A DNA stretch of 64,000 bases, taken from NCBI RefSeq assembly GCF_000220565.1, contig NZ_AFPM01000017.1:62001-126000 (forward strand), given 5' to 3'. The stretch comes from Oceanicola sp. S124. Its GTDB lineage: Bacteria; Pseudomonadota; Alphaproteobacteria; Rhodobacterales; Rhodobacteraceae. Below are positions 1-64,000 of this stretch, one piece after another; the first letter of the stretch is position 1, and the number at the start of each line of letters is the position of its first letter. The notes beneath the pieces were generated by a model. It was not told the origin of the DNA. It searched no databases and saw nothing but the letters and a program-made list of their open reading frames with translations. The translations under genes were made by a program, and so were the position numbers.

Positions 1-105
1 GTCGCTCTGGAGTGGCCGGTGGAGGAGATCCGCAAGGTGGTCTCCCAGATGCGCGCCGAGGGCGTGATCGAGCAGATTTTCAAGAAGGAGGCGAGCGATG
101 CGTGA
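1..105 (+). CDS. Partial phage protein, C-terminal 34 residues
   Basis: The frame is open from the first base to TGA at 103-105 and ends EQIFKKEASDA. The visible piece (WPVEEIRKVVSQMRAEGVIE) looks like the recognition helix and wing start of a winged-helix domain, as in phage replication or regulatory proteins. It overlaps the next start codon by eight bases, as in a translationally coupled phage operon. The N-terminus is outside the window, so no function is given. Confidence 0.6.
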   Translation, partial: VALEWPVEEIRKVVSQMRAEGVIEQIFKKEASDA

Positions 106-382
106 GCAGATCAAGAGGCGTGCTCTCAAGGAGCAAAGGAACATCTCCGCCGTCACAAAGCTGGTCGGCGGAGAGGAGAGGATGAAAGTCCTGTCCTATT
201 CGTTTGTGCACTCCAAGTCAGAGCACTTCAGGTTGCACGACGACGATGAGGACTGCGGTCTGTACCGGATCAACATCAAGAAAATGGCGGCAGAGACAGG
301 CCTTACGAAGCGTGAGGTCAGGAAGGCTCTGTCGGACTACTGGTCCGATATGTCGGCGCGCCAGAAGGGGAAGCTGCAATGA
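98..382 (+). CDS. Small phage protein, unknown function
   Basis: The 94-residue product is basic at the N-terminus (REQIKRRALKEQR). Near the C-terminus, residues about 60-80 (KMAAETGLTKREVRKALSDY) look like a helix-turn-helix. It overlaps both neighbours by a few bases, directly upstream of the replication initiator, so it is part of the early replication operon. I do not recognise the family. A second reading frame inside it (204-404) is treated as a shadow. Confidence 0.6.
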   Translation: MREQIKRRALKEQRNISAVTKLVGGEERMKVLSYSFVHSKSEHFRLHDDDEDCGLYRINIKKMAAETGLTKREVRKALSDYWSDMSARQKGKLQ

Positions 383-1179
383 GCCTTCACCAGTTCGATC
401 CTGATGTTGCCAAGAAGGTCGGTGTCAACGCCGCGATCCTGTACCAGAACATCGTTTTCTGGACCCGGCACAACATGGCCAACGGCAAGCATTTCCATGA
501 CGGCATGTGGTGGACCTACAACTCGCGCAGGGCCTTCGCGGCGCAGTTCGAATACCTCAGCGAGAAGCAGATCCGGCTCTGCCTGGACAAGCTCGTCGAC
601 GCCGGGCTGGTCGCTCGCGGGAACTTCAACAAGGAGGGATACGACAACACCTCCTGGTGGGCGCCAACCTGTTCAAGTGGTTGGAAAACAACGCTGGCCC
701 AAAAGGGCCAAGGGCTGGCCCAAAAGGGCCAAGGGCTGGCCCAAAAGGGCCAACCAATACCAGATAGTAAACCAGATACTAAACCAGATGATTCCCCCAA
801 ACCCCCACAGGGGGCTGGAGAGGATCTTTTCTCGGACAATGACCAGCCCGCCGAAGCGGTGCCGAAGGTCGCTGACAGGTTCTCCGACTTCTACGAGGCC
901 TACCCGCGGAAGATCGCCCGAGGGAACGCCGAGAAGGCATGGGCCAAGGCCGTGAAGAGCGCGCTGCCGCACGCAATAATCGACGGGGCCAGGCGCTATG
1001 CGGCCCTCTGCCGGCAGAAGGGCACGGAGGCGCAGTACATCGCGCACCCGGCCTCCTGGCTGAACGCCCAGCGATGGGCAGACGAGGAGCTTCGCGGCGT
1101 GCGGCTCCCGGAAGAGATCACTCCGCAGGACCGGGCCGCCAAGTTCCGGCCGCCCAACTGGCAGACGGTGATCCGATGA
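379..1179 (+). CDS. Phage replication initiator / helicase-loader type protein
   Basis: This 266-residue protein has two domains. Residues 1-100 form a winged-helix-like domain (FAAQFEYLSEKQIRLCLDKL). Residues about 165-240 match the C-terminal domain common in phage replication proteins (FYEAYPRKIARGNAEKAWAK, then AHPASWLNAQRW). I know this arrangement from phage primosomal or helicase-loading proteins; here it directly precedes a DnaB helicase gene. The linker is built from three LAQKGQG repeats and a PDSKPDTKPDD stretch, encoded by DNA repeats that look like an origin (see 694-795). It starts at ATG 379, overlapping the previous stop. Loading function is inferred from domain layout and neighbour. 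Confidence 0.85.
   Translation: MSLHQFDPDVAKKVGVNAAILYQNIVFWTRHNMANGKHFHDGMWWTYNSRRAFAAQFEYLSEKQIRLCLDKLVDAGLVARGNFNKEGYDNTSWWAPTCSSGWKTTLAQKGQGLAQKGQGLAQKGQPIPDSKPDTKPDDSPKPPQGAGEDLFSDNDQPAEAVPKVADRFSDFYEAYPRKIARGNAEKAWAKAVKSALPHAIIDGARRYAALCRQKGTEAQYIAHPASWLNAQRWADEELRGVRLPEEITPQDRAAKFRPPNWQTVIR
694..795 (+). repeat. Iterons plus AT-rich 12-mers: candidate phage replication origin
   Basis: Three tandem 21-bp units (694-714, 715-735, 736-756) share CTGGCCCAAAAGGGCCAA; each carries the inverted repeat GGCCC-AAAA-GGGCC. Directly after them come three 12-bp direct repeats (760-771, 772-783, 784-795) of the form CCAGATAGTAAA / CCAGATACTAAA / CCAGATGATTCC, AT-rich in a GC-rich region. Iterons plus an AT-rich unwinding element inside the linker of the initiator gene is the layout of the lambda origin in gene O. 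Origin activity is inferred, not shown. Confidence 0.65.
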
Positions 1180-1334
1180 ACGAACTCCTCCCCAAGATCG
1201 ACACGTATCTGCGCGTCATCGAAGGCCTCTCGGAACAGGTCGGTGGTGAGCTGGGGGAGAAGATCCAGATCGAGACGCGGCTGGTTCGCGCCTTGATCGC
1301 CAAAGCCACAGCGAAAGGGACGAAATCCAGATGA
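1176..1334 (+). CDS. Small phage protein between initiator and helicase
   Basis: This 52-residue product (MNELLPKIDTYLRVIEGLSE... KATAKGTKSR) overlaps the initiator stop (ATGA) and the helicase start (ATGA), so the three genes are coupled. It is predicted to be mostly helical and its C-terminus is basic. I do not recognise the family; the position suggests an accessory replication role, which is inference only. Confidence 0.6.
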   Translation: MNELLPKIDTYLRVIEGLSEQVGGELGEKIQIETRLVRALIAKATAKGTKSR

Positions 1335-2737
1335 ACCTCGACCACAAGGAATTCTACACGCCAGAGGCTGAGCAGCAGCTGCTCGGCGCGCTTCTGACGG
1401 ACAACGGCAAGCTGGCGATGGTGGGGGATTTCCTCCTGCCTGAGCATTTCCATGACCCGGTGCACCGCCGGATCTACGAGGTGATCCGGGGGCGGGTGGC
1501 CAAGGGGCACATCGCCTCACCGGTGACGCTGAAGATGGCGATGGAAGGCGATGAAGGGCTGAAGGAGCTGGGCGGCGCGCGTTACCTGGCGAAGATGGCC
1601 GGTGCCTCGGTCGCGAGCTACGCGCTGCGGGACTATGCGCGGGTGGTCGTGCAGGACGCAGCCCGCAGGACGCTCAGAGACGCCGCGCAAGGGGCCATGT
1701 CGGGTCTGTCTGGGGGTGGTGAGCCTCAAGAGGTAGCCTTGCGCCTCCTGCACGCCCTGCAGAGCCTCCCGGAAGATGCGGGTCAGGAAAGCTCGGTGTC
1801 GCTAGGGAGGGCGGTGATCGAAGCTGTGACCGAGGCCAAGGAGATCTACGAGGGCACGCGCAGCTTCTTCAAGACTGGCATCCGCGCGTTGGACCAGGTG
1901 CTGAAAGGTCTGGCGCCGGGCGACTTCTGCCTGATCGGGGGTGCTACGAGTGCCGGGAAGACCTCTCTGGCGCTGGAGATCGCGAAGAACTCGGCTTTCA
2001 GGGGTGGCGAGGGTGTGGCCTTCGTCTCTCTGGAGATGACGCACCAGCAGCTGGCAACCCGCTTGGCATCCTCCTTTGCCCGCGTGCCCTATGCGGCGCT
2101 GCGCGATGCTGGGTCCATGTCGGAGAAGGATTTTCGTACCTGGTGCGAAGGCGCTCAGGAGACTGCGAAGGGCAATCTGCGGATCATTCCCAAGCATGTC
2201 CGCGACGTGCCGGCCATTCATGCAGCCTGCAAGCGTGTCGATCGGGAGTTCGGGGACCAGGTTCCCCTGTCGCTGGTGGTGATCGACTACGTGCAGCTGT
2301 GTCGAGCGCCCGGGGCGAAGCGGTTCGAGCAGATGACCGAGGTGTCCATCCAGACCAAGCACATGGCCGCTATGCTGGGCGTGCCGGTGATCGGCCTTGT
2401 CCAGCTCTCCCGCGACCTCGGTCACCGCGACGATAAGCGGCCTGGGCTCAGCGACATCAAGGAGACCGGTCAGTTCGAGAACGACGCCGACCAGGTGATC
2501 TTCTGCCACCGGGAACAATACTGGCTGGAGCGCAAAGGGCCTCAGCTGGACAGGAGCGGGCAGGTGACGATGGAGGCTCAGGCTGATTTCGAGGCCGATA
2601 TGGCTGCCTGTCGTAACCGCGTGGAGCTGATCGTGCGGAAGAACCGGCACGGCCAGCTCGCAACCGCCGAGGTGGGCTGCCACATGCCGACCGCTCGCTT
2701 CTGGGACCTGCAAGCTCAAGAGGAGATGCCGCTGTGA
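1331..2737 (+). CDS. dnaB: Replicative DNA helicase, DnaB family
   Basis: The 468-residue protein has the DnaB layout: an N-terminal domain beginning PEAEQQLLGALLTDN (residues 10-24) and a RecA-like motor domain. Walker A is GGATSAGKTSLALEIA (about 202-217); Walker B is SLVVIDYVQL, followed by a QLSRDLGHRDDKRPGLSDIK segment typical of DnaB motif 4. The length is normal for the family. It unwinds phage DNA at the replication fork as a hexameric ring and would be loaded by the upstream initiator. It starts at ATG 1331, overlapping the previous stop. Confidence 0.95.
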   Translation: MNLDHKEFYTPEAEQQLLGALLTDNGKLAMVGDFLLPEHFHDPVHRRIYEVIRGRVAKGHIASPVTLKMAMEGDEGLKELGGARYLAKMAGASVASYALRDYARVVVQDAARRTLRDAAQGAMSGLSGGGEPQEVALRLLHALQSLPEDAGQESSVSLGRAVIEAVTEAKEIYEGTRSFFKTGIRALDQVLKGLAPGDFCLIGGATSAGKTSLALEIAKNSAFRGGEGVAFVSLEMTHQQLATRLASSFARVPYAALRDAGSMSEKDFRTWCEGAQETAKGNLRIIPKHVRDVPAIHAACKRVDREFGDQVPLSLVVIDYVQLCRAPGAKRFEQMTEVSIQTKHMAAMLGVPVIGLVQLSRDLGHRDDKRPGLSDIKETGQFENDADQVIFCHREQYWLERKGPQLDRSGQVTMEAQADFEADMAACRNRVELIVRKNRHGQLATAEVGCHMPTARFWDLQAQEEMPL

Positions 2738-3018
2738 ACCGTATGGCATTTGGAAAATCGAAGCCGAACCGCCGCCGCGTGGCCGAGCTGGCCCTGGATC
2801 ACGATGCCGAAGACATCGCCGAGATCTTCGGGGTTAGCGTGGCCGAGATCTCGCTGCTGATGCCGAAGGACACGAGCGCCCGGTTCGAGCTGGTGAACCT
2901 GACCGCGACGGCCAAGCATCCGGCCGGCAAGCGTTGGCCGGTCAAGTCCCTGCGGATGGGGTATCGCGAGGCGCAGCTGAAGGGCCTGGTCGAGCATGAG
3001 ACGGTGAGGGCGCGGTGA
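2734..3018 (+). CDS. Small phage protein, unknown function
   Basis: The 94-residue protein overlaps the helicase stop by four bases (GTGAAC... start region; a second possible start is ATG 2743). Residues about 20-45 (HDAEDIAEIFGVSVAEISLL) have the look of a helix-turn-helix. The C-terminal half is basic. It sits in the replication operon between helicase and a nuclease-fold protein. I do not recognise the family. Confidence 0.6.
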   Translation: MNRMAFGKSKPNRRRVAELALDHDAEDIAEIFGVSVAEISLLMPKDTSARFELVNLTATAKHPAGKRWPVKSLRMGYREAQLKGLVEHETVRAR

Positions 3019-3851
3019 TGGGAGTTTTTGGCAAGGAGACCGAGCTTTGTGAAGCCTTTATCGAAACTGTGCCGAAGGATTGGCAGGTATATCCGGAGAC
3101 AGCGGGCTGGGACATGCTGCTGGTCCACAAGGTCACCGGTTACCAGATCGGGGTCGAGGCGAAGCTGAGGCTGAACGCCAAGGTGATCCGCCAAGCCGCC
3201 GAGGCCGTCGTGCACAGCCGGTTCGACGCGCAACAAGGCCCAGACTTTCGTGCGGTTCTGGTGCCAGAGGCGTCAGGCGACATGATGGCTGTCTGCAAGC
3301 TGGTTGGGCTCACGATTATCACAATGCGGCGGCGTGATCGCTACGTGAGCTACCACGATAGCCAGTGCAGTAAGACATGGCAGTCTCAACCGGCGCTTCC
3401 GAAGTTCACGAAGGCCGATTTGAAAGACATCAGGGCAGCTGACATCTGGCTCGACAGCGCCTCGTGGCATGACTGCGCGCCGCTGCAGAAGCACAACCTC
3501 CCCGAATATGTGCCGGACGTCGCCGCCGGGGCCTCGGCGCCGCAGACGGTCGGACACTGGAAGATCCAGGCGATGAAGGTCTGCCAGGTCATCGAGAAGC
3601 ACACCTTCATCCATCGTTCCGACTTCAAGGCCCTCGGTATCAGCATGTCGCTGTGGACATCGAGCGGCTGGCTGCAGAGGTCCGATTTTCGGGGCTGGTG
3701 GGTGGCCGGGCACAATTTCCCATCTGGCCGATTCCGCGCCCAGCACCAGAAGGTCTGGTCTGACATCGAGGCCGACCAAGAGAAATGGATGGCCAAGGCC
3801 AAGCTGCGCGTGGATCGACCGGCGGGGCTGCCGTTCGATGATCGGAGCTGA
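3018..3851 (+). CDS. Phage protein with possible PD-(D/E)XK nuclease-like N-terminus
   Basis: The 277-residue protein starts at ATG 3018, sharing one base with the previous stop (TGATG); GTG 3015 would add one residue. Residues about 25-60 read ETAGWDMLLV ... YQIGVEAKLRL, that is an acidic residue, a beta strand, then GxEAK, the pattern of the PD-(D/E)XK fold in which D, E and K bind metal. The C-terminal half (from about 165) has two aromatic-rich segments and no motif I know. It follows the replication genes, so a recombination or DNA-processing role is possible. Nuclease activity is inference. Confidence 0.65.
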   Translation: MGVFGKETELCEAFIETVPKDWQVYPETAGWDMLLVHKVTGYQIGVEAKLRLNAKVIRQAAEAVVHSRFDAQQGPDFRAVLVPEASGDMMAVCKLVGLTIITMRRRDRYVSYHDSQCSKTWQSQPALPKFTKADLKDIRAADIWLDSASWHDCAPLQKHNLPEYVPDVAAGASAPQTVGHWKIQAMKVCQVIEKHTFIHRSDFKALGISMSLWTSSGWLQRSDFRGWWVAGHNFPSGRFRAQHQKVWSDIEADQEKWMAKAKLRVDRPAGLPFDDRS

Positions 3852-3863
3852 GAAAGGAACCAT

Positions 3864-4361
3864 ATGGACCAGAAGTTCCTGCAAAAGGCCCAAGAGGCAG
3901 GCTGGGTGATCGAGGCCGTTCACGAGGACTCGTGCATCGTGCGGTGCCCGGTCGACGGCTGCGGGATGCGTGCCCGGGTCCGCGCCAAGGGCGACGTGCC
4001 GCCGCGGATCAACGACCGGGTGCCGAGCAACTATCCTGTCGGAAGTTTCGATGACGCGCGCCAGATCCTGCGGGATCGCCGCGAGGACCTGGCGCTGAGC
4101 ATCGTTGAGGTGGAAGAGGCCGCCGGGCTGACCAAGGATCACTTGGCCAAGATCGAGCGCGACAGGGACGGACGGGTGCCGAACCTCGACACGTTCATCT
4201 ATTGGGCCAACGCCCTCGGTTTCGACCTGGTGCTGCGCCCAGCCGACCTGCCGAGGAAGACGCAGAGCATGATCTGCGACACGCGCGCTCTTACTGGTCG
4301 CCGGGGGCGTCGGTTTGAGAACGAGCGCCGGCGCCGGGCAGGCGGCCGAGATCCGCGCTGA
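3864..4361 (+). CDS. HTH (XRE-like) phage regulator
   Basis: The 165-residue protein has a good ribosome site (GAAAGGAAC) before ATG 3864. Residues about 27-40 hold a CxxxxC pair (CPVDGCGMRARV) that could bind zinc. Residues 73-125 form an XRE-type helix-turn-helix: VEEAAGLTKDHLAKIERDRD then NLDTFIYWANALGFDL. The C-terminus is arginine-rich. Its last 71 bases overlap the convergent gene 4291-4596. A role as a repressor or Cro-like control protein is possible but not shown. Confidence 0.7.
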   Translation: MDQKFLQKAQEAGWVIEAVHEDSCIVRCPVDGCGMRARVRAKGDVPPRINDRVPSNYPVGSFDDARQILRDRREDLALSIVEVEEAAGLTKDHLAKIERDRDGRVPNLDTFIYWANALGFDLVLRPADLPRKTQSMICDTRALTGRRGRRFENERRRRAGGRDPR

Positions 4362-4596
4362 GGCGCTTCCGCAGCGCCCATTCCTGAAGCAGCAGGATCG
4401 ACCAGGCAGGGATCATGCGCGGCTCTCTATGCCAGCGGCTCCAGTTCTGCCTGGTCATGTCCAAGGCTTCGGTCACGCGCCCGACAAGCCCGGTTCCCCC
4501 GAAGACTTCTTCGGCAAGCTCGTCCAGACGCTTCAGGCGCTCTTCGGGCGTGAGGTCGCGGATTTCCTGCGTCGACTGCATTGCCAAAGTTTCCAT
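4291..4596 (-). CDS. Small HTH-like protein, end of the leftward operon
   Basis: The 101-residue product has an acidic helical start (PEERLKRLDELAEEVFGG) and a probable helix-turn-helix at residues 37-65 (VGRVTEALDMTRQNWSRWHR). It is the last gene of the leftward regulatory operon and runs tail to tail into the gene at 3864-4361, overlapping it by 71 bases. A hairpin of the shared ACCGGAAC type lies upstream (4641-4679). A DNA-binding role is likely but the target is unknown. Confidence 0.6.
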   Translation of the reverse strand: METLAMQSTQEIRDLTPEERLKRLDELAEEVFGGTGLVGRVTEALDMTRQNWSRWHREPRMIPAWSILLLQEWALRKRLSADLGRLPGAGARSQTDAPGDQ

Positions 4597-4640
4597 GGGG
4601 TCTTACCTTCCAGACTGTTCCATCGCTGTGGGACACGCGC

Positions 4641-4679
4641 CCTCTGCCCGTTCCGGCCCCGCAAGGGGTAGGGCAGGGG
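4641..4679 (-). promoter_or_regulatory. Conserved-loop RNA hairpin, copy A (variant with inserted stem)
   Basis: On the minus-strand transcript a 9-bp stem (4641-4649 with 4671-4679, one G-U pair) closes a loop with CCGGAAC. A small CCCC-TTGC-GGGG hairpin is inserted after the A of the usual loop ACCGGAAC. CCCACAGC follows at 4625-4632, ahead of the start codon at 4596. It is the outlier of a five-member family. Confidence 0.6.
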
Positions 4680-4697
4680 CGCACCTTCATCCCTACA

Positions 4698-4946
4698 TCA
4701 CGCCGCCGCGCCTGCAAGCTCCTCCTCGTGGGCGAAATCGCCCTGCTCGACGCGATAGCCGGTCACGCCGGGAAGCGAGGCGCAGGCCTCGGGCAGGATC
4801 GAGCGCAGGGCGTCCATCGTCACGCCGGGCGCCGGGTCGCGCGGTTCCTGGCACAGCAGCACGGACAGGGCAGGGGTCGCGGTGATGGCGGCGACGTAGT
4901 GGACAGGGGACCAGCGGCCCCGGGCGAAGAGATAGAGCTTGATCAT
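4698..4946 (-). CDS. Small phage/mobile-element protein, unknown function
   Basis: The 82-residue protein starts at ATG 4946 with ribosome site AAAGGAAC eight bases upstream; the longer frame to 5051 would read through the conserved hairpin and is not used. It begins MIKLYLFARGRWSPVHYVAA and ends in an acidic tail. No family is recognised with confidence. Small proteins of this type accompany plasmid and phage modules in alphaproteobacteria. Confidence 0.65.
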   Translation of the reverse strand: MIKLYLFARGRWSPVHYVAAITATPALSVLLCQEPRDPAPGVTMDALRSILPEACASLPGVTGYRVEQGDFAHEEELAGAAA

Positions 4947-4972
4947 GGGGAGAGTTCCTTTCTCGCTGTGGT

Positions 4973-4992
4973 CGTGCGGTTCCGGTCGCACG
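4973..4992 (-). promoter_or_regulatory. Conserved-loop RNA hairpin, copy B
   Basis: A perfect 6-bp stem CGTGCG/CGCACG closes the 8-base loop ACCGGAAC (read on the minus strand). One base later comes CCACAGCGA and then the ribosome site of the gene starting at 4946. Stem sequence differs from the other copies while pairing is kept. Confidence 0.75.
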
Positions 4993-5029
4993 GGGGAGCG
5001 GCCCAGCCCGGGGCCGCTCTGCCGGTGCG

Positions 5030-5476
5030 TCAGGCGTTCAGCTTCTCGCAAAGCTGGTCGATCTCGTCGCCGTCCAGGTCGATGACGGTGCCGCCGTCGG
5101 TGGCGATGTCATGGATGGGGGCGCTGCGGTTCTCGGGGTTGCCCATGCCGCACTGCTGGTAGAAGCGAAGCGCGGCCAGGATCGTCGCAAGTTCCTGCGC
5201 CGTGAGCGCGCCGCCCCGCGTCCCTGCCTCGGTGGCCTCCGCCTCATACCGGGCGGTGATGGCATCCTGTTCCGCCTGATGCTCTGCAAAGTTTCCCATG
5301 GGTTCATCCTTCTCGCTGAGTTCGGTCAGGTCGATCCAATGCGACCCGTCGTCGCCGATGACCTCGAAAACGGTGGCGGTGGTGCCCGCTCTGGTCTGGT
5401 GTGCCCGTGCCTGGCGCGCCGCCTCTTCGGGCGTGTCCGCCGTGATGTCGATTTGCCAGCAAACGCTGAAATCCAT
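5030..5476 (-). CDS. Small phage/mobile-element protein, unknown function
   Basis: The 148-residue acidic protein starts at ATG 5476 with AGAGGAAGGGAAG upstream. The longer frame to 5614 crosses the hairpin and lacks a ribosome site. Its first half (MDFSVCWQIDITADTPEEAA ... ATVFEVIGDDGSHWIDLTEL) resembles, from memory, small proteins found on alphaproteobacterial plasmids and prophages. The second half (LTAQELATILAALRFYQQCG) is helical and ends DEIDQLCEKLNA. Function is unknown. Confidence 0.7.
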   Translation of the reverse strand: MDFSVCWQIDITADTPEEAARQARAHQTRAGTTATVFEVIGDDGSHWIDLTELSEKDEPMGNFAEHQAEQDAITARYEAEATEAGTRGGALTAQELATILAALRFYQQCGMGNPENRSAPIHDIATDGGTVIDLDGDEIDQLCEKLNA

Positions 5477-5505
5477 TGTCTTCCCTTCCTCTTGCTGTGG
5501 GTGTC

Positions 5506-5525
5506 CGAGCCGTTCCGGTGGCCCG
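5506..5525 (-). promoter_or_regulatory. Conserved-loop RNA hairpin, copy C
   Basis: On the minus strand CGGGCC pairs with GGCTCG around the loop ACCGGAAC. One pair is G-U only if the minus strand is transcribed, which supports an RNA structure in the direction of the genes. The hairpin abuts the stop codon of the gene ending at 5526; CCCACAGC and a ribosome site follow before ATG 5476. Confidence 0.75.
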
Positions 5526-5717
5526 TCATGCTGGCAGGACGATGATGCGACCCGCGCGCGCGCGCTGCTGCCTAAGCTGATCGGCGTGCTTTTCTGCTTC
5601 ATGCTCTGTGGCATAGCGCGTTGGGTGGTTCTCCTTGTCGAAAGACCACCACGGAAACCCGTGTTCCGCGTAATACGCGAGGCGTTTCGCGCTGTTTTCG
5701 TAAGCGATTACAAACAT
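5526..5717 (-). CDS. Small protein, unknown function
   Basis: The product has 63 residues from ATG 5717, chosen because GGGGA lies six bases upstream; ATG 5729 would add four residues but has no ribosome site. The sequence MFVIAYENSAKRLAYYAEHG ... WSFDKENHPTRYATEHEAEK looks like the short proteins with a periodic aromatic and charged pattern common in alphaproteobacterial phages. No function is known. It lies between hairpin copies C and D. Confidence 0.65.
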   Translation of the reverse strand: MFVIAYENSAKRLAYYAEHGFPWWSFDKENHPTRYATEHEAEKHADQLRQQRARAGRIIVLPA

Positions 5718-5745
5718 TTTAGTCCCCATTGCTGTGGTTCACTCT

Positions 5746-5765
5746 CGCCCGGTTCCGGTCGGGCG
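5746..5765 (-). promoter_or_regulatory. Conserved-loop RNA hairpin, copy D
   Basis: A perfect 6-bp stem (CGCCCG/CGGGCG) holds the loop ACCGGAAC on the minus strand. CCACAGCAA follows eight bases later, then GGGGA and the start codon at 5717. Confidence 0.75.
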
Positions 5766-5818
5766 TCGTAGGCACGGCCCACGGGATGCCGCCCCGCATG
5801 GGGGCGGTCACCGGTGCG

Positions 5819-6334
5819 TCATGCGGCGGCGGGGGTGTGGGGCGCGTTCAGCTCCTCGCAGATGGAGGAAATCACCTCGTCCATCGCGATGGCCTGACCG
5901 GTGGTGGTGCGGGCCCAGATGGTCAGCCCGGCAAAGTCCTTGTCGACCTTCTCGCCCCGGGCCTCGAGCTTGTCGGCCAGCCAGTCCGTCACGATCCAGT
6001 GTTCGAACACCTCGCGGTCGTAGGGTTCGATCTCGGACAGCTCGCAAGCCTCTTCGGCGGTGTCCGCTTCCTCGTCGTGGTCCTCGTGGATCCAGACCAC
6101 CGGGCGCGGCTTGGTGGGATCGGTGTCGGCGCCTGCGGCCCGCTTCCAGCCTTCATCAAGCGCCGCGCTCTCGTAGTCGGGAAGAGGGAAGCTCAGGGCT
6201 TGCGCCTGCTCGGTCAGCTGCTCCAGCTCGCGCACATCGTGGCCGATGCTGCCACCCACGGCGAGGGTGTGAACGAGGGAGGAAGCGAGGTGGCAGACTT
6301 CGCGGCGCACGAGATCTTCGGGGGTGATGGTCAT
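5819..6334 (-). CDS. Alphaproteobacterial mobile-element protein, unknown function
   Basis: The 171-residue acidic protein starts at ATG 6334, preceded by GAAGGAAAC; the frame extends upstream to 6412 but that part contains the hairpin. The C-terminal part (YDREVFEHWIVTDWLADKLE ... DFAGLTIWARTTTGQAI) resembles, from memory, a protein repeated on many alphaproteobacterial plasmids and integrative elements. Residues about 85-125 are very acidic. Function is unknown; it is soluble with no signal peptide. Confidence 0.7.
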   Translation of the reverse strand: MTITPEDLVRREVCHLASSLVHTLAVGGSIGHDVRELEQLTEQAQALSFPLPDYESAALDEGWKRAAGADTDPTKPRPVVWIHEDHDEEADTAEEACELSEIEPYDREVFEHWIVTDWLADKLEARGEKVDKDFAGLTIWARTTTGQAIAMDEVISSICEELNAPHTPAAA

Positions 6335-6362
6335 GGGAAAGTTTCCTTCGCTGTGGAGTTGC

Positions 6363-6382
6363 CCCGGGGTTCCGGTCCCGGG
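6363..6382 (-). promoter_or_regulatory. Conserved-loop RNA hairpin, copy E
   Basis: A 6-bp stem (CCCGGG/CCCGGG) holds the loop ACCGGAAC on the minus strand, between the antirepressor stop (6412) and the gene starting at 6334. CCACAGCGAAGGAAAC follows. Confidence 0.75.
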
Positions 6383-6411
6383 CGCAGTGGTGTTGAGGTG
6401 AGAGGCGGTCA

Positions 6412-7227
6412 TCAGATCAGCTCCCGAACGGCGGAGGGCACGACGCGGGCGAGGCGGGTCAGGCCGCGCGGGGTAACGCGCACCTGTTCAGAAACCCTCT
6501 CGCTGCCATCGGCGCGGAGCACGGTGGTCACCTTGTGCTCAAGGAAGCCGGCTACGGTCTTGCTCTGGTAGCCAAGCCAGGTGCTGCTGCCGGTGCGCTT
6601 GTAGATCCACCCGTTCTGGCTCAGCCACGCGAACAGATCCTTGGGGCGCACCTGCAGGGCCTTGGCGGCCTCGGTGATGTTCAGGCTGCCATCGGCTTGC
6701 GCAATGCGGTCCAGCTCCTCCTCGGCGTGGGAAAGCTCCTCCACGCGCTTTTCAAGCTGTTCCGCCCGCTCGCTGTAGTTCAGCAGCAGCCCGCGAAGCT
6801 GTGCGGGGTCGTTCAGGTCGATCTGCTGGGCAGGGCGGGCCGCCTCTTTCTCCTCCAGCTGCTGCCACTTATCGATGATCGCTTTGCGCAGCTTGACCTT
6901 GTAGCCCGCAATAAGTGTCACGGTGTGGTTGTAGTCCAAGCTGATTTCAGCGACGAAACCCCGGGTGTCGCGGCGCACCTTGATGCCCTCCACGCGACCA
7001 TTCCCCAAATCTGGGGTATCGATGCCCCAGCCCATCTTGTCAAAGAAGGCTTCATATTTGTCTCGGTCAGGGAGGCCAGCGTTGACCGCTTCGTCACCGT
7101 AGAGGCCCATCAACATCTTTCGAATGTCCCTAAGCACGTGATCGTGTCGCTTGCCGCAGAGGTCTGCGATTTCAAGCGAGGACATAGTGACGGGCTGACC
7201 ATCTGGCAGGTTAAGTTGGACGCTCAT
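6412..7227 (-). CDS. Phage antirepressor, Rha N-terminus and KilAC C-terminus
   Basis: The 271-residue protein begins with a Rha-type domain (SSLEIADLCGKRHDHVLRDI, residues 16-35, followed by the YNHTVTLIAGYKVKLRKAII segment at about 125). A coiled coil lies near 145-180. The KilAC domain fills 185-271: NITEAAKALQVRPKDLFAWL, then TGSSTWLGYQ and VTPRGLTRLA. These families interfere with prophage repressors or act in lytic switching. The start overlaps the upstream stop by four bases. It is the main regulatory gene of the leftward operon. Confidence 0.9.
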   Translation of the reverse strand: MSVQLNLPDGQPVTMSSLEIADLCGKRHDHVLRDIRKMLMGLYGDEAVNAGLPDRDKYEAFFDKMGWGIDTPDLGNGRVEGIKVRRDTRGFVAEISLDYNHTVTLIAGYKVKLRKAIIDKWQQLEEKEAARPAQQIDLNDPAQLRGLLLNYSERAEQLEKRVEELSHAEEELDRIAQADGSLNITEAAKALQVRPKDLFAWLSQNGWIYKRTGSSTWLGYQSKTVAGFLEHKVTTVLRADGSERVSEQVRVTPRGLTRLARVVPSAVRELI

Positions 7228-7589
7228 GCCGTGATCTCCTCCACCAGCGCGCGCAGTTCTTCGGCCAGAGCCTCGGAGCTGGGGCAGCTGCTGAGATCGT
7301 GCTGGCCGAAGTCGGTATGGGCGGCCAGCTTCAGGATGAAATCGGCCATCGACTGCGAGGGCACATCAACGATGCTGTCAGCCAGGGCGCAGACACGTTG
7401 CACGAGGGGCAGGCTCTCGGCATCGCTCAAATCGTCGGGCGTGGCCTCAAGCTCCTGCGTGGCGCTCTGCCAGCGGTGGAACATGACCTGCACGGGGCTA
7501 ACGCCCTCGGCGGCATGGGTGATTGCGGGGATGGTGAGTGCGGCAGCAGGCAGAGCCTTGATAAAGCCGCGTCTTGTCGCTACATTCAT
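7224..7589 (-). CDS. Prophage protein with twin-arginine-like signal
   Basis: The 121-residue protein starts MNVATRRGFIKALPAAALTI, with RRGFIK followed by a hydrophobic stretch and AHA at 24-26, which looks like a Tat signal peptide. The rest is acidic and helical (FHRWQSATQEL ... ALAEELRALVEEITA). From memory, similar short Tat-signal proteins occur often in Rhodobacteraceae prophages, with unknown role. An AAGGAG site precedes ATG 7589. It is coupled to the antirepressor gene. Confidence 0.75.
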   Translation of the reverse strand: MNVATRRGFIKALPAAALTIPAITHAAEGVSPVQVMFHRWQSATQELEATPDDLSDAESLPLVQRVCALADSIVDVPSQSMADFILKLAAHTDFGQHDLSSCPSSEALAEELRALVEEITA

Positions 7590-7623
7590 GAGCGATCTCC
7601 TTTGACATTGGGTGGATCATTTA

Positions 7624-7656
7624 GAGGCCGTTTGGGAGTGCAATCCCGGCGGCCTC
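7624..7656. repeat. Nested hairpin between regulator genes
   Basis: A 7-bp perfect inverted repeat GAGGCCG/CGGCCTC encloses a second one, GGGA/TCCC. There is no T-run on either side, so it is not a standard terminator. It lies between the Arc-like gene (ends 7664) and the Tat-signal gene (starts 7589) and may reduce read-through or stabilise the message. Confidence 0.5.
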
Positions 7657-7663
7657 GCGCGTT

Positions 7664-7846
7664 TCAGGTGTTCTCCTGGCTTCCCTCCTCCTTCAAAATG
7701 GCCTGCATCGTCGGTTCGAGACGGTGAAGGATCTCCCCGTTCAAGCTCCGATGATTGCGGGCGGCTTCGACCTTGAGCGCTTCTCTCCACCCTTCCGGGA
7801 GGCGGAGCATGAAGCGGCCGGCGGACGGGTCCTTAGCGGCTGCCAA
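7664..7846 (-). CDS. Arc-type ribbon-helix-helix repressor
   Basis: The 60-residue protein has the Arc pattern: strand FMLRLPEG (residues 12-19), helix WREALKVEAARNHRSLNGEI, helix LHRLEPTMQAIL. Proteins of this family bind operators as dimers of dimers through the N-terminal strand. The start is TTG 7846, with AAAGGAAC upstream; no ATG would keep the full strand. It is transcribed away from a second Arc-like gene, and the space between them holds CTAG-centred operator candidates. It likely controls both directions. Confidence 0.8.
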   Translation of the reverse strand: MAAAKDPSAGRFMLRLPEGWREALKVEAARNHRSLNGEILHRLEPTMQAILKEEGSQENT

Positions 7847-7860
7847 TGTCTGTTCCTTTC

Positions 7861-7956
7861 GCTGTGATATTCCTAGTCGGCATCATTAAGTTGGATGATG
7901 CTGATGGTGATGTCAAGTCGGAACTAGTTGCTAGTTGGAATATCTGCGGACTAGAT
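7861..7956. promoter_or_regulatory. Operator cluster between divergent repressor genes
   Basis: CTAG, usually rare in bacterial DNA, occurs four times in 82 bp (7873, 7924, 7931, 7951). Two form the palindrome AACTAG-TTG-CTAGTT (7922-7936). CTAGTCGG and CTAGTTGG are direct repeats, and GATATTCC (7866-7873) is the inverted partner of GGAATATC (7937-7944). TTGACA read leftward (7911-7916) could be a -35 box. These are the expected sites for the two Arc-like proteins. Confidence 0.65.
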
Positions 7957-7962
7957 GAGCGA

Positions 7963-8304
7963 ATGGCAGATAGAACCCCGTACCCGAGCGAGACGCAGGA
8001 GCGCTTTATTGTGCGCCTTCCTGATGGAATGCGTGACCGCATCAGATCCGCCGCCGAGGCCAATAACCGCTCTATGAACGCGGAGATCGTGGCCACGCTG
8101 GAAGAGAAGTACCCGGCCCCTGTGGTTGAGTACGACCCCGAGAGGGTTGCCGAGTTGCTGGAGCGGATGCAGGCTGTCCTGGAGAGCTACAGTGAGCCCG
8201 GAGCTAGCCAAGAGGACACGTGGGTGAAGGCGGCGGAGTTTGCTGCGCTCAGGGACGAGGTCAGGCAGTACCTACCGAGGAAGCAAGGGGAGACGAGAGA
8301 ATGA
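7963..8304 (+). CDS. Arc-type ribbon-helix-helix protein with C-terminal extension
   Basis: The 113-residue protein starts at ATG 7963; the frame upstream to 7846 crosses the operator region and is not used. The Arc motif is at residues 10-50: RFIVRLPDGMRDRIRSAAEA then NNRSMNAEIVATLEEKYP. The remaining half is acidic and helical, perhaps for oligomerisation. It diverges from a shorter Arc-like gene, so the pair may form the immunity switch of the phage. Its stop overlaps the next start (ATGA). Confidence 0.8.
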   Translation: MADRTPYPSETQERFIVRLPDGMRDRIRSAAEANNRSMNAEIVATLEEKYPAPVVEYDPERVAELLERMQAVLESYSEPGASQEDTWVKAAEFAALRDEVRQYLPRKQGETRE

Positions 8305-8624
8305 AGGTTCTGGTATGGGCGGCCCTGCCGCTATTGGCGGCTTGCTCAATGGATATGGGGCGCGCCAGCTTCTCCGAGTGGGAGGGTTCGCGCGTTGGCG
8401 ATCTGATTGCCAAGGTTGGCTATCCGGACGCAGAGGCAAACACCGCAGGTGCGAAGCGCTATAGCTGGATCGACGAGTGGCGGTCGGTGGGCACGATTGG
8501 GAACGAGACCGGGCAACACGTTCTCACCTGCACGAGGACCGTATACGTGAGCGGTGACGTCATTGTCGAAGCCAAGGCAGAGGGTGCTATCTGCTCGCGT
8601 CGTGAAGATCAATTCCGGCGGTAG
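8301..8624 (+). CDS. Small phage lipoprotein
   Basis: The 107-residue product has a lipoprotein signal: MKVLVWAALPLLAAC, lipobox LAAC with Cys15. The mature part (VGDLIAKVGYPDAEANTAGA ... YSWIDEW ... GAICSRRED) resembles short lipoproteins with a SmpA/OmlA-like strand pattern. It is coupled to the Arc-like gene upstream. As an envelope protein made near the immunity genes it could be a lysogenic-conversion or exclusion factor; this is inference. Confidence 0.7.
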   Translation: MKVLVWAALPLLAACSMDMGRASFSEWEGSRVGDLIAKVGYPDAEANTAGAKRYSWIDEWRSVGTIGNETGQHVLTCTRTVYVSGDVIVEAKAEGAICSRREDQFRR

Positions 8625-8633
8625 GGCCTGAAA

Positions 8634-8656
8634 GGTGTGGGCATGATACCCACACC
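8634..8656. repeat. Hairpin after the lipoprotein gene
   Basis: GGTGTGGG (8634-8641) and CCCACACC (8649-8656) form a perfect 8-bp stem with a 7-base loop, ten bases after the stop. There is no T-run, so it could be a weak terminator or a processing site. Confidence 0.5.
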
Positions 8657-8710
8657 CTCCGAAAGGCGTTGCCATCATGGCAACTACATTTAGGTCAGGA
8701 GGCGGCGGAG

Positions 8711-8887
8711 ATGGAAAGATACCTTGTTCCGATCTACCTAATTGGGGACGCGGCGACATTCATCTACCTGATCTACAAAGACTTTCCTGACTTCAATGGA
8801 TGGAACTGGATCTTCATCATACCGCTAGACATGATCGTGGCGCAGGTGTGGCCGGTTTACTGGGCTATCCTGCATTGGGTGTTCTGA
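8711..8887 (+). CDS. Small membrane protein
   Basis: The 58-residue protein begins at ATG 8711 after a strong AGGAGG at 8697. It has two hydrophobic segments, YLVPIYLIGDAATFIYLIYK and WIFIIPLDMIVAQVWPVYWA, so it should span the membrane twice. The longer frame from 8669 lacks a ribosome site. No family is recognised. It lies between the immunity region and the packaging genes. Confidence 0.65.
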   Translation: MERYLVPIYLIGDAATFIYLIYKDFPDFNGWNWIFIIPLDMIVAQVWPVYWAILHWVF

Positions 8888-8918
8888 TGATCCTGCTGGT
8901 ACACGCGTAGGGCCTGAG

Positions 8919-9062
8919 GTGGTGCTGACGGTGCTTGCCTGCCTAGCTATCGTCGGCGTCTTCGTTGGGGTCGCCATCCGCGACCGAAGCACTCAGCCTC
9001 TAATTGGCCTCGGCGTGCTGCTCCTGATTAGCCTGGGCATGTGGCTGGCTGACACCCTCTAA
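8919..9062 (+). CDS. Very small membrane protein (GTG start)
   Basis: A 47-residue frame from GTG 8919 to TAA 9060 encodes two hydrophobic stretches (VLTVLACLAIVGVFVGVAIR and PLIGLGVLLLISLGMWLADT) separated by RDRSTQ. The ribosome site is weak. GTAGGGCCTGA just upstream repeats the sequence at 8621. It is shaped like a small phage membrane protein, but the call rests only on composition and position. Confidence 0.4.
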   Translation: MVLTVLACLAIVGVFVGVAIRDRSTQPLIGLGVLLLISLGMWLADTL

Positions 9063-9198
9063 CCCCTCCCGTGTCTCAAAATGCGTCACGCTTGCCCGGC
9101 CACCATGTGAGCCGGTGAGCCATTGCGCACCCACGCCCCACCACCAACCCGCCCCGGTGCATTCCCTCCCCTCCCTCCTCCCTCGTACCCTCCAACCC

Positions 9199-9675
9199 AT
9201 GACCCAGATACAAGCCTCCGATAAGACCCTCTCACCCGTCTACAAGCGCCGCGTATCGACCAAGGTACGCAAAGCACTACAGACAAGGTTGAAGCATCGC
9301 CTTCCCTGGGCCGAGTGCGCGCAGCGCGCCGGGCTGTCCGAGGCCGCAATCTACAAGGCCCGCAACCAGCCACACGTTCAAGCCCTGTGGGAGCAGCTCA
9401 AGGCCCAATACATTAAGGAAGCCGAAGAGCTGGAGCCCGTCTTGAAGGCCCACGCTCTGCACGTCGCGGGCGAACTCCTCGACCAAAAGGAGAGCCTGCC
9501 GGTAAGGGCAAGAATGGTGGAGTTTCTCAGGCGCGAGCCGCCCGGCCCAGCTGTTGCGGTGCAGATCAACACCAATGCCGGGGGGGACTACACCTACCCC
9601 CGTCCAGGATCTCTGGTGGTTGAGATCACGCCTCCCCCTGATACCAAGTCAGAGGGTCAAGACGAGGAAATCTAG
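9199..9675 (+). CDS. Putative small terminase subunit (DNA-binding)
   Basis: The 158-residue protein from ATG 9199 has an HTH near residues 34-52 (LPWAECAQRAGLSEAAIYKA) followed by long helices and the segment LPVRARMVEFLRRE. Small terminase subunits have this order: N-terminal HTH, then a helical oligomerisation region. It is upstream of the large terminase with one gene between. The frame extends to 9115, but that part is proline- and histidine-rich and has no start signal. The call is by position and fold and is not certain. Confidence 0.55.
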   Translation: MTQIQASDKTLSPVYKRRVSTKVRKALQTRLKHRLPWAECAQRAGLSEAAIYKARNQPHVQALWEQLKAQYIKEAEELEPVLKAHALHVAGELLDQKESLPVRARMVEFLRREPPGPAVAVQINTNAGGDYTYPRPGSLVVEITPPPDTKSEGQDEEI

Positions 9676-10094
9676 CGAATACAGCGGCTTGTGCCATCTG
9701 TTGTGATGCTGTCCCGTCACAACAGGGCACGGTGCCACCCCCTCGGCCCTGTCCCTGCCCCCTGTCGATGAGGGGGGGGAGGGTCGCGATCGAGGGGGGT
9801 GGGGGCAAAAACCGCGCGCGCGATTTGGCTAGTCGTCCTCCTCTCTCGCGGGCCGTTAAAGTTCTGAAAAAAATAAATAAAACTGCTGCGGATGGTGCTG
9901 ATTGGGGTGCTGCTGATGGTTTCTTGCTTGGAGTGTCACAAAGGCAACCTGTGCCCCGGGCTGGATACCGGCATGAGGCGGGATTGATTTCACATATCGA
10001 ACATTTCCGGCGCGGATCAGGCTGTTGCATGTGAGATGTGGCGCCTGGGGCTGATTTTCGCGGGGTCTGACCTTGGATCTTGGGAGAATTGCGG
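9676..10094. other. 419-bp gap with hairpin and TTGCAT box
   Basis: No convincing gene is seen. A perfect 9-bp inverted repeat CTGTTGTGA/TCACAACAG (9698-9725) follows the small terminase gene and may end its transcript. G-tracts follow at 9770-9805 and an A-rich run at 9866-9880. GTTGCATGTGAGAT at 10025-10038 recurs exactly at 17233-17246 ahead of the tail genes, so it may be a promoter element. A 31-codon frame at 9893 has no ribosome site. Confidence 0.6.
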
Positions 10095-10331
10095 ATGTCG
10101 AACCTGAAGACGATTGCGACGGAGAGAGACCAGTGCGCGGAGGCGGTGATCGCCCGGCTGGAAGAGGCGCTGGAACATGCCCGGGAAAACCCGCAGGCCG
10201 CTGTCTCAATTTTTACCATGGGCCGGGATGGAGTTCTGTCTCATGGGCACACCTGCGACAGCACGGTTCATCTGGTCGGGATGATCGAGATGCAGAAGGC
10301 TGAGATCATGACCAGCTGGGGTGATGACTGA
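10095..10331 (+). CDS. Small phage protein before terminase
   Basis: The 78-residue protein starts at ATG 10095 with GGGAGA seven bases upstream. It is acidic and helical (TERDQCAEAVIARLEEALEH) and ends MIEMQKAEIMTSWGDD. Its stop overlaps the terminase start by one base, so it is translated with it. I do not recognise the family. Confidence 0.65.
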   Translation: MSNLKTIATERDQCAEAVIARLEEALEHARENPQAAVSIFTMGRDGVLSHGHTCDSTVHLVGMIEMQKAEIMTSWGDD

Positions 10332-11881
10332 TGGCAAAGATGCCGGTCACGCCCGATGGGCGGAGGGTCTACATCCCGGACGGTGAGGTGATTACCGCGT
10401 TCTTCTGGGATCAGCCGAAGTTCGGCGCGATACAGGGGCCCATTGGCTCGGGCACATCGACGGCCGGTTGCCACAAGATCTGGCGCCTGGCCTGTGAGCA
10501 GGAGCCTGACGACGACGGGGTGCGTCGAACGCGATGGGCGGTCTGCCGGCGGACCTACAAGGAACTGCGCGAGACGATCATCAAGACGACTTGGCTGCTG
10601 TGGTTCCCGGAGGATAAGTGGGGGCCGTTCATCCGATCTGAACCGATGGTGCACCGTCTGATCGACGTGAAGAATGGTGGTCCGAGGCCGCATCCGTCAG
10701 GGGATGGAACGTTCGTCGACTGTGAGGTGATCTTCCTGGCGGTTCCCGATGCCGACGTGGCCGAAGAGATCTGCGCCTCCTACGAGATCACGGGTTTCTT
10801 CTTCAACGAAGGTCAGTTCGTGGAAAAGGAGGTGATCGACGAGCTTCTTTCCCGGTGTGGCCGATACCCGTCGATGTCGATGGGGAATGGGGCGACGTGG
10901 TGGGGCGGCTTCATGGACATGAACGCGCCGATCGAGGGCCACTGGATCCCCTACATGCGGGGGGACATTCCTCTGCCGGCGGAGATGTCGGACGATGAAA
11001 AGGAGAGCTTCGAAAAGCCGGATGATTGGGCGTTCTATATTCAGCCGCCCGGCCTGATCGAAGAGATCGTCGACGGCAGGCCCGCTTACCGTGAAAACCC
11101 GAAGGCGGAGAACCAGAAGTGGCTGAAGGAGCCCTACACGGAGAAGATCAAGGGCAAGAAAAAGGACTGGATCGACCGGCGGGTGCTGAACAAGGTCGGG
11201 CTGCACCAGGCCGGAAAGCCGGTCTATCCCACCTTCTCGGAGGCGGATCACGTGCATCCGTATGACCTTGAACCCGTGGAGGGGCTGCCGATTGTCATAG
11301 GCCTTGATTTCGGCCGGATGCCTTCTGCCGTTTTCATGCAACAGGCCAATGGTCTCTGGACCGCGCATTCCGAGTTGGTCGGTGATGGTGAAAGCGCCCA
11401 GCTGTTCGCTCCCAAAGTGAAAAAACATCTGGCGCGCTGGTATCCTGGTGCGAGGACGGAGTTCTGGGGCGATCCGCGCGGCAATGACGGCACCCAGGCG
11501 ACGGAGGACACGGCCTACAGCGTCTTTCTTGCCCATGGGATGCGGGTGTTGATGGCCACGACAGATAACGATCCAGAGCTACGCCGCTCGACCGTGGAAG
11601 GGGTTCTCGAAAAGCGGGTGGGGCTCAAGGTCAACCCGACGCGCTGCCCTGTACTGAAGCGTGGCCTGGCCGGCGGCTACCACTTCCGTAAGATCAAAGG
11701 GCAGCCGGGCATGTTCTCCCCTAACCCGGTCAAGAATGTCTATTCCCACGTCATCGACGCAATGGAGAACGCTCTCCTCGGTGGCGGTGAAGGCTATGCC
11801 CTGGTGGCGAACAAGGAGCGGCCCCGCCCGCGGCCGGCGGTGGCCAAGCGGGAGCGGATCAGCCTGCGGAGGCGGGCATAG
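10331..11881 (+). CDS. terL: Terminase large subunit
   Basis: The 516-residue protein packages DNA into the prohead. The ATPase region starts with a Walker A-like loop GPIGSGTSTAG (about residues 37-47), in which the usual lysine is Thr. Motifs after it include RRTYKELRETIIKTTW (adenine/C-motif region), CEVIFLAVPDADVAEEI, and YEITGFFFNEG, the acidic pair of Walker B. The nuclease domain shows GLDFGRMPSAVF (about 318) and HVIDAMENALLGGG near the C-terminus. Length and domain order fit podovirus-type large terminases. It starts at ATG 10331. Confidence 0.9.
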   Translation: MAKMPVTPDGRRVYIPDGEVITAFFWDQPKFGAIQGPIGSGTSTAGCHKIWRLACEQEPDDDGVRRTRWAVCRRTYKELRETIIKTTWLLWFPEDKWGPFIRSEPMVHRLIDVKNGGPRPHPSGDGTFVDCEVIFLAVPDADVAEEICASYEITGFFFNEGQFVEKEVIDELLSRCGRYPSMSMGNGATWWGGFMDMNAPIEGHWIPYMRGDIPLPAEMSDDEKESFEKPDDWAFYIQPPGLIEEIVDGRPAYRENPKAENQKWLKEPYTEKIKGKKKDWIDRRVLNKVGLHQAGKPVYPTFSEADHVHPYDLEPVEGLPIVIGLDFGRMPSAVFMQQANGLWTAHSELVGDGESAQLFAPKVKKHLARWYPGARTEFWGDPRGNDGTQATEDTAYSVFLAHGMRVLMATTDNDPELRRSTVEGVLEKRVGLKVNPTRCPVLKRGLAGGYHFRKIKGQPGMFSPNPVKNVYSHVIDAMENALLGGGEGYALVANKERPRPRPAVAKRERISLRRRA

Positions 11882-11946
11882 AAATTTGGCACTCAGCTAG
11901 ATCGCTTGGCGGAGCGCATCCGCTTTTCCAAAAACAGGAGCAAAAT

Positions 11947-12210
11947 ATGCACGTAAAAATTCACACGGCTGCGGTTCCCGATGGCGAAAGCACCATCAGC
12001 AATAGCGCAGCGTCTCTCGTGCGGATGGGTTTCAATCCGAGCCGCCTGGAGCCAGTCGACCGCATCAAGGCACTCGCAGCCGCGCTGATATCGGAATGCG
12101 AGGCGATCCGCGACGGCGGCGGCAAAGGAGCCCGCGAAGCTGCCATTGCCATTACCGACGCACAGAAGACCAGCATGATGGCAGTCGCAGCCGCGACCGC
12201 AGATCTGTGA
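11947..12210 (+). CDS. Acb2/Tad1-like small helical protein (candidate anti-CBASS sponge)
   Basis: The 87-residue protein has a clear ribosome site (CAGGAG) before ATG 11947. Its second half matches what I recall of the Acb2/Tad1 domain: FNPSRLEPVDRIKALAAALI (29-48) then REAAIAITDAQKTSMMAVAA (62-82). Acb2 proteins form helical hexamers that bind cyclic di- and trinucleotides and so block CBASS and related signalling defence. Such genes often sit among late or packaging genes, as here between terminase and portal. The family call is by motif memory; activity is untested. Confidence 0.6.
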   Translation: MHVKIHTAAVPDGESTISNSAASLVRMGFNPSRLEPVDRIKALAAALISECEAIRDGGGKGAREAAIAITDAQKTSMMAVAAATADL

Positions 12211-12256
12211 ATTGATCGGGGCGGCGATTGCCGTCCCGACACCTAAGGGTACAGCG

Positions 12257-12676
12257 ATGAACATCCTGCAATGGTACTTCGGCTTCTACGCCCCCGCCGG
12301 GCTCAGGGATCTGCGCGCCGGGGCCTCCTGGCGAACTGTCTTCGGGCATGTTGATGCTTGGGGGTACACCTGCGATGACACCTATCTGTTCTTCGACCCC
12401 CGCGGCGCCGGGTCGCGGGTGCTGGTCACGCACCTGCATGACGAGGTCGAGGACCAGCTGGTCGCGCGCTTCTCCACCTGCCGTCAGATCCTTCGCTTCA
12501 CCCCCGACGATCGGAAGCTGCGCGTGCCCCTTCACCTCGGCATGAACTGCGCCAGCCAGTGCGCCCACCTGGTCGGGCGGCGTGCATTCGCTCCTTGGTC
12601 CCTCCGCCGCATGTTGCTGAAAAACGGAGCGGAGATCATCCATGACACCCAAGGAAGACCCCGAGGCGAAGGCTGA
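12257..12676 (+). CDS. Phage protein, unknown function
   Basis: The 139-residue protein starts at ATG 12257. It begins MNILQWYFGFYAPAGLRDLR and contains a mixed alpha/beta core (VFGHVDAWGYTCDDTYLFFD, then LVTHLHDEVEDQLVARFSTC). Its layout, with polar and aromatic residues spaced along strands, looks like a small enzyme or virion accessory protein, but I know no family. It overlaps the next gene by 35 bases. Confidence 0.65.
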   Translation: MNILQWYFGFYAPAGLRDLRAGASWRTVFGHVDAWGYTCDDTYLFFDPRGAGSRVLVTHLHDEVEDQLVARFSTCRQILRFTPDDRKLRVPLHLGMNCASQCAHLVGRRAFAPWSLRRMLLKNGAEIIHDTQGRPRGEG

Positions 12677-12803
12677 GCGGCTGCGGCAGCGCCGCATCGC
12701 AGATGCCGAAAGCCTGCGCGCGGCTAAGGGCACCGCGAAGGATCTGCAGACCGACATCTCGTCCGTCTACGGCCTCCCCAGCATGTTCAGCCGGTCGAAA
12801 TGA
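12642..12803 (+). CDS. Small phage protein before the portal
   Basis: The 53-residue product starts at ATG 12642 (GGAG eight bases upstream) and ends in TGA sharing the portal start (AATGA). It is basic and helical: EAKAERLRQRRIADAESLRA, then YGLPSMFSRSK. Overlap with both neighbours shows it belongs to the head operon. Function is unknown. Confidence 0.6.
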   Translation: MTPKEDPEAKAERLRQRRIADAESLRAAKGTAKDLQTDISSVYGLPSMFSRSK

Positions 12804-14308
12804 AGAAGCCGTCCAAGGATTTCAGCACCCGCTATGCGGCCGCGAAGCGGTGGCGTGACTCCGCGCGCCCCTACATCGAGGAGATCTTCAGGTTCTGCGC
12901 GCCTGGGCGGGAGGGGGATTTCTCGCGGCGTGGCTCCACGACCCTGACCGAGGCCGAGACCTTCCACTCGCTGCCCGAGGAACTGGCCATCGACCTCGCC
13001 GGGGACCTGGTGGATTACTACACCCCGGCCGAGGCGTCTTGGACGAACTTCCTCGTCACCGCCCCGGTGCCCGAGGATCAGGTGTCCGATGTCACCGATC
13101 TGGTGGAGACCCGAGAGCAGGACATCCGCGACCTGATCGCCTCGTCGAACTACTACGACATCGCCCCCCAATGGGGCTTCGAGACCGCGACCCATGGCAC
13201 GCCGGCGCTCTGGGTGCAGCAGGCCCACCTGATGCAGCCAATCCATGTCGAGGTGGTGCCGCCGCATGAGCTGCTGATCGTCCCGGGCCATCTCGGTCTG
13301 CTCGATCGGTTCCGCGAGCAATGGGTCAACGCTGACACGCTGGCCGCGCTGTTCAAGGACTGGGATGTCGACCTCTCGGACCCGCGCATCCGCAACAAGA
13401 TCAACAAGCCGGGCGCCACCGCGAAGGTCTGCTGGGGCTTCTGGGTGGACTGGACTGATCCGGCGCGGCCGATGTGGAAGGCCGAGATCACCGTCGACGA
13501 GATCGGTGTGATGGAGGCCGAGGTAATCGGCGATCTGGCGGGCGCGTGCCCCCTGCTGGTGGGCCGCTTCAACCCGCAGATCGGCAAGCCCTGGGGCCGC
13601 GGATCGGGATGGAAGGCGCTTCCCGACATGCGGACGCTCGACAAGATCGACGAGGTGGTGCTGACCGGCCTCGACGACGCTCTGAAGAACACGCTGATCT
13701 ACCCCGACGACGGCTTCATCGACCTCTCCGAAGGGGTCATCGCCGGCAGCGCGATCCCGGCAAGCCGGGGCTTCACCCGGGACATGATCTACGAGCTGCA
13801 GAAGGGCACCAACCTAGACTACGGCTTCTACACCGAGGAAGGCTTCATCGAGCGGCTGAACCGGGCCTTCTATCAGGACGGGCCCCGGCAGCGCGGCGAC
13901 ACGCCCCCGACCGCCTCGCAATGGATCGACCAGCGCCGGCAGGTGCAGAAGCGTCTCGGCAAGCCCTCGGCGCCGCTCTGGACCGAAATGATCTGCCCCA
14001 TGGTGCAGCGCTTCGAATACCTCGGGGTGCAGACCGGCCAGCTGGAGGAGGCGATCACCTTCAACGAGCAGGTGATCACCCTGCAGCCGATCTCGCCGAT
14101 GCAGAAGGCGCAGAACCAGGACCAGGTGATGATCTCCAGATCCAATCTCGGCCTGGCCTTCGAGGTATTCCAGGATCGCGTCGACAACTTCATCGACCCC
14201 GTGGGCACGTTCCGCAATATCGTCCGAGCCTCGGGCGACGAGCTGACCGTGATGCGCGAAAAAGAGCGCGTGGTCGAGAACCCGAAAAACACCTCCTCGC
14301 CGCAGTAA
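12800..14308 (+). CDS. Portal / head-to-tail connector (T7 gp8 family)
   Basis: The 502-residue protein matches the podovirus head-to-tail connecting protein family. The start (TRYAAAKRWRDSARPYIEEI ... FCAPGR) is the helix that begins these portals. Later parts include EEFHSLPEELAIDLAGDL-type helix segments, RFNPQIGKPWGRGSGWKALP (about 253-272), and a C-terminal region rich in Gln with LGKPSAPLWTEMI. Twelve copies form the ring through which DNA enters and leaves. Length is normal for the family (about 500-540). ATG 12800 overlaps the upstream stop. Confidence 0.92.
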   Translation: MKKPSKDFSTRYAAAKRWRDSARPYIEEIFRFCAPGREGDFSRRGSTTLTEAETFHSLPEELAIDLAGDLVDYYTPAEASWTNFLVTAPVPEDQVSDVTDLVETREQDIRDLIASSNYYDIAPQWGFETATHGTPALWVQQAHLMQPIHVEVVPPHELLIVPGHLGLLDRFREQWVNADTLAALFKDWDVDLSDPRIRNKINKPGATAKVCWGFWVDWTDPARPMWKAEITVDEIGVMEAEVIGDLAGACPLLVGRFNPQIGKPWGRGSGWKALPDMRTLDKIDEVVLTGLDDALKNTLIYPDDGFIDLSEGVIAGSAIPASRGFTRDMIYELQKGTNLDYGFYTEEGFIERLNRAFYQDGPRQRGDTPPTASQWIDQRRQVQKRLGKPSAPLWTEMICPMVQRFEYLGVQTGQLEEAITFNEQVITLQPISPMQKAQNQDQVMISRSNLGLAFEVFQDRVDNFIDPVGTFRNIVRASGDELTVMREKERVVENPKNTSSPQ

Positions 14309-14318
14309 GGACCAGCTC

Positions 14319-14678
14319 ATGAGCCTGCCGAACCGCATCGCCGATAGCGGCCCCGTCCTCGATTACCTCCGTGAGCTGCTGAAGGCCGAAGACGACGCCG
14401 TGCAGGCCCGGGTCCGCACCGCGATCCGCTCGGTTCAGCGCGCACTCAACACCGACGATGGGCGTATCCTTCTGGAATTGCTTCAGAAATCTACGGAAGA
14501 TTTTTACCTTTCGCCCGAAGCCGATCCCCGTGCATTGGATGCTTTGAACGCTCAGCGTTTCATCGCTCTCGATCTCAGGAGGATTGCGAGCAATGAAACG
14601 GACCAGCTTCTGGCACAAATTTCTCAACTTCGAGCTGCTGCGCGCGCCGGAGGGCGAAGGGGCACCGGGCGGGGATAA
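14319..14678 (+). CDS. Head-module protein, unknown function
   Basis: The 119-residue protein lies between portal and scaffold and overlaps the scaffold start by 86 bases in another frame. Residues 10-60 are helical (LDYLRELLKAEDDAVQARVR), and the C-terminus is Arg/Gly-rich (AAARAGGRRGTGRG). The overlap may be a coupling device or the true protein may be shorter. Family unknown. Confidence 0.6.
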   Translation: MSLPNRIADSGPVLDYLRELLKAEDDAVQARVRTAIRSVQRALNTDDGRILLELLQKSTEDFYLSPEADPRALDALNAQRFIALDLRRIASNETDQLLAQISQLRAAARAGGRRGTGRG

Positions 14679-15393
14679 TCCGCCCGCCGATCCCCCCGCG
14701 ACCCCGCCGGCAGACCCGCCCGCGGGTGATCCGCCCGCCACGCCCCCGGCCGATCCCCCGGCAGCCCCCGACCTCTCCTTCATCGGCGACGACTACCGCA
14801 CCGACGGCCAGCCCGACGTGGCCCGCTTTGGCGAGCACTACCAGGAGCTGCTGGCCGAGCAGGCCCGGCGCCAGGAGCAGCTGGCCGAGGTGCCCGAGGA
14901 CGGCGTCTACGATTACACGGTGCCCGAGGACTTCGACCTGGGCGTCGAGCTGCCCGATGGGGTCGAGATCCAGGCGATCGACCCCAATGACGAAGCCATG
15001 GCGCCGCTGTTCAGCCAGCTCGGCACGTTCCTGAAAGAGAACAACCTTCCGAAGTCGGCCGGCGGGCAGGTCATGGGGCTGCTGAAGAAGTACGAGGCGA
15101 CCAAGCTGCATGGCCTGATTCAGCAGCAGGATGCCGAATGGCAGACCCTCGGCGCCAACGATGCCGCCCGCGAGGCCCGCGTGGCCACCGTGCAGCGGGC
15201 GCTCGACGCCAAGCTCCCGGCCGACCAGGCCGCCGCGCTGAAGAAACTGACCTACGGGGCCGCGCCGCTCAAGGCGCTCGAAGCCCTCCTGAATCCCCGC
15301 ACCTTCAAACCCGCACAGCCCTCCCAGCCCGGGGCGGACCTGCAGGGGACATTCGGCTCGTCGCGACTGGCGGCCATCAACGCTCGTGGCTGA
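14593..15393 (+). CDS. Capsid assembly scaffolding protein
   Basis: The 266-residue acidic protein begins at ATG 14593, nine bases after AGGAGGA; TTG 14584 abuts that site and is not used. Residues 20-58 are a proline-rich low-complexity linker built from PPADPPATPP units. Then come VPEDFDLGVELPDGVEIQAI and a long helical C-terminal half (LIQQQDAEWQTLGANDAARE). Acidic, helical, just before the capsid gene: this is the pattern of T7-like scaffolding proteins, which shape the prohead and are then released. Confidence 0.85.
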   Translation: MKRTSFWHKFLNFELLRAPEGEGAPGGDNPPADPPATPPADPPAGDPPATPPADPPAAPDLSFIGDDYRTDGQPDVARFGEHYQELLAEQARRQEQLAEVPEDGVYDYTVPEDFDLGVELPDGVEIQAIDPNDEAMAPLFSQLGTFLKENNLPKSAGGQVMGLLKKYEATKLHGLIQQQDAEWQTLGANDAAREARVATVQRALDAKLPADQAAALKKLTYGAAPLKALEALLNPRTFKPAQPSQPGADLQGTFGSSRLAAINARG

Positions 15394-15412
15394 GAGAGGA
15401 AGCTGAAAAGCT

Positions 15413-16378
15413 ATGGTTCAAACCCTGCTTGAATACGCGAAGACCTTCGACGAGGCGGACAAGCGCCGCGCGATCATCGAGCTCTTCCCGGAAATGCTGG
15501 ACTTCATGATGCTGCTGCCGTTCAAGACGGCTCCCGGCGGCGTCTATCGTTACCAGGAAGAAGCCGCGCTGCCCGACAACATGGGCTTCCGCGCGATCAA
15601 CGAACTGCCGTCCGAAGGCCACGGCCTGCTGAACGACCGTGTCGAGCAGGTCTTCCCGATCGCCGGCAACGTCGACGTGGACCGCGCTCTGGTGCGCCGT
15701 CACGGCAACCAGCGCCGGACCATCGACGAGAAGATGTCGATCAAGAAGAAGGCGAAGGTCTGGGCCGACACCTTCATCGACGGCGACAACCAGTCGAACC
15801 CGCGCGAGTTCACCGGCCTCAAGGCCCGTCTGAAGGCGGTCGGCGGTTCGGTCGACGGCACCAACTACCGCAGCCGGATCCTGGCCAACTCCACGTCCTC
15901 GGGCGGCGGCGCGCTGTCGCTGTCGCAGCTGGACCGCGCCATCGGCCTGGTCGAGAACCCGAATGCGATCATCATGCCGAAGGCGATCAAGGATCGTTTC
16001 GCGGCTGCGCAGCGGGACACCAACGTCGGTGGCTTCATCACCCTCGACAAGGACGAGATGGGCCGGCAGATCACCCGCTATGGCGAGCTGCCCATCTTCA
16101 CCGGCTACGGGATCTCGCCCTTCGGCGAATTCATCCCGTTCGACGAAGTCGGCGCCGGCGGCGGCTCGGCCGTCACCTCGTCGATCTACATCGTGCGCTT
16201 CGGCGAGGACGGTGTGTGCGGCCTCGAAACCGCGCCCATGGAGGTCACCGACTTCGGCCTCCTGGAGGACGGCGTGAACATGCGCGTCAACATCGAGCAC
16301 GATGTCGGCCTGTGTGACGAGGACCCCTTCGCCGCCATGCGCCTGTCGTCCGTCACCAACGCCGCGATCGTGGCATAA
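15413..16378 (+). CDS. Major capsid protein
   Basis: The 321-residue protein follows the scaffold gene directly. It starts MVQTLLEYAKTFDEADKRRA, has an HK97-like pattern of a long N-terminal helix, an extended loop (ALPDNMGFRAINELPSEG), and a core with NPNAIIMPKAIKDRFAA and ITRYGELPIFTGYG. The C-terminal strand ends VTNAAIVA. Size and place fit phage coat proteins. It forms the icosahedral shell. Ribosome site GAGGAAG before ATG 15413. Confidence 0.9.
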   Translation: MVQTLLEYAKTFDEADKRRAIIELFPEMLDFMMLLPFKTAPGGVYRYQEEAALPDNMGFRAINELPSEGHGLLNDRVEQVFPIAGNVDVDRALVRRHGNQRRTIDEKMSIKKKAKVWADTFIDGDNQSNPREFTGLKARLKAVGGSVDGTNYRSRILANSTSSGGGALSLSQLDRAIGLVENPNAIIMPKAIKDRFAAAQRDTNVGGFITLDKDEMGRQITRYGELPIFTGYGISPFGEFIPFDEVGAGGGSAVTSSIYIVRFGEDGVCGLETAPMEVTDFGLLEDGVNMRVNIEHDVGLCDEDPFAAMRLSSVTNAAIVA

Positions 16379-16390
16379 CAGGAGGCTGAC

Positions 16391-16825
16391 ATGAGCAGCA
16401 AAACCTTTGCAATCGACGCGGCACCGGGGCTTATCAAGCGCGCCCTCGGGCTGGCCGCTCTCACCGCCGACGCCTATGTCGGGTCCCAGCACGACCAGGG
16501 CGATGCGGCGATCACCGATCTGGTCTGCGTCGTCGACATCGAGAGCTGCAAGGTCTCGGCCGGCGACGAGACCTACACCCTGCGCCTGGTCGGGTCGAAC
16601 TCGGCCGATCGCTCGGATGCCCAGATCCTCGACACGCTGGAGCTGGGCGATGCCGGGACCATCCCGGTGGCGACGGTGGATACGGTGCCGGGCGACCGCT
16701 TCGTGATGCGCGCCCGCACCGAGCGGCAGGACACCTCCTTCCGCTACATCGACCTGCACCTGGACGTGGCCGGCACCTCGCCGTCCATCGGCTTCGGCGC
16801 GTTCCTCTCGAAGGAGATCGTGTGA
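16391..16825 (+). CDS. Putative head decoration or completion protein
   Basis: The 144-residue protein has AGGAGG before ATG 16391. It is beta-rich (LVCVVDIESCKVSAGDETYT, then YIDLHLDVAGTSPSIGFGAF). Its position right after the major capsid gene suggests a head decoration or head-completion protein. No specific family is recognised. Its stop shares one base with the next start. Confidence 0.65.
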   Translation: MSSKTFAIDAAPGLIKRALGLAALTADAYVGSQHDQGDAAITDLVCVVDIESCKVSAGDETYTLRLVGSNSADRSDAQILDTLELGDAGTIPVATVDTVPGDRFVMRARTERQDTSFRYIDLHLDVAGTSPSIGFGAFLSKEIV

Positions 16826-17169
16826 TGCCCAAGATGGTGACGATCGAGCCGAACCCCGACTTCTCGCCGAGCGCGGTGCAGAAGAAGGCCTTCACGGATG
16901 TGCAGAAGGTGGGCGCCAAGCTGGTGCCGTACCAGACCGCGCTGCAGAACATCAAAGCCTCGGAAGGCATGTACCGCCTCAAGCCGGACGAGCAGGCCGC
17001 GCCGCAGGTGGTGGTGCCGCAGCTCGAAGACCTCAGCAATGACGAGCTGAAGCTGATGATGCTGCGCACCGGCGTGAAGACCGACAAGCAGATGAAGCGG
17101 GGCGACATCATCAAGGTGATCCGCTCGAAGCTCGAAGAGATCGAGATCATCGACGACGAGACGGCCTGA
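16825..17169 (+). CDS. Small head-module protein with SAP/HeH-like C-terminus
   Basis: The 114-residue protein starts at ATG 16825 (GTG 16822 is the alternative). Residues 68-105 read LSNDELKLMMLRTGVKTDKQ then RGDIIKVIRSKLEE, the two-helix shape of SAP or HeH motifs seen in phage proteins that bind nucleic acid. It ends the capsid operon; a strong terminator follows. Confidence 0.65.
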   Translation: MPKMVTIEPNPDFSPSAVQKKAFTDVQKVGAKLVPYQTALQNIKASEGMYRLKPDEQAAPQVVVPQLEDLSNDELKLMMLRTGVKTDKQMKRGDIIKVIRSKLEEIEIIDDETA

Positions 17170-17200
17170 CCGCCTCCTCCCTGAGATCCAGGTCAGGTCC

Positions 17201-17226
17201 AAAGGGGCGCCTTCGGGTGCCCCTTT
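17201..17226 (+). terminator. Rho-independent terminator after the capsid operon
   Basis: AAAGGGGCGCC pairs with GGTGCCCCTTTT across a TTCG tetraloop, about 11 bp with one G-T pair, and ends in a T-run. It separates the head genes from the tail genes. Confidence 0.85.
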
Positions 17227-17233
17227 TCCGTGG

Positions 17234-17271
17234 TTGCATGTGAGATAGCCGCCGCCGCCGGAATATTCCGG
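17234..17271 (+). promoter_or_regulatory. TTGCAT box and start-adjacent palindrome before the tail operon
   Basis: TTGCATGTGAGAT at 17234-17246 repeats the box at 10025. The 14-bp perfect palindrome CCGGAATATTCCGG (17258-17271) ends two bases before the start codon 17274, and no ribosome site is visible. This is the likely promoter region for the tail genes after the terminator; the palindrome may be an operator or a hairpin over the start. Confidence 0.5.
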
Positions 17272-17273
17272 TC

Positions 17274-17864
17274 ATGGCACACACATTTTCCATGCTCGGC
17301 ATCATGAATGCCGCCCTCACCGCCCAGGGCATCGACAAGCTGACATCGGTCAACGACGGCAGCCCGGAAGCCCTTGCGCTCACGGAAAACTGGCCCCTGA
17401 TCGTGGAGGCCGAGCTGGAGGACGGGAACTACAATTTCACCCGGGTTGAGGAGCATCTTCTGACCCGGGTGGAGGGTCAATTCGGCTTCCCGGATGGCTA
17501 CCAGCTGCCGCTTTCGACGCTGCATGTCCGGCATGTCTGGACCCTCGGCGCCGGTGGCAATCGTCTCTCTCCCGACTGGTCCAGCGACCAGGGCCACGTC
17601 TACCTCGACGCTGCCGACGGCTGCTATGCCGAGGTGCTGGTCTCCTCCGATCCGGCGGTCTGGGGCGCGAACTTCGCCCGCGGCGTGCAGCACAAGCTGG
17701 AAGCGGTGATCCTGCGCCTCGACGACGAGAACCCCCAGCAGGCAGAGGCGCAGGCCGAGGCCTATTTCCAGCGGGCCCGCACGAAGTCCTCCAAGCAGCG
17801 GCAGCGCGAGAGCGGGCCCTATCGTGAAAGCTCCTTCGCGCGCGCGAGGTTCGGCCGTGGCTAA
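17274..17864 (+). CDS. Tail tubular protein A (T7 gp11-like)
   Basis: The 196-residue protein matches the adaptor protein of podovirus tails: MAHTFSMLGIMNAALTAQGI, then NWPLIVEAELEDGNYNFTRV and a basic C-terminus. About twelve copies link the portal to the nozzle. It is the first gene after the head-operon terminator, and the next gene overlaps its end by eight bases, matching the T7 order gp11-gp12. No ribosome site precedes ATG 17274, which is unusual. Confidence 0.88.
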   Translation: MAHTFSMLGIMNAALTAQGIDKLTSVNDGSPEALALTENWPLIVEAELEDGNYNFTRVEEHLLTRVEGQFGFPDGYQLPLSTLHVRHVWTLGAGGNRLSPDWSSDQGHVYLDAADGCYAEVLVSSDPAVWGANFARGVQHKLEAVILRLDDENPQQAEAQAEAYFQRARTKSSKQRQRESGPYRESSFARARFGRG

Positions 17865-20037
17865 GCGGGCGATCTGGCAGCGCGATTTCTCCTTCATGGA
17901 GACCCGGGAAGATCTGCTCGAAGCCGAGGGGTCCGAGATCCGGGATCGGTCTGTGCGCTCGGCGCGCAACATGCGCCGCCTGGCTACCAACGTGCTGGCG
18001 GCGCGGCCCGGGATGTTCTTCATGCGGGGCCTGGCTGCCGACAAGATCTTCGAGGTTCAGCCGGCCGACGGACTGAAGTTCGGCGTGGCGTTCCTGGACA
18101 CCCAGGCGCTGATCCTGAATGAGAGCGGCGGCACGGTGAAGACCATCGCATCGGTGCCGTGGAGCGATGCTTCGGCGCTCTGGGTGGTTCCCCTGCGGGA
18201 GGAGACCCTGATTGGCGATCCGGCCAGCGGGATCTACAAGCTGACCTACGACGCCGGCGACTGGTCGATCGACGACTGGTCCTTCGAGAGCGCGCCGGGG
18301 GGCGAGGTGGCGCAGCCCTATTGGGTCTTCAACAAGGGCACCTCTATCACCCCCTCGGCGCGGACCGGCTCGATCACCGTCTCCTCGGACGCGCCGGTGT
18401 TCACCCCGGCCCACGTCGGCACCAGGATCCGCTACGGTCAGCGCGAGATCGAGATCGACAGCTTCGTGACCTCCCAGAGCGTCACCGCGACGGTGGTGAG
18501 CAAGCTGCCGCCCAGCTATCGGATCACGGTGGCGGATGCCTCGCAGTTCCGCATTGGCGAGGCGGTGGTCGGACAGGACACCAATTTCCAGGGCCTCGTC
18601 GTCGCCGTGAATACCGGCGCCAACCAGGTCGACGTGTTCACCACCGCGTTCTTCGAGGGGCCGGACACCGGAGAGAAGCTGGCTTCCGACGATTCCTCCT
18701 CGGAGATCTCGGCGAAGACGGAGATCTCGCCCTTGGCCTCGACTATCTGGGACGAGGCTCTGATGTCCCCGGTTCACGGCTGGCCCCGATCGGCCGCCGC
18801 AGTCTCCGGGCGGCTGATCTTCGTCGATTTCCCCGATGCCCCGAGCGTGGTGGCTGTGTCAGCCTCCTCGTCGATCCAGAACTTCGATGTGGGCGCCAAC
18901 GATGACGACGCGATCGTCCGTCAGGTCGGCGATGATGCGCCACGGATCCTGCACGTAATCAATGCGGGCGACCTGATCCTGCTGAGCGACCGGGGCTGCT
19001 ACCTGATCAACACCCGCGACAGCGGCGTGCTGACCCCCTCGACCTTCAACGCGATCAAGTTCGACAAGCGCGGCGCCAACGAGATCCCCCCGGTGCTGGT
19101 CGACGACGCTGTGGTCTTCGTCGAGAGCAACGGCCAGAGCATCGCCGCTGCCATCCTATCGGGCAACGTCTACCTGAAGTGGTCGGTGCGGAACCTGACC
19201 CTGTTCCACAACCACCTGGTCATCAGCCCGACCGCGCTCTGCGGCCCTGCCGTCAACTCGCCGAACGTGGAGAAATACCTGTTCGTGGTGAATGGCGACG
19301 GCACGCTCGCGGCGGTCAGCTTCTCGACGGGGTTCGGCGAGGAAACGGTCAGCTTCGCGCCCTGGGACACGCTGGGCGCCTTCCACGACGTGATCCCGAT
19401 GTTCGGCAGTTACTGGTGCGTGGTGGACCGCGATGTCGCCGGCAGCACCGTGCGGATGCTGGAGCGCTTCGACAACGACGCCTTTCTGGATTCGGCGATC
19501 GACACGACGGAAAGCTCGGAGGCGCAGGTGCTGCTGATCGGGGGCGAGGTGGTCACCATCGGCGGGCAGGAGATCATCATCTCGCAGGCGGCCCCGACGC
19601 ACCTTCCCAGCTCCACGGTCAGCATCATGAGCGGGATCGTACATGTCGGAGAGTTCGAAGTGGATGCCAGCGGGCAGCTCGTGGAGGAGCCGGACATCGA
19701 GGGCCAGAGGCAGATCGGGCTGAACTTCGAGGCCGAGGTGGCACCGTGGCCGGTCGAGGTGGTCGAGAGCCCCTATGCCGGGGTCCGGCCGACCCGCGCG
19801 ACCCGGTTCATGGTGTCGCTGCAGGGCACGCTGACCTGCCAGATGCGGGCGAACGGCTACACGCGCCAGATGGGTGGCTACAGCTTCGGGGATGATCTCT
19901 CCGTGCCGCCGCCGCAGATCGACCAGATCTTCCGGGTCATGGTCGCGGGCCGCAGGGATCACCCCGACATGGCCGTCATCAAGAACATCCCCGGCCCGTT
20001 CACGGTGCTGGCAATCGGGCAAGAGGTGAAGGTGTAA
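17857..20037 (+). CDS. Tail tubular protein B / nozzle (T7 gp12-like)
   Basis: The protein has about 726 residues from GTG 17857, chosen because it gives the typical short N-terminus (AKRAIWQRDFSF) and GAGG lies upstream; GTG 17824 would add eleven residues. Early on it has VRSARNMRRLATNVLAARPG, the family's usual RN...RPG segment. The rest is beta-propeller-like with repeated strand motifs (IPGPFTVLAIGQEVKV at the end). It forms the tail nozzle. Size is near T7 gp12 (about 790). It overlaps the upstream gene and the next gene (TAATG). Confidence 0.9.
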   Translation: MAKRAIWQRDFSFMETREDLLEAEGSEIRDRSVRSARNMRRLATNVLAARPGMFFMRGLAADKIFEVQPADGLKFGVAFLDTQALILNESGGTVKTIASVPWSDASALWVVPLREETLIGDPASGIYKLTYDAGDWSIDDWSFESAPGGEVAQPYWVFNKGTSITPSARTGSITVSSDAPVFTPAHVGTRIRYGQREIEIDSFVTSQSVTATVVSKLPPSYRITVADASQFRIGEAVVGQDTNFQGLVVAVNTGANQVDVFTTAFFEGPDTGEKLASDDSSSEISAKTEISPLASTIWDEALMSPVHGWPRSAAAVSGRLIFVDFPDAPSVVAVSASSSIQNFDVGANDDDAIVRQVGDDAPRILHVINAGDLILLSDRGCYLINTRDSGVLTPSTFNAIKFDKRGANEIPPVLVDDAVVFVESNGQSIAAAILSGNVYLKWSVRNLTLFHNHLVISPTALCGPAVNSPNVEKYLFVVNGDGTLAAVSFSTGFGEETVSFAPWDTLGAFHDVIPMFGSYWCVVDRDVAGSTVRMLERFDNDAFLDSAIDTTESSEAQVLLIGGEVVTIGGQEIIISQAAPTHLPSSTVSIMSGIVHVGEFEVDASGQLVEEPDIEGQRQIGLNFEAEVAPWPVEVVESPYAGVRPTRATRFMVSLQGTLTCQMRANGYTRQMGGYSFGDDLSVPPPQIDQIFRVMVAGRRDHPDMAVIKNIPGPFTVLAIGQEVKV

Positions 20038-20465
20038 TGGATCCAGTGACGTTTGCCCTTGGGGCCCAAGCTATCGGAGGCGCCGCAAGCGCCTTCAGCG
20101 TTTTGGGTGAGGCCAAGGCCGAAAAGCAGAACGCCGAGATCAACGCCTACATCGGGCGCACCCGGGCGATGCAGACAGACACGACCTCACGGCAAAACCT
20201 TGGCGCCGAGCTGGGGTCCATCCGGGCTGCTCTGGGGTCCAACGGGGAAGTGCCGGGCGTCGGCAGCTTCGAGGTGATGCAGGAGCTGAGGGAGACCCGC
20301 AACCGAGAGCGCCGGATCGAGTTCGGCAACGAGATGCAGTCGGTCTACGACTATCGTCGCAAGGGGGCCAACGCGATGAAGCTCGGCCGCTTGGGGTTCG
20401 TGACCCAGATGGCGAAGGGCGCTCCGTCGATGTTCGGCCTTTACGACTACAATTTCGGGGGCTGA
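20037..20465 (+). CDS. Internal virion protein (T7 gp14-like)
   Basis: The 142-residue protein starts with a small-residue hydrophobic helix (TFALGAQAIGGAASAFSVLG), as in T7 gp14, which forms a pore in the outer membrane during ejection. A charged helix follows (EKQNAEINAYIGRTRAMQTD). It sits between nozzle and the large internal proteins, as in T7. The name rests on position and composition. Confidence 0.7.
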   Translation: MDPVTFALGAQAIGGAASAFSVLGEAKAEKQNAEINAYIGRTRAMQTDTTSRQNLGAELGSIRAALGSNGEVPGVGSFEVMQELRETRNRERRIEFGNEMQSVYDYRRKGANAMKLGRLGFVTQMAKGAPSMFGLYDYNFGG

Positions 20466-20466
20466 T

Positions 20467-23226
20467 ATGGCTGAAATTCGTCGGATCGTCCGCAGCAACC
20501 CCATGAGCAACTACCGGCAGGTCGGCGAAGTCGGCGGCGCCAGCTTCGCTGCCCTGGCGGATATCGCCAACGCCGCCTACGACTTCATGGCTCCGGCCGC
20601 AGAAAAGCAGCTCACCGACAAGGCGACTGAACAATGGACCGCCTACGCCAAGCAGCAGATGAGCAACAACCGGGTGCCGTTTGCCTACCCTGGCGGAGGT
20701 GTGTGGTCGGAGGGGTACGCGAAGGCTCTCTCCGAGGCCGGGTTCGATCAGGATTACATCCGGGCCGCACAGGCCGTGATCGGAGGTGAAAGCGCTGGCG
20801 AGTTCAGCGCCCAGGAAGACCATCGGTACACCCCGGCAAGAGCGCGCGAGATTTTTCCCGACGTGTTCGGCGATATGGACGATGCGCAGATCAATGCTCT
20901 CGTCGGGGCCGGTCCTCAGGAGTTTTTCGAAACGACCTACGGCTCCGGCACTCGCCGCGGTCAGAACCTCGGGAACACCCAGCCCGGAGATGGCGGACTG
21001 TTCCGTGGGCGTGGCCCCATCCAACTGACCGGGCGCGCGAACTATGAGCGATACGGCGGGATGATCGGCCAGGATCTCGTCGGCAATCCCGATCTGATCA
21101 CCAGCGATCCTCAAGTCGCCGCTGCTGTCACCGCTGCCTATCTTCAAGACCGGGTGCAGATGACGGGTGATCCGGTCGCGGATGTGCGCGGAGCGGTTGC
21201 TGGTTCGCGCACCGGAGCAGGGTTCGCCAACAACATCGACGCTGACCGTGCGCGGTTCCGGAGCGCATCATCCCTTCCTGCCGCCTCGGCGCCGGCTCCG
21301 ACGCTTGTGAAGACGGCTGACGGAAACATCGAGCCCCGGCTCTACTCGCCCCTGTCGGGGCCTCTCCTGCAGGCCCACAACGCGGCTGCCGGCACCGCCT
21401 ACATGTCCCAGATCTCCCTGTCTGCGGCGCAGGACTTCAGCGCCCTGCATTCTCAGTACCTCATGGACCCAGAGGGCTTCATCGACGCCGCCAGAGGGTA
21501 CGTCGAGCAGGTTGTCGAGCAGGCGCCAGACCCCTTCAAGGCCGATCTGCGCGCCACCCTGGAGGAGGACATGCAGCAGAACTACCTCGGGATTGTTGAA
21601 GACAAACAGAGGGATATTCGACAGCGCGCAGACAACAGCAGCAGGGCCCTGGTGGACCGTCGCCAGAAGGAGCTGGCGGAGGCAATCGCCTCTGGCAACG
21701 CTGATGCCGTCACTGCCGCCGAGGCTCGGCTGAACGGACTGCTGCGCGCGCGCGAAGCCCTCCCGGGTGTGGCGTGGACCCGTGCTCAATCGGAGAACGT
21801 CATCCTGGACGCCTACGGCAGCGCCCAGAAAATCGAAAAGGATCGCATCAAGGAGCTGACCAAGGAGTATGGAGCAGATCTGGACACCGCGATCTCTGCG
21901 GTCGAGAACGGCCTTCGGTCGGCCGACGAGGCCCTGCTGAATGACCCGAACGTCTGGCAGATGCAGCCTGAAAAAGCTCGTGAGCTGGCGTCGAAGATCA
22001 CCCTCCGAGAGAACATGCCCGGATTCAACTCTGCCACCCCAGCTGAGCGGGCTGAGGTAATCCAGAGCTGGGAGGACACGCCGGTTACTTCGGCGGGCGA
22101 GATCGACATCTTCAAGGCCATGGTCGACATGGACAAGAAGGCGACCGCGGCCCTGGAAAAGGATCCCGTTCAGTACTTCCAGGACTTCATGCCGGAGGAT
22201 AGCAAGCCGCCAGAGATCCCAGCTGACCCGACCGATCCCGGCTTCATGTCTGCCCTGGTCGAGCGATCTCAGTACGCCTCTGAGCGTGCTGCCGAGGGCT
22301 ACACCGACGCCCCGGTGATCTTCTCCGCAGAAGAGGTCACGGCATTCTCGTCCATTCTCGGCAAGCAGAGCCCCGCAGCCGTGCGCGCTGTGGCCGCATC
22401 GGCCATTGCGCAGGGCCTCGGCGAGAACGCACGGTATGCTCTGGATCAGCTCGACGTGGATCCGGTCACCCGCTACGGCGCCAAGATGATCGCCGCAGGT
22501 GGTAGCGAGACGCTGCTGGCGGAGGCGATAACCGGGCAGGAGCGGATCAACGAGCGCCTGGTGCAGCTGCCTTCTAACAGCACCAGTATCGAGGCTGTAT
22601 CGAAGGACATCGCAGTATCTGTGTCCGACCTTCCTCTGCCAGAGAGCGCCAAGCGAGAGATACTGGATTTCGCCACCGCGTTGCTGGCTGGTCAGGACAG
22701 CTATCAGGGCGTGGACCCCAACTCTAAGAAGGCTCAGGAACTGCTCTCTGAGCAGATCAATCGGGCACTGGGCCAAGGTCGCAACGCTAAAAATCAGTTG
22801 ATAGGCGGCGTGCAGAAGATCGCTGGCCACCCTGTCTTCCTTCCCTTGGAAATGTCTGGGGACCGTCTGGATGGTGCGATCAAGGCCACCTTCTCGGGCG
22901 GTGAAGCCAAGGGCTTCCTCGACCGGATCGCCTCGGGGATGATGTTGACCGAGGATGCTCCGAACCGGTCGGTCAGCGAAGACCTGTGGAAGCAAGCGTC
23001 AGACTTTGGCGAGGGAGGTTCGGTGCCGATGTGGGGCGGGCGCCCGCTCGACCCTCGCATGTATCTGGACAAAAAGATCCGCCTGGTCGCCGCCGGCCGC
23101 CGCGATGGTAAGCCCCAGTACCGCATGGAGGTGAGCATCATCGGTGCCCCTGTCACAGACATTGTGAACGAGGACGGAACGATCTTCTATTTCAACCCCG
23201 AGTCCCTGATTGAGGCCACGCGATGA
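20467..23226 (+). CDS. Large internal virion protein with GH19-like muralytic domain
   Basis: The 919-residue protein carries near its N-terminus a chitinase-19/lysozyme-like domain: GGESAGEFSAQEDHRYTPAR (about 107-126) and FRGRGPIQLTGRANYERYG (about 179-197), the latter being the hallmark of this fold. The early Glu pair is the expected catalytic centre. It probably opens peptidoglycan during DNA injection. The remaining 700 residues are helical with no known motif. In T7 a transglycosylase occupies this role in gp16, so the enzyme family differs. Confidence 0.85.
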   Translation: MAEIRRIVRSNPMSNYRQVGEVGGASFAALADIANAAYDFMAPAAEKQLTDKATEQWTAYAKQQMSNNRVPFAYPGGGVWSEGYAKALSEAGFDQDYIRAAQAVIGGESAGEFSAQEDHRYTPARAREIFPDVFGDMDDAQINALVGAGPQEFFETTYGSGTRRGQNLGNTQPGDGGLFRGRGPIQLTGRANYERYGGMIGQDLVGNPDLITSDPQVAAAVTAAYLQDRVQMTGDPVADVRGAVAGSRTGAGFANNIDADRARFRSASSLPAASAPAPTLVKTADGNIEPRLYSPLSGPLLQAHNAAAGTAYMSQISLSAAQDFSALHSQYLMDPEGFIDAARGYVEQVVEQAPDPFKADLRATLEEDMQQNYLGIVEDKQRDIRQRADNSSRALVDRRQKELAEAIASGNADAVTAAEARLNGLLRAREALPGVAWTRAQSENVILDAYGSAQKIEKDRIKELTKEYGADLDTAISAVENGLRSADEALLNDPNVWQMQPEKARELASKITLRENMPGFNSATPAERAEVIQSWEDTPVTSAGEIDIFKAMVDMDKKATAALEKDPVQYFQDFMPEDSKPPEIPADPTDPGFMSALVERSQYASERAAEGYTDAPVIFSAEEVTAFSSILGKQSPAAVRAVAASAIAQGLGENARYALDQLDVDPVTRYGAKMIAAGGSETLLAEAITGQERINERLVQLPSNSTSIEAVSKDIAVSVSDLPLPESAKREILDFATALLAGQDSYQGVDPNSKKAQELLSEQINRALGQGRNAKNQLIGGVQKIAGHPVFLPLEMSGDRLDGAIKATFSGGEAKGFLDRIASGMMLTEDAPNRSVSEDLWKQASDFGEGGSVPMWGGRPLDPRMYLDKKIRLVAAGRRDGKPQYRMEVSIIGAPVTDIVNEDGTIFYFNPESLIEATR

Positions 23227-25001
23227 CCTTCCTTTTCGAGCCGGACCAGCAAGCACCTCGGATCGCAGGGCGGAGGCCTCCCACGGAAGGGGAGGTCTCT
23301 TGGTTTGAGGGGCTGGGGGCGGCAACCACCTCTGCCTCGATCGAGAACAACGCCAACTTCCGGGCCCAGAACGTCACCTCAGAGGTCGAAGTGGAGAAGC
23401 TCGAGGATATCTTCGACCGGATCGGCGAGGGCCCCCTTCTGGAGCGCCTGAAAGAGCGAGGTATGGTCTCTGACACCATGGAGACCATCACGCCCGATCT
23501 TCTCAGGCACAACGGCAGGGCGCGTCAGGAAATGCTCGACATGGCAAGGGAGCGCGCCAGCGAGGACACCGATGGCTGGGGTGATCTCGACCTGTCGGAA
23601 GAGGGGATCACCGCCGAAGCGAACAAGCGACTTCAGAGCGACTACCAGGACGCCCAGGACATCCTATCGATGATGGGAGGAGGGCGTGGTGCGGCTGAGA
23701 TGCTGGGCGGTATGATCGGCATCACAGCCGACATCCGCAACGCGCCGTTCCTTCTTCTTGGCGGTGGGTCAGGGTCATTCGTGCGGATCGCTGCCCGAGA
23801 GGCGCTTCTAAACGCTGGCGCTGAAGGGGTGTTCCTTCCGTCGCAGTTCGACATGGCGGAGCGCCTGAATATCCCTGACCCGAACGTGCCTCGGCAGCTT
23901 GCAATGGCTGCCGCCGCTGGCGCAGTCATCGGTGGCGTCGTCGAAGGGGCCGCGCGAGGGATAGCCTATTGGCGCGGCCGGGGGGCGAGGTCCCAGGCTC
24001 ACAGCCTGTCCTCTCGGCCAGAAGAGGACATGTCGGTCGAGCTTGCCGAGGACATCCTGACCAGTGAGGCCCCGGATCCGTTCGTGGTTCTTGAGCGCCG
24101 GGCGCGTGAGGCGCCTCCCTTCGTCCGCGACACCCCGCAGCCCCGAGACATGCCGGAGCTGGCCGACTTCGCGAGGACGGCCGATGTTTCGTTCCCCTCT
24201 GGTATGGCACCCGTCAGGTTCGACACGACCGCGGCTGTCAGCTCGAATGCCCGATATCAGGCGGCGCGCGCAGCTGACCCGATCACGATGCAGAGGTACG
24301 AGGAGCTTTCCGCCCGCAAAGAGACCTACCGCCGCTGGATGGAGGAGATCAGGGCCGGCCAAGCTGCCGATGCCGATCAGGCCGAGGCCATGCTGGAAGA
24401 GGCGATTGGTGTTGCGCAGGAAAGGCTGAGGGCGACCCAGGGGAAGGGCAACAAGGCCAAGATCCGCGCCACGATCCGTGAAATGCAGGCTGATCTGCAG
24501 GATATGCAGAAGGTCCAGCGGGGGGCCGAGACTGGTGACACCAGAGAGTTGCGCCGCGCGATTGTAGAGGTCGACGAGCAGATGCGTGATCTCGCCCCCG
24601 CCGTCGGTAAGGCTTTCCGGGATGGAGATGCCGCGCCGGTGCCTGACGGGGCGGAATTGCCCGGTCGCGCGCCGGACGTGGCTGAAGTGGATGCGATGAT
24701 GTCGCAGTTCTTCGGCGATCAGGGCGAGGTCGACGTGCCTGTTGTGGTGCGTGAGGGCGCAGCGCCTCAAGACAGGCCGTCTTCGGTCTCTCCGCTGGCA
24801 AACCCGGCGGATGCAGATGCCGATGCGGCCATTCAGGGCATCGTCGCGGACACCCAGGAAGAGATCGAGCTGAACGGCGACTTCGAGGTCATCGACATCG
24901 ACGGGAACACGCGCATGGCGTCGGACGTGCTGCGCGATATGGAAGAGGACAGGAGCTTTGCCGAGCAGGCGAAGATCTGTGGCGTGAGGACCAAGGCATG
25001 A
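23223..25001 (+). CDS. Internal virion protein, unknown function
   Basis: The 592-residue protein overlaps the preceding gene by four bases. Residues about 157-200 hold a Gly-rich hydrophobic segment (AAEMLGGMIGITADIRNAPF and LLLGGGSGSFVRIAAREA) that could insert in a membrane, and a second one near 225 (LAMAAAAGAVIGGVVEGAAR). The C-terminal half has coiled-coil stretches with Gln and Glu. It should be ejected with the DNA as in T7-like phages; this is inferred from position. Confidence 0.75.
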   Translation: MTFLFEPDQQAPRIAGRRPPTEGEVSWFEGLGAATTSASIENNANFRAQNVTSEVEVEKLEDIFDRIGEGPLLERLKERGMVSDTMETITPDLLRHNGRARQEMLDMARERASEDTDGWGDLDLSEEGITAEANKRLQSDYQDAQDILSMMGGGRGAAEMLGGMIGITADIRNAPFLLLGGGSGSFVRIAAREALLNAGAEGVFLPSQFDMAERLNIPDPNVPRQLAMAAAAGAVIGGVVEGAARGIAYWRGRGARSQAHSLSSRPEEDMSVELAEDILTSEAPDPFVVLERRAREAPPFVRDTPQPRDMPELADFARTADVSFPSGMAPVRFDTTAAVSSNARYQAARAADPITMQRYEELSARKETYRRWMEEIRAGQAADADQAEAMLEEAIGVAQERLRATQGKGNKAKIRATIREMQADLQDMQKVQRGAETGDTRELRRAIVEVDEQMRDLAPAVGKAFRDGDAAPVPDGAELPGRAPDVAEVDAMMSQFFGDQGEVDVPVVVREGAAPQDRPSSVSPLANPADADADAAIQGIVADTQEEIELNGDFEVIDIDGNTRMASDVLRDMEEDRSFAEQAKICGVRTKA

Positions 25002-27487
25002 GCTTTTCGGACTGTATGCAGCGCGGTATCGACGCTGGCCTGATCGACCCGATCCGGGGGAAGAAGGCGCAGGAGCGATGGGAGTTCCTGAAAGACCAGT
25101 ACGTCGCCAACGGTCGCCCGGAGCAGGTTGCGATGGTCATGGCCGCCAAGCGGATAAGCGACGAGGCCGATCGAGCGGCAAAGATGCGGGCTCACGCGCA
25201 GGTCAGCACCTTGGCGGTCAGCAAGAGGCTCAACGATCAGGTCAACTCGACCCCGAAAAAGGACCTGAAGAAATTCTCCAGCCGATCGGTCGAGGCGCTG
25301 GATTATGAGGCCCGCAGCCTCGTCCGCCTCTTCAACAGCAAGGTGAGTTCCTTCCTCCGGCAGAACCACCGGAAGATCACTGGCTCCATGCGCAACCCCG
25401 CGATGATGAAGAACATCGTGATGGAGCTGCATGGTCAGAGCACCGGGGATGCGGCTGCTGCCGCCATGGCTGGTGGCATCCGGCAAGCCATGGAGGACAT
25501 GCGGGTCATGTTCAACGAGGCCGGCGGCTACATCGGCAAGCTCGACAACTGGGGGATGCCGCATTCGCACGATCGCCTGGCTATCACCCGGGCCGGTTTC
25601 GAGGAGTGGTTCGGCTACATCAAGGATATCCTCGATTGGGAACGGATCGAAGACTATGCGACGGGGCAGCCGTTCCAGGCGCCCGGTGCTGCAGCGCCCG
25701 CTGACGACGTGAAGCGCGCCTTCCTCAAGGAGGTCTACGACAACATCGACTACGGGCAGGGGTCGCGCGAGGCGAGCTATGGGCGCGCCCAGGGGCAGGC
25801 CCTCTACAAGGCGCGCTCAGAGCAGCGCGTGCTGCACTTCACGGATGGTGAGGCATGGATCGGGTACAACCAGCGCTTCGGCTCCGGCGATCCCTTCAAG
25901 AGCCTCATGACCCATATTCACGGCATGGCCTATGACATCGCGGCGATGCGTCGCTTCACGCCCAACCCGAACCTCGGCGTCGACTACATGAACCAGCTCG
26001 TGACCAAGCGGATGCGGGAGACTGGTGAGCGCATGGGGTACTTCGACGATGCCGAGACGGCGCGGCGCATGATGCGGATCTTCTCGGGACCGAATTCCCC
26101 CAAGGGGGCCGCCGCAGAGCTGATGGCGGGCTTCCTCTCCTCCGCGCGCCACGTGATGACCGCCGCATTCCTAGACCGGGCAGTGGTGGCCTCGATCTCC
26201 GACTTCAATAGCATGAGGCTGGCTGCCAAGGCGTTCGGCTTGAGCCGCGGGAACATCGTGTCCGCCTACAGTCGGACCCTTGGGGACATGGTGCGGCAGG
26301 GCACGATGCAGACGCAGGACCTTCTCCGGCACCAATGGGTGATGGATACCATTGCCGACCCCGGCGCCGCCACCGCGCGCTTCCAGCAGGAGATCGCACC
26401 GTCCGAGATTGCCGAGCGCCTGTCCTCGGCCTCGATGCGCCTTCAGGGCCTGACGCACCACACGGACACCCTGAAATTCGCGATGCAGTCAGGGTTCTGG
26501 GGAGAATTCGCAAGCCATGCGGGCAAGCCTCTGTCCGATCTCCCTGCCGAGCTTCAAACCCTACTCCGCAAGCATGACCTGACAGATGAGGAGTGGCTGA
26601 CCTTTGCCGCTCCGGAGAACCTCTATCAAGCCGGAAACGGAGCCACCTTCCTTAACCCGCTTCACTGGCGTGCCGGTCGCCCAGGCGCGGATAGTGAGGC
26701 GGATCAAATATTCATGAAGGTGCAGAGCGCCATCGAGGAGGTGACGGAGATCGCAGTTCCGACGCAGAGCCTTCTCGCAAGGGCGTTCTATGACCCGAGT
26801 GGCGTCGGGCTCACGCCCGGGTCGATCCTGTACGAGATCGGCAAGTCGGGAATGATGTTCAAGAGCTTCGTGGCGGCCTTCACCGTGAACCAGGTGCGGA
26901 TGATAGTGGCGCAGCCGACGACTGGCGGCAAGATCTCCTACGGCCTGAGCATGGCCGGCGGGGCGACGATCCTCGGCGCCATGAGCCTCCTGATTGGGGA
27001 TCTCCTGGCAGGCCGCGATCCCGCCAATGCCAACCCGGCCGACAACCCGATGTTCTGGGCCAAGGCAGCGATGAAGGGGGGCGGGTTTGCGATCATCGGA
27101 GATATCGTCGCTACCGGGCAGGCGTCCTGGGGAGGTGGTTTCGGTTCGTATGTCGCCGGTCCTGTCCCGCAGCTGATGAACGACGCATGGGGCCTGACCA
27201 TCAAGAACGCCTATGAGTTCGCGACCGGAGAGGACACCAACTTCGCCTCCGAGCTTGCGAAGGCCGGCAGGCGATACACTCCGATGGCCCAGACCCCGCT
27301 CGTCGGCCCGGCCGTGGATCGCCTGTTCTGGGATCAGCTGCAGCTCTTCCTCGACCCCGAGAGCGTCACGGCGCTGCAGAGCAACGAGACACGCAGGTCA
27401 AATCGGGATGGAAACGGGTCGTTCTGGGCGCCTGGCGAAGTGCGTCCGTCCCGCGCCCCCGACTTCATGGACATGATCGGCGGCTAG
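24998..27487 (+). CDS. Internal virion protein, unknown function
   Basis: The 829-residue protein starts MSFSDCMQRGIDAGLIDPIR and is mainly helical. Residues about 640-675 are hydrophobic (SMAGGATILGAMSLLIGDLL), compatible with membrane passage after ejection. The C-terminus reads NRDGNGSFWAPGEVR. Place and size correspond to the second large internal protein of T7-like phages, but no sequence motif proves it. It overlaps the upstream gene by four bases. Confidence 0.75.
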   Translation: MSFSDCMQRGIDAGLIDPIRGKKAQERWEFLKDQYVANGRPEQVAMVMAAKRISDEADRAAKMRAHAQVSTLAVSKRLNDQVNSTPKKDLKKFSSRSVEALDYEARSLVRLFNSKVSSFLRQNHRKITGSMRNPAMMKNIVMELHGQSTGDAAAAAMAGGIRQAMEDMRVMFNEAGGYIGKLDNWGMPHSHDRLAITRAGFEEWFGYIKDILDWERIEDYATGQPFQAPGAAAPADDVKRAFLKEVYDNIDYGQGSREASYGRAQGQALYKARSEQRVLHFTDGEAWIGYNQRFGSGDPFKSLMTHIHGMAYDIAAMRRFTPNPNLGVDYMNQLVTKRMRETGERMGYFDDAETARRMMRIFSGPNSPKGAAAELMAGFLSSARHVMTAAFLDRAVVASISDFNSMRLAAKAFGLSRGNIVSAYSRTLGDMVRQGTMQTQDLLRHQWVMDTIADPGAATARFQQEIAPSEIAERLSSASMRLQGLTHHTDTLKFAMQSGFWGEFASHAGKPLSDLPAELQTLLRKHDLTDEEWLTFAAPENLYQAGNGATFLNPLHWRAGRPGADSEADQIFMKVQSAIEEVTEIAVPTQSLLARAFYDPSGVGLTPGSILYEIGKSGMMFKSFVAAFTVNQVRMIVAQPTTGGKISYGLSMAGGATILGAMSLLIGDLLAGRDPANANPADNPMFWAKAAMKGGGFAIIGDIVATGQASWGGGFGSYVAGPVPQLMNDAWGLTIKNAYEFATGEDTNFASELAKAGRRYTPMAQTPLVGPAVDRLFWDQLQLFLDPESVTALQSNETRRSNRDGNGSFWAPGEVRPSRAPDFMDMIGG

Positions 27488-27488
27488 G

Positions 27489-27527
27489 TGCATTCGCCGG
27501 CACCCGGGCCTCAGCCATGGTGCCGGC
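27489..27527 (+). promoter_or_regulatory. TGCAT box and start-adjacent hairpin before the fibre gene
   Basis: TGCAT (27489-27493) lies 39 bases before the start, the same distance as ahead of 17274. A perfect 9-bp inverted repeat GCCGGCACC/GGTGCCGGC (27496-27504, 27519-27527) ends exactly at the start codon. No ribosome site is present. Confidence 0.5.
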
Positions 27528-28793
27528 ATGGTTACTGTCCCTTCGACCCCCCGCGTCAACACCATCACGCTGGCCAGCGCCTCGGCCGGGCCTTTCGAGG
27601 TCGGCTTCCGCCTGTTCGAGGCGGCGGCGGTCGAGATCTACGTGAATGGCGATCTCGTATCCTCCGGCTACACGGTCACGGCCAACTTCAACGATGGCTA
27701 CGACGATGCTGCCACCATCCTCTTCGACGAGGCGCTGGAGGCGGCAGACGTGATCGTCGTCTTCGGGAAGATGACCCCGCAGCGCGGCAACGACTACGGT
27801 GCGGTGGAGCCGAAGCTGACCGCCAAGCTGAACCTGGAGCTGGGGAAGATCTGGGCCGTCCTGTCCGAGCATCGGCACGGTCTGGACCGGGCGCTGCGGG
27901 GCTTCAACGAGGCGCCCATCGGTGACCTTGAGGCCGAGAAGGCGATCTACTGGAGCGGGACCGAGTTCGTCGCCGGGCCGAGCCTTGCCAATATCGCGGC
28001 CGCACAGGCGAACGCAGAAGCCGCGCTTCAAGCTGCACAAGATGCCGCCGAAAGCGCCGAAGAGGCCGCGACCTTCGACCCCTCGCTCTTTCTCACCAAG
28101 GCGGGCAACCTAGCGGGTGTCGCGGATACCGACACGGCTCTTGCGACCCTCGGGGGCGGAGTGTCGGGCATCGCGGTATTCAAGCTCGCCACCCAGGGCG
28201 CGATCCGCAGCTATCTGAGCCTCGGCAGTGCGGCTCAGCAGCCGTTCACCGATAACGTCGATCTGGCGGTGAACCCTTCCCATGTCGGATCGCGCGGGAA
28301 CGTTGCTGCCTACGTCGCCGCGCGTGATATCACCGATCCGCACCTGATCGTCAGCACTTCCGACACCGGAAATACCTCCCTATCGGCGGGATCGGAATAC
28401 CAGGTTCCGTTCAACGATGTGCTCCATCAGGACGCGGATATCGTCCCGGGCATCCAGCTCTTCTCTGGCGATCTGGTCTATGTGCCGGCCGGCATCTACT
28501 ACGCCGAGTGGGAATCGGCCTTCTTCCGCAACAGCGGCAGCAACACCGGACGCTTCCTGACCACTCTGCGGGACAAGACCGCTGGTGTGGATCTTGGCTA
28601 TGGGGCGCGTGGCGCCTGCAGCGCATACGAGCATGGCTCGGGACATGGGCGCGCGAGATTTACCCTCGTCGCGACATCCACGGTCGGGCTCGTCGTGGAT
28701 GTCGCCAGCTACAGCCTTGAGCTAGAAGCGGTGGACCCAAACTTTGCCCGCCCGGCGCGGAACCGCTTCCTTCGGCTCTGGAAGGTGGCGTGA
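27528..28793 (+). CDS. Tail fibre protein with T7 gp17-like N-terminus
   Basis: The 421-residue protein binds the host surface. Residues 1-130 match the tail-anchoring domain of T7-like fibres (PRVNTITLASASAGPFEVGF, VEIYVNGDLVSSGYTV, RGNDYGAVEPKLTAKLN). A short Ala/Glu coiled coil (NAEAALQAAQDAAESAEEAA, about 165-187) leads to a variable C-terminal part, which has no recognised family and would decide host range. Three copies per fibre are expected. The start codon is embedded against a hairpin. Confidence 0.85.
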   Translation: MVTVPSTPRVNTITLASASAGPFEVGFRLFEAAAVEIYVNGDLVSSGYTVTANFNDGYDDAATILFDEALEAADVIVVFGKMTPQRGNDYGAVEPKLTAKLNLELGKIWAVLSEHRHGLDRALRGFNEAPIGDLEAEKAIYWSGTEFVAGPSLANIAAAQANAEAALQAAQDAAESAEEAATFDPSLFLTKAGNLAGVADTDTALATLGGGVSGIAVFKLATQGAIRSYLSLGSAAQQPFTDNVDLAVNPSHVGSRGNVAAYVAARDITDPHLIVSTSDTGNTSLSAGSEYQVPFNDVLHQDADIVPGIQLFSGDLVYVPAGIYYAEWESAFFRNSGSNTGRFLTTLRDKTAGVDLGYGARGACSAYEHGSGHGRARFTLVATSTVGLVVDVASYSLELEAVDPNFARPARNRFLRLWKVA

Positions 28794-29089
28794 TGGAAGG
28801 CAGACCCTACGAATTCTGGATCGCATTGCTCACCGGGATGCTGATCGTCTTCGAGCGCCACCGGGATAAGCCGGTGTTCGCCCGCGCGGTGATTGCTGCG
28901 ATCTCCGGGGGTATCGGGTTCTCGATGGCGCCGGACCTCAGCGAGTGGCTGAACCGCAGCGAGACCCTGGCGGCGATGATCCTGACCGCCCTCGGCTATC
29001 TGGTCATCGACGTTGCGGCCAGCATCATTGCAGACCGCGATTTCCTGAAGGATTTCATCAAGTCCCGGCTCGGAGGTGGGAAGGGATGA
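28793..29089 (+). CDS. Putative holin or lysis membrane protein
   Basis: The 98-residue protein starts at ATG 28793, overlapping the fibre stop by one base. It has hydrophobic segments FWIALLTGMLIVFE, ARAVIAAISGGIGFSMA and LAAMILTALGYLVIDVAASI. Small size, two or three membrane segments, a charged C-terminus and place next to the endolysin fit a class I or II holin, which sets lysis time. Family not proved by sequence. Confidence 0.65.
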   Translation: MEGRPYEFWIALLTGMLIVFERHRDKPVFARAVIAAISGGIGFSMAPDLSEWLNRSETLAAMILTALGYLVIDVAASIIADRDFLKDFIKSRLGGGKG

Positions 29090-29226
29090 GACACACCAAG
29101 GACACATTGCGCCGGCAGCGCGGGCTGATCGTCTTCCTGATTGCCCTCATCGTCGTGTGGCTCGTGGGGCAACCCTTCATGGATGTCTGCCGGGATGCCT
29201 TCTTCAACCTGATGGGTCCGCGCTGA
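29086..29226 (+). CDS. Small single-span membrane protein of the lysis cassette
   Basis: The 46-residue protein has one membrane segment (GLIVFLIALIVVWLVGQPFM) after a basic start (RHTKDTLRRQR). It overlaps the upstream gene by four bases. It may be a second holin, an antiholin or a pinholin-like partner; the sequence does not decide. Confidence 0.55.
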   Translation: MRHTKDTLRRQRGLIVFLIALIVVWLVGQPFMDVCRDAFFNLMGPR

Positions 29227-29265
29227 CTTCCTTGCATCGGACCTCGGACGCCCGGGGCTGATGAT

Positions 29266-29284
29266 CCTCCTGCAACTCAGGAGG
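29266..29284 (+). promoter_or_regulatory. Hairpin hiding the ribosome site of the endolysin gene
   Basis: CCTCCTG (29266-29272) pairs perfectly with CAGGAGG (29278-29284), a 5-base loop between. AGGAGG is the ribosome site of the gene starting at 29293. Pairing would block translation until melted. A TTGCAT box lies at 29232-29237. Confidence 0.6.
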
Positions 29285-29292
29285 AAGACCCA

Positions 29293-29751
29293 ATGACCTA
29301 TCATCTTGGCAAAGGCTCTCTGGCAGAGCTGGAGGGCGTGAAGCCCGAGCTGGTGTCCGTGGTGAAGCGCGCGATCGAGCTGACCACCCAGGACTTCACC
29401 GTGCATGACGGCCTGCGCACGGTGGAAGAGCAGAAACGCTATGTGGCCAGCGGCGCGTCCACCACCATGAACTCCAAGCACATCACCGGCGATGCGGTGG
29501 ATCTGGTGCCCTACATCAACGGCAAGCTGCGCTGGGAATGGCCCCCGATCTACAAGATTGCGGCGGCAGTGGCCGAGGCGGCGCGCGAACTGCAGGTCGA
29601 GCTGCGCTGGGGCGGCGTCTGGGATCGGAAGCTGTCCAGCATCGACCCCCTGCCTCTCGCCATGGAAGAAGCGGTCGAGACCTACGTGGCCCGGCGCCGG
29701 TCGGCCGGGCGGCGTGCCTTCATCGACGGCCCCCATTTCGAGCTGGACTGA
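29293..29751 (+). CDS. Endolysin, M15-type peptidase
   Basis: The 152-residue protein has the M15 metallopeptidase motifs SKHITGDAVDL (His and Asp zinc ligands, about 56-66) and GPHFEL at the C-terminus (second His). TVHDGLRTVEEQKRYVASGA precedes them. Family members such as the T5 endolysin cut the peptide of peptidoglycan (L-alanyl-D-glutamate or D-Ala-D-Ala bonds). There is no signal peptide, so it needs the holin. Length is typical. Confidence 0.9.
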   Translation: MTYHLGKGSLAELEGVKPELVSVVKRAIELTTQDFTVHDGLRTVEEQKRYVASGASTTMNSKHITGDAVDLVPYINGKLRWEWPPIYKIAAAVAEAARELQVELRWGGVWDRKLSSIDPLPLAMEEAVETYVARRRSAGRRAFIDGPHFELD

Positions 29752-30110
29752 TGCTCGTCCTCCGTCTCCTCTTCCGAAACCGCACCACCTCGGCAATCAC
29801 CGCGGTGGTGCTGGTCTTCGCGACCCTCTTCACCTGGCACAAGGTCGACAAGGGCAGTGCGGTGCGGAAGGCCGTGGCCGAGTATGTCGCGGATCTGGAG
29901 CTGGAGACCGCCCGGGCGAGGATCGAGGAGATCGAGCGCCGCGCCCGGGTGGCCGAGGAGGCCGGTGCCCGGCTGCAGGAGAGGCTGCAGGCGGCCGAGG
30001 GCGAGGCGATCCGCATGAACGAGGAGATCGAGCGATATGCCGAAGAGACAGACGTTCCGGCTGATGGCCTTGTCGATGATGGCCTGCTTGACCGGCTGCG
30101 CGGGCGCTGA
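29751..30110 (+). CDS. Rz: Inner-membrane spanin (Rz-like)
   Basis: The 119-residue protein starts at ATG 29751, overlapping the endolysin stop (TGATG). Residues 11-29 are a membrane anchor (TTSAITAVVLVFATLFTW); the rest is a coiled coil (LELETARARIEEIERRARVA ... LQERLQAAEGEAIRM). It is the i-spanin that, with the overlapping lipoprotein gene, fuses inner and outer membranes in the last step of lysis. Confidence 0.85.
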   Translation: MLVLRLLFRNRTTSAITAVVLVFATLFTWHKVDKGSAVRKAVAEYVADLELETARARIEEIERRARVAEEAGARLQERLQAAEGEAIRMNEEIERYAEETDVPADGLVDDGLLDRLRGR

Positions 30111-30342
30111 CCGGGCGATCCGTGACGCTGCTGGGGACCGGGCGGCGATCGAGGAAACCCGCGCGCTGCCGGCTCTCCCCTCCGACTGCCGGCGCCTGCA
30201 TCGCAGCGGGGTAGGGGCGGGCGACAGGATCGACGTGGCGCTGCTGAAGACCGACGCGGCCCTTGTCAGGCACCAGGCGCAGACCGGCCACTGTGCCGCC
30301 TGGTACGATGATCTGCGCGCCGGATGGGCCGACACCCCCTGA
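30037..30342 (+). CDS. Rz1: Outer-membrane spanin lipoprotein (Rz1-like)
   Basis: The 101-residue product begins inside the Rz-like gene in the +1 frame (74-base overlap). It has a signal MPKRQTFRLMALSMMACLTG and lipobox LTGC (Cys21). The mature part is short with a pair of further Cys residues (DCRRLH, GHCAAW). The overlapping, out-of-frame layout is classic for Rz/Rz1. Confidence 0.82.
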   Translation: MPKRQTFRLMALSMMACLTGCAGADRAIRDAAGDRAAIEETRALPALPSDCRRLHRSGVGAGDRIDVALLKTDAALVRHQAQTGHCAAWYDDLRAGWADTP

Positions 30343-30406
30343 CCTTGCATTCGGCGGCCCCTGTGGCGCTCGTAGAACCGTCTCATGACCCCGACAGGAG
30401 ATTGAG

Positions 30407-30658
30407 ATGGCCCGCGTCACCGACGCCAGCGATGACTGGCAGAGCGTCACCCTTACCCAAGATGAAGTCTGGCAAGTGCAGGTCGGCGCCCTGCGCGTCA
30501 GTACCGCGGCGGCGCCCGTGCAGAAGGATGGGATCATCCTCCGGGCCTTCGGTGGCCGGCGCGAGGACAGCGCGATCTACGCCAGCGGCACCACCGTGAA
30601 ATACAAGCTTCACGAGACGGTCGAGAGCGCAGTTTTCGTGCGCGAAGCGGCTACTTGA
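30407..30658 (+). CDS. Small phage protein, unknown function
   Basis: The 83-residue protein has ACAGGAG before ATG 30407 and a TTGCAT box 61 bases upstream. It is beta-rich (WQSVTLTQDEVWQVQVGALR; AIYASGTTVKYKLHETVESA). It resembles short beta proteins found near phage tail fibres. No function is known. Confidence 0.6.
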   Translation: MARVTDASDDWQSVTLTQDEVWQVQVGALRVSTAAAPVQKDGIILRAFGGRREDSAIYASGTTVKYKLHETVESAVFVREAAT

Positions 30659-30667
30659 GGTGTGAAA

Positions 30668-31507
30668 ATGGCAAACATTATCGACACAAGATCGACTTTT
30701 CGGCTGGCTAAAGCCCCGACATCTTGGATCATCGCGTGGGGCATTGGGCAATCGAACATGGCGGGCCGCGCCCCGAACCTATCGTCTGTAATCGTTCCCG
30801 AGGGGGCGGGGCTGAAGTACGAACACGCGACCGGCGACCTGGTGCATATGGTGGATCCGACTGGATATGATGCAGGATCCGTCAACAAGGGTTCTCTTGG
30901 GCCATCCCTGTGTCGGGAGGTTTACGAGCAGTCAGCTGGCCGCGTGGGGTTGATCTTCGTAAATACCGGATACACCGGCACCGGCATCCTGCCCGGACAG
31001 GAGTGGTCGGACAGCCCCAGCGGGGCAGACAGGTGGACGCCATCGAAAAACAAGTGGAATGCGGCCATTGCGTCGGCGCTATCTGACAAGCTGAATGTCG
31101 TCGGGTCGTGCATCCTGTTCTCGCAGGGTGAATACAACGCTGAGCAGATCGACGACTCCGACCCGGGTGTTGACAAGGCGGCGTGGAAAACTGCGTTCCT
31201 CGATTTGATCGGCCGGGCGCGCACCCACGCTGGCTCTGATCGGATCCCGGCGGTCATTCTCCAGACCGGACAGCGCAGCGACGGTGACACGACCGGATAT
31301 CAAGACATCCGCGCCGGACAGGCGGAGCTTGTTCGGGACAACGCCCTGGTCTTCATGGGTCACGCTGGCTCACGCTACTTCCAAGAGCGTGGGCTCCAGT
31401 TCGACACGTTCCATTTCACCGACGAGGGATACGACGAGATGGGCCGCTCGGCAGCGTCGACCATCCTGTCGGCGGCGATGGGCGCCAGACCAGGTGGGCT
31501 TGAATAA
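30668..31507 (+). CDS. SGNH / sialate O-acetylesterase-like tail enzyme
   Basis: The 279-residue protein starts at ATG 30668 (GAGG eight bases upstream). It has the blocks of the SGNH/SASA esterase family: IIAWGIGQSNMAG (catalytic Ser in GQSN, about 21-33), LGPSLCREVYE, ILFSQGEYNAE (block III), and DTFHFTDEGYDEMG with Asp and His near the C-terminus. Such enzymes remove acetyl groups from surface polysaccharides. Near the fibre gene it is probably a virion-bound enzyme that trims the receptor. GC and codon use are slightly lower than its neighbours. Confidence 0.8.
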   Translation: MANIIDTRSTFRLAKAPTSWIIAWGIGQSNMAGRAPNLSSVIVPEGAGLKYEHATGDLVHMVDPTGYDAGSVNKGSLGPSLCREVYEQSAGRVGLIFVNTGYTGTGILPGQEWSDSPSGADRWTPSKNKWNAAIASALSDKLNVVGSCILFSQGEYNAEQIDDSDPGVDKAAWKTAFLDLIGRARTHAGSDRIPAVILQTGQRSDGDTTGYQDIRAGQAELVRDNALVFMGHAGSRYFQERGLQFDTFHFTDEGYDEMGRSAASTILSAAMGARPGGLE

Positions 31508-31544
31508 GATGGCTCGCCCGAAGGTGCAGTAAGGAGACCCCAAC

Positions 31545-32066
31545 ATGCCTGAGATCGACGAAATCACCCCTGAGTTCGACAGAGTTGACATGGGCAGCGA
31601 AGACCTGCTGGTCATCTTCAGCGCCTCGGCCGATGCCGGCGGCCGCGTGCCGGTGTCCGAGTTCATCGCGGGCAACAGCATCGCGGTGGACGGTGGCGAC
31701 CATGACTTCGGCACCAGCACGATCACCAACCTGACCTCCAACACCGCGATCCTCGCCAACCTGGTCTTCGCCTCGAACAAGAAGATCACCAACATGCTGA
31801 CGGGCGACGTGTCGGTGGAGTTCGCGGCGACGGCCTCGGGCGCCAGTCAGACGGTGGCCGTGACCTTCACCGGGGCGGCGGTCTCGATGCTGCTGATCGC
31901 CGACTTCATCGAGGCCCTGCCGGATGGGCTGGTGCTGCAGGGCGCCTGGATCTCTGGCGCCAACGCGGTGAGCTTCAAGGTCTACAACGCGACGGGCAGC
32001 GAGATCGCGGGGGCCACCTATTCGGCCCGGGTGGCGGCGTTCTCGACCGGCACGCACGTCCCCTGA
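31545..32066 (+). CDS. Phage structural-region protein, unknown function
   Basis: The 173-residue protein has AAGGAGA before ATG 31545. It is rich in Ala, Thr and Ser with a regular beta pattern (SAVDGGDHDFGTST-like strand, then ILANLVFASNKKITNMLTGD and VAVTFTGAAVSMLLIADFIE). A terminator follows 30 bases after the stop, so it ends the late operon. It may be a fibre-associated or decoration protein; not determined. Confidence 0.65.
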   Translation: MPEIDEITPEFDRVDMGSEDLLVIFSASADAGGRVPVSEFIAGNSIAVDGGDHDFGTSTITNLTSNTAILANLVFASNKKITNMLTGDVSVEFAATASGASQTVAVTFTGAAVSMLLIADFIEALPDGLVLQGAWISGANAVSFKVYNATGSEIAGATYSARVAAFSTGTHVP

Positions 32067-32097
32067 TCCGATATCGGAAACCCGATAACGAGAGAAC

Positions 32098-32122
32098 CCC
32101 GGCCTGATGGTCGGGGCTTTTT
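32098..32122 (+). terminator. Rho-independent terminator at the end of the late operon
   Basis: CCCCGGCC pairs with GGTCGGGG (8 bp, one G-T) across TGAT, followed by CTTTTT. It ends the rightward late transcript. Confidence 0.88.
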
Positions 32123-32174
32123 CGTTCCTGTTTCATTCTGTACCGTGCGGACTCGCAAACAGGGCGGGGGAGCC

Positions 32175-32366
32175 ATGCCGCGCAGACTATGGGTCAAGTG
32201 TGCCTGCGGGCACGAGGCCGACTTCGAGATCTCCGAGTACGAGAAAACCAGCCGGGAGTTTCTGTTCCCCCGGCTGGTCTGCAAGCGGTGCCGTCGACGG
32301 GGCGCCGCGGTCGACATGATCGTCTATTGGGACACCGGGGTCAGCGCCGCGCCGAGCCCAAGGTGA
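32175..32366 (+). CDS. Small zinc-binding protein
   Basis: The 63-residue protein starts at ATG 32175 after GGGGGAG. It has CACGHEADFEI and LVCKRCRRRG, so four Cys form a probable zinc site. Such small zinc proteins are common in phage accessory regions. Function unknown. Confidence 0.6.
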   Translation: MPRRLWVKCACGHEADFEISEYEKTSREFLFPRLVCKRCRRRGAAVDMIVYWDTGVSAAPSPR

Positions 32367-32397
32367 CGGGCGGTCAGGGGCGGCCTGTGCCCCGGCG

Positions 32398-32556
32398 CTA
32401 CAGCCGATCATAGAGCAGCCGGAACCCCCTGAAGCTGGCGATGGTCCTGACCGGGCCATACCGCTCAGAGAACAAGGGTTTGTCGGTGGGCGTCCTGAGC
32501 TTCAGCAGGTGACGGCCGAGGCGGATTGTCAGCCCCCATTTCCACGCCCAGATCAT
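32398..32556 (-). CDS. Small phage protein, end of the right leftward operon
   Basis: The 52-residue product is encoded from ATG 32556 to TAG 32398, with a strong site AAGGAGAAGGAGG. It begins MIWAWKWGLTIRLGRHLLKL and is basic and aromatic. It overlaps the stop of the next upstream gene (ATGA). Family unknown. Confidence 0.6.
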   Translation of the reverse strand: MIWAWKWGLTIRLGRHLLKLRTPTDKPLFSERYGPVRTIASFRGFRLLYDRL

Positions 32557-32927
32557 CCTCCTTCTCCTTCGCTGATCAGGATGCGCAGGATTTCCTGCTG
32601 CACATCTGCCAGTCGGCTCGCGGCGTGGGCGACCTCGGACACGGTGTCGGCGATGTAGGCGTCTCGGCCTGCGTCCTCTGTCTTCACCAGCAGCGCCCGC
32701 AGCGCGGTGATGCGGTCAGGCAATTGGCGCTCCGAGATCAGCAATGCCTCGCCCGCCTCGATCTCCTTCATGTCCCGGTGCTGGGGGCTGTCGATCACTA
32801 CTACCGCCCGCTTCCCCGTGATCGGGTCTTCCAGGTGAAGCGCGGGCCGGTCGATGTAGCCGATCACGCGGTAGTAGGTATCGCCGTTCCGATAGAGCTT
32901 CTGCAGGTGGTCTTCAGGGCTGGTCAT
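32553..32927 (-). CDS. Small phage protein, unknown function
   Basis: The 124-residue protein starts at ATG 32927 (CTGGAGGCTCC upstream); the frame continues upstream but has no ribosome site. Residues 5-35 are MTSPEDHLQKLYRNGDTYYR then VIGYIDRPALHLEDPITGKR; the second half is helical and acidic. It overlaps its upstream neighbour by 14 bases. Not recognised. Confidence 0.6.
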   Translation of the reverse strand: MTSPEDHLQKLYRNGDTYYRVIGYIDRPALHLEDPITGKRAVVVIDSPQHRDMKEIEAGEALLISERQLPDRITALRALLVKTEDAGRDAYIADTVSEVAHAASRLADVQQEILRILISEGEGG

Positions 32928-33114
32928 CGGAGCCTCCAGGGGTGGCTTTGCGCGGGTCATCCTCGACCCACATGGAGCCGATAACGGTGACATAGAGTGA
33001 GTTGATCATCTCGGCCGTCAGGTGGCAGCCGGTCCCGCGCTCGTGTGCGCGCTTCATTCGGTTCAGCGCGTCGTGGGTGGGTGAGAAGACGCCGGTGTGG
33101 GGATCGTTATCCAT
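32914..33114 (-). CDS. Small phage protein, unknown function
   Basis: The 66-residue protein starts at ATG 33114 (GTG 33156 is possible). It reads MDNDPHTGVFSPTHDALNRM and contains GCHLTAEMINSLYVTVIGSM, a likely helix. It lies in a close operon of small phage genes. The ribosome site is weak, so the start is uncertain. Confidence 0.55.
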   Translation of the reverse strand: MDNDPHTGVFSPTHDALNRMKRAHERGTGCHLTAEMINSLYVTVIGSMWVEDDPRKATPGGSDDQP

Positions 33115-33127
33115 GTTCGCACCCAGG

Positions 33128-33382
33128 TTACTGAGCTGGCTCGGTGCAGCCTTCACAGGCGCGGCCGTCTTCGGTCAGGATCAGGGCGTCCTCGCTCAGC
33201 AGGTGTTCCGACCCGCAGAACTCGCAGCGCTCGATCTCGTCGTCCAGCCACGCTTCCCGCAGGGCGCTGAGCTGCTTCAGGATCTGGCCGGTCTCCATGA
33301 AGGGGCCGTTCATCGCCTCAACCAGCCGCTCGATCTCGCGGACCTGGTTGTGCAGTTCGATCTTCTCGTCTCGGTCAAGCAT
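33128..33382 (-). CDS. Small zinc-finger phage protein
   Basis: The 84-residue product starts at ATG 33382 after TCTGGAGGCTC, the same leader as at 32927. The first half is a helix (DEKIELHNQVREIERLVEAM); the second has CEFCGSEH ... CEGC, a four-Cys zinc site. It overlaps the upstream gene by eight bases. Role unknown. Confidence 0.65.
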   Translation of the reverse strand: MLDRDEKIELHNQVREIERLVEAMNGPFMETGQILKQLSALREAWLDDEIERCEFCGSEHLLSEDALILTEDGRACEGCTEPAQ

Positions 33383-33701
33383 CCGAGCCTCCAGAGTTGA
33401 TGCGGGCGGCCTCGGCACGGTCGAGGCGGTCGATCTCGGCAGCGATCAGGGCGCCGGCCCGCACCAGGTCCTCGCGGCGAGACTTCGGCTTGTACCAGTC
33501 GCTTGACCATGGCCAGAACGGCAGGATCTTGGATCGCGGTCGCTCTCCGACGGGCAGTCCGTCCCTTGCGCCCGGCGCGGCATAGATTGCAGCCGCAACC
33601 GCCATCTCTCCGCTATCGTGCGTGTCGTCATGCTCGGGCGTCCAGCCTTCGACCGAGATCTGGCGCGCGCGCTCTGCGGCGATGCTCTCAATTCCGTTCA
33701 T
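33375..33701 (-). CDS. Common phage protein of unknown function (AERARQ...WWKPK type)
   Basis: The 108-residue protein starts at ATG 33701 with GGAGG upstream. Sequence IAAERARQISVEGWTPEHDD, then ILPFWPWSSDWYKPKSRRED and AGALIAAEIDRLDRAE, matches a family I know from many phages, always of unknown function. The family is usually near replication or accessory genes. It starts the leftward operon at the right end of the prophage. Confidence 0.75.
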   Translation of the reverse strand: MNGIESIAAERARQISVEGWTPEHDDTHDSGEMAVAAAIYAAPGARDGLPVGERPRSKILPFWPWSSDWYKPKSRREDLVRAGALIAAEIDRLDRAEAARINSGGSDA

Positions 33702-33832
33702 AACAGCCTCCATCAGGTTGGGATTTCTCGGCCCCGGGCGCGCAGAACGGCGCCCAGGGCTGTGGTTGTTTCGATCTCTCGACACAACTCGGTCCCGTAT
33801 CTGTCTGGAGTTATGAGATTTTCAGCCTGAGC

Positions 33833-33883
33833 CTTTGACTACGAATCAAGGGGTCGGGGGTTCGAATCCTCCCCGGTGCGCCA
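33833..33883 (+). tRNA. 3' fragment of tRNA-Arg(ACG), prophage attachment site
   Basis: From TTTGA-CTACGAA-TCAAG the anticodon stem-loop shows ACG; a T arm GGGGG-TTCGAAT-CCTCC and acceptor strand CCGGTGC-G-CCA follow. No D arm or 5' acceptor strand is upstream, so it is not a full tRNA gene. Integration into a tRNA duplicates its 3' end; the intact gene should be at the left end of the prophage, outside the window. It marks the prophage boundary. Confidence 0.85.
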
Positions 33884-34305
33884 CTTCCCCTCAAATGTCC
33901 AGCTGAGACGAGCGCTTGGGAACTTGTTTCCACCGTGGCGCAGACTTCTGACCACGCGCGAATTTCGTCCCTGTCTCATGACGGTCCGTCAGTGGCCGGC
34001 CGGCAGGCAGTATTGCCCGGCTTGCGTCAGGGTCTGCCAATCTCACAAGCTCATGATCCGATGCGCCAAGGCTCCGCCTTCGGTGAGGGCGCAACCGCGG
34101 CTGTTTCTAAGGCCCTGATCCGACGTCCTGATGTCGGTGGCGCGCGCCTCCTGGCGCTTCGGAAGCGTTGAACGAGGGGCCCACAGGCGCCTTTCCTCAC
34201 ACGGGGGATCCGAAACGTAAGGGAAGACCTCTCCGGGCCTGCACGGGGCCTGCCGTTCAGGTGCGCGGCGAGCCGGAGAAAGAAGCACACCGGTCGCCCA
34301 GGAGG
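33884..34305. other. 422-bp gap beyond the attachment site
   Basis: No gene with a start signal is seen. The frames that are open here run into coding DNA on the other strand and are shadows. It is bacterial spacer that would have followed the tRNA-Arg gene before integration. Confidence 0.5.
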
Positions 34306-35493
34306 TCAGAGGCGGCTTCGATCGGCAACCTTGCTGTCTCTGAGGGAACTGAGGGTCTTCCGGGCCTGCATGTGCTCGCGCGCCTGATTGACCGTTTCTA
34401 CCGCCGTGAGGCAGCCGTCGCGGTAGCGGCGGATGATCAGTGTGGCGGCGTCGGAGATGTCTGCGAGGGGCCCTTCGACCTCGATGGTGTCGCAGGGGTC
34501 TGCCAGTCCCGCGATCTGCAGGCGCGCGCTGCCCTGATGGGACCAGAACCAGGGCGGGGCCGGGGGCGGCGGGGGCTTTCCCGTCAGGATCGCGGCGACC
34601 CGGCGCGCCTGTTCCGAGGCACAGGCCACGGATTCCAGGCGGACGGGGCCCACGGCAAAGGGGGTGGGGGCCTCGGCACAGTCGCCGATGGCGAAGATGG
34701 CGGGATCGCTTGTGGCGTGGGTGTCATCGGTGCAGATCCCGTTGCCGGTCGTCAGGCCGGCAGCCTCGGCCAGTTCCACGTTGGGCATGACCCCTGCGGC
34801 CAGCAGGAGGGCGTCGAATGCCTGGACCTCTCCGCCGGCCAGAAGCAGTTGTCCGGGGCGGACCTCCTCGATCCGGGCCTCCAGCCGGATGGTCGTGCCC
34901 CGGGCCTCGTGGAAGCGGCGGAACCAGTCCGACAGCTCCGGCGAGACGGAGCGCGACATGAGACGGGGCGCGGCCTCGAACAGCGTGACCTCGATGCCGC
35001 TGCCCTGCAGCGCGGCTGCGGTTTCCAGGCCGATGAAGCCACCGCCGATGATGGCCAGACGGGCCACGCCGGGCAGCGCCGCGATCAGGCGGCGGGTGTC
35101 GGCGGCATTGCGCAGGGCCAGCGGCGCAGCCTCGGCCAGGCCGGGCAGCGGGGGCAGGCGGTTGCGCGCCCCCGTCGCCAGGACCAGGTGGTCGTAGGGC
35201 AGGGCACTGCCGTCCGCGAGGATCACCTGACGGTCGGTGCGCCGGATCTCGCGCACCGGCTGACCAAGCCGCAGGGTGATGTCCTGCCGGGCATAGAGGG
35301 CTTCGCCGCGCAGCGGCATCCAGCCGGTCTCGCCGCGTGATTTCAGCACGTCCTTCGACAGGGGCGGGCGCTGGTAGGGCAGCTCCGGGTCGTCGCCGAC
35401 CAGTGTGACCGGGCCGGTGTGGCCCTGCTGGCGCAGGCCGAAGGCGCAGTCCACGCCGGCCTGGCCGCTGCCGATGATGACGACCCGGCTCAT
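34306..35493 (-). CDS. FAD-dependent ferredoxin reductase
   Basis: The 395-residue protein moves electrons from NAD(P)H to ferredoxin. It has the first FAD loop GSGQAGVDCAFGLRQQG (about 7-23), the catalytic-type stretch PYQRPPLSKDVLK (about 40-52), the NAD loop IIGGGFIGLETAAAL (about 148-162) and FAIGDCAE (about 280). It belongs to the rhodocoxin/putidaredoxin reductase group, of normal length (about 400). Start at ATG 35493 overlaps the TRAP stop. It is the last gene of the leftward operon that also has a P450. Confidence 0.9.
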   Translation of the reverse strand: MSRVVIIGSGQAGVDCAFGLRQQGHTGPVTLVGDDPELPYQRPPLSKDVLKSRGETGWMPLRGEALYARQDITLRLGQPVREIRRTDRQVILADGSALPYDHLVLATGARNRLPPLPGLAEAAPLALRNAADTRRLIAALPGVARLAIIGGGFIGLETAAALQGSGIEVTLFEAAPRLMSRSVSPELSDWFRRFHEARGTTIRLEARIEEVRPGQLLLAGGEVQAFDALLLAAGVMPNVELAEAAGLTTGNGICTDDTHATSDPAIFAIGDCAEAPTPFAVGPVRLESVACASEQARRVAAILTGKPPPPPAPPWFWSHQGSARLQIAGLADPCDTIEVEGPLADISDAATLIIRRYRDGCLTAVETVNQAREHMQARKTLSSLRDSKVADRSRL

Positions 35494-36806
35494 TGCATCA
35501 GGTCCGGCAGGAAGAGCGTGATCGAGGGGAAGGCGATGAGCAGGGTCATCACCACCACCTCGCAGAGCAGGAACCAGCCCACGCCGCGGAAGATGGTCCA
35601 CATGGGCACCTCGTCTCCGACCACTGATTTCACCACGAAGACGTTCATGCCCATGGGTGGGGTGATCATGCCGATCTCGATGTACTTCACCACGATGATG
35701 CCGAACCAGATCAGGTCGAGGTCCAGCGCCTTCATCATCGGCAGGAAGACCGGCATGGTGATCAGCATGATGCCCAGCGGATCCAGGAACATGCCCAGGA
35801 TCAGGAAGACGATCGACAGGGCGATGACCACCAGCAGGGGGTCGCCGGCCCAGCCCCCCACCATGTCGACCAGCATCGAGCTGACACCGGTGAGCGACAG
35901 CAGGCGGGTATACATCACGGCGCCCATGCCGACGAAGAAGATCTGGGCGGTGACCGACATCGTTTCCTTCAGGGCTTCGAGGAAGCGCCGGCTTGTCATG
36001 CGGCGTTGGACCAGGGAGATGGCCAGGGCCAGGGCGGCGCCCACGGCCCCGGCCTCGGTGGGCGTGACGATGCCGCCGTAGAGCCCGCCGATGATGCCGA
36101 GGATCAGCACGCCCAGGGGCCAGGTTTCCTTCAGCGAGGACATGCGGTCGCGCTTCAGGGTGGCAAGGTCCGCCTCGGCCAGCCTGGGCGCCAGGGCGGG
36201 GTTCAGGCGGCAGCGGATCAGGATCATCACCACGTAGGCGGCACCCGTCAGGAGGCCCGGGATCACCCCGGCGATCAGCAGCCGCGAGATGGAGACCTCG
36301 GCGAACACGCCGTAGAGGACCAGCAGGATCGAAGGCGGGATCAGGGCCGAAAGCGTACCGGCCGACGCGATGACACCGGTCGCCAGGCCCTTGTCGTAGC
36401 CGGTGCGCAGCATTTCTGGGATGGCAAGGCGGCCCATGGCCGCCGCCGAGGCGAGGGACGAGCCGCAGGCCGCCGCAAAGCCGGCGCTGGCCATGTTGGC
36501 CGCCACGGCCAGCCCACCGGGCAGGGCCGAGAACCAGAGCCGTGCGGCGCGGAAGAGGGCGCTGGAGATCCCGGACTGGTTGGCGATGGCCCCCATCAGC
36601 AGGAACATCGGGATCGCGGTCAGATCCCAGCTGGCCGCGAAGGAGAAGGGCGTCTCGCGCAGGATCGACAGGGCGATGGGCCAGTTGCGCACATAGGCCA
36701 GGCCGCAGACCGACACCACGCCGAGCGCCACCCCGATGGGGGTGCGCAGGCCGATCAGGGTCAACAGGATGGCCAGGGTCACAAGGCCGAAGATCAGGCT
36801 GTCCAT
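35490..36806 (-). CDS. dctM: TRAP transporter large permease (DctM)
   Basis: The 438-residue membrane protein has the DctM pattern: LTLIGLRTPIGVALGVVSVC, then FAAACGSSLASAAAMGRLAI, IPPSILLVLYGVFAE and EIGMITPPMGMNVFVVKSVV. It is the ion-driven permease that moves a solute delivered by the binding protein. One base separates it from the DctQ gene. Together with the DctQ and DctP genes next to it, it makes one complete system. Confidence 0.93.
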   Translation of the reverse strand: MDSLIFGLVTLAILLTLIGLRTPIGVALGVVSVCGLAYVRNWPIALSILRETPFSFAASWDLTAIPMFLLMGAIANQSGISSALFRAARLWFSALPGGLAVAANMASAGFAAACGSSLASAAAMGRLAIPEMLRTGYDKGLATGVIASAGTLSALIPPSILLVLYGVFAEVSISRLLIAGVIPGLLTGAAYVVMILIRCRLNPALAPRLAEADLATLKRDRMSSLKETWPLGVLILGIIGGLYGGIVTPTEAGAVGAALALAISLVQRRMTSRRFLEALKETMSVTAQIFFVGMGAVMYTRLLSLTGVSSMLVDMVGGWAGDPLLVVIALSIVFLILGMFLDPLGIMLITMPVFLPMMKALDLDLIWFGIIVVKYIEIGMITPPMGMNVFVVKSVVGDEVPMWTIFRGVGWFLLCEVVVMTLLIAFPSITLFLPDLMQ

Positions 36807-36807
36807 G

Positions 36808-37320
36808 TCACTCGGTCTCCGTCATCGGGGTCGTGGGGGAGGTGAGGCGCTCGGCCAGGCGCAGCAGCAGCACCAGCACCATGGCGGTGCCCGCCACGGG
36901 CAGCAGCCAGCGGGTGGGCCAGATCGGAAGGTAGCCGCCGAAAATCTCCCAGACCTCGGCGCGGCGGGTCTTGGCCATGGCCGAGACCCAGGTCTGCCAG
37001 ACGAAAGCGCCGACATAGGCGATGCTCAGCAGTTCCACGAAGATCTCGGAGCCCTTGCGCATCCCGTCAGGCATGAAGGCGACGAAGAGGTCGGCGCTGA
37101 CATGCTGGTCACGCAGGGTGACCCAGGCCAGGGGAAGGAAGGCCACGGCGATCATGTAGTAGGTCGCCGTGATCTCGCCGGTGCCGGGCAGGGGGTGGTG
37201 AAAGACGGTGCGCGAGACGACGTCGACGGTGACATGGATCATCATCAGCGCACCGGCCAGCATCGCGACGTAGAAGAGGGCATCGGCCACGCGCGACAGC
37301 ATTCGGTTCAGGCGGGTCAT
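36808..37320 (-). CDS. dctQ: TRAP transporter small permease (DctQ)
   Basis: The 170-residue protein has four membrane segments, among them ALFYVAMLAGALMMIHVTVD and RWLLPVAGTAMVLVLLLRLA, and the family motif around VSRTVFHHPLPGTGEIT. It helps the large permease to fold or to dock with DctP. It starts at ATG 37320. Confidence 0.9.
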   Translation of the reverse strand: MTRLNRMLSRVADALFYVAMLAGALMMIHVTVDVVSRTVFHHPLPGTGEITATYYMIAVAFLPLAWVTLRDQHVSADLFVAFMPDGMRKGSEIFVELLSIAYVGAFVWQTWVSAMAKTRRAEVWEIFGGYLPIWPTRWLLPVAGTAMVLVLLLRLAERLTSPTTPMTETE

Positions 37321-37378
37321 GACGCCTCCGGTTGCAGGGGAATGGGGATCGGGGTGCAGAAACGGGAGAGGGCAGGGA

Positions 37379-37404
37379 GGCCGGGACGCCGCAGCGCCCC
37401 GGCC
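37379..37404 (-). repeat. Hairpin between dctP and dctQ
   Basis: GGCCGGGACG and CGCCCCGGCC form a 10-bp stem with one mismatch in the 100-base gap. Such hairpins after binding-protein genes often protect the first message or reduce read-through, so that more binding protein is made than permease. Confidence 0.6.
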
Positions 37405-37420
37405 GGCCAGGCTCAGGGGA

Positions 37421-38530
37421 TCAGAGCGATCCGGGGTCGACCTTGGAGAAGACCTCTTCCCAGAGCTTGGCGGAGAAGGCATCGACATCCGTGCCGATCT
37501 CGGCCGAGTAGCCGCGCCAGGTCTCGACGTTGGCCAGGTAGGTGTCGAGCAGGGCACCCGGATCGGCCAGGCCGAGCTGCTTGCCGTTCTCGATCAGGCG
37601 CGCGCGGTCGGCATCGACGAAGCCGGCGACCATGGCGGCGATGTCCTCTCCGGCCGGAACCAGCTCGACGCCCATTTCGGCCTGCTGGGCTTCAAAGCTC
37701 TGCTGGTCACGCAGGACGTAGTTGCCGATGGTATGCTTGGCGGTGACCAGGGCAGAGGCGCGAAGGTGGGCGGCCTGGGCCTCGGGGCTCATGTCCAGGA
37801 AGGTATCGCGGTTCATCGCGAAGCCGACGGCCGGGGCGGCAACGCCGAGCGGCAGGTCGGTGACATGCTTGGCATATTCGCCGTAGCCGTAGGTCTGCAG
37901 CCATTCGCGCGCCGCCATCAGGCAGTCGAGCCCGCCGCGTTGCAGCAGGCTGACCGCTTCGGTCAGGGTGACGGACATCGGGGTGGCGCCGCCCAGGGCC
38001 GCCATTTCGCTATAGCCGCCGGTGGCGCGCACGCGCATGCCCTTCAGGTCGGCCATGGTCGCGACGGGTTTGGTGCACATCAGCCGGTACGAGGCCGAGG
38101 CGAACCCGCCGAGCGGCAGCACGTTGTTGTCCCTCGCCTCGTCCAGGCACTCGGGGCAGTCGAGGAAGATCGTCTGGGCTGCCGCGCCGGCCACGGCCAC
38201 CGGGTCATCGCCTGGAACCACGGTGGAATAGAGCAGCGTCAGGGAGGGCATGGCCTCGGGCGTGTAGACCGGGATCGCGAGGCCCGCCTGCATCAGGTTG
38301 TCGTCCACCGCCGCAAGCGAGCCGCGCCCATCGGAGAGCTGGCCGCCGGCGATCAGCTCCCACTGGATCTCGCCGTCGGTCTCGGCCTCGATCTGGGCGA
38401 AGGCCTCGGGCAGGGTGTCGGTGTTGAGATAATCCGACGCCGGCGGCCAGGAGCCGTAGATCGGCGTCTCGGCCAGGGCCGTGCCCGCAAACAGGGCCGC
38501 CGTGGCGGCGAGTGTCATGGTCATCTTCAT
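37421..38530 (-). CDS. dctP: TRAP transporter periplasmic binding protein (DctP)
   Basis: The 369-residue protein has a signal peptide (MKMTMTLAATAALFAGTALA, cut after ALA). The mature part shows the DctP layout, with ADLKGMRVRATGGYSEMAAL, the highly conserved segment whose Arg binds the carboxylate of the substrate, and LLQRGGLDCLM. It delivers an organic acid to the permease. A CYP199-like P450 in the same operon suggests an aromatic acid. DctP is usually 320-340; this is slightly longer. Confidence 0.92.
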   Translation of the reverse strand: MKMTMTLAATAALFAGTALAETPIYGSWPPASDYLNTDTLPEAFAQIEAETDGEIQWELIAGGQLSDGRGSLAAVDDNLMQAGLAIPVYTPEAMPSLTLLYSTVVPGDDPVAVAGAAAQTIFLDCPECLDEARDNNVLPLGGFASASYRLMCTKPVATMADLKGMRVRATGGYSEMAALGGATPMSVTLTEAVSLLQRGGLDCLMAAREWLQTYGYGEYAKHVTDLPLGVAAPAVGFAMNRDTFLDMSPEAQAAHLRASALVTAKHTIGNYVLRDQQSFEAQQAEMGVELVPAGEDIAAMVAGFVDADRARLIENGKQLGLADPGALLDTYLANVETWRGYSAEIGTDVDAFSAKLWEEVFSKVDPGSL

Positions 38531-38567
38531 CTTGGGTCCTCCCTTGAATTGGTCCCTTGCTAGGACC

Positions 38568-38590
38568 GCCGCGCCCTCCTCCGGCGCGGC
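38568..38590 (-). repeat. Hairpin between P450 and dctP
   Basis: GCCGCGCC/GGCGCGGC form a perfect 8-bp stem with a 7-base loop between the P450 stop and the binding-protein start. No T-run follows, so it is not a clear terminator; it may limit read-through. Confidence 0.55.
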
Positions 38591-38605
38591 GTCATCGGTA
38601 ATTTT

Positions 38606-39808
38606 TCAGGCGGGCTCCACCTCGACCGGGATCGAGTGGTAGCCGCGCAGCCAGTTGATGTGGACCGGCTCGGGCGTGCCGGCCAGGTGGATGCGGCGCA
38701 CCTTGCGGGCCAGGGCCTGCAGAACGCTTTCAGCTTCCAGCCGGGCCACCATCTGGCCGACGCAGCCGTGGATCCCGGTGCCGAAGGCCAGATGGCCGAC
38801 CGGGCGCCGGGTGATGTCATAGCTGTCGGGATCCTCCCACTTGGCGGGATCGCGATTCGCGGCCGAAAGCCACATCAGAACCTTCTCCTCGGGCCCCATG
38901 CGGACGCCGGCGAAGTCGGTCGCCGCGCGGGTGGTGCGCCCGATCACCGGGCTGGGCGCGCGGAAGCGCAGGCCCTCCTCGAAGGCGGGGCGGGCCAGCG
39001 TCGGGTCGGCGCGCAGCATGTCCCATTGCCCGGGCCGTTCGATCAGCGACATCAGGGTCAGGCCGATGCCGAAGACGGTGGTGTCGATCCCTGCCGAGAT
39101 GAAGGCGCGCACCAGCATGCCCGCATCCTCGTGGCTGATCTCTCCGGCATGGGCCGCCGCGTAGATCTCGGCGCCGAAGCTGTCTGGCAGGATGTTCTCT
39201 TCGCGCATCTGCTCGGCCACATAGGCGAAGGTGCCGTTCTCCTCGACGATCCGCCGGGCCTCCTGGTAGAGCTCGTTCTTGGGGCCCATGGCGTTGAAAT
39301 TCAACGTGGAATAGGGCATCAGATGCGACCGCCCCTCAGGCTTCAGCCCGGCAGCGTCGGGCAGGACCTTGAAGGGGAAGGCGAAGGCCAGATCGGCGGC
39401 GATGTCGAAGCGGCGACGCTCGACCAGCGCGTCGACCATGCGGTCGGCCTCGGCGGCAAAGCCCTCGGCCAGCCGCCGCAGGGCGCGCGGTGACAGCACC
39501 TTGGCCAGCACCTGCCGGTTGGGCGTATGCACCGGCGGATCGGCTTCGAGGATGATCGAGGGTTTGCGCCAGGGCTCGTCCCGCACGACGTTGGTCATCC
39601 CGGTGCCGAAGGCCGACGAGAAGCGTTTCCAGTCGCCGAAGATCTCGCGGATCTCGGCATCCCGCCCGGTGGCCCAGAACCCGTACTTCGGGATCCAGAC
39701 CACCGGCCCGGCCTCGCGGATGGCGCGATCCAGCGCGTCGGGGTCATTGCGGGCCTCAGCGCAGAACGGATCGATGTCGAGCACGGGGCGCGTGTCGGTC
39801 ACTGTCAT
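38606..39808 (-). CDS. Cytochrome P450, CYP199-like
   Basis: The 400-residue protein has all P450 signatures: I-helix ISAGIDTTVFGIG (about 238-250), ExxR in EEGLRFRAPSP (about 280) and the heme loop FGTGIHGCVGQMVARLEAE with Cys near 348. Segments such as PSIILEADPPVHT, STLNFNAMGPKNEL and YDITRRPVGH closely resemble what I recall of CYP199A, which oxidises or O-demethylates para-substituted benzoates. It is soluble. The ferredoxin (42160) and reductase (34306) nearby are its likely partners. Start at ATG 39808 has GGAGGAGGAGA upstream. Confidence 0.9.
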   Translation of the reverse strand: MTVTDTRPVLDIDPFCAEARNDPDALDRAIREAGPVVWIPKYGFWATGRDAEIREIFGDWKRFSSAFGTGMTNVVRDEPWRKPSIILEADPPVHTPNRQVLAKVLSPRALRRLAEGFAAEADRMVDALVERRRFDIAADLAFAFPFKVLPDAAGLKPEGRSHLMPYSTLNFNAMGPKNELYQEARRIVEENGTFAYVAEQMREENILPDSFGAEIYAAAHAGEISHEDAGMLVRAFISAGIDTTVFGIGLTLMSLIERPGQWDMLRADPTLARPAFEEGLRFRAPSPVIGRTTRAATDFAGVRMGPEEKVLMWLSAANRDPAKWEDPDSYDITRRPVGHLAFGTGIHGCVGQMVARLEAESVLQALARKVRRIHLAGTPEPVHINWLRGYHSIPVEVEPA

Positions 39809-39833
39809 GATCTGGGGTCTCCTCCTCCAGATA

Positions 39834-39870
39834 GTTTAATGAGCAACAAATTTACTTTGCAACTCAATTG
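39834..39870. promoter_or_regulatory. Putative MarR operator upstream of the P450
   Basis: GTTTAATGAGCAAC (39834-39847) matches GTTTAATATGCAAC upstream of the ferredoxin gene in 12 of 14 bases. A second TTGCAACTCAATTG lies at 39857-39870. This AT-rich stretch stands out from the GC-rich cluster and should hold the P450 promoter. Confidence 0.6.
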
Positions 39871-39906
39871 TCGTGCTGCGGAGGAATTCTCCGCATCGGG
39901 ATTGGT

Positions 39907-41583
39907 TCAGAGCGCGCGGGCGGCGGCGTCGAGCCAGAGGGCAACCGCTTCTGCGCCGGGGTCGACATGACCCAGAACGCGATCGCCGACATAGCTTGAC
40001 CGGCCGCGGCGCGGGCGCATGTCCCTGGTCGCTTCGGCCCCCTCGCGGGCGGCCTGGGCTGCGCGCTGCAGCGCCTGCGCCATGGTGTCTGCGCCCTCCA
40101 TCGCGCGGGCCGCCGGCAGCAGCGCATCGACCATGGTCCGGTCCCCGGCCTGTGCTCCGCCAAGTGCCTGAAGGGCCGTGACCCCGGCGTCGAAGGCATG
40201 TGCCAGTTGTGCCGCTGCCGCGCCCTCGGCCTGTTCCAGCGCATTGCCGGCGGCAGTCGCTAGGATCGCGTAAAGCGGGCCGGAGGTACCGCCGGTGCTG
40301 CGGCGCACGATAGCTCCGACTTCTCGCCAGAAGGGGGCGCCAGAGAGGGTGGCCAGGCGCGGCCCTGCGGCCAGGATGGCCTCAGCCCCCGAGGCGAGAG
40401 AGCGGCCAATGTCGCCGTCCCCCACGATCTGATCCATGCGGGTCAGCTGGGGTTCGGCGGCGATGATCGCCTCGCAGCAGGCCAGGGTGACGCGCAGCAG
40501 GGTGGCGTCGCCCTCGCCGCTGGCTGCGTCTTGCGCCGGTTGTGCGGGGGCCGGCACTACCGGGGTCTCGGCGGGGCAGGTGGCCCTTGCCCAGGCGGGG
40601 GCCGCGGTCTCCGCGTCCAGAGCCGCGCGGTCGGCCTCGGTCAGGCGCATCAGCGACAGCGAAACGCCGGCCATGTCGATGGCGGTCAGCAGCGTCCCGG
40701 TGATCACCCGTTCGACCCTCAGGCCACGGCGGGCGCATGCGGTCAGCGCGTCGCCGGTGACGATGGCCAGTTCCATGGGCGGGGTGGCCCCCAGGTTGTT
40801 GACCAGCAGGCAGACCGGGGTATCGGCGGCCAGGTCGCGGTCGGCCACGATCTTCCCGATCATCAGGTCCGTCACGTTCCGGGAGGAGGACAGGGGGACC
40901 CGCTCAAGCCCGGCTTCGCCATGAATGCCCAGGCCCAGCTCCATCTCGTCAGGGCCCAGTTCGAAATTCGGACGCCCGGCCGCGGGAACGGTGCAGGGCG
41001 ACAGGGCCACACCCATTGACCCCACGGCGGCGATGGCCGCCTCGGCACGGGCCTTCACCTCGGCCAGGGGCAGCCCGGCCTCGGCGGCGGCACCGGCGAT
41101 CTTGTGCACCAGCACGGTGCCCGCGATGCCGCGGCGGCCGGCAGTGTCCTCGGCGCTGCCCAGGGCGCAGTCGTCATCGACCACCACCAGCTCTGTCTCG
41201 ATCCCCTCGCCGCGCGCGATCTGCGCTGCCAGGCCAAAGTTCAGCCGGTCGCCGGTGTAGTTCTTCACGATCAGCAGGACGCCGCCCGGCCCGGCCACGG
41301 CGCGAATGCCGTCCAGGACCTGGTCGGTGGAGGGCGAGGCGAAGACATCCCCCGCCACCGCAGCGGTCAGCATGCCCTTGCCCACGAAGCCCGCATGGGC
41401 CGGCTCGTGACCGGAGCCGCCACCGGACAGCAGGGCGACCTTGCCTGCGCCTGTCACCGCTTCCAGGTCAGCCCGCAGGACGATGGTACGCCCCTCGATC
41501 AGGCGCAGGCCCGGCTGGCTGCGTACATAGCCCGACAGGGCGTCCGGAACGACTGAGGCCACCTCGTTGATCAACTTTTTCAT
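39907..41583 (-). CDS. Dihydroxyacetone kinase, ATP type (DhaK-DhaL fusion)
   Basis: The 558-residue protein phosphorylates dihydroxyacetone. The DhaK half has GGGSGHEPAHAGFVGKGML (about 52-70), KNYTGDRLNFGLAAQ and GIHGE near residue 218, the His that binds substrate as a hemiaminal. The DhaL half has VGDGDIGRSLASG (about 387), GGTSGPLYA and RSSYVGDRVLGHVDPG. DhaL usually reads GDGDHG; here Ile replaces His. The one-chain form is the ATP-dependent kind. The start is ATG 41583. It is the first gene of the leftward operon, divergent from a MarR gene. Confidence 0.9.
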   Translation of the reverse strand: MKKLINEVASVVPDALSGYVRSQPGLRLIEGRTIVLRADLEAVTGAGKVALLSGGGSGHEPAHAGFVGKGMLTAAVAGDVFASPSTDQVLDGIRAVAGPGGVLLIVKNYTGDRLNFGLAAQIARGEGIETELVVVDDDCALGSAEDTAGRRGIAGTVLVHKIAGAAAEAGLPLAEVKARAEAAIAAVGSMGVALSPCTVPAAGRPNFELGPDEMELGLGIHGEAGLERVPLSSSRNVTDLMIGKIVADRDLAADTPVCLLVNNLGATPPMELAIVTGDALTACARRGLRVERVITGTLLTAIDMAGVSLSLMRLTEADRAALDAETAAPAWARATCPAETPVVPAPAQPAQDAASGEGDATLLRVTLACCEAIIAAEPQLTRMDQIVGDGDIGRSLASGAEAILAAGPRLATLSGAPFWREVGAIVRRSTGGTSGPLYAILATAAGNALEQAEGAAAAQLAHAFDAGVTALQALGGAQAGDRTMVDALLPAARAMEGADTMAQALQRAAQAAREGAEATRDMRPRRGRSSYVGDRVLGHVDPGAEAVALWLDAAARAL

Positions 41584-41600
41584 TGGTTCCTCCCATTGCA

Positions 41601-41614
41601 GTTTGCAATTAAAC
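41601..41614. promoter_or_regulatory. Putative MarR operator between kinase and marR
   Basis: Read on the minus strand, GTTTAATTGCAAAC resembles the sites at 39834 and 42519. It lies 18 bases from the kinase start and 42 from the MarR start, a good place to control both. Confidence 0.55.
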
Positions 41615-41655
41615 TTGTTTCGGTAGCATCTCGCGACAACAAGAGGAGAGCACTG

Positions 41656-42147
41656 ATGGCCGATGACCAGATTGTCACCGACGGGGACCTCTCCGTTCGT
41701 GCGCACAGCTATGCTCCCTATTTCCTGTCGTTGATTAGCAACCGGCTGTCCTGGGGGGCATCCCAGCTCTACCTGACCCTTTTCGACCTCGGTCTGAACG
41801 AATGGCGCATCCTGTCGGCGTTGCGCAACGAGCCCGGCGTGCAGGCCCTGCGGGTGTCCGAGATGGTCGCGATGAACAAGTCCGTGGTCAGCCGTTCGAC
41901 GCGCAGGCTCGAGGTGCTGGGTCTCGCCGTGGCGCGGCTGGAACTTGGCAAGCGGCGTCTTTTCCTGACCCCGAAGGGGGCCGAGATGCACGATAGGATC
42001 ATCGAGATCGCCCTGCGTCGCGAGGCGGCGCTTCTGGACGGTATCGAGGGCGAGGAGCGCGAGGTACTCTTCGGTCTGCTGCGCCGGATGACCGAGAACC
42101 TGTCGAAGGTCGAGGCCGTGGATCGCGACCTGACCGGCAAGAGCTGA
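41656..42147 (+). CDS. MarR-family transcriptional regulator
   Basis: The 163-residue protein starts at ATG 41656 after AAGAGGAGAG. The winged helix spans about 45-125: NEWRILSALRNEPGVQALRV, MNKSVVSRSTRRLEVLGLAV, then the wing LGKRRLFLTPKGAEM. MarR proteins usually repress catabolic genes until a phenolic or aromatic ligand binds. It diverges from the kinase gene and meets the ferredoxin gene tail to tail. The repeated GTTTAAT..GCAAC sites in three promoters are its likely targets. Confidence 0.88.
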   Translation: MADDQIVTDGDLSVRAHSYAPYFLSLISNRLSWGASQLYLTLFDLGLNEWRILSALRNEPGVQALRVSEMVAMNKSVVSRSTRRLEVLGLAVARLELGKRRLFLTPKGAEMHDRIIEIALRREAALLDGIEGEEREVLFGLLRRMTENLSKVEAVDRDLTGKS

Positions 42148-42159
42148 CGTCGCATCCCG

Positions 42160-42483
42160 CTAGTACTGGCAGGCTGGCATCTGGACGATCATGCCCTCCA
42201 TCGCGGAGGTAACGAGGATCTGGCAGCCCAGGCGGCTGCGCTCGGTCACCTCGTCGGCGGCACTTTCCAGCATGTCATCCTCGATCGCGGCACGCGGCGG
42301 AACGCGGCTGTCATCTTCTTCGGCAATATAGACGTGGCAGGTTGCGCACATGGCGGAGCCACCGCATTCGCCGACGATTCCCTCCAGCCCGTTGCTGATC
42401 GCAGCCAGCATCAAGCTTGTACCGGGCTCCACCTCCACCGGGTGGTCCTTGCCCTCGGATGTGCGAAATACGATTCGTGTCAT
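42160..42483 (-). CDS. 2Fe-2S ferredoxin, adrenodoxin/putidaredoxin type
   Basis: The 107-residue protein carries the cluster ligands C40, C46 and C49 in ECGGSAMCATCHVY and C87 in LGCQI, the CX5CX2C...C pattern of P450-type vertebrate-like ferredoxins. It carries electrons from the reductase (34306) to the P450. It has its own promoter region with a copy of the shared motif. Length is typical. Confidence 0.92.
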   Translation of the reverse strand: MTRIVFRTSEGKDHPVEVEPGTSLMLAAISNGLEGIVGECGGSAMCATCHVYIAEEDDSRVPPRAAIEDDMLESAADEVTERSRLGCQILVTSAMEGMIVQMPACQY

Positions 42484-42511
42484 GTCGATCCTCCTCAGGG
42501 AGGTTTATATA

Positions 42512-42532
42512 GCAACTGGTTTAATATGCAAC
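42512..42532. promoter_or_regulatory. Putative MarR operator upstream of the ferredoxin
   Basis: GTTTAATATGCAAC (42519-42532) is preceded by GCAAC (42512), so GCAAC flanks the AT-rich core on both sides. It lies 29-49 bases upstream of the start codon at 42483. Confidence 0.6.
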
Positions 42533-42854
42533 AATGTGCCGGCACTCCTGGCGGCTCGGGCTAGGGGCGCGCGCGGGCCTTGTTCCGCTGTCGCCGTTTC
42601 CCGGAAGCAGCCGCTCATGCGACGCAATTGGCCTCTTTGAGCCCGGTCGCCTGGACGCTGCGCAGACGATGAACAGCAACCTCGGGGGGCGGAGGCCTTT
42701 GTTGCATGATCTTGGCTTCACCCGCCGAGGCGGTCTGCAGAGGGGGAATGGCAAGAGCCGAAAGGCCGCCGCGCTGTGCCCCTAGGGGCCGGGCCGGGCC
42801 GGCGCACGGTCAGCAGAAGCAAGTGACGGGCAGTCACATGAGAGGATGACAGCC
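42533..42854. other. 322-bp gap without a supported gene
   Basis: The open frames here have no start signals. TTTGTTGCATGATCTTGGC at 42699 recalls the end of some IS elements, but there is no transposase, so nothing is called. Confidence 0.45.
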
Positions 42855-43187
42855 TCACGGCTCTTGGGGGGCGGCGTGATCCGGATCTGCCATCAGGCTG
42901 GCTTCCCGCGCGATTCCCCATTCGATCAGCGCGGTCCAGAGCGTTTCGGCCAGATCGGGATCGAGCGCCTGCGCCGCGGCCCGCTGCCGGACACGCGCGA
43001 TCACTTCCGCGACGCGATCCGAGGTCCGCGGCGGCAAGCCTTCACCGCGCTTCAGCGTGGCAGCGCGGTCGACATAGCCCGCCCGGCGCACAAGGAGCTC
43101 AATGAGCGCATCATCGATCCTGTCTATTTCCTGGCGCAGCTCGGCCATGGTCTCGCAGTCTGCGGGGGAACGGGTCATCTCAGTCAC
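42855..43187 (-). CDS. Chorismate mutase-like protein, AroQ type
   Basis: The 110-residue protein has the AroQ helix ELRQEIDRIDDALIELLVRR (about 16-35) with Arg and Asp in the usual places, followed by AGYVDRAATLK and LDPDLAETLWTALIEWGIAR. Enzymes of this fold convert chorismate to prephenate, or lyse isochorismate. The protein is single-domain, so it is the short form. Its start overlaps the LysE stop by four bases, so the two genes are coupled. Confidence 0.8.
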   Translation of the reverse strand: MTEMTRSPADCETMAELRQEIDRIDDALIELLVRRAGYVDRAATLKRGEGLPPRTSDRVAEVIARVRQRAAAQALDPDLAETLWTALIEWGIAREASLMADPDHAAPQEP

Positions 43188-43792
43188 TCCATCAAGGCGA
43201 GCCGCAGCCCGAGCGCGGCAAACGAGGCGGCAAAGCCGCCGCGCAGCCAGGCCATCGCGCCGGGGCGCGACAGCACGCGGTCCCGCAGGGTGGCTGCGAA
43301 GGCACCATAAAGGGCGAAGGCGGCGAAGGTCAAAACCATGAAGACGAGGGCCAGCCCGGCCATGCGCCAGGCGGCGTCCGGTGCCTCTGCCGGCACGAAC
43401 TGGGGCAGGAATGCCAGGAAGAAGACCGAGAGTTTCGGATTCAACAGGTTCAGCGCCACGCCGTCACGGATCAGTCGCGACGCAGGCTGGTGAGGGGCCT
43501 GCCGCTCAACCGAAAGGGCCCCGGTCCCCCGCCAGACCTGCCATGCCATCCAGAGCAGAAAAGCCACCCCGGCGAGCTTCAGGGCCTGGAAGGCAAGGGC
43601 GCTCGCGTGGAGCAGCGCGGCAAGGCCCAGGATCGAGGCGGCCATATGGGGTACGATGCCAAGCGTGCAGCCCGCCGCCGCGACGAGACCCGCCCGCAAA
43701 CCCTGCGCCAGAGAGACGGCCAGAGTATAGATGACGCCGGTGCCGGGCATCAGAACAACGATCAGTGCGGTAGCGAAGAAAGACCAGGTCAT
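43184..43792 (-). CDS. LysE/RhtB family exporter
   Basis: The 202-residue membrane protein has the family pattern: MTWSFFATALIVVLMPGTGV at the start, then LAQGLRAGLVAAAGCTLGIV, ASALAFQALKLAGVAFLLWM and LNPKLSVFFLAFLPQFV. These proteins export amino acids or related compounds. It is coupled to a chorismate mutase-like gene and an AraC gene, so export of an aromatic amino acid or relative is possible (inference). Confidence 0.9.
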   Translation of the reverse strand: MTWSFFATALIVVLMPGTGVIYTLAVSLAQGLRAGLVAAAGCTLGIVPHMAASILGLAALLHASALAFQALKLAGVAFLLWMAWQVWRGTGALSVERQAPHQPASRLIRDGVALNLLNPKLSVFFLAFLPQFVPAEAPDAAWRMAGLALVFMVLTFAAFALYGAFAATLRDRVLSRPGAMAWLRGGFAASFAALGLRLALME

Positions 43793-44031
43793 GTGGCGGC
43801 CCCCACGCCAAAGGCCCCGGCGCCATCGCGCGACAGGGCGATGCGAACCGTTGTCCCGTGGTCCGGCACGATTCGGACAAGCGCGTCTCGTACCGCCGCC
43901 TCGCGCAGTGCTTCGAGGGCGGTCTGGGCGCGACGCAAGGTCAGGCAGTCGGCCTCAATCGCTCTTTGGCGACTGGTCCGGCAGCGGTCATGCGGGGTGT
44001 CGAAGAAGATTGTCATCGCCCGGTCATGCAC
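43789..44031 (-). CDS. Small protein, unknown function
   Basis: The 80-residue frame overlaps both neighbours by a few bases (ATGA type at each end), which supports a real gene. It reads MTIFFDTPHDRCRTSRQRAI and ADCLTLRRAQTALEALREAA. The start may be ATG 44031 or the second Met six codons later. I do not recognise it. Confidence 0.5.
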   Translation of the reverse strand: MHDRAMTIFFDTPHDRCRTSRQRAIEADCLTLRRAQTALEALREAAVRDALVRIVPDHGTTVRIALSRDGAGAFGVGAAT

Positions 44032-44884
44032 CGGTCGAGGACTCTCCGTCTTGAACGATCTTGGCGTTGTGTCCGATCGCCCCCGCCCGCCAGCGCCCCG
44101 GCGGCAGGCCGAACTGGCGCGCGAAGGCGCGGGTCAGATGGGCCTGGTCGGCAAAGCCGAATGCCGCGGCAACACCTGCTGCGCTCTCTCCCGCCGCGAG
44201 AGCCTGTCGCGCCAGGCGCAGACGCAACTGCATCGCATAGGCATGGGGCGTGGCCCCGGTCTCGCGCCGGAACCTTCGCAATGCCCCCGTCCGGCCCATC
44301 CCCATCAGCGCCGCCACCTCGTCGAGAGAGGGGGGCGCGTCGGGCAGGTCGGCGATGCGCTCCTTGACGCGCCGGGTGGCCAGAGAGGGCGCGCTGCGCC
44401 AGGCGATCAGGTCACCCGCACGACGAGGCGCGAGTACGGTCGTCAGCAGATCGGTCAGCGTCTCCTCAACCTCATTCGCCTCCCCGCACGCCAGCGCGCG
44501 CAGAGCGGCATCCGCAAGCAGGGCGAGACCCGGATCATGACAGGCCCCGAAGCCGATCTCGCGGCGCGCGGCCTCAGCGCCTGCAAGGCGGGCGACCATG
44601 GCGGGGTCAATGTAGATCATCTCCCAGGTGCGGGCCTCGCCGATCGGCGCACCATCGTGCATCTCATCGGGAGTGACGGCGATCAGGTCGCCCGGCCCCG
44701 CCTCCACCGGCCCGCAACCGGACCACGACGCATGTCCGCCGGCACGCACCACGCCCAGGCCAAACTGATCGTGGGAATGGCGCGGAAAGGTTCGCGCCGA
44801 GGCAAGAGACACGCCCTCGACGCCTGCCAGGCAGGCTGGAAGCAATATGGCATGGTGAGACGACGGGTCAGGCATCGCATTCAT
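44024..44884 (-). CDS. AraC-family transcriptional regulator
   Basis: The 286-residue protein has a cupin-like N-terminal domain (RTFPRHSHDQFGLGVVRAGG, metal- or ligand-binding pattern) and a C-terminal double HTH (SLDEVAALMGMGRTGALRRF and ESAAGVAAAFGFADQAHLTR, then RAFARQFGLPPGRWR). It likely controls the LysE operon in response to a small molecule. It is the first gene of that leftward operon. ATG 44884 or ATG 44875 could start it. Confidence 0.88.
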   Translation of the reverse strand: MNAMPDPSSHHAILLPACLAGVEGVSLASARTFPRHSHDQFGLGVVRAGGHASWSGCGPVEAGPGDLIAVTPDEMHDGAPIGEARTWEMIYIDPAMVARLAGAEAARREIGFGACHDPGLALLADAALRALACGEANEVEETLTDLLTTVLAPRRAGDLIAWRSAPSLATRRVKERIADLPDAPPSLDEVAALMGMGRTGALRRFRRETGATPHAYAMQLRLRLARQALAAGESAAGVAAAFGFADQAHLTRAFARQFGLPPGRWRAGAIGHNAKIVQDGESSTGA

Positions 44885-45256
44885 TTACCAATCTACGCCA
44901 GACGAGGTCGAGGATCTAAATGGCAGGCCAGCGCGTCGTGGCATTCTGACCGATGCGGTTTTTCATGCAACGCCCGGCGAGAGCCCCTCATGTCCGCCTT
45001 GGGGTCGTCCTTTCAGCTTGCGATGAAGGTCCGCCCTTGCGCGCACTTCCGTCCGTCCGTCCGGAGGGGGATCTGAAAGTCAGGGAAAGATGCTTCTGGG
45101 CGGTGGGCTTGCCGTCGGTTCCGCGCTCGGCTGACAGGAGAGGGAGCCCGCCCTGATGGGAGATGCCTTGACCCCGATCCGTTCGCTGGCCTTGGGCAGC
45201 GGCCAACGGCCGAAGGTCGTGGCGACCGCGCCACGGGGTGGCGCGGTCGGAAGGGG
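44885..45256. other. 372-bp gap without a supported gene
   Basis: Short open frames here are GC-rich shadows without start signals. A CCGT tandem repeat (CGTCCGTCCGTCCG near 45050) is the only feature of note. Confidence 0.45.
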
Positions 45257-46549
45257 TTACATCGTGCCGGGCAACCAGAGCACGAGGACGGGAAAGGCGA
45301 TCAGCAGCACCAGGCGCAGCAGGTCGGTGAAGATGAAGGGGATCACGCCCCGGAAGATCGTCGTCAGCTTCACGTCCCGGGCAATCGTGTTGATCACGAA
45401 GACATTGATGCCCACGGGCGGAGAGATCATCCCCAGTTCCGCCACCATGACCACGATGATCCCGAACCAGATCGGATCGAAGCCCAGTGAGATCACCACC
45501 GGGTAGACGATGGGCACCAGCAGCAGGATCATCGCCATGGTGTCCAGGATGCAGCCCGCCAGGATGAAGGCCAGCAGGATCAGCCCGAGGGTGCCATAGG
45601 CCGAGAAATCGAGGCCGACCAGCCAGTCCGTCAGCTTCTGCGGGGCCCGGGTGATGGCCAGGAAGTAGCCGAAGAGCACGGCTCCGATCAGCACCGTGTA
45701 GACCGAGACCGAGGTGCGCAGCGCCTCGACGAGGCTGTCGAGGATGGTGCGGAAGCTGAGCCGGCCGCGCGCCACGCCGATCACCAGGGTGACGAAGGCG
45801 CCGACGGCGGCGGCCTCGGTCGGGGTGGCGATGCCCATGTAGATCACCCCGATGACGGCGATGAACAGCAGGGTGACGGCCCAGATCGGCGCCAGGGCGG
45901 CAAGGGCCTCGCGCCAGTCGAAGGGGCTGCCGGCGGGCAGGCCGCGCCGGTGCATGGTCAGGATCGTGCCCATGTAGAGCAGCACCGCCAGCAGGCCGGG
46001 GATGACACCTGCGATGAACAGCTGGCCGACGTCGTTTTCGGTGATGTAGGCGTAGATCACCAGGATCACCGAGGGCGGGATCATTGAGCCGAGGGTGCCG
46101 CCGGCGGCGATGACACCCGTGGCCACGTCCTCGCGGTAGCCATGGCGGCGCATCTCGGGCAGGGCGACCTTTGTCATCGTGGCAGCCGTGGCGACCGAGC
46201 TGCCGCAGATCGCCGAGAACCCGCCGCAGGCTGCCACGGTCGACAGCGCCAGGCCGCCGCGGAACTGGCCGAACCAGGCGTTGGCGGCGCGGAACATCTC
46301 GCGGCTCATGCCCGAGTTGGTGGCGAGGATCCCCATCAGGATGAAGAAGGGCACCAGCGTCAGGTTGAAATCGGTGACGGTGCGCACCGGCGCCGTGGCC
46401 AGTAGGTTCAACGCCGGGCCGACGCCGCGGATCATCGCGAAGCCGCCAAGCCCGACAAGCCCGAGGGCCACGCCGATCGGCACCCGCACCAGCAGCATGG
46501 CGAAGAGCGCGACGAAACCTCCGATGGCGGTGAGGTCAGCGAGTGTCAT
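45257..46549 (-). CDS. dctM: TRAP transporter large permease (DctM), second system
   Basis: The 430-residue protein shows the DctM markers MLLVRVPIGVALGLVGLGGF, GGFSAICGSSVATAATMTK, IPPSVILVIYAYITE and ISPPVGINVFVINTIA. It overlaps the DctQ gene by 14 bases. Sequence differs clearly from the first DctM (35490), so this is another system with another substrate, probably the acid handled by the acyl-CoA operon at 48.9-52.3 kb. Confidence 0.93.
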   Translation of the reverse strand: MTLADLTAIGGFVALFAMLLVRVPIGVALGLVGLGGFAMIRGVGPALNLLATAPVRTVTDFNLTLVPFFILMGILATNSGMSREMFRAANAWFGQFRGGLALSTVAACGGFSAICGSSVATAATMTKVALPEMRRHGYREDVATGVIAAGGTLGSMIPPSVILVIYAYITENDVGQLFIAGVIPGLLAVLLYMGTILTMHRRGLPAGSPFDWREALAALAPIWAVTLLFIAVIGVIYMGIATPTEAAAVGAFVTLVIGVARGRLSFRTILDSLVEALRTSVSVYTVLIGAVLFGYFLAITRAPQKLTDWLVGLDFSAYGTLGLILLAFILAGCILDTMAMILLLVPIVYPVVISLGFDPIWFGIIVVMVAELGMISPPVGINVFVINTIARDVKLTTIFRGVIPFIFTDLLRLVLLIAFPVLVLWLPGTM

Positions 46550-47060
46550 GGGCCACGTCCTCGATTTCCTGCGCTTCGGCAGAGCTCAGCTGGTCGCGGC
46601 CGCTGGCAATGCGCCAGAGCTTGATCGCGATGGTGAAGAGGCTGGCCAGCATGCCCAGCCAGATCAGCCCGTAGAAGGGCCAGATCGGCAGGCGCAGGTC
46701 ATAGGTCAGCTGGTTCGAGCGCATTGCCGAGAGCGTCGCGCCATGCACCTTCCAGACCAGCAGCCCGGCAAAGAGCAGCAGCACGCCCCAGGCGAAACTG
46801 TTGATCACCCGGCGCAGGCGCGGGCCGGTGGCATCGACCAGCAGGTCAACCTGGATATGTCCGCCGCGGAAGCCGATCACCGCGAACCCCCAGAAGAGGC
46901 AGGCGCCGACCAGCAGGCGGGCGATGTCGAAGCTGTCGGGGATGGGCGCGGCGAAGGCATAGCGCCCCAGGGTCGAGGCCACGACCAGAAGCATGACCGC
47001 CCCCAGCAACAGCGCCGAGACGACCTCGATCCCGCGAATGAACAGATTGATGGCGCGCAA
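46536..47060 (-). CDS. dctQ: TRAP transporter small permease (DctQ), second system
   Basis: The 174-residue protein has four membrane segments (LLLGAVMLLVVASTLGRYAF and FYGLIWLGMLASLFTIAIKL among them) and the FRGGHIQVDLL stretch that marks DctQ. The start is TTG 47060, chosen because GGAGG lies six bases upstream. It is between DctP and DctM genes. Confidence 0.88.
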   Translation of the reverse strand: MRAINLFIRGIEVVSALLLGAVMLLVVASTLGRYAFAAPIPDSFDIARLLVGACLFWGFAVIGFRGGHIQVDLLVDATGPRLRRVINSFAWGVLLLFAGLLVWKVHGATLSAMRSNQLTYDLRLPIWPFYGLIWLGMLASLFTIAIKLWRIASGRDQLSSAEAQEIEDVAHDTR

Positions 47061-47094
47061 TGCGACCTCCGGTTCGTCGAGAGGAAGGGGAAGG

Positions 47095-47123
47095 GCCCCG
47101 GCCCGCCCGAAGGGGGCCGGGGC
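47095..47123 (-). repeat. Hairpin between dctP and dctQ, second system
   Basis: GCCCCGGCCC and GGGCCGGGGC form a perfect 10-bp stem in the 69-base gap after the binding-protein gene. It has the same place as the hairpin at 37379-37404 and may adjust the ratio of binding protein to permease. Confidence 0.65.
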
Positions 47124-47129
47124 AGGGCA

Positions 47130-48158
47130 TCACTGCCCGAAGGCGCCGCCGGCCTCGGTCAGGCCATCGACCAGGTCCTGCAGGGTGCCCTGCGGATCCT
47201 CGAGGCCCGCCGCGGCGGCATCGCTAGCCCAGCCGGTGCGGATGGTATCCGACAGGGCCGTCCACTCGGCCATCTGCGCCTCGTCCGGGACGTAGAAGGT
47301 GTGATCCTCGCGCGCTTCGAAGTCGGACCGGCTGCCGGCTTCGACCTCGGCCCAGCCGGTGGCGATCTTCTGCGACCACTCGGGGGTGCAATGCGCGTCG
47401 ATCACCGCGCGGTTCTGCTCCGAGAGGCCCTCGTATACGCCCTTGTTAATCGCGTAGACGAAGGCCACCGAGTAGAGCGGCAGGTCGAGGTGGTGGGTCA
47501 CCACGTCGTCCACCCCGAACAGGATCAGCGAGTTCCAGGGTGAGGTGGTCATGTCGACGGCGCCCGAGGACAGGATCTCGCGCATTTCGGGGACCGGCAC
47601 CTGCACGGTGCTGCCGCCGGCGGTGGCGATCATCTTGGCGATGGTGCCCTGCGGCGGGCGCACGTTCTTGCCCTGCAGGTCCGAGGGCGCGGCGACCGGG
47701 CCGGAGGTGCCGTGCAGCAGGCCGGGCTCGTGCAGGTGGACCATGCAGACCTTCACGTCGGGCATCTCCTGCTCGGCGTAGTCCATGTACCATTCATGCA
47801 GCGCCTTGCTGGCCGTGGTCGCGTTCGACACCAGGAAGGGTAGCTCGGCCGCCGCGATGATCGGGAAGCGCCCGGCCTGGTAGCCGGGGTTGATGAAGGT
47901 GATGTCGGCGATGCCGTCGCGCGCCATGTCGTAGTGGTCGGGGGCCGCACCCAGTTGCTGTGCGGGATAGAGATCGATGGCGATGCGCCCTTCGGAGGCT
48001 TCCGAGATCGACTGGATCCAGGGCTCGAAGCCGGTGGATTGCAGCGAATGCACCGGCGGCAGCCAGTGCGAGAAGGCCAGCGAGACCTCCTGGGCGATGG
48101 CGCCGACGGGGGCGGTGAGGGCCGTGGTGGCAACCGCGGCGAGCAGTGTCTTCTTCAT
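47130..48158 (-). CDS. dctP: TRAP transporter periplasmic binding protein (DctP), second system
   Basis: The 342-residue protein starts at ATG 48158 (GGGAGG upstream) with signal MKKTLLAAVATTALTAPVGA. The mature part has SHWLPPVHSLQSTGFEPWIQ, GPVAAPSDLQGKNVRPPQGT (substrate Arg region) and MREILSSGAVDMTTSPWNSL. It is of the family's normal length. It lies between the MarR gene and the permeases. Confidence 0.92.
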   Translation of the reverse strand: MKKTLLAAVATTALTAPVGAIAQEVSLAFSHWLPPVHSLQSTGFEPWIQSISEASEGRIAIDLYPAQQLGAAPDHYDMARDGIADITFINPGYQAGRFPIIAAAELPFLVSNATTASKALHEWYMDYAEQEMPDVKVCMVHLHEPGLLHGTSGPVAAPSDLQGKNVRPPQGTIAKMIATAGGSTVQVPVPEMREILSSGAVDMTTSPWNSLILFGVDDVVTHHLDLPLYSVAFVYAINKGVYEGLSEQNRAVIDAHCTPEWSQKIATGWAEVEAGSRSDFEAREDHTFYVPDEAQMAEWTALSDTIRTGWASDAAAAGLEDPQGTLQDLVDGLTEAGGAFGQ

Positions 48159-48243
48159 GTAGTCCTCCCTTGAAAACGTGCCGCCCCTGGGCGGCAACTG
48201 AAATCCGGACCGCATCTCCTCCACGCGGACCGGTCCTTTGCTG

Positions 48244-48741
48244 TCAGAGCTTGCGCAGGTTCTCCACGATCCGGGCCAGGCCCTCGACCATGACCCGGAT
48301 CTGCTCCGGGCTGAGACCGGCGGTCATGTTGCGCTCCATCTGCAGCGCCGAGGCGCTGAGCTCGGCGACCACCTGGTCGCCCTTGCCGGTCAGGAAGACC
48401 GCCTTTGCGCGGCGGTCGCCTTCGACGTCGCGGCGCTCCACGATGCCTTCGCTTTCCATGCGGTCGAGAATCGGGACCAGGCTGGAGCGTTGCAGCCCAA
48501 CCGCCTCGGCCAGGCGATGCTGCGGCGCGCCGGGGTTGTTCTTGACGATCGACAGCAGGCCCAGGAAGCGCGCCGCGCCGCCATAGCCCGGCTGCTTCTT
48601 CTCGAACTGCCGGTAGGACAGGATCTGCGCCATGCGGATCTGGAAGTTGAGCGAATGCTGCAGCTCCTCGCCGAGGGGCAGCAGGGCGTCGGGGTTCTCG
48701 GCGTCGCACTCGGCGGTCGGGATCTCGGAAGCGTCGCTCAT
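48244..48741 (-). CDS. MarR-family transcriptional regulator
   Basis: The 165-residue protein has a winged helix at about 60-125: LLSIVKNNPGAPQHRLAEAV, QRSSLVPILDRMESEGIVER and wing EGDRRAKAVFLTGKGD. It diverges from the acyl-CoA operon and is the first leftward gene before the TRAP genes. Inverted TCGAACKAT repeats in the space between (48752-48786) are the likely operator. Ligand is probably the imported acid or its CoA ester (inference). Confidence 0.88.
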   Translation of the reverse strand: MSDASEIPTAECDAENPDALLPLGEELQHSLNFQIRMAQILSYRQFEKKQPGYGGAARFLGLLSIVKNNPGAPQHRLAEAVGLQRSSLVPILDRMESEGIVERRDVEGDRRAKAVFLTGKGDQVVAELSASALQMERNMTAGLSPEQIRVMVEGLARIVENLRKL

Positions 48742-48751
48742 GGTGTGCCCA

Positions 48752-48786
48752 ATCGTTCGATGTCAGATTGATTGATGTCGAACTAT
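48752..48786. promoter_or_regulatory. Putative MarR operator with inverted repeats
   Basis: ATCGTTCGA (48752-48760) and TCGAACTAT (48778-48786) are near-perfect inverted repeats, 26 bp apart centre to centre, and TTCGAT repeats next to each. They lie between the MarR gene and the divergent acyl-CoA operon. Confidence 0.55.
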
Positions 48787-48863
48787 TCGATAGCATCCCT
48801 TTCGTGACCTGTCCAGCGACCTGACTGCTGGGGGAGGCGGGCCGCTGTGGAGGAGTGCTTGAA

Positions 48864-50582
48864 ATGACGACCGAACTGGACACCCGTGCCTGGTGGAAAC
48901 CCGACGACAGCGGGCCCGAGATTCTCGAGGTGACGCTGGGCGAGATGCTGGACCGCCAGGCGGCGCTGCACCCGTCGCGCCCCGCCGTGACCGTCGACGA
49001 GGGCGCCGGGGCGGGCGGGTCAGCCTGGAGCTACGGCGAGCTGCGCGACGCGGTGGACGAGGTGGCGCGCGGGCTGATGGCCCTGGGACTCCGCAGGGGG
49101 GATCACGTGGCGGTCATGGCGCAGAACTGCGCCGAGTGGGTTCTGCTGGAATATGCGCTGGCCAAGACCGGTGCGGTGCTGGTCACGGTCAATCCGGCCC
49201 TGCTGCGCGACGAGCTGGCCTATGTTCTGGGCCAGAGCCGCGCCCGGGCGCTGATCTTCGCGCCTGGCTACCGGTCGAACGACATTGCCGCGGCGCTGCA
49301 GGAGCTGATGCCCGACCTCGCCGGGCTTGGCGATGGCCGCCGTCGGGACGGTACGGAGCTGCCGGGGCTGGAGCTGCTGATCGGCCTTGCCGGGGCGCCC
49401 GGTTTCGCCATGCCCTTCGAGCGGATGTGCGCGGGCGCCGTGGCAGTGACGCCGGGCGAGCTCGCGGCCCGTCAGGCAGAGGTGCAAAGCGGCGACGTCT
49501 GCCAGATCCAGTATACCTCGGGCACCACGGGCAAGCCCAAGGGCGCGATGCTGACCCACAGGTCGACGGTGAACAACGCCCGGCTGACGGCGGACCGGGG
49601 GGGCTTCGGCCCCTCGGACGTGCTGCTCTCGGCGATGCCGCTGTTCCATACCGCCGGCTGTGTCTGCAACGTGATGACCATGCTGGTGTCGGGCGGGCAC
49701 CTCGTCACCATGGACAGCTTCGAGGCGGGACGGATGCTGCAGCTCTGGGATGCCCATGCGCCGACGGTGCTGAACGCCGTGCCCACGATGATGACCCGGA
49801 TGCTGGAACACCCCGATTTCGCCAGATATCGCACCCGCACCCTGCGCAAGGCCTTCACCGGGGGTACCAACATTCCCCCCAGCCTGATGCGGCGGATGAA
49901 GGAACAGACCGGCGGCGATCCCCTGATCCTCATGGGGATGACCGAATGCAGCCCGGTCATCACCCTGACCAGCCCCGACGACAGCTTCGAAGAGCAACTG
50001 GCCACCGCCGGAACGCCGCTGCCGCGCACCGAGATCCGCATCGTCGATCCCCTGACCGGCGCCCCCTGCGCCTGGGGCGAGAGCGGCGAGCTGTGCATTC
50101 GCGGCTACACCACGATGGCGGGCTACTTCGACATGCCAGAAAAGACCGCCGAGACCATAGATTCAGAGGGCTGGCTGCATTCGGGCGATCTTGCCGTCCT
50201 GGCGCCGACCGGACACCTCAGGATCGTCGGCCGCCTGAAGGACATGATCATCCGCGGCGGCGAGAACGTCTACCCGGTCGAAATAGAGGAGTGTCTGTTG
50301 GACCATGAAACCGTGAGCCAGGCCCAGGTGGTCGGCGTGCCCGATCCCGACCTCGGCGAGGAAATCTGTGCCTTCGTCATGCCTGCGCCCGGGGTGCAGC
50401 TGGACCCGCAGGCCCTGCAGGCCCATTGCCGCTCCCGCATGGCGCGGCACAAGATGCCGAAGTACATCCAGCCGATGGATGCCCTGCCGCTGACCGCCAA
50501 TGGCAAGGTGCAGAAGTTCGCCCTGCGCGACGAGGCCGCGCGGCTCGTCGCCTCGGGGGCGCTGGTGCCGGTGCCCCGATGA
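48864..50582 (+). CDS. Acyl-CoA synthetase, AMP-binding family
   Basis: The 572-residue protein activates a carboxylic acid to its CoA ester. P-loop-like motif YTSGTTGKPKGAMLTH lies at about 216-231; GGENVYPVEIEECL (about 465) and LTANGKVQKFALRDE with the catalytic Lys are at the C-terminus. Start is ATG 48864, nine bases after GGAGG; GTG 48855 abuts the site. Size is normal for medium-chain or aryl acid ligases. It overlaps the next gene by four bases. Confidence 0.93.
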   Translation: MTTELDTRAWWKPDDSGPEILEVTLGEMLDRQAALHPSRPAVTVDEGAGAGGSAWSYGELRDAVDEVARGLMALGLRRGDHVAVMAQNCAEWVLLEYALAKTGAVLVTVNPALLRDELAYVLGQSRARALIFAPGYRSNDIAAALQELMPDLAGLGDGRRRDGTELPGLELLIGLAGAPGFAMPFERMCAGAVAVTPGELAARQAEVQSGDVCQIQYTSGTTGKPKGAMLTHRSTVNNARLTADRGGFGPSDVLLSAMPLFHTAGCVCNVMTMLVSGGHLVTMDSFEAGRMLQLWDAHAPTVLNAVPTMMTRMLEHPDFARYRTRTLRKAFTGGTNIPPSLMRRMKEQTGGDPLILMGMTECSPVITLTSPDDSFEEQLATAGTPLPRTEIRIVDPLTGAPCAWGESGELCIRGYTTMAGYFDMPEKTAETIDSEGWLHSGDLAVLAPTGHLRIVGRLKDMIIRGGENVYPVEIEECLLDHETVSQAQVVGVPDPDLGEEICAFVMPAPGVQLDPQALQAHCRSRMARHKMPKYIQPMDALPLTANGKVQKFALRDEAARLVASGALVPVPR

Positions 50583-51388
50583 GCGTGCCCTTCCTCTACG
50601 AGCGCGACGGCCATGTTGCCACGCTGACCTTCAACCGTCCCGCGCAGCGCAATGCCATCAGCCCCGAGGTCGCCTGCCGGCTGGCCGATGCCATGGGCGA
50701 GATCGCCGAGGATGACGCGATTCGCGTCGTCATCCTGACCGGTGCCGGCGACAAGGCCTTCTGCGCCGGGGGCGACCTGGCCCTTTCGCTGCCGCTGCTC
50801 TCGGGGGCGCGGGCGCCGGAAACCGAGTGGGACCGCCGCTTTCTCGAGGACGAGACGGTGCATGCCCGCACGGCGCTGCGCGGCTTCGACATGCCCAAGC
50901 CCATCGTGGCGGCGGTCAACGGGCCCTGCATGGCGGGCGGGATGGAGATCCTGCTGGCCACCGACATCCGCCTTGCGGTGCCCGGCGCCAGCTTCGCCCT
51001 GCCGGAAGCGGCGCGGGGGGTGATCCCCTTCGCCGGGGCCCTGGCGCGGCTGCCACGGCAGATCCCCTACGCTGTTGCGATGGAGATGATGGTGGCCAAT
51101 GTGCCGATGCCTGCCGAGACCGCCCTGCGCCACGGGCTGATCAACCGCATTGTCCCGCCCTCAGAGCTGATGGCGGCGGCCCGCGAGATGGCTGACCGGA
51201 TCGCCGCCAGCGCGCCGGTCTCGGTACAGCAGATCAAGGCCACGGTGACCGGGGCCATGGGGCGGCCTCTCGAGGAAGGCTTTGCACTGGAAGACCGTGC
51301 CAAGGCCATCGTGATGGAGACCGAGGACGCGCGCGAGGGGCCGCGTGCCTTCATGGAAAAGCGCGCCCCGCGCTACAGGGGGCGTTGA
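50579..51388 (+). CDS. Enoyl-CoA hydratase/isomerase family protein
   Basis: The 269-residue crotonase has LTGAGDKAFCAGGDLALS (oxyanion loop, about 55-72) and VNGPCMAGGMEILLATDIRL (about 115-134). These line the CoA and active site. It adds water to an enoyl-CoA or does a related reaction. It overlaps the ligase gene and precedes an SDR gene, so the operon covers activation, hydration and oxidation steps. Confidence 0.92.
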   Translation: MSVPFLYERDGHVATLTFNRPAQRNAISPEVACRLADAMGEIAEDDAIRVVILTGAGDKAFCAGGDLALSLPLLSGARAPETEWDRRFLEDETVHARTALRGFDMPKPIVAAVNGPCMAGGMEILLATDIRLAVPGASFALPEAARGVIPFAGALARLPRQIPYAVAMEMMVANVPMPAETALRHGLINRIVPPSELMAAAREMADRIAASAPVSVQQIKATVTGAMGRPLEEGFALEDRAKAIVMETEDAREGPRAFMEKRAPRYRGR

Positions 51389-51389
51389 G

Positions 51390-52301
51390 ATGACCGGACA
51401 GACGCTGGACCTTGCGGGGCAGGTGGCCCTGGTCACCGGCGCGGGGCGCGGCATCGGCCGGGCCGTGGCGCTCGACCTCGCGCGCGCCGGGGCGGCGGTG
51501 GTGGTCAATGACCTCGACCGGGCCCCGGCCGAGGCCGTGGCCGAGGAGATCCGGGCCGGGGGCGGGCAGGCCATTGCCGTTGCGGCCGAGATCGGCACCG
51601 GCGGCAGCGCCGAGACCTGCATCGAGGCCGCGCTGGCGGCCTTCGGGCGGTTCGACATCCTCTGCACAAATGCCGGGGTGCTGCGCGACAACGTGTTGTG
51701 GAAGACCGAGGACGAGGCCTTCGACCTGGTCCTGCGCACCCATCTGCGCGGCACCTTCCAGTGCGGCCGCGCCGCCGCCCGGCATTTCCGCGCCACCGGG
51801 CAGGGGGGCGCGATCATCACCGTCGGTTCGCCTGCCGGGCAACTCGGCAACTTCGGCCAGTCGGCCTATTCGGCGGCCAAGGCCGGGATCGTCGGCATGA
51901 CCCGCACCTGGGCGGTCGAGCTGCAGCGAGCCGGCGTCGCCGTGAATGCCATCATCCCGACCGCCCTGACCCGGATGACCGAGACCATGCCCTCGCTTGC
52001 GGGCTACGTGGAGGCGCTGAAGCGGGGTGAGCCGCTGCCGGAGCACCTGCGCTCCGAGCAGGGCATCGGCACGCCCGAGGATATCGCTCCGCTGGTCACC
52101 TTCCTTGCCTCACCTGTCGCGCGGGACATCACCGGACAGTGCCTGGGGATCGGAGGCGACCGCCTGTCGATCTGGTCTCACCCCGGCGAGCTGGGCGCCT
52201 TGGTCCGGACCGGCGGCTGGACCGCGGCGGAAATCGCTGCGGCCTGGGCGGAGCTGAGCCGGGACCGCTTGCAGACCTGTGGCGTTGAAGTGCCCGAATG
52301 A
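51390..52301 (+). CDS. Short-chain dehydrogenase (SDR), likely hydroxyacyl-CoA or related
   Basis: The 303-residue protein has the NAD(P) loop TGAGRGIGRAVALDLARAG (about 16-34), NAG at about 91, Ser in VGSPAG and YSAAKAG as the catalytic Tyr-Lys. A C-terminal extension (TGQCLGIGGDRLSIWSHPGE) resembles the SDR part of multifunctional beta-oxidation enzymes. It would oxidise the hydroxyacyl-CoA from the hydratase. Start at ATG 51390. Confidence 0.9.
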   Translation: MTGQTLDLAGQVALVTGAGRGIGRAVALDLARAGAAVVVNDLDRAPAEAVAEEIRAGGGQAIAVAAEIGTGGSAETCIEAALAAFGRFDILCTNAGVLRDNVLWKTEDEAFDLVLRTHLRGTFQCGRAAARHFRATGQGGAIITVGSPAGQLGNFGQSAYSAAKAGIVGMTRTWAVELQRAGVAVNAIIPTALTRMTETMPSLAGYVEALKRGEPLPEHLRSEQGIGTPEDIAPLVTFLASPVARDITGQCLGIGGDRLSIWSHPGELGALVRTGGWTAAEIAAAWAELSRDRLQTCGVEVPE

Positions 52302-52439
52302 CCGGAGCGCCTTGACGGAGGAGGCGCGCGACCAGCACCTTCGATGCTTCACCCAATCGCAATGGCCTGCGTTGATCCGATGCGCCCGGGGATGATGGTC
52401 CGCCGATGCCCCCCCCTGCAACCGATGGATGCGCCGGAG

Positions 52440-52698
52440 CGAGATGGGGGATGCGCGCCTTGCAGCCTGCTGGGGCACTGGTCCTGATCCGCTTGTCCTG
52501 CGAGGTTTCGTGGAACCAATTGGCATCATGGCCTCGGTCAGCAAGTAGCCTCTGCGCAGCTGGCAGACCGCCCAGAAGGGCTGCCGCGCCAGTGTGATCC
52601 CTGACCTGACCGGCAGACATGAAGAACCTGATCGTGCGTCCCTTCGTCTCGGTCACCGCGTGGGGCCTGGTGTCCATCCCACCCTTGGTGCGACCCCT
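52440..52698 (-). pseudogene. IS5-type transposase remnant
   Basis: Read on the minus strand, RGRTKGGMDTRPHAVTETKG ... FFMSAGQVRDHTGAAALLGG ... LLADRGHDANWFHE matches the central part of IS5-family transposases (usual form GRTKGGMNTKLHAV ... LLADRGYDADWF). A stop lies just upstream, and the frame degrades after about residue 75. No ends or inverted repeats are found, so it is a dead fragment. It fills the space between the SDR operon and the HxlR gene. Confidence 0.75.
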
Positions 52699-52758
52699 CT
52701 AGGGAGATTGTTGCGCAATGCCCTGCGGGGCAATGGATCAGGCGCCGGCTTCCGCCTT

Positions 52759-53139
52759 CTACTCCGCAGGCTTGAGGCCAAACGCATCTTCATGGGCGAC
52801 ATCCGCTGCCCAGTCATAAAGCTCGGACAAGATGGTGCGGAGGGCCTCTCCTCGTGCGGTCAGGCCGTAGGTGACTTCGCGCGGATAGGTGTTCGTCTCG
52901 GTTCGCTGTACCAGATCGCGGCGCGTCAGCCCGGTAATCCTGTCGGTCAGGACCTTGGGCGAGATCCGCGGCAAGAGCGCCTGAAGTTCGGAATATCGCT
53001 TTGGTCCACCTGAAAGATGCCACAACAGCAGGGCGTTCCATCGGTGCCCCAGAAAGCCCAGCCAGTCCTCGGCAACGCATTCGTCGGGACGGCAGACAGC
53101 GGCCGAGGGCGCTTTCGGTTCGGGCATCGTGCTTCCCAT
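52759..53139 (-). CDS. HxlR-family transcriptional regulator
   Basis: The 126-residue protein has WLGFLGHRWNALLLWHLSGG (about 26-45), RYSELQALLPRISPKVLTDR and the wing RTETNTYPREVTYGLTARGE, the HxlR winged helix. Family members often sense aldehydes or quinones. It diverges from the NAD-binding protein gene at 53215, its likely target. ATG 53127 has a better ribosome site (GGGAAG) than ATG 53139. Confidence 0.88.
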   Translation of the reverse strand: MGSTMPEPKAPSAAVCRPDECVAEDWLGFLGHRWNALLLWHLSGGPKRYSELQALLPRISPKVLTDRITGLTRRDLVQRTETNTYPREVTYGLTARGEALRTILSELYDWAADVAHEDAFGLKPAE

Positions 53140-53214
53140 TTGGTTAGTCCAGAGTCGGCGTGTTCTAGGCGGTCGCGGGCACTATAGCAGGTCCGAACGC
53201 ATGAGGAACATGAC

Positions 53215-54219
53215 ATGGGACGAATACTCATTATCGGCGGCTACGGCCATGTGGGGCAGAAAATTGCGCGACGGCTCGTGGCGGCCGGCAGGACGGTGAC
53301 GCTCGCCGGGCGCGACGGTGCAAGGGCACGAACGGTTGCGGCGCGCCTGGGGTGCGAGGGGACGAAGCTGGATCTCGGGCGTCCCGAAAGCTGGGCCGGG
53401 CCCCTGTCGACGGCCTCGGTCGTGATCTGTTGTCTCGACACGCAGTCCGCAGAGCTGGCACGGGCCGTTCTTGCGCGTGGTGCACGCCTGATCGACATCT
53501 CGGCCACAGACGCGGTACTGCGCCGGATCGAGCAACTGGATGGCCTGGCAGCGAGGGCCGGTACGCTGGCGGTATTGTCGGTTGGTCTGGCGCCCGGGTT
53601 GACCAACCTCCTGGTGCAGGAGGCGCGCGCGCGATGCCCGGATGCGACCCGTTTTCGTATCGGTGTCCTTCTGGGACTGGGCGACAGCCACGGTCCGGCC
53701 GCGATCGACTGGACCCTGCGCAGTCTGTCGCCCCTTGCCACCAGTGATATCCAGCCCCTGCGCTTCGGAGATGACCGACGGGCTCTGCCATCGATCCCGT
53801 TCGACTTTTCCGATCAACACAGCCTGATGCGCCGGGGGATCCCGAAGGTCGAGACCCGGCTGACCCTGGCTTCACCGCTCATCACTCCTCTGACCTTGCG
53901 GGCGCTGGCATGGATCGCGGCGCGGCCCGCCCTTCGACGGGCCCTTGCCGGCAGCATGCCCTTCCTCAGGATTGGCAGCGACCGGGCGGCGCTGGTCGTC
54001 GAGGCCTTTGCCGATGACAAGCAGGTGCCTGCATGTCGCCTCGTCCTGGAGGGCCGCGCGGAAGCAGAGATGACCGCGCAGGTCGCTGCGGACGTCGCGC
54101 TGCGGATCGAGGCCATGCAGGAACACGGCGTGCGGCATCTCGATGAGGTCTTGCGTCTGGCGGATATGTCCGCGGCGCTCTCCGCGCAACATATCACGTT
54201 CCCTGGCGCAAAATCGTAG
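53215..54219 (+). CDS. NAD(P)-binding protein, saccharopine dehydrogenase-like
   Basis: The 334-residue protein begins MGRILIIGGYGHVGQKIARR, a Rossmann loop GGYGHVG, then LAGRDGARARTVAARLGC. The layout resembles the saccharopine dehydrogenase/NAD-binding family, whose members have varied or unknown reactions. Ribosome site AGGAAC before ATG 53215. It is divergent from the HxlR regulator, so it is probably induced by the same signal. Confidence 0.8.
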   Translation: MGRILIIGGYGHVGQKIARRLVAAGRTVTLAGRDGARARTVAARLGCEGTKLDLGRPESWAGPLSTASVVICCLDTQSAELARAVLARGARLIDISATDAVLRRIEQLDGLAARAGTLAVLSVGLAPGLTNLLVQEARARCPDATRFRIGVLLGLGDSHGPAAIDWTLRSLSPLATSDIQPLRFGDDRRALPSIPFDFSDQHSLMRRGIPKVETRLTLASPLITPLTLRALAWIAARPALRRALAGSMPFLRIGSDRAALVVEAFADDKQVPACRLVLEGRAEAEMTAQVAADVALRIEAMQEHGVRHLDEVLRLADMSAALSAQHITFPGAKS

Positions 54220-54576
54220 GGGCGTCTTTCCCTGAAGCTGATGGTGGACCGACGGCATGGCGACCGCATCGCGCCGGGATCGCACCTGCCTTGAAGGCGG
54301 TTGATCGATGCTGCACCCGTCGCTTCCGGCCCTTTTCGGCCGTTCGCGCCGGGTGCAGCAGATGACCGGTCAAAGCCCGATCTTGCCATTGGTCCGATGC
54401 CGCACCTTTCAAGGCAAGGGCGGGCTATCCCGTCGCAGACTGGCCTATAGCGTCGAGCCAGAGTCATGAAGGCAGTCTCATCCCATGCCCCTCGTGCAAA
54501 GGAAGGAGGCGGGTCTTCGGAAGAGAATGCCCCTGCCGGAGGGGGCGGCGAGGGCATGGGACAGATCAGTCCGGGG
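54220..54576. other. 357-bp gap with a long inverted repeat
   Basis: No gene is seen. A 10-bp perfect inverted repeat, GCTGCACCCG/CGGGTGCAGC (54310-54359), encloses a smaller CGGCC/GGCCG stem. It lies 90 bases after the NAD-binding protein gene. It may be a transcription end or an element remnant. Confidence 0.5.
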
Positions 54577-55200
54577 TCAGTCCCAATCGGGGGACATGTC
54601 CCGTGGCGAGATGATCCGCCGGTCGGCGCGCGAATGGCCATGGATGGCCTCCATCTCGGCGTCGCTCAACTCGAAGTCGAAGCTGCCGACGTTCGCGGGC
54701 AGGCGGGCGCGCTTGGCGGTCTTCGACAGGGTTACCACGCGGGGCTGCGGGACAAGCCAGCGCAGCGCGACCTGAGCAGCCGTCTTGCTGTGGATGACAC
54801 CGATGTGGCGGGCCAGGCCCTTCGTCACGGACTTGTTCAGCTCGGCGATCTGCACCTTGCGGGGGTGGCGCTGCCATGCGGCCAGTGCAGCAACAGAAGG
54901 TCGACGTGGTCGATGCCCAGCTCCTTCAGGCTCTCCCCGACGGAGGGCAGGAAGTCGGCCTCTGCGCACGCGGTCACCCAGACCTTGGTTGTCAGGCAGT
55001 TACCGTCGCGGTCCACGCCGGTGGCTTTTTTCGCGGCCCCTACGGTGGCTTCGTTGCCTTGGACCTGAGCGGTATCGGCATGGCGACAGCCCCAGCGTAA
55101 GCGCCTCGGGCCGCACGGCGGCCACCTCGGCGTCATCCATGCGGAACGTGCCGAAGCCAAGTGCGGGGATGCCCGCGCCATTTGCAGCTACGTTATGCAT
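54577..55200 (-). pseudogene. Broken aldo-keto reductase gene
   Basis: Pieces of one aldo-keto reductase lie in three frames on the minus strand: start MHNVAANGAGIPALGFGTFR from ATG 55200; then RHADTAQVQGNEATVGAAKK and VDLLLLHWPHG; then TAAQVALRWLVPQPRVVTLS and SDAEMEAIHGHS. At least two frameshifts separate them, and about 80 residues after KGLARHIGV are missing compared with the family (about 270). It cannot make a working enzyme. Confidence 0.8.
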
Positions 55201-55239
55201 CGTCGTTTCCTTTCGGGTTCGGGCGCGCGATCTCTGCGT

Positions 55240-55527
55240 GGCGGCGTTCCCGCCGGCGACGATGCCGACGTTCAGCACCATGACGTCCAGATGCCCGGCC
55301 TTGCGGGCGGCGTCCCCGACATCGCGCACGCTCTCTCGCGTCGACAGGCCGGACTGCACGGGCGTGACCTCCGCACCATGGGTCCGCAGGGTCTCTGCCG
55401 CGTCCAGCACGCGGGCGCTGGCGCCGGTGATGATCAGGTCATGACCGTCCTCGGCTAGCAGCTTCGCGAACGTCAGGCCGATCCCGGTGGAGCCGCCGGT
55501 GATCCGCGCGGGGGGTGACGATTTCAT
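55240..55527 (-). pseudogene. Truncated SDR gene
   Basis: From ATG 55527 the frame gives only the N-terminal part of a short-chain dehydrogenase (ITGGSTGIGLTFAKLLAEDG, then LDVMVLNVGIVAGG, about 95 residues) and then runs into the start of the broken aldo-keto reductase. The catalytic Ser-Tyr-Lys part is absent. The fused frame (to 55000) is a product of decay. Confidence 0.75.
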
Positions 55528-55974
55528 CCATTGGGTGAAATCCTCCTTGTCGTCGGAGCGTCAGCGCGACAGCGCCGGACGGTTTCGGATCATGTCGTCG
55601 GCGATCCAGCGGATGCAGAAATCGCCGTTCAGCGGCCGCGCCATGACGGCGGTCTTCCCGAGGGCGATGATGTCCGGCATGCGAGTCATGGATCAGTCTT
55701 TTCGTTGAAGTTTCAGCGCGATGGCGAAGATCGGAGGCCCGGCCAGTGCGGGCCCCATGCCGGGGAGCAGCCCATCAAGCGCGAGGAGGACATGAGCGAT
55801 GGCGATCTGCATGCGGCCCCCTGCCTTGCCTTGGGTCAGCAGATGGCGGTGCGGCAGGGGCAGGATGAGGCAAGCGCAGCCGCACGCAGTGGCAAATGAC
55901 GCTCTCCGTTGGGCGTGCTGTATCAGGTGCGAAGGAGCCCGGATGACACTCGGGCGCTGAACCGATACCGCGAT
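55528..55974. other. Degenerate stretch with small fragments
   Basis: Only short frames are seen. One minus-strand frame (55562-55688) begins MTRMPDIIALGKTAVMARPL and another near 55700-55820 gives a hydrophobic piece (ALDGLLPGMGPALAGPPIFA). Both look like ends of lost genes, not intact ones. Confidence 0.45.
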
Positions 55975-56275
55975 CACCCTGCCGGCAACGTGCCGAAGGA
56001 TGCCGCACGGCTCGTGCTCGCCCCGACCCTGGCGGGCTACGTGCGCCGGGTCCCCGATGTGAGGAGCGAGGTCGATATCAACGACCATGTCATCGACATC
56101 GTGCAGGAAGCGTTCGACGCGGGCATCCGTTGCGGCGGCACCGTACCTGAGGACATGATCGCCCTGCCGATCTGTCCTGTGCTGCGCTGGCCTCGCCGGA
56201 ATACCTTGCAGTGGCACCGCCACAGTCCCATCCCGACGACCTGAAGCACCATCGCTGCAACGGCCTGCGCCTGGG
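55975..56275 (+). pseudogene. LysR regulator fragment
   Basis: Plus-strand residues AARLVLAPTLAGYVRRVPDV, VIDIVQEAFDAGIRCGGTVP and EDMIALPICPVLR match the start of a LysR substrate-binding domain. A frameshift follows; PDDLKHHRCNGLRL in the next frame continues it. The HTH part is missing, so this is a dead gene piece. Confidence 0.75.
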
Positions 56276-56563
56276 GGGGAGAGACAGGTGCTTTGCCGGA
56301 AGCACGGCATTCCGGCCGCGTCCCATCCTGCTGCGGCGGAAAGGAGAGGGCGCGAGCCCAAGGCTGCATCTGACGCAATCAATATCGGTCTCTGCGGGGG
56401 CGGGCCTGTGCCGGCTCGGGACAATGCCCGCTGTGTGGGGGCATCCAAAGGGGATGATCAGAAATGTATCTATAACGACATTTGTCATACGGGATACATA
56501 AAGATCTGGGATGAGGGCGGCGGTATCGCCACTTTTCACGAAAACCATTCCGGATCATTCACC
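56276..56563. other. Spacer before the autotransporter gene
   Basis: No gene is supported. The DNA from 56455 is more AT-rich (around TGTATCTATAACGACATTTG) and should contain the promoter of the autotransporter, but no clear -35/-10 pair is called. Confidence 0.4.
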
Positions 56564-57304
56564 ATGCCGACCCAAGTCAGAGGCGCGCGTCCTGCGCATC
56601 GCCCCTCGCGTCATCGACTGCTGAGCACTGCCGCTGTCGTAGCTCTCGCCATGACGCCCTCGCTGTCCCATGCGCAAAATGCCCCCGATGACGGCGCGAC
56701 GCTGCGCCTTCTGTCGCTCAACGTCTGGAGCCGCTTCGACCAGTACCCCGAAGGCCCCGCGCAATTCATCGCGCCGGGGGACTACGACGTGATCATGCTG
56801 CAGGAAGCCGGCACGAACACCCAGTACGGCAGCCGTCTGCCCGGTCTGCTGGAGAGTGCCGGCGCGGGCACCTATCAATCGACCACCGCAGGTAGCGCGA
56901 CCACCCTGTCGCGCCTGCCGGGGACGACCGGCACCCACCGTTCGCCCGGCATCTCCTCGCAGGGGGGCAACGTGGCCTGGGCACGTGTGGATGCGGCCGC
57001 AGGTCGCCCCGAGACCGTCATCGGCTCTGTTCACTTTGACTATGGTGACGGGTCGGCCAAACGGATCGCCGAGGCCAAGGCCCTGAACGACTGGGCGCTC
57101 AGCCAGACGGGTCCGCTTATCATCGCGGGCGATTTCAACGCCGGTGATGTTGCCGAGCGCGGCCTGCACCACGCCGAACAGCAAGCCTACCTCTTTGCCC
57201 GCGTGATGATGGACGGCGGCAGCTCGCAGCTTTGGCGCGACCTGGCGCAGCAATACACCCCGAAGGCCGCGAGGCCGAGTTCGCGGCCTATGTCGCCTCG
57301 ATGA
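56564..57304 (+). CDS. Autotransporter passenger, N-terminal half (EEP domain), frameshifted
   Basis: From ATG 56564 the product has a signal peptide (LLSTAAVVALAMTPSLSHAQ) and the start of an endonuclease/exonuclease/phosphatase domain: LRLLSLNVW, DYDVIMLQEAG (metal-binding Glu) and PLIIAGDFNAGD. The frame then goes wrong at the C-tract 57258-57261 and ends at 57304. One extra C would join it to the next frame as QYTP-EGREAEF. So this and the gene at 57232-59889 are one gene. Confidence 0.85.
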   Translation: MPTQVRGARPAHRPSRHRLLSTAAVVALAMTPSLSHAQNAPDDGATLRLLSLNVWSRFDQYPEGPAQFIAPGDYDVIMLQEAGTNTQYGSRLPGLLESAGAGTYQSTTAGSATTLSRLPGTTGTHRSPGISSQGGNVAWARVDAAAGRPETVIGSVHFDYGDGSAKRIAEAKALNDWALSQTGPLIIAGDFNAGDVAERGLHHAEQQAYLFARVMMDGGSSQLWRDLAQQYTPKAARPSSRPMSPR

Positions 57305-59889
57305 AGGCACAGGAAGATGGGCGCGAGCGCTATCGGAACGTCATCCAGGACTACTTCGACGCGCACCGGTCGGAATTCCCGGGGATCACCAGCACCGGCC
57401 AGATGAGCTGGCGCCAGTGGGAATACATCATCGCCAGGGACATGGCCGACAAGGGCCTGACCTTCGTCGATGAGACCTATGCGGTCGAGGACAACACCCC
57501 GGTTACGCTGAACATCCTGAAGAAGCAGTTCATGCTGTTGCAGACCGAGGCAGACCGCGAAGGCTTTGCCCCGCATGAGCTGGGCGGTGCGACCTGGCCG
57601 TCCAAGCTTGAGGATGGCACCAATACCTGGACCAGCTGGGATCGCGCGCAGATCGACCATTTCATCGCCGCCCGGCCCTTCGGCAAGTGGTTCGAAATCG
57701 TCGATGACGAGAACGATCCCTATCTTGGCGAGATCACCGATGTCGAAGTGCTGGATCGCAACAACGTCTCCCGCCCGCTGTCGGACCACGAGCCGGTGGC
57801 CCATGAATTCCGCTGGGTTGGCCCGCGGCTTGAAACCTACGACACCGACCGGACACGCCTGGCCTGGGATTCCGGTGCCACGCCCTGGGCCGAAAGCGAC
57901 GGGGAATTCCTGCTGACCCGCAACAACATGCGGACCGATGTCTACCTCGGCCAGGTCTCGGACGAGAACGGCAACCCGATCCTCACCGACCTGACGCTGG
58001 AGGAAAAGAAGACGCTGCTGGATTGCACCACCACGGACCCGCGCTTCCTGCAGGCGGTGGTCGACTATTGCATCGACGACCATAGCTTCATCGATGAGAC
58101 GCTGGTTGCCGACGGCGGCACCGTCCTCGTCTACGAGGATGCCGCGCTTGGTACTGCCGAGGCCGATCTGCGCCTGAACGACGGCGGCCTGGCCGTGCTG
58201 GGCACGGGCATGGAGAAACTCGCCCGGGACGTCGTCCTGGAGGGCACCGGCGGCTGGCTGGATGTTCGCGACGGCGACGGCAACGTCGATGCTACGGGGG
58301 TGATCTCGGGCAGCGGCGGGCTTGAAAAGCGCGGTGACGGGCGTCTCGTGCTCTCGGGCATCAACACCTACACCGGCACGACCACGGTCAAGGCGGGGAC
58401 GCTTTCCGTGAACGGGTCCATTGCGGGATCGGGTCTGCTGAAGGTGGAAAGCGGCGCGCGTCTCGGTGGGGCGGGAACGACGGCCAGCGTGACCGTCGCC
58501 TCCGGCGGTACGCTCGGCGCGGGCAACAGCATCGGCACGCTGACCGTGGATGGCGATCTGACCTTTGCGCAGGGCGCAGAGTTCGAGATCGAGGCCGACG
58601 CAGAGGGCAACGCCGACCGGGTCGTCGTCACCGGAACCGCCACGATCAACGGGGGCAGCGTGTTCGCGATCTCCGAAAGCGGGCCCTATGCCTACAACAC
58701 CGACTATCGGGTCCTGACGGCGGATGGGGGCATCACCGGCACCTTCGACAGCGTCCGCTCGGACCTTGCCTTCCTCGATGCGGCGCTGAGCTATTCGGAC
58801 ACGGCGCTGGATCTGAGCCTTGAGCGGAACGACACCTCTTTCCGCACGCTGGCTGACGGGGGCAATGCCCGCGCCACCGCCGATGCGGTCGAAGAGCTGG
58901 GCATGGGCAATGCCCTCTTTGATCGCGTGGTCATGCTGGGCGGCGAAAGCGCCAGCGCCGCCTTCGAGGATCTCTCGGGCGAAGGCCGTGTCGCAACCTT
59001 CGGCGCGCTGGCCGAGCAGAGCGCCCTGATCGGTGATGTCTGGCGTCAGAATGCGTCGGCACCCGAAGCCGGGTCCGGCGTGTGGCTCAGCGGTTATGCG
59101 TTCGATGGCACGACGGCGGGGGCGAACGGCTTGCATGATGCCGACCGCAACGCCGCAGGCACCCTTCTGGGGCTCGACACATCGACCGACGGCGGGCTGT
59201 CCTTCGGCCTGATGGCCGGTTTCGGCAAGGGAGTGGTCTCGATCGCGGGCGTCTCCGGGCAGAGCGCAACCGACGATGTCCACTTCGGCGTGTCGGCGGG
59301 TACGGAACTGGGCGCCACCAGCCTCCGTGGCGGCGTGATCTTCAGCCACAGCACGCTGTCGGGCAATCGTGATGTCGCGATCGCCGGCGACGCGCAGCGC
59401 CTGTCGCTGGACGGGACCATGCGCAGCACGCAGGTCTTCGTCGAGGCGTCGCGCCGTGCGACCCTGGGGGCGGTTACCCTGGAACCCTTCGGGCAGCTGG
59501 CACATGTCCGCGTCACCGCGAATGGCCTGGGCGAGACGGGGGGCGATGCGGCGCTCGGGTTCTCCGATGACAGCTACGACGCGACCTGGGCCGAGATCGG
59601 CACCCGGATGCAGACTGCGGCCGGCAAATCCGGCGACACGGTTCTGCACGCCGAAGTCTCCTATCGGGCCCTGCTCTCGGGCGAGACGGCCATCGTGGGG
59701 ACGGCCTTCTCAGGTGGGTCCGCCTTCGACATCTCCGCGGCCGGCATGGCCGGGGATGTGCTGAAGATCGGCCTGGGGGTCGGCTATGACCTCGGCAACG
59801 GCGCCCAACTCGTCGGTGGCTACAACGCGGCGTTCGGGGATGGCAGCGATGCCTCTGCCGTGAACCTTGGCCTGTCGATGCGCTTCTGA
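57232..59889 (+). CDS. Autotransporter, rest of EEP passenger and beta-barrel
   Basis: This 885-residue frame continues the EEP domain (last motif PLSDHEPVAHEF, about 182-193), then has a passenger repeat linker (GGLEKRGDGRLVLSGINTYT, about 363-382; GSGLLKVESGARLGGAGTTA) and a C-terminal autotransporter beta-barrel ending LGLSMRF. An enzyme domain on such a barrel is shown at the cell surface or released. Without repair of the frameshift it has no signal peptide; ATG 57301 is the first Met. A secreted nuclease or phosphatase is the likely role. Confidence 0.85.
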   Translation: MARPGAAIHPEGREAEFAAYVASMKAQEDGRERYRNVIQDYFDAHRSEFPGITSTGQMSWRQWEYIIARDMADKGLTFVDETYAVEDNTPVTLNILKKQFMLLQTEADREGFAPHELGGATWPSKLEDGTNTWTSWDRAQIDHFIAARPFGKWFEIVDDENDPYLGEITDVEVLDRNNVSRPLSDHEPVAHEFRWVGPRLETYDTDRTRLAWDSGATPWAESDGEFLLTRNNMRTDVYLGQVSDENGNPILTDLTLEEKKTLLDCTTTDPRFLQAVVDYCIDDHSFIDETLVADGGTVLVYEDAALGTAEADLRLNDGGLAVLGTGMEKLARDVVLEGTGGWLDVRDGDGNVDATGVISGSGGLEKRGDGRLVLSGINTYTGTTTVKAGTLSVNGSIAGSGLLKVESGARLGGAGTTASVTVASGGTLGAGNSIGTLTVDGDLTFAQGAEFEIEADAEGNADRVVVTGTATINGGSVFAISESGPYAYNTDYRVLTADGGITGTFDSVRSDLAFLDAALSYSDTALDLSLERNDTSFRTLADGGNARATADAVEELGMGNALFDRVVMLGGESASAAFEDLSGEGRVATFGALAEQSALIGDVWRQNASAPEAGSGVWLSGYAFDGTTAGANGLHDADRNAAGTLLGLDTSTDGGLSFGLMAGFGKGVVSIAGVSGQSATDDVHFGVSAGTELGATSLRGGVIFSHSTLSGNRDVAIAGDAQRLSLDGTMRSTQVFVEASRRATLGAVTLEPFGQLAHVRVTANGLGETGGDAALGFSDDSYDATWAEIGTRMQTAAGKSGDTVLHAEVSYRALLSGETAIVGTAFSGGSAFDISAAGMAGDVLKIGLGVGYDLGNGAQLVGGYNAAFGDGSDASAVNLGLSMRF

Positions 59890-59993
59890 CGCGCCTCCTG
59901 CATCGCAACGCGCCGCGGCAGCCTGTCTGCCGCGGCTTTCCGTTTCGGCGTGTTTCTCCTATCTTGTACCCGAACGGCAGGCATTCCAGGATC

Positions 59994-60770
59994 ATGACGG
60001 ATAGTACCAAGAAAGGTCAGCGCCAGTCCCGGCTTCTGGCCGAGCTCGCACAGCAGAACTACCTCTCGCTGGAAACCATTGCGCGGCGGTACGGGGTGAC
60101 CACCCAGACCGCCCGACGCGACCTGATCGAGCTTGAGGAACTGGGCCACCTACGCCGGATGCATGGCGGGGCAATCACCATCAATGCGATCCCGCCTGAC
60201 GAGCTGCGCCATCGGCGGTCGCACAATCTGGGACGCAAGGAGCAGATCGCGGCCGTTGCGGTGAAGGAAATCCGGGATGGCGCTGCGGTCTTTCTCGACA
60301 CCGGCACGACCTGCGAGGCGATCGCCCGGGCGCTGGTGAACCATCGCGACCTGCGCGTGGTCACCTACAGTCTGCGCATCGCGGCCTACCTGCGCGAAAT
60401 GACCGAGTTCGTGATCGCCATCCCCGGCGGGTTCGTCCGGCAGGTCGACGGCGGGGTCTTCGGCGACAGTTCCATCGCTTTCCTCGAGCAGTTCCAGTTT
60501 GATGTCGCGGTGATCTCCGTCAGCGGCGTGGATTGGTGCGGCACGCTCAGTGATGACGATCCGGCCGAAGTGAATATCGTGCGGGAAGCCATGCGGAACG
60601 CCACTTCGAAGCTGCTGGCGGTCGACAGCAACAAGTTCGGCCAGCGCGGACTGGTGCGGCTTGGTCCGTTGACCGACATGGATGTGATCGTCTCGGATCA
60701 CGCGCCCCCCGCGCAGTTCAGTGAGCAGATCTCAAGATCAGGCCTGCGCTACATCTGCGTCACGCCCTGA
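59994..60770 (+). CDS. DeoR/GlpR-family transcriptional regulator
   Basis: The 258-residue protein has the DeoR HTH SLETIARRYGVTTQTARRDL (about 24-43) with the wing LGHLRRMHGGA, and a sugar-phosphate isomerase-like sensor domain: IRDGAAVFLDTGTTCEAIAR, DVAVISVSGVDW and LLAVDSNKFGQRGLVRLG. The start is ATG 59994, with CAGGAT upstream. The family usually represses sugar or glycerol genes in response to a phosphorylated sugar. No sugar operon is next to it here. Confidence 0.9.
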   Translation: MTDSTKKGQRQSRLLAELAQQNYLSLETIARRYGVTTQTARRDLIELEELGHLRRMHGGAITINAIPPDELRHRRSHNLGRKEQIAAVAVKEIRDGAAVFLDTGTTCEAIARALVNHRDLRVVTYSLRIAAYLREMTEFVIAIPGGFVRQVDGGVFGDSSIAFLEQFQFDVAVISVSGVDWCGTLSDDDPAEVNIVREAMRNATSKLLAVDSNKFGQRGLVRLGPLTDMDVIVSDHAPPAQFSEQISRSGLRYICVTP

Positions 60771-61767
60771 GAGGTTTCGGGGATCGATCCGCCCCGGGGA
60801 ACGGCGATGTCGCCGCTCTGAGGGGCTGCCCCGCGGCACGAATGCCGCTGCGACGGTCGGCATGTCCGCGCCCGTGATCGGTCGAAGGTTGCAGGGCACG
60901 GCTCGCCCTTGAAGAGCACGAGCCCCGGATGATGACCCGAGCGCTTGCGCCTGGCCAACCCGGCCCGGACAGGGTGTTTCGCGGTCGCGCGGTTCCGCGG
61001 ATCTCGTGGACCGATGGTCGCTTGCGGCGAGGTGGGTCAGAGGTGTCGCGGATGGGAAGCCGACCGCTGACCCGGGACGTCGCAATCGGCAAGACGGCCC
61101 GATGGATGACCCTCCACCGGAGGAGCTCGATAGGCGCCGGCCCTGGTGCCCCGTCCGGGGTGAGGGGCGCGCTATGGCGCAGATCCCGTGATCGCCGCAC
61201 TTGCCTTGCAGAGGGCACGCCGTTCCGACCGACCGCCGAGGACGGCAATTTTCGGCGGGCTCGGGGGGCCGGCAGCCCCCCTCGTCGAGGTTCGACTGTG
61301 CCATTTTGGCTACACACCCCCGGGCGGTCGGGCTGGCTTCCCTGCAGCTGAAGTTGCCAAGTTCGGTGTCAACTTGACTGCGACAAAGGGCTGCGACGGG
61401 GCCTTCATTGCATCTGATCTGGTGGTCTTCAGTCGCGTCCCGTCCGGCGTGAATGACCTGTCGACGGGACGGGCGGGCGACAAGGAAAATACCGCGTCCG
61501 CCGCGGCCAGAAGGTATGCCTGAACGCAACCAACTGTTGAGAAAAACCTGCCTCGCTTGCCCTGACGGTAGCTGGATTTTCCCCACTTCCAAGAGCTGCG
61601 GCCCGGTTGTGATCGACTGCTTCCAAACCGTACGAAACCGCCTGGTCGTGAAAAGATGTACCCAGCACGGATAGTTGACACGAGAGTTTAATTTGAGTCT
61701 ATGGACGCTGGGGAAACGTAAGAGCTTTGCTCTCAGTTCAATTTGTACAGGTACTTCGGGGACTTAA
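60771..61767 (+). other. Near-1-kb gap with promoter candidate
   Basis: No gene is supported; the open frames are GC-rich shadows. The last 90 bases become AT-rich. TTGACA (61675-61680), a 17-base gap, then TCTATG (61698-61703) is a candidate promoter for the surface protein gene at 61768. A long 5' leader and the large spacer fit a regulated surface gene. Confidence 0.5.
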
Positions 61768-64000
61768 ATGGCGGTACTTTTGACGCAAGCCGGCGTGCGC
61801 GCTGGGGCTTCCGGTTCGGCGCGTCTGCTGACGACCACTCTTCTGGCAACTGGCATCCTTAGCATCGCCGTGCAGCCCGCACTGGCCCAGAGCGTTTCGG
61901 GCGATGTGACGCGGGTGATCAACGGCGTGGTTGTCGAAGACCAGTCCATCTCGCTGAACGGCAACGGACAAAGCGGCTTCGAAGTGATGGACGGCGTCGT
62001 CACCGTCGATGCGGGCGGCGAGACCTTCAGCAACTTCTCCACCCAGGGTGGTGACGGTTCGGGCGGCGGTGCCGGCCTTGGCGGCGTGTTCTTCGTCAAC
62101 GAAGGCGCGACCCTGGTGATCCGAGATGCCAATTTCACCAACAACCGGGCCGTCGGCGGCGACGGTGGCGGCGGCGGCAGCGTTGAGGTGCGCAACGCGT
62201 CCCTGGCGATCGTCGACAAGGAAGCGACCACCTCGACCAACCTGGTCTCGGGCTACACCTACGACATCGTCCAGGACGGCTCGAACTTCTCGCTGACCCG
62301 TGTGACCTACGACGAGAACGACCCGGTCTTCTCGGTGCGCGATGGCGTGACCTTCGGGGCGGCCACCGCCGGGGCCGGCGGCACCGTCGCCACCAGCTCC
62401 AATGCCAAGGTGACCGGGGCGGACGAGACGGGCTTCAGCTTCGACGGCGGGCTCGACGTTTCCGACTCGATCAGCTCTTCGATGATCTTCACCAGCGACA
62501 GCTGGATCGCCGGGACCACCGGCGCGATGTATTTCTACGAAGGCAGCCAGGTCCGCATCGGCACCGAGAACATGTCCGTGGCCGACCGTGGAGCGCTGCA
62601 GACCGGCCTGCAGATCGTCGGCAACGGCGTTCCTGCGGGGACCTACATCGAGAGCGTGGTCAAGGACGGCGACGGCAATGTGACCGAGATCATCCTGAAC
62701 CAGGCGGTCGATCCCGACGCCATGGGCGGCAGCTTCAACATCTTCTCGCCGCCGCTGCTCATCGGTTCGGTCTTCGCGCAGGACAGCGCCAACACGCTGT
62801 CCTTCGGCGCAGGCAACGTGCCGCCCTCCTACGAAGTGGGGATGCGGATCTCGGGCGAGGGCGTTTCCGGCAATGTCACCATCCAGAGCATTGACCGCAG
62901 CACCGGGGTCGTCACCCTGTCGGGCAACGTCCCGAGCGAGCTGCTGAGCCTCAGCGCGCTGAAGCCCGGCTTCGTCGAGGGGTCGAACGAGATCTACCTG
63001 CCGACCACCAACCACGGCCTGTCGGTGGGTGACACGGTCTATGGCGCGGGCATCCCCGCGGGAACCACGGTCGTGTCCATCGACGGCGACCGGGTGATCC
63101 TCAGCCAGAACATCTCGGGCGAGATGGATGTGCTCTATTCGTCCAACGTCACGGTCTCCGGCACCACGGTGACGGTGAATTCGGGGGTGGACGGGGTCAA
63201 AATCGGCCAGATCGTCGAGGGCGACGGCGTGCCCGCGGGCACCGTGGTGACCGCGGTCGACCCGGTCACCGGCAGCGTCACCCTGAGCAGTGCCATCAGC
63301 GGCACCCCCGGCTCTCTGCGTTTCGTCAGCGAAAGCGCCATGGGCGGCGGCATGAACGGTCGTGAGGTCTCGGGCAACGTGGCAATCGCCGCCGGCGGTC
63401 CGGACGGATCGCTGCCGCTGGACGGTGAAGGCGTCGACGGTCGCGACGGCCTGCACGCGGCGGATTCGACCACCGGTTTCGGTGGCATCGGCGGCTCTGG
63501 CGGCTCTGGCTCGGACGGTCTGGCGACCAACCCGATGCTCGTCGCGGATATCGCGGCCACGGGCGCCGCGATCGCTGCGGCGGTGGCGGATGCGGTGGCA
63601 TCGAGCATGCCCGACCCCTATCCCGACCCGGCCAACTCGGCGTCCAGCACGGCCAATGCCATCTCGCTTGGCATCACCCTGGCCGCCCAGACCACGCAGC
63701 TGGTGAACTGGCAGATCGCCTCGAGCGAGGGCACGCTGGGCACCGGCGGTGACGGCGGTGACGGTGGTGATGGCGGCAACGGCGGCGACTTCTTCGGCGG
63801 CGGTTCCGGCGGCGCCGGTGGTGCAGGCGGCACCTCGGCCGGCAACGCGACCTTCGGCAGCGGCAATGGCGGCGCGGGCGGTTCTGGCGGCAACGGCGGC
63901 TTCGGCGCGGGCGGCGGCGGCGGTGGCCAGCCGGCCAATGCGGCGCAATCGGCGTCCGGGTCCGGTGGCCACGGCGGCTTCGGCGCTGGCGACGGCTCTA
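61768..64000 (+). CDS. Giant glycine-rich repeat surface protein (autotransporter-like), partial
   Basis: The frame is open for 744 codons from ATG 61768 to the window end. It starts MAVLLTQAGVRAGASGSARL and TTLLATGILSIAVQPALAQ, a long signal peptide cut after ALA. Residues about 15-110 after it are Gly-rich beta strand. Four repeats of the pattern GxVSGxGIPAGTxVxxID...VTLSxxxS lie at about 280-520 (for example YGAGIPAGTTVVSIDGDRVI and EGDGVPAGTVVTAVDPVTGS). The end is a low-complexity Gly tract (GGDGGDGGDGGNGGDFF). Barrel domain, if present, is beyond the window. Probably an adhesin. Confidence 0.85.
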   Translation, partial: MAVLLTQAGVRAGASGSARLLTTTLLATGILSIAVQPALAQSVSGDVTRVINGVVVEDQSISLNGNGQSGFEVMDGVVTVDAGGETFSNFSTQGGDGSGGGAGLGGVFFVNEGATLVIRDANFTNNRAVGGDGGGGGSVEVRNASLAIVDKEATTSTNLVSGYTYDIVQDGSNFSLTRVTYDENDPVFSVRDGVTFGAATAGAGGTVATSSNAKVTGADETGFSFDGGLDVSDSISSSMIFTSDSWIAGTTGAMYFYEGSQVRIGTENMSVADRGALQTGLQIVGNGVPAGTYIESVVKDGDGNVTEIILNQAVDPDAMGGSFNIFSPPLLIGSVFAQDSANTLSFGAGNVPPSYEVGMRISGEGVSGNVTIQSIDRSTGVVTLSGNVPSELLSLSALKPGFVEGSNEIYLPTTNHGLSVGDTVYGAGIPAGTTVVSIDGDRVILSQNISGEMDVLYSSNVTVSGTTVTVNSGVDGVKIGQIVEGDGVPAGTVVTAVDPVTGSVTLSSAISGTPGSLRFVSESAMGGGMNGREVSGNVAIAAGGPDGSLPLDGEGVDGRDGLHAADSTTGFGGIGGSGGSGSDGLATNPMLVADIAATGAAIAAAVADAVASSMPDPYPDPANSASSTANAISLGITLAAQTTQLVNWQIASSEGTLGTGGDGGDGGDGGNGGDFFGGGSGGAGGAGGTSAGNATFGSGNGGAGGSGGNGGFGAGGGGGGQPANAAQSASGSGGHGGFGAGDGS

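Follow-up and report, generated by a model that had tools for sequence, protein, structure and literature searches.

A prophage hairpin family with a shared loop just before the starts of consecutive accessory genes

A prophage of Oceanicola sp. S124 places a small RNA hairpin with the same loop just before the start of several accessory genes in a row, and in a related prophage every loop found differs by the same single letter, which suggests that one partner molecule, as yet unidentified, reads all of them. We analysed a window of 64,000 nucleotides (contig NZ_AFPM01000017.1, positions 62,001 to 126,000, here C323) in which four 6-bp hairpins with the loop ACCGGAAC, and a fifth, elaborated one, precede five consecutive genes of a leftward operon, whereas a sixth lies 3.5 kb outside the window before a Tad3-like (anti-Thoeris) gene. 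Start-associated repeats of phages were described in 2011 with function unknown (PMC3203893), and a 2025 paper still calls for their experimental verification (PMC12699233). The present family has an RNA structure with strong covariation and two lineage versions differing by one loop base, so that the question of a trans-acting factor becomes directly testable by changing one base.

Hairpins before five consecutive genes of a leftward block

The first kilobases of the window, with about 13 kb to the left, belong to a prophage with an integrase-like gene recognised by eye (positions 7078-8340 of locus L128, which spans this part of C323), a DnaB-like helicase, a terminase and a Rha/KilAC antirepressor. 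The region is also represented by an IMG/VR virus contig (L130, 100% identical over 14,100 bases). A leftward block between the replication genes and the terminase runs from an Arc-like gene (7664-7846) to gene E (4291-4596). We call the hairpin R and its copies D, C, B, A and E in order of transcription, the genes behind them likewise, and a second element found in some linkers K. The features are as follows.

6363..6382, minus strand: R hairpin D, CCCGGG-ACCGGAAC-CCCGGG, before gene D
6348..6356, minus strand: box CCACAGCGA of copy D
5819..6334, minus strand: gene D, 171 aa, occupant of the slot between linkers D and C; partial PHROG match of unknown function (E 1.1e-6); 50.3% identical to a protein of Rhizobium phage RHph_N65; no counterpart in G019 or G007 (related genomes, see below)
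5718..5821, minus strand: linker C, comprising stop codon, K element, R hairpin and CCACAGC; conserved in three prophages between non-homologous genes
5772..5824, minus strand: K element with outer stem (core GGTG...CATCC at 5784-5812)
5746..5765, minus strand: R hairpin C, CGCCCG-ACCGGAAC-CGGGCG
5729..5737, minus strand: box CCACAGCAA of copy C
5526..5717, minus strand: gene C, 63 aa, no family match; other genes stand in this slot in G019 and G007
5506..5525, minus strand: R hairpin B, CGGGCC-ACCGGAAC-GGCTCG (one G-U)
5492..5500, minus strand: box CCACAGCAA of copy B
5030..5476, minus strand: gene B, 148 aa, unknown function; 95% identical in G019, 43% in G007
4981..5035, minus strand: K-like element in linker A (28.3 bits), whose 3' arm overlaps the 5' arm of R hairpin A
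4973..4992, minus strand: R hairpin A, CGTGCG-ACCGGAAC-CGCACG
4963..4971, minus strand: box CCACAGCGA of copy A
4698..4946, minus strand: gene A, 82 aa, unknown function; 80% identical in G007
4637..4682, minus strand: R hairpin E (elaborated), a 12-bp stem with one bulge, an inner CCCC-TTGC-GGGG hairpin, then CCGGAAC
4623..4631, minus strand: box CCACAGCGA of copy E
4291..4596, minus strand: gene E, 101 aa, predicted all-helical (pLDDT 79), no PDB fold match at E<=0.001; 68% identical in G007

The observation made in the preliminary description, of hairpins with differing stems and one loop on the minus strand followed by CCACAGC(G/A)A, was confirmed, with all four plain hairpins at the stated coordinates. 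All 24 base pairs of the four plain hairpins form, and the single G-U pair is in the copy at 5506-5525, a small correction of that description. Spacers to CCACAGC(G/A)A are 1, 5, 8 and 6 nt, followed by a Shine-Dalgarno (SD)-like stretch and ATG. The statement that one hairpin precedes each small gene of the operon holds for the last five genes of the leftward block, whereas the first three (7664-7846, 7224-7589 and 6412-7227) have no such hairpin in front. The sixth copy, F, lies in another leftward early block (C323:58514-58533; L128:16514-16533), and all six copies of this prophage lie upstream of a gene start in its orientation.

We next assessed whether these arrangements could have arisen by chance. 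The 8-mer alone is not rare (5 occurrences in the window, 1.84 expected, with 4 of 100 shuffles reaching 5). However, 420 of 127,960 window positions (0.33%) have a 6-bp stem round an 8-nt gap, so that the chance of 4 of 5 occurrences having one is about 6e-10, a post hoc figure, as the loop was chosen after it was seen. In a control free of that choice, the most distinct stems sharing one 8-nt loop in 30 first-order random windows was 3 (once) and otherwise 1 or 2, against 4 here. CCACAGCRA occurs 8 times in the window (1.27 expected, 0 of 100 shuffles reaching 8), and 5 of the 8 belong to these copies. A scan of 120 viral loci (1.08 Mb, themselves fetched by a loose version of the pattern) found no group of three or more start-associated hairpins with one loop and different stems. 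In another set of loci the same scan found this loop, its G007 versions and a CTGCGG loop in two loci, L250 and L256 (with its complement CCGCAG on the other strand of L250), which belongs to the K element.

No Rfam 15 family matched the window at gathering score, in line with the preliminary description, which knew no named family, and a permissive search of 4400-8000 gave only two sub-threshold hits (E 1.2 and 2.1). A reading as intrinsic terminators was rejected, with 4 terminator-like sites against 3.2 expected. Readings of the loop as a T-loop or GNRA were dropped by eye, and the loops, ACCGGAAC and (A/T)CCGAAAC, do not contain the ANGGA that CsrA/RsmA sites present in a hairpin loop.

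Covarying stems and a concerted loop difference in related prophages

Further copies in related elements, which had been set beforehand as a test of the family, were found. In a sample of 22 genomes of the genus, a model of R (R1) found three genomes: the own genome, G007 (Pseudooceanicola endophyticus) and G019. The G007 contig has the content of P. endophyticus CBS1P-1 NZ_JAHIAB010000010.1, and its prophage is also represented by an IMG/VR contig; the G019 contig matches the Rhodobacteraceae MAG contig JAAFAB010000011.1. In a family sample (394 genomes of 393 genera, the own included), R1 matched 7 genomes at E<=0.01, under strict filters that lose weak matches. Only the own genome matched strongly, and the other six are single hits (E 0.002-0.009) that we read as chance because by eye none has a ribosome-binding site (RBS) and start placed as in the real copies.

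The loose pattern ACCGGAAC-gap-CACAGC returned at least 120 stretches of viral contigs, in which a stem scan found one 6-bp stem round the loop (locus L046), with two G-U pairs, CACAGC overlapping the stem, an AGG and ATG a few bases on, and a single copy in the stretch examined; we read it as chance. Stricter patterns gave 7 stretches each, of which none showed the hairpin apart from the window's own prophage (L130) and the G007 prophage (L203). Searches with the concatenated proteins gave hits in the Tad3-like part of the query in phages, partial matches in 9 plasmid records, and 1 of 394 genomes, the own, in the family sample, a weak negative for genes A to E since at most three candidates per genome were scored. 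A scan of genome contigs with two peptide patterns of gene E found 2 loci, G019 and P. endophyticus.

Fourteen distinct hairpins (window A, B, C, D and F; G019 G; G007 X1, X2, X3, X4, C, B, A and F) align without gaps; the elaborated E copies, and the G019 copies identical to window hairpins, were left out. Of 84 cells, 81 form standard pairs, against 54.5% in shuffles (none of 500 as high), all six pairs show changes on both sides, the covariation score is 0.978 against 0.208 in shuffles (0 of 500), and sliding the partner drops pairing to 52.4% or less. Two measures are less extreme, namely the number of pairs with both-sided changes (reached by 79 of 500 shuffles) and of further pair types (6 of 500). 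The three misses are one pair each in G007 C, window F and G019 G. These results support the earlier proposal of a selected RNA structure, although two of the three prophages share near-identical linkers, so that independent events are few. Minimum-energy folds of the linkers show R in 19 of 22 copies (G019 G with its four inner pairs only). The exceptions are linker A of the window and of G019, where a K-like hairpin competes for the R 5' arm, and G007 C.

The loop core was CCGGAAC in the 6 copies found in the window's prophage and the 7 in G019, and CCGAAAC in the 9 in G007. For plain copies the scan left the variable position free and the first base A or T, whereas the E copies were found with fixed cores; the other core positions were fixed in all these scans, so that their constancy is partly built in and a copy with another core would have been missed. 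R1, which tolerates other loops, added no convincing copy in these stretches. The first loop base is A in all plain copies of the window and G019, and A in five and T in three of the eight plain G007 copies. Places A, B, C, E and F, matched by neighbouring genes or linker similarity, all show G in the window's prophage and A in G007, while B, E and F each also carry one stem pair changed on both sides (read by eye). The box reads CCACAGC behind the window's and G019's copies, and behind the G007 copies CCACAGA (4), CCACAAA (2), CCACAAC (1) or GCACAGA (F), or is absent (X1).

Stems differ independently while one loop letter differs everywhere, as a shared trans-acting partner would produce. Gene conversion is unlikely because the flanks of the copies differ. 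That the partner is an antisense or small RNA pairing with the loop and the CCACA box would fit the unpaired loop in the predicted folds and the difference of both loop and box between lineages, but no candidate is known and we consider this reading improbable. Its self-pairing version, a kissing-loop dimer through CCGG, is excluded because the G007 loop CCGAAAC is not self-complementary.

Conserved linkers between exchanged genes

We next investigated whether the hairpin travels with the gene behind it. Against G019, identity is 19-20 of 20 across linker C and 7-12 of 20 in the genes on both sides; against G007, linker C gives 19, 19, 19 and 15 of 20, and 6-12 outside. Random places gave 5-14 in 4,000 draws, with 13 or more in 0.8% and never 15. 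BLAST homology starts at the stop codon (5821) and ends at the box (5731). Linker D is likewise conserved in G019 up to the SD, and linker F up to AGATGGAGG, with a different 148-aa gene behind it. Direct tblastn of genes D, C and F against the G019 and G007 stretches gave nothing better than E 0.03 (C, 19 residues), while A, B and E are found in both. G007 keeps hairpin F with no gene like F behind it.

So genes have been exchanged between fixed linkers, presumably, as we infer, by homologous recombination in the linkers, and the element tracks its place in the operon. The interpretation in the preliminary description was partly supported: a selected RNA is supported and a common regulator is supported indirectly, but the proposal that gene plus hairpin is a cassette unit is not supported. 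A DNA-level recombination site (an attC-like folded strand) that moves gene cassettes would likewise account for replaced genes, but, as argued from the linker pattern only, the linker stays while the genes change, the reverse of a cassette carrying its own site; moreover, all copies in the window's prophage share the orientation of the gene behind them, and homologous recombination between linkers would suffice. We regard it as very unlikely.

Some marked genes look like host-takeover or anti-defence cargo. Behind F lies a gene matching Pfam PF25185 Tad3 (E 1.4e-35) and a solved Tad3, 9b7d (E 6e-8), behind the first G019 copy a P22_AR_N domain (antirepressor type), and behind G007 X4 DUF932. 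Slot C of G007 includes a gene similar to annotated DNA methyltransferases of other phages, which a gene in slot C of G019 resembles by eye, although the latter had no NCBIfam match. Genes A to E have no informative family match. We infer an accessory, partly anti-defence cargo, which rests on few genes; the hairpin might also serve as a marker for finding such genes.

Candidate modes of action and a second element in the linkers

In the reading that we favor, with moderate confidence, the hairpins are cis-acting RNA elements in the junctions of a polycistronic phage mRNA, upstream of the SD region of the next gene. A trans-acting factor specific to the phage lineage, probably a phage-encoded RNA-binding protein, would read the constant loop (A or U)CCGRAAC on a stem whose letters are free and would thereby set translation of a group of interchangeable accessory genes together. 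The sequences themselves establish the structure, its covariation, its position, the constancy of the loop within one prophage and the same one-base difference in every copy found in another, whereas it is inferred that the region is one transcript, that a partner exists, that it is a protein, that it is phage encoded and that translation initiation is the controlled step. No partner was identified, and structure models of genes A (a poor two-sequence model, pLDDT 59) and E suggest no RNA-binding fold. Also at odds with this reading are the competing fold in linker A of the window and of G019, the broken pair of G007 copy C, the absence of R from three genes of the same block, the limitation of R to three prophages of one genus, and G007 copies X1 (followed by a second R) and F (gene gone), which are not directly before an RBS.

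The closest known elements are the SAS/ESAS of cluster K mycobacteriophages (PMC3203893, PMC12699233), repeats immediately upstream of starts of a subset of non-structural genes, typically in one orientation, with genes of different families behind them; the ESAS consensus differs between subclusters, and a role in translation has been proposed. The present hairpins share position and orientation in six of six copies of the window's prophage, with G007 X1 and F as exceptions among the relatives. However, SAS is a fixed 13-bp sequence, and GGGATAGGAGCCC with at most 2 mismatches matched once in the window, at 12121, below the chance expectation of 2.46, and at none of these genes. The ESAS have conserved 17-bp arms with a variable spacer which, per their authors, generally do not support RNA pairing, whereas here the arms are free and covary and the loop is fixed. 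We therefore do not count the family as a member of SAS/ESAS. Phage RNA hairpin operators read by a protein (lambda boxB/N, the MS2 coat operator, the T4 gp43 operator) are likewise small stem-loops near an RBS or promoter, with identity in the loop and specificity differing between related phages, but usually number one or two sites per genome, against six to nine copies here, for which no protein is known. T4 RegA is one phage factor acting at starts of many early genes, but its sites are A+U rich and unstructured (PMC3014915). No paper describing this element was found in the literature searched, which covered few subscription journals (consulted: PMC3203893, PMC12699233, PMC3014915 and PMC8601537).

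Processive antitermination at put- or nut-like sites, in which RNA polymerase would be modified when the hairpin is transcribed, is suggested by two R hairpins in tandem at the head of the G007 operon (locus L200:7096-7140), behind a promoter-like sequence seen by eye (TTGACG-17-TACCTT), an arrangement that resembles put sites. However, there is mostly one copy per gene rather than one per operon, promoter prediction found nothing at its threshold, and boxA-like sequences (CGCTCTTTA, which lies just upstream of the hairpin in lambda-type nut sites) are at chance level, with 6 one-mismatch matches in the window (5.89 expected) and none within 3 kb of a copy. No N-like antiterminator was matched in PHROG at E<=0.01 among 10 early-region proteins, although N-like proteins diverge fast. 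We consider antitermination unlikely.

Linker C, and linkers X3 and C of G007, contain between stop codon and R the second covarying element, K, a hairpin GGUG-x-stem-loop-stem-CAUCC with a further outer stem. Its presence bears on a role of R in mRNA processing or stability, in which an RNase would recognise each hairpin and cut the polycistronic RNA into single-gene messages with a 5' hairpin, and K, where present, would protect the upstream 3' end. The hairpins do lie between genes, and phages do cleave early mRNA near starts, e.g., T4 RegB (PMC3014915). However, a general host RNase would not explain the concerted one-base loop difference between prophages of one genus, and linkers D and E gave no K match; this hypothetical role remains possible but rather unlikely. 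A more speculative reading, which we consider unlikely although it is not excluded, is that the linkers are gene-independent expression modules (R at the start codon and, in some, K at the stop codon) into which different accessory or anti-defence genes have been swapped, and that the loop letters act as a lineage password, such that only genes lying behind the right loop would be expressed by the resident phage's own RNA-binding factor.

Weaker K matches lie in linker A of the window, A and B of G019 (27.1 and 23.6 bits) and B of G007 (19.7 bits). K is more widespread than R, and thirteen loci gave no Rfam match other than two tRNAs. Of 39 distinct pattern matches with a 7-bp inner stem, 33 have an SD-like stretch and start, irrespective of reading frame, within 110 nt. 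A looser scan of all loci gave 75 distinct matches, 8 of them in the background loci, against 9 in reversed sequence. On 39 sequences chosen by eye from the references of that scan, 94.5% of 584 cells pair, 10 of 15 pairs have both-sided changes, and covariation is 0.478 against 0.144 in shuffles (0 of 500), although one outer pair fails in 26 of 39 and the invariant GGUG/CAUCC columns are partly built in by the search pattern. A model of K (R2) matched 8 of 295 family genomes at E<=0.001, the own included, and K also occurs in Rhodobacter phage RcapNL and in many viral contigs, some with three or more copies.

K elements in phage gene linkers

Of note, the K element (GGUG-stem-loop-CAUCC, with covarying outer and inner stems) was identified between stop and start codons of phage genes in many viral contigs and in 8 of 295 family genomes, and may represent a larger finding than the start-associated R hairpins themselves. 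No Rfam 15 match was obtained in 13 loci. Locations included the following, as well as loci L224, L250, L255 and others.

Window 5772-5824 (-)
L154 (prophage of genome G007) 3212-3265 and 4423-4475
Locus L190 9001-9053

In viral contig L219 (3400-4170, -), a different constant box (CACTCAACCA) precedes three RBSs, two of which are located behind K elements.

Surroundings of R copy F and occurrence of the box without a hairpin

Behind R copy F in the window's prophage, a Tad3-like gene (Pfam Type I Thoeris inhibitor) was identified on the minus strand (L128 15915-16448, contig C323:57915-58448), whereas in genome G019 an unrelated 148-aa gene stands in the same slot (L198 5154-5597). Copy F is followed by a second pair of complementary arms, GGGCGCCCGC/GCGGGCGCCC, in all three prophages (L128 16474-16508 [-] in the window's prophage and L200 17334-17366 [+] in G007), and in the window's prophage and G019, CCACAGC lies between the arms. 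CCACAGCGA at window 1306-1314 (+) also precedes the DnaB-like gene, in this case without a hairpin and at the end of the upstream coding frame.

Terminase and antirepressor-type gene of G019

The terminase large subunit of G019 (L146 7068-9536, -) is 822 aa, compared to 516 in the window, and contains an inserted stretch that, as judged by eye, is intein-like, beginning with Cys and ending before Ser; no Pfam match was obtained for the whole protein. On the same locus (L146 11620-11695), three copies of CCTTAGG (operator-like) are present in front of the G019 antirepressor-type gene and its R hairpin.
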